Translations under genes and position numbers: made by a program
The notes under the pieces: generated by a model
Databases searched by the model: none
What the model was told of the DNA's origin: nothing
Seen by the model: only the letters and a program-made list of their open reading frames with translations
Source: Candidatus Gallimonas intestinigallinarum
GTDB taxonomy: Bacteria; Bacillota_A; Clostridia; Christensenellales; Borkfalkiaceae
Reading direction: 5' to 3'
DNA length: 10,132 nucleotides
Assembly: GCA_019116405.1 (NCBI GenBank)
Contig: DXBS01000056.1
Span: forward strand, 1-10,132
Part shown: in pieces, positions 1-10,132 of the stretch
Layout of the letters: each line of letters starts with the position of its first letter
Position numbering within the stretch: the stretch's first letter is position 1

Positions 1-303
1 CCGCCCAACATCAAGGGATACAACTATCTGCGGGAGGGGATCAAGATGGCGGTCGCCGATCCGCGCGTCATCAACAACGTGACCAAGGGGCTGTACCCCG
101 TCATCGGCGAGAAGTATGAGACGAGCGCGAGCAAGGTGGAGCGCGCCATCCGTCACGCCATCGAAGTCGCCTGGAACCGCGGCAGGGTGGACGCCGTCAA
201 CGCCATCTTCGGCGCACGCGTCTATATCGGCTCGGAAAAGCCGACCAACAGCGAATTTATCGCGCTCGTCGCAGACAAGCTCATCCTGGAAAACATGGTC
301 TGA
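1..303 (+). CDS. spo0A: Sporulation response regulator Spo0A, C-terminal DNA-binding domain (5' end missing)
   Basis: The frame is open from base 1 and gives the last 100 residues of Spo0A, whose full length is usually about 260; the phosphoreceiver domain lies outside the window. Spo0A is the phosphorelay-controlled transcription factor that commits Firmicutes to sporulation by binding 0A boxes. Family hallmarks visible in the fragment are the stretch IKGYNYLREGI near its start, SASKVERAIRHAIEVAW at fragment residues 42-58 (the helix-turn-helix with its recognition helix), and PTNSEFIALVADKL at 81-94. These match the B. subtilis Spo0A effector domain as I remember it, with no gap or frameshift. 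The stop is TGA at 301-303, followed by an intrinsic terminator. A shorter ATG-initiated reading beginning at base 46 would only be an internal methionine of this protein. The identification is firm; the true start cannot be seen. Confidence 0.96.
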   Translation, partial: PPNIKGYNYLREGIKMAVADPRVINNVTKGLYPVIGEKYETSASKVERAIRHAIEVAWNRGRVDAVNAIFGARVYIGSEKPTNSEFIALVADKLILENMV

Positions 304-343
304 ATCGTGCGCAATTGTATTCGCCATGTTTCTCCCTCCTTTG

Positions 344-374
344 AGGCATACCTCGCAAGCGGTATGCCTTTTTT
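344..374 (+). terminator. Rho-independent terminator of spo0A
   Basis: AGGCATACC at 344-352 pairs perfectly with GGTATGCCT at 361-369 around an 8-nt loop (353-360), and the stem runs into six T residues (369-374). It begins 41 nt after the spo0A stop codon. It should separate spo0A from the operon that follows, which has its own promoter at 464-492. Confidence 0.92.
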
Positions 375-463
375 GATGCGCAGGGAAGCTTCGGCGCGGC
401 GGGCTGCGGACTTTGTGGGCGAGGGGCGCCGCATTGTTTTTTATGAAAATCCCCTGAATCTTG

Positions 464-492
464 TTGAAAAATCCGAAGGAAAATGCTATAAT
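464..492 (+). promoter_or_regulatory. Sigma-A-type promoter for the ftsK operon
   Basis: TTGAAA at 464-469 (5 of 6 to consensus) is followed by a 17-nt spacer and a perfect TATAAT at 487-492. The bases just upstream of the -10 box read TGC, which makes an extended -10 element. The surrounding DNA is AT-rich against a GC-rich background. Transcription would start near 499 and leave a leader of about 110 nt before ftsK. No 0A box or LexA-type palindrome is evident around it. Confidence 0.85.
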
Positions 493-498
493 GGTACT

Positions 499-611
499 CT
501 GTATAGGAATATCACGGCGGGGCATCACAGTGCCGGTGTCCCCATGCGCGCGCAACGCGCAGGAAGGAACACGATCACAGCGCCCCCTGATGGGGCGGGA
601 CGGAGGTTGTT
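499..611 (+). other. Leader (5' UTR) of ftsK with hairpins and a repeated motif
   Basis: The predicted leader contains several compact elements. GGCA at 521-524 faces TGCC at 531-534. TGCGCG at 545-550 pairs with CGCGCA at 556-561. CGCCCC at 581-586 pairs with GGGGCG at 592-597, and this last hairpin ends 4 nt before the Shine-Dalgarno sequence. ATCACAGTGCC at 524-534 recurs as ATCACAGCGCC at 574-584 (10 of 11 bases), with a looser relative ATCACGGCG at 511-519. I do not recognise a known riboswitch or T-box here. Translational control or a protein-binding leader is possible, but chance GC-rich pairing is not excluded. Confidence 0.4.
602..606 (+). promoter_or_regulatory. Shine-Dalgarno site fixing the TTG start of ftsK
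   Basis: GGAGG lies 5 nt upstream of the TTG codon at 612-614. The later in-frame GTG (654) and ATG (687) codons have no comparable site, and an ATG start at 687 would cut into the first membrane segment. The TTG start is therefore preferred. Confidence 0.8.
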
Positions 612-3600
612 TTGAACGGAGTCGGTCGCGGAGAAAACAAACAGAATAAAAATGTGGGCGCACTCCTGACGCGGGAGACGATCGGCATGACGCTGCTCTT
701 GTTCAGCGCCGTCATGCTGTTTATCTGCGTCACGGGCGGCGCGGTCTTCGGTGAGATCGGCGTAGCGATCACGGCATTTTTTGTGGGACTTGCGGGATTT
801 TTCGTCTACCCGCTTCTTGTGCTGCTGCTCTATTTCTCGTTCGTGCTCGTCTTCGGAAAGAAGCCCATTCCTGCACGCTGGATCGCCCGCGTGTACTTCC
901 TGCTCGCCGCGATCTTTCTCATTGTGCAGACGGCGACGGCGGAGCCCTACTTTTCGCTTGGGTTCGGCGGCTATATGAACGCCTGCTGGACGGCGGCGGG
1001 GGAGGGGATCTCCGGCGGCACGGGCGGCGGCGTCCTGCTCGGGCTCATCGCCTATCCCGTCCGCGCCATTCTCTCGGGCGTGGGCGCATACATTCTCTAC
1101 GCACTGCTCATCGTGCTCGCGCTCTATCTCATCGCGCTGGATACCCCCCTGCGCGCGCTCATTCTTCCCTCTGCGCGCAGGCGCCCCGAAAAGCGGCGCA
1201 GGCAGGAGGGCGTCTCGTTTGACGATCTGCCCGAGCCTTCCCGTGCATCCGCGCGGCAGGAGGCCCCTGCAGCGCCCGCGGAGGCGGTCGCGCCGACCGA
1301 TGTGCCGATTTCTGCGGGCTACGGTGCGCCCGGCTATCAGCCGCCCACCTATCCCGGGGCGTACGTCGCACCTGCACCCGAGCCCGCTCCCTACGGCGGC
1401 TATGCCGAGCAGACAAAGCCCAAGGTGCAGCCGCCGCTCTCCGCACAGGACGCCTACGAGCGCAGCCGTGCCATCCTCTTTGACACCGACCCCGCAAGCG
1501 ACTATAAAAACAATCTCATCTTTGACCGCGATTCGCGCTTCAACACCTATCCGCGCCGTTCGAGCGTGGGGCCTTCGGGTACGGCGGCGGACGCGGGCAA
1601 GACTGCGGCGCGTTCCGATGCGAGCGAGGATTCGTCCGACGTGAGCTATACCGAACGGTATCTCTCCCAGACGGAGTCCTCCCGCCCCGTCATGCCCAAG
1701 CGCGTGACACAGGAGCGGCCCGCCTCCGCCATCGGGCAGGACGACTTCAACTATCCGCAGTCGCCCTCCTATCGCGCGCCCTCCATTCCGCTCTATCCGA
1801 CGCACGATTACTATGCGAACGACGTCCCGTACGATGCGTCCAATCAGACGGAGGATCTCCCTGCGCCCGAACCCAAACAGGAGTGGTCGGCGCAGACGGC
1901 AAGACCTTCGTATACGCCCTATGCCTACCCGCAGCCTGCGCCCGAACCTGTTTCGGACGAGCCTGCGCGCAACGGAACAGATTTTGAGTCCGTGCGCGGT
2001 GCGGCAATGCCCGCGCCGGAGCCGGAGCCTGCGCCCAAAGCGCAGCCCGCGCCCGCGCCTGTTTTCCGGCCGGAGCCGGAGATTGCGCCCAAGGCGGAAC
2101 CTGCGCCCGAAATGCCGGAGCGCGTTTCCTACCTCGATCCCGTCAAATCGGGCGAGATCGATGCGCAGCCGACGCCCTCCGCGCCCGCTGACCCCGAGCC
2201 GTCTGCGCCCGCCTATCCCACGCAGCCCTCGCCCTATGCCCGCCGCGAGACGCCCGCGCAGCAGGAACCCTCGTACGATTCCAAGGCGCGCGAGCGGGAG
2301 TTCAGGAGCATCTTTGCCCGTCCCGTGGAGGAGCGCACGCGCGTTGAGGATACGCCCTCGTCCGTGCCGCCGGAGCGCTTTGACAGGACCAAGCTCAGCC
2401 GCGCGGACCGCTTTGAAATGCCCGAGCCGCAGGAGGATCCCATCGCCGACCGCGGGCGGGACGTCTTTGAGCGTTCGCCCGCGGAGGACGCGCCCTCCGC
2501 GCAGAGCCGCGTGTACGATGCACCCGTTCCCTCGGCGGCAAACCTGTTCGATAACGACGCCGAGATGGACGACGCGGACTACCGCGAAGAACCCGCCCTG
2601 CCTGTGCCGTCCGCACGCGAAAGGGGCGAAAGGGCCCGCACGCGCACGCCGCGCGGCGTCGATGCGCGCGAGTTTTCCGAGGCGCCCGAGGAGAGCAAGC
2701 CCGCGCCTCAGCCCAAGAAACACAAGTATCAGGCATATGTCCGCCCCAGCGTGGACAATCTTGACCGCTATGACGACAATGTGCGCATCTCCCAGGAGGA
2801 GATCGAACAAAATTCCGAGATCATCCTCGATACCCTGCAGGGCTTCCGTGTGGACGCCGAAGTCGTCAAAGTGACCATCGGCTCCGCCGTCACCCGCTAC
2901 GATATCGATATCCCGCGCAACATTGCGGTGCGCTCTGTCATCAAGCGCGATGCCGAGATCGCGATGCGTCTGCACGCGCGCGACGGCGTCAATATCTACT
3001 CCAACTCCGAGGTGGGTGCGATCTCCGTCGAAGTCCCCAACTCCGTCCGCGCGACGGTGGGGCTGCGCTCGGTCATGGAGGCGCCCGAATATGTGAACGG
3101 CAAGCCCAATTCCCTGATGTTTGCCATCGGCAAGGACGTCGAGGGGCGCAACGTGTGCGGCAATATCGTCAAGATGAAGCACCTGCTCGTCGCCGGCGCG
3201 ACGGGCTCGGGCAAGTCGGTGTGCCTCAACTCCATGCTCATCAGCCTCATCTGCAAGTATTCGCCCGAGGAACTGCGGCTCATCCTCATCGACCCCAAAA
3301 AGGTGGAGTTCGCCGTGTTCGACGGGCTGCCGCACCTGATGATCAACGAGATCATCGCCGACGCGCAGAAGGCGGTTGCCGCGCTCAACTGGGCGATCAA
3401 GGAGATGGAGCGCCGCTATACCCTCTTCGAGCAGAAGACGCGCAGCGGCTCCAACGTGCACAATCTGGACGAGTACAACGCCTCCATTACAGACGGAGAG
3501 GAAAAGCTTCCCAAGATCGTCATCGTCGTGGACGAGCTCGCCGACCTGATGTCCGTCGCCAAGAAGGACATCGAGGACCGCATCCAGCGCCTCGCACAGA

Positions 3601-4205
3601 AGGCGCGCGCGGCGGGCATGCACCTCGTCATTGCGACGCAGCGCCCCTCGGTGGACGTCATCACGGGCGTCATCAAGGGAAATCTTCCCACGCGGCTCGC
3701 CTTCCGCGTCGTGCAGGAAGTGGACTCCCGCACCATTCTCGATGAATCGGGCGCGGAAAAACTGCTGGGTCTTGGCGATATGCTCTATCGCACCGAGGGC
3801 ATGTACAGCTGCCTGCGCGTGCAGGGCGCGTTCATCGACTCCAAGGAAGTCCAGCGCGTCGTTGAGGATATCAAGGCGAACAACGAGGCATATTTCGACG
3901 AGTCCGTTGCAGACTATATCAACAAGACGGAGGGCGGCGCGAGCGGCGGCGGTGACGACGATGCAGACGGCGGCGCGGTCGATCCGCAGTACATCAAGGC
4001 GCTCGCCATCGTGGTCAAGCTGGGCTCGGCGTCCATTTCACTCATCCAGCGCAAGTGCTCGGTCGGCTACAACCATGCAGGCAAGATCATCGAATGGATG
4101 GAGCTCATGGGCTACATCTCGCCCTTTGACGGCAAGGCAAAGGCGCGCACCGTCCTTCTTACCAAGGAAGACTTTGAAGCAAAATACGGAGACATTGACG
4201 GATGA
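612..4205 (+). CDS. ftsK: DNA translocase FtsK/SpoIIIE with an unusually long Pro/Ala/Glu-rich linker
   Basis: This is a septum-anchored, ATP-driven DNA pump that moves chromosomes during division and, in spore formers, into the forespore. Residues 23-176 hold four or five hydrophobic membrane segments (about 23-45, 50-82, 90-108, 139-176). Residues about 188-700 are a low-complexity, probably disordered linker rich in Pro, Ala, Glu, Ser and Tyr, including PEPAP-like repeats near 467-503. The motor follows: the alpha region from about 714, Walker A GATGSGKS at 862-869 (K868), Walker B with D974-E975 in VVDELADL, and ATQRPSVDVITGVIKGNLP from 1008. The C-terminal gamma winged-helix domain is at 1121-1196, after a Gly/Asp linker. 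At 1197 aa it is much longer than B. subtilis SpoIIIE (about 790), nearly all because of the linker. The start is TTG with a good Shine-Dalgarno site; the stop overlaps the rimO start (ATGA). The name spoIIIE would fit equally well. Confidence 0.95.
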   Translation: MNGVGRGENKQNKNVGALLTRETIGMTLLLFSAVMLFICVTGGAVFGEIGVAITAFFVGLAGFFVYPLLVLLLYFSFVLVFGKKPIPARWIARVYFLLAAIFLIVQTATAEPYFSLGFGGYMNACWTAAGEGISGGTGGGVLLGLIAYPVRAILSGVGAYILYALLIVLALYLIALDTPLRALILPSARRRPEKRRRQEGVSFDDLPEPSRASARQEAPAAPAEAVAPTDVPISAGYGAPGYQPPTYPGAYVAPAPEPAPYGGYAEQTKPKVQPPLSAQDAYERSRAILFDTDPASDYKNNLIFDRDSRFNTYPRRSSVGPSGTAADAGKTAARSDASEDSSDVSYTERYLSQTESSRPVMPKRVTQERPASAIGQDDFNYPQSPSYRAPSIPLYPTHDYYANDVPYDASNQTEDLPAPEPKQEWSAQTARPSYTPYAYPQPAPEPVSDEPARNGTDFESVRGAAMPAPEPEPAPKAQPAPAPVFRPEPEIAPKAEPAPEMPERVSYLDPVKSGEIDAQPTPSAPADPEPSAPAYPTQPSPYARRETPAQQEPSYDSKAREREFRSIFARPVEERTRVEDTPSSVPPERFDRTKLSRADRFEMPEPQEDPIADRGRDVFERSPAEDAPSAQSRVYDAPVPSAANLFDNDAEMDDADYREEPALPVPSARERGERARTRTPRGVDAREFSEAPEESKPAPQPKKHKYQAYVRPSVDNLDRYDDNVRISQEEIEQNSEIILDTLQGFRVDAEVVKVTIGSAVTRYDIDIPRNIAVRSVIKRDAEIAMRLHARDGVNIYSNSEVGAISVEVPNSVRATVGLRSVMEAPEYVNGKPNSLMFAIGKDVEGRNVCGNIVKMKHLLVAGATGSGKSVCLNSMLISLICKYSPEELRLILIDPKKVEFAVFDGLPHLMINEIIADAQKAVAALNWAIKEMERRYTLFEQKTRSGSNVHNLDEYNASITDGEEKLPKIVIVVDELADLMSVAKKDIEDRIQRLAQKARAAGMHLVIATQRPSVDVITGVIKGNLPTRLAFRVVQEVDSRTILDESGAEKLLGLGDMLYRTEGMYSCLRVQGAFIDSKEVQRVVEDIKANNEAYFDESVADYINKTEGGASGGGDDDADGGAVDPQYIKALAIVVKLGSASISLIQRKCSVGYNHAGKIIEWMELMGYISPFDGKAKARTVLLTKEDFEAKYGDIDG
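3972..4199 (+). repeat. FtsK gamma domain, copy 1 (C-terminus of FtsK)
   Basis: This segment encodes FtsK residues 1121-1196, from GAVDPQYIK to KYGDID, and is the native gamma winged-helix domain that reads polarity sequences such as KOPS or SRS. It has a paralogous copy at 6224-6451. GC content by hand count is 129 of 228 (57%). The recognition-helix region reads QRKCSVGYNHAGKIIEWME. Confidence 0.9.
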
Positions 4206-5506
4206 ACAAGGTATTCGGCATGATCTCCCTCGGCTGTGACAAGAACCGCGTGGACGGCGAACGGCTGCTGGGCGAGGTCCGCCGCCACGGCTGTCCCATC
4301 ACGGACGATATTCAACAAGCGCAGGTGCTCATCGTCAACACCTGCGCCTTCCTGAATGATGCGCGGAAGGAGGCGATCGAAGCCATTCTCGAGGGCAATT
4401 CCAACCGCAGCGGAAAGCTGGAAAAGATCGTCGTCGCAGGGTGTCTTCCCGAAAAGTTCGTCGATGAACTCTATCCCGCACTGACGGAAGGGGACGTCTT
4501 TCTGGGTGTTTCGGATTGCTCCGAACTCTTTCCCGCTCTCGAGCGCGCCTATGCGGGCGAGCGCGTCAACGCCGTCCATACGGGCTGCGAGGGGGGTGAG
4601 CGCGTCATCACCACGCCGCCTCACCTCAAGTACTTAAAGATCGCCGACGGCTGCTGCAATCACTGTACATACTGCCTCATCCCCGCCATCCGCGGCAAGT
4701 ACCGCTCCTATCCCATGGAACAGCTCATCGCGGAGGCGAAAAGCCTCGGGGACACGCACGAGCTGGTGCTCGTCGCGCAGGATACGACGCGCTACGGCGT
4801 GGACACGGGCGAAAATTTATTTGTGCCTCTGCTCAAAAAACTTTCTGAACTTGACAACATCTGTCATATTCGTCTGCTATACTGTTATCCGGAAGTGGTC
4901 ACGGACGAACTCATCGCCGAGGTGCGCGACAATCCCAAGATCATCAAGTACCTCGATATCCCGCTCCAGCACAGCGAGGACAGGGTATTGAAGCTGATGG
5001 GGCGGCGGGGCACGCGTGAGAGCTACTTGCAGCTCATTCAAAAGCTGCGCCGCGAGATCTCCGGCATCGCGCTGCGCTCTACCTTCATCGCGGGCTTTCC
5101 GACCGAGACGGAGAAGGAAGTCGAGGGGCTGAAAGAGTTCCTCAGCAAGGCGCGCTTTGAAAACTGCGGCTTCTTCGCCTATTCGCGCGAGGAGGGGACG
5201 CCCGCCTACAAACTCAAAGGACAGATCCCCGCCCGCACCAAGCAGCGCCGCGTCAGGGCGCTCTACAAGGTGCAGGAGGCGATCGCGGACGAGTACCTTG
5301 CGTCCTTTGTCGGGAAAACCGTGCGCGTCGTGTGCGACGAAGTAGACTTTGCGCGCGGCTGTTTTGTCGGCAGGACATACTTTCAGGCGTACGGCGTGGA
5401 CGGCGTGACTTATTTTACCGCCCCGCATGCGACGACGGGCGAGGAATACGACGTCGTCATCGAACGCACAAAGGCAGGAAATCTCATCGGACAGGCGAAG
5501 GAGTAA
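4202..5506 (+). CDS. rimO: Ribosomal protein S12 methylthiotransferase RimO
   Basis: RimO is a radical-SAM enzyme that adds a methylthio group to a conserved aspartate of ribosomal protein S12. The order of domains is standard: an N-terminal UPF0004/MTTase domain with cluster cysteines C12 (in SLGCDKNRVDGE, the RimO version of the motif), C48 (VNTCAFLND) and C81 (AGCLPEKF); the radical-SAM CxxxCxxC motif at C151, C155 and C158 (GCCNHCTYCLIPAIRG); and a C-terminal TRAM-like domain from about 370. The SLGCxKNxVD motif favours RimO over MiaB and MtaB. The length of 434 aa is normal for the family. The ATG overlaps the ftsK stop by 4 nt, with GGAG about 10 nt upstream inside ftsK, so translation is probably coupled to ftsK. 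The gene is intact and its codon use is like its neighbours. Confidence 0.95.
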   Translation: MNKVFGMISLGCDKNRVDGERLLGEVRRHGCPITDDIQQAQVLIVNTCAFLNDARKEAIEAILEGNSNRSGKLEKIVVAGCLPEKFVDELYPALTEGDVFLGVSDCSELFPALERAYAGERVNAVHTGCEGGERVITTPPHLKYLKIADGCCNHCTYCLIPAIRGKYRSYPMEQLIAEAKSLGDTHELVLVAQDTTRYGVDTGENLFVPLLKKLSELDNICHIRLLYCYPEVVTDELIAEVRDNPKIIKYLDIPLQHSEDRVLKLMGRRGTRESYLQLIQKLRREISGIALRSTFIAGFPTETEKEVEGLKEFLSKARFENCGFFAYSREEGTPAYKLKGQIPARTKQRRVRALYKVQEAIADEYLASFVGKTVRVVCDEVDFARGCFVGRTYFQAYGVDGVTYFTAPHATTGEEYDVVIERTKAGNLIGQAKE

Positions 5507-5509
5507 GCT

Positions 5510-6475
5510 ATGAATCTTCCCAATAAAATTACGTTGACGCGCATTTTCATGATCCCCGTGTTCGTCCTCTTCTTCTATCTGGACGTTATGGACGGGTGGA
5601 ATTATCTCATTGCGGCGATCGTCTTTGTTCTCGCCGCCGCAACGGACGCGCTGGACGGTCACATTGCCCGCAGCCGCAACCTGGTCACCAACCTCGGCAA
5701 GTTCCTCGATCCCATCGCGGACAAGGTGCTCGTCGCCACGGCGTTCATCCTGCTGTTGACGCGCATGGAGGCGTTCTATGCGCCTTTCTACATCTTCAAC
5801 GGCGGGAGCGTTGCTGCGGTGCTCGACGCAAGCTATGCAATGACCGTGGTAGCCGGCGTTTGCGTCGCGCTCATCATGACGCGCGAGCTCATCGTCAGCG
5901 GCTTCCGCATGGTCGCCGCCGAGAGAAAGCTCGTCATCGCGGCGGATAAACTGGGCAAGGTCAAGACGACCTGTCAGGACGCTGCCATCGCCTTCCTTTT
6001 GGTCGGGCTGAGTTTCTCAGGCAGCACGGCGGGACAGGCGATCGGCTTTATCGGGATCGTGCTCTTCTTTGCCTGCACCGTCCTCACCGTCCTCTCGGGC
6101 GTCAACTATATTGTCAAAAACAGGCAGGTCCTCACCGAGGAGAAGGGGGAGACGCAGGCGCATTCCGATGGGGCGGCTGCGGATACTGTCAGCAAAGCGG
6201 CAAACAGCGCAGGCGGCGTTGACGGCGCAGTCGAACCGTACTATATCAAAGTCCTTGCAGCTGTCATCAAATACGATGTCGTATCCCTTTCGATGATTCA
6301 ACGAAAGTGTGATATCGGCTATATAAAAGCGTGCAGAGCCGTCGAATGGTTGGAGAAGTCGGGATATATTTCGCCTTTTGACGAAAACGCAAAGACACGC
6401 ACCATCCTTTTCACAAAAGAGGACTTTGAAGCAAAATACGGAGATATTGACAAATACGGGGAGCAGAACGAATGA
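5510..6475 (+). CDS. pgsA: Phosphatidylglycerophosphate synthase PgsA fused to a C-terminal FtsK gamma domain
   Basis: PgsA makes phosphatidylglycerophosphate from CDP-diacylglycerol and glycerol-3-phosphate in the cytoplasmic membrane, the committed step to phosphatidylglycerol and cardiolipin. The start MNLPNKITLTRIFMIPVF is typical. The CDP-alcohol phosphotransferase motif D-x2-D-G-x2-A-R-x8-G-x3-D-x3-D is complete: D46, D49, G50, A53, R54, G63, D67, D71. Several membrane helices extend to about residue 203, where a normal PgsA (roughly 190-200 aa) would end. The frame then continues without a break through an Ala/Ser/Asp linker (about 208-238) into a gamma winged-helix domain (239-314) very like that of the FtsK encoded upstream, and ends at 321. 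AAGGAG lies 6 nt before the ATG, and the gap from rimO is 3 nt. The core assignment is firm and the fusion is read directly; a role for the tail is unknown. PgsA termini are expected on the cytosolic side, so the tail could reach DNA. Confidence 0.93.
   Translation: MNLPNKITLTRIFMIPVFVLFFYLDVMDGWNYLIAAIVFVLAAATDALDGHIARSRNLVTNLGKFLDPIADKVLVATAFILLLTRMEAFYAPFYIFNGGSVAAVLDASYAMTVVAGVCVALIMTRELIVSGFRMVAAERKLVIAADKLGKVKTTCQDAAIAFLLVGLSFSGSTAGQAIGFIGIVLFFACTVLTVLSGVNYIVKNRQVLTEEKGETQAHSDGAAADTVSKAANSAGGVDGAVEPYYIKVLAAVIKYDVVSLSMIQRKCDIGYIKACRAVEWLEKSGYISPFDENAKTRTILFTKEDFEAKYGDIDKYGEQNE
6224..6451 (+). repeat. FtsK gamma domain, copy 2, embedded as the C-terminus of PgsA
   Basis: PgsA residues 239-314 align without gaps to FtsK residues 1121-1196. 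I count 49 identities in 76 positions, including YISPFD, the core IQRKC and the final 13 residues TKEDFEAKYGDID. GC content by hand count is 100 of 228 (44%), against 57% for the FtsK copy and a GC-rich background. The last part is also close at the DNA level: both copies contain gactttgaagcaaaatacgg. The recognition-helix region reads QRKCDIGYIKACRAVEWLE, so the fold looks intact, but some likely DNA-contact positions differ from the FtsK copy. Confidence 0.9.
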
Positions 6476-6476
6476 T
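6447..6476 (+). promoter_or_regulatory. Possible internal promoter before cinA-recA
   Basis: A perfect -35 hexamer TTGACA lies at 6447-6452 inside the end of pgsA. After an 18-nt spacer comes AATGAT at 6471-6476, which matches 4 of 6 bases of the -10 consensus. Transcription would start near 6483, between pgsA and cinA. The TTGAC bases are also Ile-Asp codons that are conserved in the ftsK copy of the domain, so the -35 match may be a by-product of coding. This is a weak candidate for separate cinA-recA expression. Confidence 0.3.
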
Positions 6477-6507
6477 TGATCCTGAGCAGAAGGGGGAGCA
6501 GGCGTGA
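6472..6507 (+). other. 11-codon mini-ORF bridging pgsA and cinA
   Basis: ATG at 6472 overlaps the pgsA stop as ATGA, and its TGA at 6505-6507 overlaps the GTG start of cinA as GTGA. The encoded peptide is MIDPEQKGEQA. It has no clear Shine-Dalgarno site of its own. It could pass ribosomes from pgsA to cinA by termination and reinitiation, or it may be chance. I see no reason to call it a functional peptide. Confidence 0.2.
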
Positions 6508-7583
6508 AATACGCGGGCATCGTCCTTCGCAACAGCAAAAATTCGCTTACGTCTGTGGCGGCGGCACCCGTCTTTGACGCGCTCCTGTCGGGCGGCGTCT
6601 TTGTGGACGAGATCGAAGTGCTCGCCTACGATGCGCCCAGCAAGGTTTCCTCCGCGCTCCTGCGGCTCTCCACCGAGTGCGACGGCGTGTTCCTCGTGTG
6701 CGCGCCCGCGCTCATCGCCTCCGCAAGGGACGCGGTCGCTGTCGCCGCAGAGGAGACGTTTACGGAGGAAAACATTTTAGAGACGGGCGACTGCCTGTTC
6801 GCCGTCCTGCCCGAGGGGGAGCGCGGCGCGCAGATCGTTAAAACGCAGGTCGTACCCCGCATCGACAAGCGGCGGCACAAGTCGTACGCGCGCGTCGTCC
6901 TGTGCACCTGTTCCGCCCCGCGCGACGTCATTCAGACCGCCGTAAAACAGGCGGAGGAGGCGGGCGGCGGCAAGCTCTCCCTGCACGCGACGGAGGAGTA
7001 CGGCTGCGCGCGCATCGAGGTCATCTACGACCAGGAGACGCCCAAGATGGTCGCCGACGAGGTCGTGCGCATCCTCGCCACCGCGCTCAAAGACTACCTC
7101 TACGCGATGGAGGATATGACGCTCGCAGAGCGGCTCGTCTCGGCGCTCAAGCTGCACAGGCTGCGCATTTCGACGGCGGAGTCCTTCACGGCGGGCGGCG
7201 TGGGGCGCGCCATCGTGCAGGTTCCGGGCGCGAGCGCCGTGTTCTTCGAGGGCATCAACGCCTATGATAACAAGGCAAAGCGGGAACGCCTCGGCGTCGG
7301 GGAATTTACCCTGATGGGCAAGGGCGCCGTGTCCGACGAGGTCGCCTATGAGATGGCTGCGGGGCTGTTAAAGCAGGGCAACTGCGACGTGGCGATCGCA
7401 ACAACCGGCATCGCCGGTCCCGATGCGGACGGCACCAACAAGCCCGTCGGGCTGTGTTATATCGCTGCCGGCACGCGGGAAAAAGTGCGCGTGTTCCGCT
7501 TCCGGCTCTCGGGCGATCGGGAGATGGTCACGCGGACGGCGATCAATCTGGCGCTGTTCCTCGCGTACCGGGAAATTTCATGA
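6504..7583 (+). CDS. cinA: CinA-family protein: nicotinamide-nucleotide amidase domain with a degenerate N-terminal MoCF domain
   Basis: Residues about 205-359 form the CinA C-terminal (PncC-type) domain, which hydrolyses nicotinamide mononucleotide to nicotinate mononucleotide in NAD salvage. Visible motifs are TAESFTAGG (224-232; the usual form is AESCTGG), VPGASAVFFEGINAYDNKAK (240-259), GAVSDEVA (274-281) and TGIAGPDADGTNKPVG (301-316). Residues about 125-200 resemble the middle KH-like region of CinA. The first 120 residues occupy the place of the MoCF/COG1058 domain but lack its GTELLxGxxxNTN and GGLGPTxDD motifs, although LFAVLPEGERGAQIVKTQVV may be its remnant. The length of 359 aa is below the usual 410-420. 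The GTG start has AAGGGGGAG (6490-6498) 5 nt upstream, and an in-frame TGA at 6477-6479 rules out a longer form. cinA next to recA is a classic Firmicutes arrangement. Confidence 0.88.
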   Translation: MKYAGIVLRNSKNSLTSVAAAPVFDALLSGGVFVDEIEVLAYDAPSKVSSALLRLSTECDGVFLVCAPALIASARDAVAVAAEETFTEENILETGDCLFAVLPEGERGAQIVKTQVVPRIDKRRHKSYARVVLCTCSAPRDVIQTAVKQAEEAGGGKLSLHATEEYGCARIEVIYDQETPKMVADEVVRILATALKDYLYAMEDMTLAERLVSALKLHRLRISTAESFTAGGVGRAIVQVPGASAVFFEGINAYDNKAKRERLGVGEFTLMGKGAVSDEVAYEMAAGLLKQGNCDVAIATTGIAGPDADGTNKPVGLCYIAAGTREKVRVFRFRLSGDREMVTRTAINLALFLAYREIS

Positions 7584-7606
7584 GAAAAAACACAAGGAGA
7601 AGATAG

Positions 7607-8632
7607 ATGAACGAAGAAAAACGCAAGGCGCTGGACGCGGTGCTGGCGCAGATCGAAAAGGCGTACGGCAAGGGCGCAATCATGAAGCTCGGACAGGAGG
7701 CGGGCAACACCGATATCGAGGTCATCCCCACGGGCTGTCTCTCGCTCGATCTCGCACTGGGCATCGGCGGGCTTCCCCGCGGCAGAATGGTGGAGATCTA
7801 CGGGCCCGAGTCCTCGGGCAAGACGACGGTCGCGCTGCACGCCGTCGCACAGGCGCAAAAACTGGGCGGCGTGGCGGCGTTCGTGGACGCGGAGCATGCG
7901 CTTGACCCCGTCTATGCCAAAAAGCTGGGCGTCAACCTGGACGAGCTGTACGTCTCCCAGCCCGATACGGGCGAGCAGGCGCTGGACATCGTCGATGCGC
8001 TCGTAAGATCCTCGGCGGTGGATATTGTCGTCGTGGACTCCGTCGCGGCGCTGACGCCCAAGGCGGAGATCGAGGGCGATATGGGCGATTCGCACGTCGG
8101 GTTGCAGGCGCGGCTCATGTCGCAGGCGCTTCGCAAACTCACCGCCATCGTCAACAAGAGCAAGACGTGCGTCGTGTTCATCAACCAGCTCCGCGAGAAG
8201 GTGGGCGTCATGTTCGGCAATCCCGAAGTCACACCGGGCGGCAAGGCGCTCAAGTTCTACGCCTCCGTGCGCATCGACGTCAGAAAGACGGATATTCTCA
8301 AGGACACCGAGGGTGCTGCCGGCAACCGCACGCGCGCAAAGGTGGTCAAGAACAAGCTTGCGCCTCCCTTCCGTCAGGCGGAATTTGATATCATGTATGG
8401 CGAGGGCGTCTCGCAGGAAGGCTGCCTTATCGATCTGGGCGTGCAGTACGACGTCATCAAAAAGAGCGGCGCGTGGTTCAGCTACAACGACCAGAAAGTC
8501 GCCAACGGCCGCGAAAAAATGCGCCAGTTCTTGAAGGATAACCCCGAACTGGCGGCGGAGATCGAGGAAAAGATCCGCGCCGCGGCAAAGGGCGCGTCCG
8601 TGGACGAGGTCGCGGGCGGCGAAGAAGCGTAA
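7607..8632 (+). CDS. recA: Recombinase RecA
   Basis: RecA forms ATP-dependent filaments on single-stranded DNA, catalyses strand exchange and triggers LexA self-cleavage. The protein is 341 aa and full length. Walker A GPESSGKT is at 66-73 (K72), the catalytic glutamate is E96 in FVDAEHALD, and Walker B VVVDS ends at 145 (D144). Loop L1 lies around [10 protein letters not shown] (156-165) and loop L2 follows [21 protein letters not shown] (start at 192). The C-terminal domain ends in a short acidic tail. AAGGAG at 7594-7599 is 7 nt from the ATG, and the gap after cinA is 23 nt. No LexA/SOS palindrome (GAAC-N4-GTTC type) is seen in that gap or before cinA, so any damage control must act further upstream or through an unfamiliar box. 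Confidence 0.98.
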
Positions 8633-8635
8633 CCT

Positions 8636-10132
8636 ATGAAGTACGGATTTTTACGGGTGGCGGCGGCAAGCCCTTCGCTTAAAGTTGCCGACCCCGCCTA
8701 CAATGCCGCGCGCATCATCGAGGTCATCGAGCAGCAGGCACAAAAGTGGACGGAGCTTCTCGTCTTTCCCGAACTCTCGCTCTCGGGCTACACCTGCGGC
8801 GATCTGTTTTTGCAAAAGACGCTCACGGACGGCTGCATGCGGGCGCTCATGACCGTTGCCGAGGCGACCAAGGGAAAAAAGATGCTCGTTTTCGTCGGGC
8901 TTCCCGTGGTGTTGGCGGGCAAACTGTATAACTGCGCGGCTGCCGTGGCGGAGGGGGATGTGCTCGGTTTTGTGCCAAAGACGCATCTTCCGAACTATTC
9001 GGAGTTCTACGAGCAGCGGCACTTCACACCCGCGCCAAAGGGAGTGTACGCTGTGGAGCTTCCGTGCGATGAGAAAGATGAGGACGAAAACGAGCCGCAT
9101 TTTCCCTTTCCCGGTGGTTGCAGGGTGACCTTTTCGGCCGATCAAATCTTCTACGATCCCGCGCATCCTGAAGTGAGCGTTGCCTGCGAGATCTGCGAAG
9201 ATCTCTGGGTCGCGGACGCGCCCTCGGTGCGGCACGCGCAGGCGGGGGCGACGGTCATCGTCAACCTGTCCGCGAGCAACGAGGTCATCGGCAAGCGGGA
9301 ATACCGTAAGACGCTGCTTTCGTCCCAGTCGGGCAGAAGTTTGTGCGCCTATGTGTATGCGGACGCGGGCATGGGCGAGAGCACCTCGGACATGGTCTTT
9401 TCGGGCAATCATCTCATCTATGAGAACGGCTCGCTGCTTGCGGAGAGCGCGCCCTTCTCGGGTACGGTCTGCGAAGCTGAACTCGACATTGATTACCTCC
9501 TCCATGAGCGCAAGCGCATGAACACGGTGCGCGTGTCTGTGAGTGAAACCCCGGAGAGATGGTATGAAGAGAAAACCGCGTCCTTTCTGACGGACGCGCT
9601 GCCCTCGCTGCGCACGTTCTCGCCGCTGCCCTTCGTCCCCGAAGAGGAGGGAGCGAGGAACGAGCGCGCCGAACTCATCCTCAATATGCAGGCGCATGCG
9701 CTGGCAAAGCGGTTCGCCCACACGCAGGCAAAGACGGCGGTCATCGGCATTTCGGGCGGGCTGGATTCCACGCTCGCGCTGCTCGTCACGGCACGCGCCT
9801 TCGATCTTCTCAAAAAAGATCGCGCGGGCATCCTCGCCTATACCATGCCCGGCTTCGGCACGACGGGCAAGACAAAAAGCAACTCCCTCGCGCTCATGCA
9901 GGCGATGGGGGTGACGGCAAAGACCGTCCCCATTTCGGAGACCGTCCTGAAACACTTTGAGGACATTGCACATGATCCCGCCGTCCTCAACGCGACCTAT
10001 GAGAACGCGCAGGCGCGGTATCGCACGATGATTTTGATGAACGTCGCCAACGAGACGGGCGGACTGGTCATCGGCACGGGGGATCTCTCCGAACTGGCGC
10101 TCGGCTGGTGTACCTACAACGGCGACCACATG
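8636..10132 (+). CDS. nadE: Glutamine-dependent NAD+ synthetase, N-terminal 499 residues (3' end missing)
   Basis: The enzyme makes NAD+ from nicotinate adenine dinucleotide and ATP, with ammonia released from glutamine by its own amidase domain. The frame starts at ATG 8636, 3 nt after the recA stop, and stays open to the window edge. Residues about 1-285 are a nitrilase-fold glutaminase with the Glu-Lys-Cys triad: E46 (FPELSLSGY), K115 (PKTHLPNY) and C187 (CEICEDLW). From about 350 comes the synthetase domain with the PP-loop SGGLDST at 373-379 and a later GTGDLSELALGWCTYNGDH motif at the edge. Long-form enzymes of this type are about 630-680 aa, so roughly a quarter is missing. I see no strong Shine-Dalgarno site before the ATG, so translation may depend on coupling to recA. 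The start MKYGFLRVAAASP fits the family. Confidence 0.94.
   Translation, partial: MKYGFLRVAAASPSLKVADPAYNAARIIEVIEQQAQKWTELLVFPELSLSGYTCGDLFLQKTLTDGCMRALMTVAEATKGKKMLVFVGLPVVLAGKLYNCAAAVAEGDVLGFVPKTHLPNYSEFYEQRHFTPAPKGVYAVELPCDEKDEDENEPHFPFPGGCRVTFSADQIFYDPAHPEVSVACEICEDLWVADAPSVRHAQAGATVIVNLSASNEVIGKREYRKTLLSSQSGRSLCAYVYADAGMGESTSDMVFSGNHLIYENGSLLAESAPFSGTVCEAELDIDYLLHERKRMNTVRVSVSETPERWYEEKTASFLTDALPSLRTFSPLPFVPEEEGARNERAELILNMQAHALAKRFAHTQAKTAVIGISGGLDSTLALLVTARAFDLLKKDRAGILAYTMPGFGTTGKTKSNSLALMQAMGVTAKTVPISETVLKHFEDIAHDPAVLNATYENAQARYRTMILMNVANETGGLVIGTGDLSELALGWCTYNGDHM

Follow-up and report, generated by a model that had tools for sequence, protein, structure and literature searches.

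What could an FtsK gamma domain be doing on a membrane enzyme of phospholipid synthesis? The question is raised by one gene in the stretch of 10,132 nt analysed here (the window), where the gene order is ftsK-rimO-pgsA-cinA-recA and the pgsA frame continues through a winged-helix domain. The features of the locus, all on the + strand, are:

612..4205, +, ftsK (open frame and Pfam; start codon not certain)
3971..4199, +, gamma-coding 3' end of the window ftsK, paralogue of the tail (PF09397 in FtsK residues 1123-1183; DNA alignment)
4202..5506, +, rimO-like radical SAM gene (open frame and Pfam)
5510..6475, +, pgsA-gamma fusion gene, 321 aa (open frame with ATG start; two Pfam domains)
5510..6160, +, PgsA enzyme part, residues 1-217 (end set at the stop point of the unfused L019 PgsA, ...KGETQA)
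5645..5722, +, catalytic motif, residues 46-71 (residues invariant in the fused alignment)
6137..6160, +, left copy of the imperfect direct repeat flanking the inserted stretch (local alignment)
6140..6229, +, linker, residues 211-240, predicted disordered (pLDDT <50 at 211-240)
6223..6451, +, stretch alignable as DNA to ftsK 3971-4199 (DNA alignment)
6230..6472, +, FtsK gamma winged helix and C-terminal tail, residues 241-321
6484..6504, +, right copy of the flanking repeat, into the cinA start (local alignment; empty site in L019 and L001)
6504..7583, +, cinA (open frame and Pfam)

An intact PgsA continues into a complete gamma domain

The 321-aa product matched CDP-OH_P_transf (PF01066) at residues 1-185 (E 2.4e-38) and FtsK_gamma (PF09397) at residues 242-301, covering profile positions 4-62 of 63 (E 9.3e-13) with a score of 48.1 bits, above the curated cut-off of 30.6. 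The FtsK/SpoIIIE motor domain (PF01580) was absent from the Pfam matches, which consisted of PF01066 and PF09397 alone. D46, D49, G50, A53, R54, G63, D67 and D71, the eight residues of the stretch D46-D71 that we take to be the catalytic motif of CDP-alcohol phosphatidyltransferases, were all present. A sequence-only reading of this DNA had described an intact PgsA and a complete gamma domain in one frame, expected both Pfam matches and placed the gene two genes after ftsK, and the open frame, the Pfam scan and the gene order agree with it on these points. In the predicted structure the enzyme part adopts a PgsA fold and the tail a winged helix like 2ve9, its gamma fold agreeing with the KOPS-bound crystal.

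Known PgsA enzymes (phosphatidylglycerophosphate synthase; 7drj, 7drk) stop after the last membrane helix, whereas the window protein adds a linker and a winged helix. With the gamma domains of FtsK/SpoIIIE (PF09397; 2ve8, 2ve9, 2j5o, 2j5p) the tail shares sequence, fold and descent from an ftsK 3' end, but it is carried by a motorless lipid enzyme, N1296 is lost in the window, and the KOPS triad is mostly gone in the other fused tails. The earlier reader knew of no described PgsA with a gamma domain, and we likewise found no description of such a protein in the open-licence literature, judged mostly from listings.

The fusion is carried by a second protein and is young in its group

A protein found in our searches, P0001, shared 98% identity with the window protein across the full 321 aa, with no difference at residues 236-318 of the query, and its cluster was listed with 147 member sequences. 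The full-length fusion thus recurs in P0001, and the join is no artefact of a single record. Of the loci with genome context, the two nearest, L019 and L001, were unfused; their PgsA was 86-88% and their FtsK gamma 99% identical to those of the window, and their pgsA genes stop after ...KGETQA (L019) and ...KEQA (L001), both overlapping the cinA start. Taken alone, these unfused neighbours would favour a misassembly or frameshift error that joined two genes, an explanation which we reject in view of P0001 and its large cluster and to which we give a close to negligible chance. Absence of the fusion from all close relatives had been named beforehand as a refutation; it is absent from L001 and L019 and present in P0001. 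A contig scan gave a gamma match 3' of pgsA in 0 of 41 loci. With the nearest loci also unfused, the window fusion is young within its group, which includes records named Candidatus Gallimonas. Among the matches listed in a protein search with the gamma part alone there were P0001 and two FtsK pieces only.

The tail was copied from the 3' end of ftsK

By DNA comparison the sequences most similar to the tail were ftsK 3' ends from its own subgroup, with 82.7% identity to L019 ftsK over 110 nt, including an exact 36-nt run, and 80% identity to the window's own ftsK over the same 110 nt. This match shows that the tail was copied from an ftsK 3' end of this lineage, and the earlier suggestion of a tie to ftsK is thereby supported. 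At the protein level the tail was 61% identical to the window's own FtsK gamma, whereas the FtsK gammas in loci L001-L014 and L019 were 84-99% identical to it; divergence of the copy was thus rapid. The inserted stretch is flanked by imperfect copies of the old pgsA end, with the cinA start left intact. Their alignment scored 15, compared with a mean of 8.5 and a maximum of 17 in 2000 shuffles, and the pair 6137-6160/6484-6504 was not listed by a separate repeat search; insertion between repeat copies of the old pgsA end is likely by position, the repeat score alone being insufficient.

Other sources for the tail were considered. Third-position GC of the gamma part (window 6215-6472) was 0.51, below all 215 comparison windows of neighbouring genes, and a foreign origin on this ground was rejected because the L001 FtsK gamma, at 0.52, speaks against it. 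The first gamma-domain tree placed the tail among Gallimonas-type FtsK gammas (support 87, not starred), and gamma-domain trees, which have too few columns, rejected none of four groupings (p-AU 0.58-0.92). Nor did the tree reject an origin among other gamma proteins, those of the GYIxxC class; what argues against that origin is the tail's match to ftsK as DNA. L010 (6078-6545) and L113 (2414-2878) each have a small free-standing gamma frame of 155 aa just 3' of ftsK; these frames look like an intermediate product of copying the ftsK end.

The same kind of fusion appears to have arisen several times

A search for the two-domain architecture in relatives showed that the fusion recurs in several clades of the order. 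Protein searches returned the best 120 of at most 8000 scored candidates, and among the 120 best rows of the profile search P0001, P0043, P0044, P0123 and P0124 were fused besides the window (Pfam checked). P0043 is a PgsA with two consecutive gamma domains, at residues 212-280 and 316-384, whose KOPS-site residues differ from each other. Among the matches listed, G455, G775, G606 and G773 carried the fusion in one family of the same order (at least 4 of 46 genomes), and G468, G425, G448, G503, G517 and G1155 in another (at least 6 of 128 genomes). Only G468, G425 and G448 were fused among the matches listed for a class sample of 167 genomes, and each of them also belongs to the order sample; no fused row was among those listed for a phylum sample of 149. 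A survey of 398 genomes found a match in 371, and none of the rows listed extended into the gamma part free of stops. The order sample of 396 genomes listed one fused row (G455), an undercount, since G425, G448, G468, G503, G517 and G606 belong to that sample yet were unlisted as fused. No gamma tail was found in the candidates G1180, G1108 and G529.

A quick tree of the PgsA core (67 rows) placed the window and P0001 among unfused relatives, in a clade of 20 rows (support 96), and P0043, P0044, P0123 and P0124 elsewhere (support 85, not starred). One ancestral fusion, modelled as a single clade of the six fused family rows, was rejected on this tree (p-AU 0.0099). In a 91-row PgsA tree, built from 28 of those rows and 63 PgsA rows from later loci, the fused label needed six changes, at least five of them forced by well-supported branches, and in a 197-row tree it needed three, at least two of them forced. 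The 91-row tree also placed the unfused P0125 among the P0043/P0044/P0123 group, which speaks against a single clean origin there. The simplest reading of these sequence trees is about five origins (the window group, the P0043 group, the G455 group, the G468 group and G1155); in formal terms, one ancient fusion with very many losses could also account for them.

The apparent making and keeping of one type of fusion several times suggests that the tail probably has a use, and its absence from most sampled genomes of the order indicates that it is dispensable for PgsA in general. In 10 of 10 genome loci tested, the fused pgsA lies directly after ftsK or after ftsK-rimO. A separate peculiarity of gene order was seen in L003, where a second FtsK-type motor (2057-3202), about 45% identical to the window motor, lies between ftsK and rimO.

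Distant tails resemble gamma domains and are under constraint

Ten G-series tails were compared with Pfam: G1155 and G517 scored above the cut-off, six were weak, and G606 and G773, the two most diverged G455-type tails, gave no match. For the G448 and G425 tails another winged-helix family scored slightly above FtsK gamma. Single profile comparisons of small alignments matched FtsK gammas with the G455-type tails (probability 97.3, score 60) and the G468-type tails (97.9, score 67); against control helices, N-terminal winged helices encoded in genomes of the same family, the tails reached only 70-78 (score 28-29). A single comparison of FtsK gammas with the control winged helices gave 96.6 (score 49.5), which speaks against full specificity. 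On balance the profile comparison supports a putative assignment of both tail types to the gamma domains. Compared with each other, the G455-type and G468-type tails reached a probability of only 56.3 (single comparison, small alignments); tails of different clades share little beyond fold, so that one common partner is not evident.

The tail is constrained in two clades, G455 and G468, less than the enzyme. For the closest G455-clade pair, G775/G606, pN and pS were 0.16 and 0.79 in the gamma part and 0.10 and 0.52 in the core. Across this clade dN/dS was 0.35-0.47 for gamma (four pairs computable) and 0.12-0.24 for the core (all six pairs), and the tail frame stays open even where PgsA has diverged to 60% identity. 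For the G468 clade, ten pairs gave pN/pS of 0.27-0.43 for gamma and 0.09-0.30 for the core. The tail was the less constrained part in every pair with both values, all these substitution ratios being rough because synonymous sites are near saturation.

The residues that read DNA have drifted

Published work names N1296, R1300 and E1303 as key KOPS residues in E. coli, with a matching three in V. cholerae (PMC2533119), and describes a KOPS-blind FtsK made by joint change of R1300, E1303 and E1306 (PMC2680272). The window tail has I, R and E at the three positions and keeps E1306, so the KOPS triad is incomplete. We compared 15 fused domains, excluding P0001, whose tail equals that of the window, and P0124, a near-copy of P0123, and counting P0043 twice, with 37 FtsK gammas of these genomes. 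N at position 1296 was found in 4/15 fused domains against 32/37 FtsK gammas, K/R at 1300 in 12/15 against 36/37, and E/D at 1303 in 6/15 against 37/37; the FtsK-type triad (N, K/R, E/D) occurred in two fused domains only, P0044 and G517. Net charge was negative in 13 of the 15, the lowest being -11, against a mean of +1.6 for FtsK gammas. This drift and the negative charge make KOPS-type reading unlikely as a common role, and the general view of the tail as a DNA-reading gamma, put forward from the sequence, is not supported. The window tail keeps more KOPS/XerD residues than most and, judged by them, may still be able to bind DNA.

Such residues are what would favour a DNA tether or sensor, in which PgsA is anchored at the nucleoid through a tail that binds DNA, KOPS/SRS-like or other, or DNA occupancy controls lipid synthesis. 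R1300, E1303 and E1306 in the window, the complete triads of P0044 and G517 and the predicted agreement with the KOPS-bound crystal all fit it, but the losses at 1296 and 1303 and the negative charge of most fused domains leave it improbable, with a small chance of being right. A second role known from E. coli is contact with XerD, which according to one study binds a gamma surface overlapping the KOPS surface, change of R1289 having the greatest effect on XerD activation among FtsK residues (PMC5052618). R1289 is kept in the window, as would suit a tail that activates or sequesters the recombinase through this surface, but it is present in only 5/15 fused domains against 37/37 FtsK gammas, and we regard this role as very improbable.

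The tail as a possible docking or switch module

The gene encodes a membrane PgsA to which a flexible linker attaches a gamma winged helix derived from FtsK. We favour, with a probability of roughly 40%, the reading that this tail is a docking or switch module linking PgsA to the FtsK/SpoIIIE zone. The tail would be cytoplasmic and would either recruit PgsA to the septal FtsK/SpoIIIE complex or allow the enzyme to sense that complex; anionic lipid would thereby be made at the site of chromosome transport and septum closure. Such a tail more probably binds a protein partner, or DNA irrespective of KOPS, than reads motifs in the manner of FtsK. The domains and fold, the descent from ftsK, the several origins, the ftsK neighbourhood in 10/10 loci, the constraint and the KOPS drift count for this reading; the weaker constraint on the tail than on the enzyme, the unlikeness of tails between clades and the many unfused genomes of the order count against it. 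SpoIIIE offers a precedent by analogy for a gamma domain that switches the enzyme to which it is joined, its own being described as regulating the attached motor in response to DNA sites (PMC4744071). A review places PgsA-GFP at the B. subtilis septum, with the means of targeting given as unknown (PMC4464175; also PMC5073135), and notes that the PgsA C-terminus is without the helices to which ClsA targeting is ascribed (PMC4464175).

The tail could instead be a by-product: with ftsK and pgsA as neighbours, the 3' end of ftsK would now and then be copied into pgsA, and the tail would be tolerated, fold and be held only by not harming an essential enzyme. The adjacency of the two genes, at most one gene apart in every locus tested, the looser constraint and wide differences of the tails, the two G455-type tails lacking a Pfam match, and the gamma domains on many other proteins of the family, which could reflect a copying habit, are all in keeping with this. 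It accounts poorly for pN/pS well below 1 in two clades, for a frame kept open while PgsA diverged to 60% identity, and for a window tail unchanged from P0001 over residues 236-318, and we consider it unlikely, with an appreciable chance of being right.

Under the docking or switch reading, PgsA would have acquired, on repeated occasions, the gamma domain of FtsK, its neighbour in the operon, coupling anionic-lipid synthesis to the DNA pump or septum, which we put forward tentatively. If true, chromosome transport and phospholipid synthesis would be covalently linked, in a lineage with gamma as a module on many proteins; that two operon neighbours were fused repeatedly hints at a functional connection between chromosome transport and anionic-lipid synthesis. 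The fusion bears on the route of PgsA to the septum, which a review describes as not settled (PMC4464175), and its separate origins are natural replicates for testing a protein partner against DNA or no function.

Gamma domains on other proteins of the family

In the family of the window, 84 of 398 genomes had two or more gamma matches, as read from the match listing. We re-listed 80 of the 84 (without G303, G322, G333 and G373) and fetched 40 regions (L084-L123, family of G001), in which 30 of 45 gamma-bearing frames were Pfam-scanned. Gamma domains were found on cpYpsA SLOG proteins (L089, L092, L094), zinc-ribbon proteins (L107, L108, L123), short FtsK-motor proteins (L099, L100, L101, L106) and, in two copies, on a leucine-rich-repeat protein (L086), all by Pfam. 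Small stand-alone gamma frames, judged by frame length, were seen in L085, L088, L103 and L122, and further bearers were long proteins without another clear domain. PgsA is one gamma host among many in this family, and these proteins are a candidate set for a shared partner.

A comparable case is reported from the Bacillus phages Sam46 and Sam112, whose small terminase has an N-terminal FtsK_gamma domain; single gamma genes are said also to occur in some phages, with unknown role (PMC8190038). As in the window, the domain has moved onto a non-FtsK protein; unlike the window, the terminase is a soluble DNA-packaging protein whose DNA-binding sites are reported as conserved (PMC8190038). In L096, L109, L112, L117, L118 and L119 we noticed by eye a seemingly common C-terminal segment, approximately LWxDExEFxxAVxERxxRLIxSDxxMGRxxAxKKAE, which carries no Pfam name.
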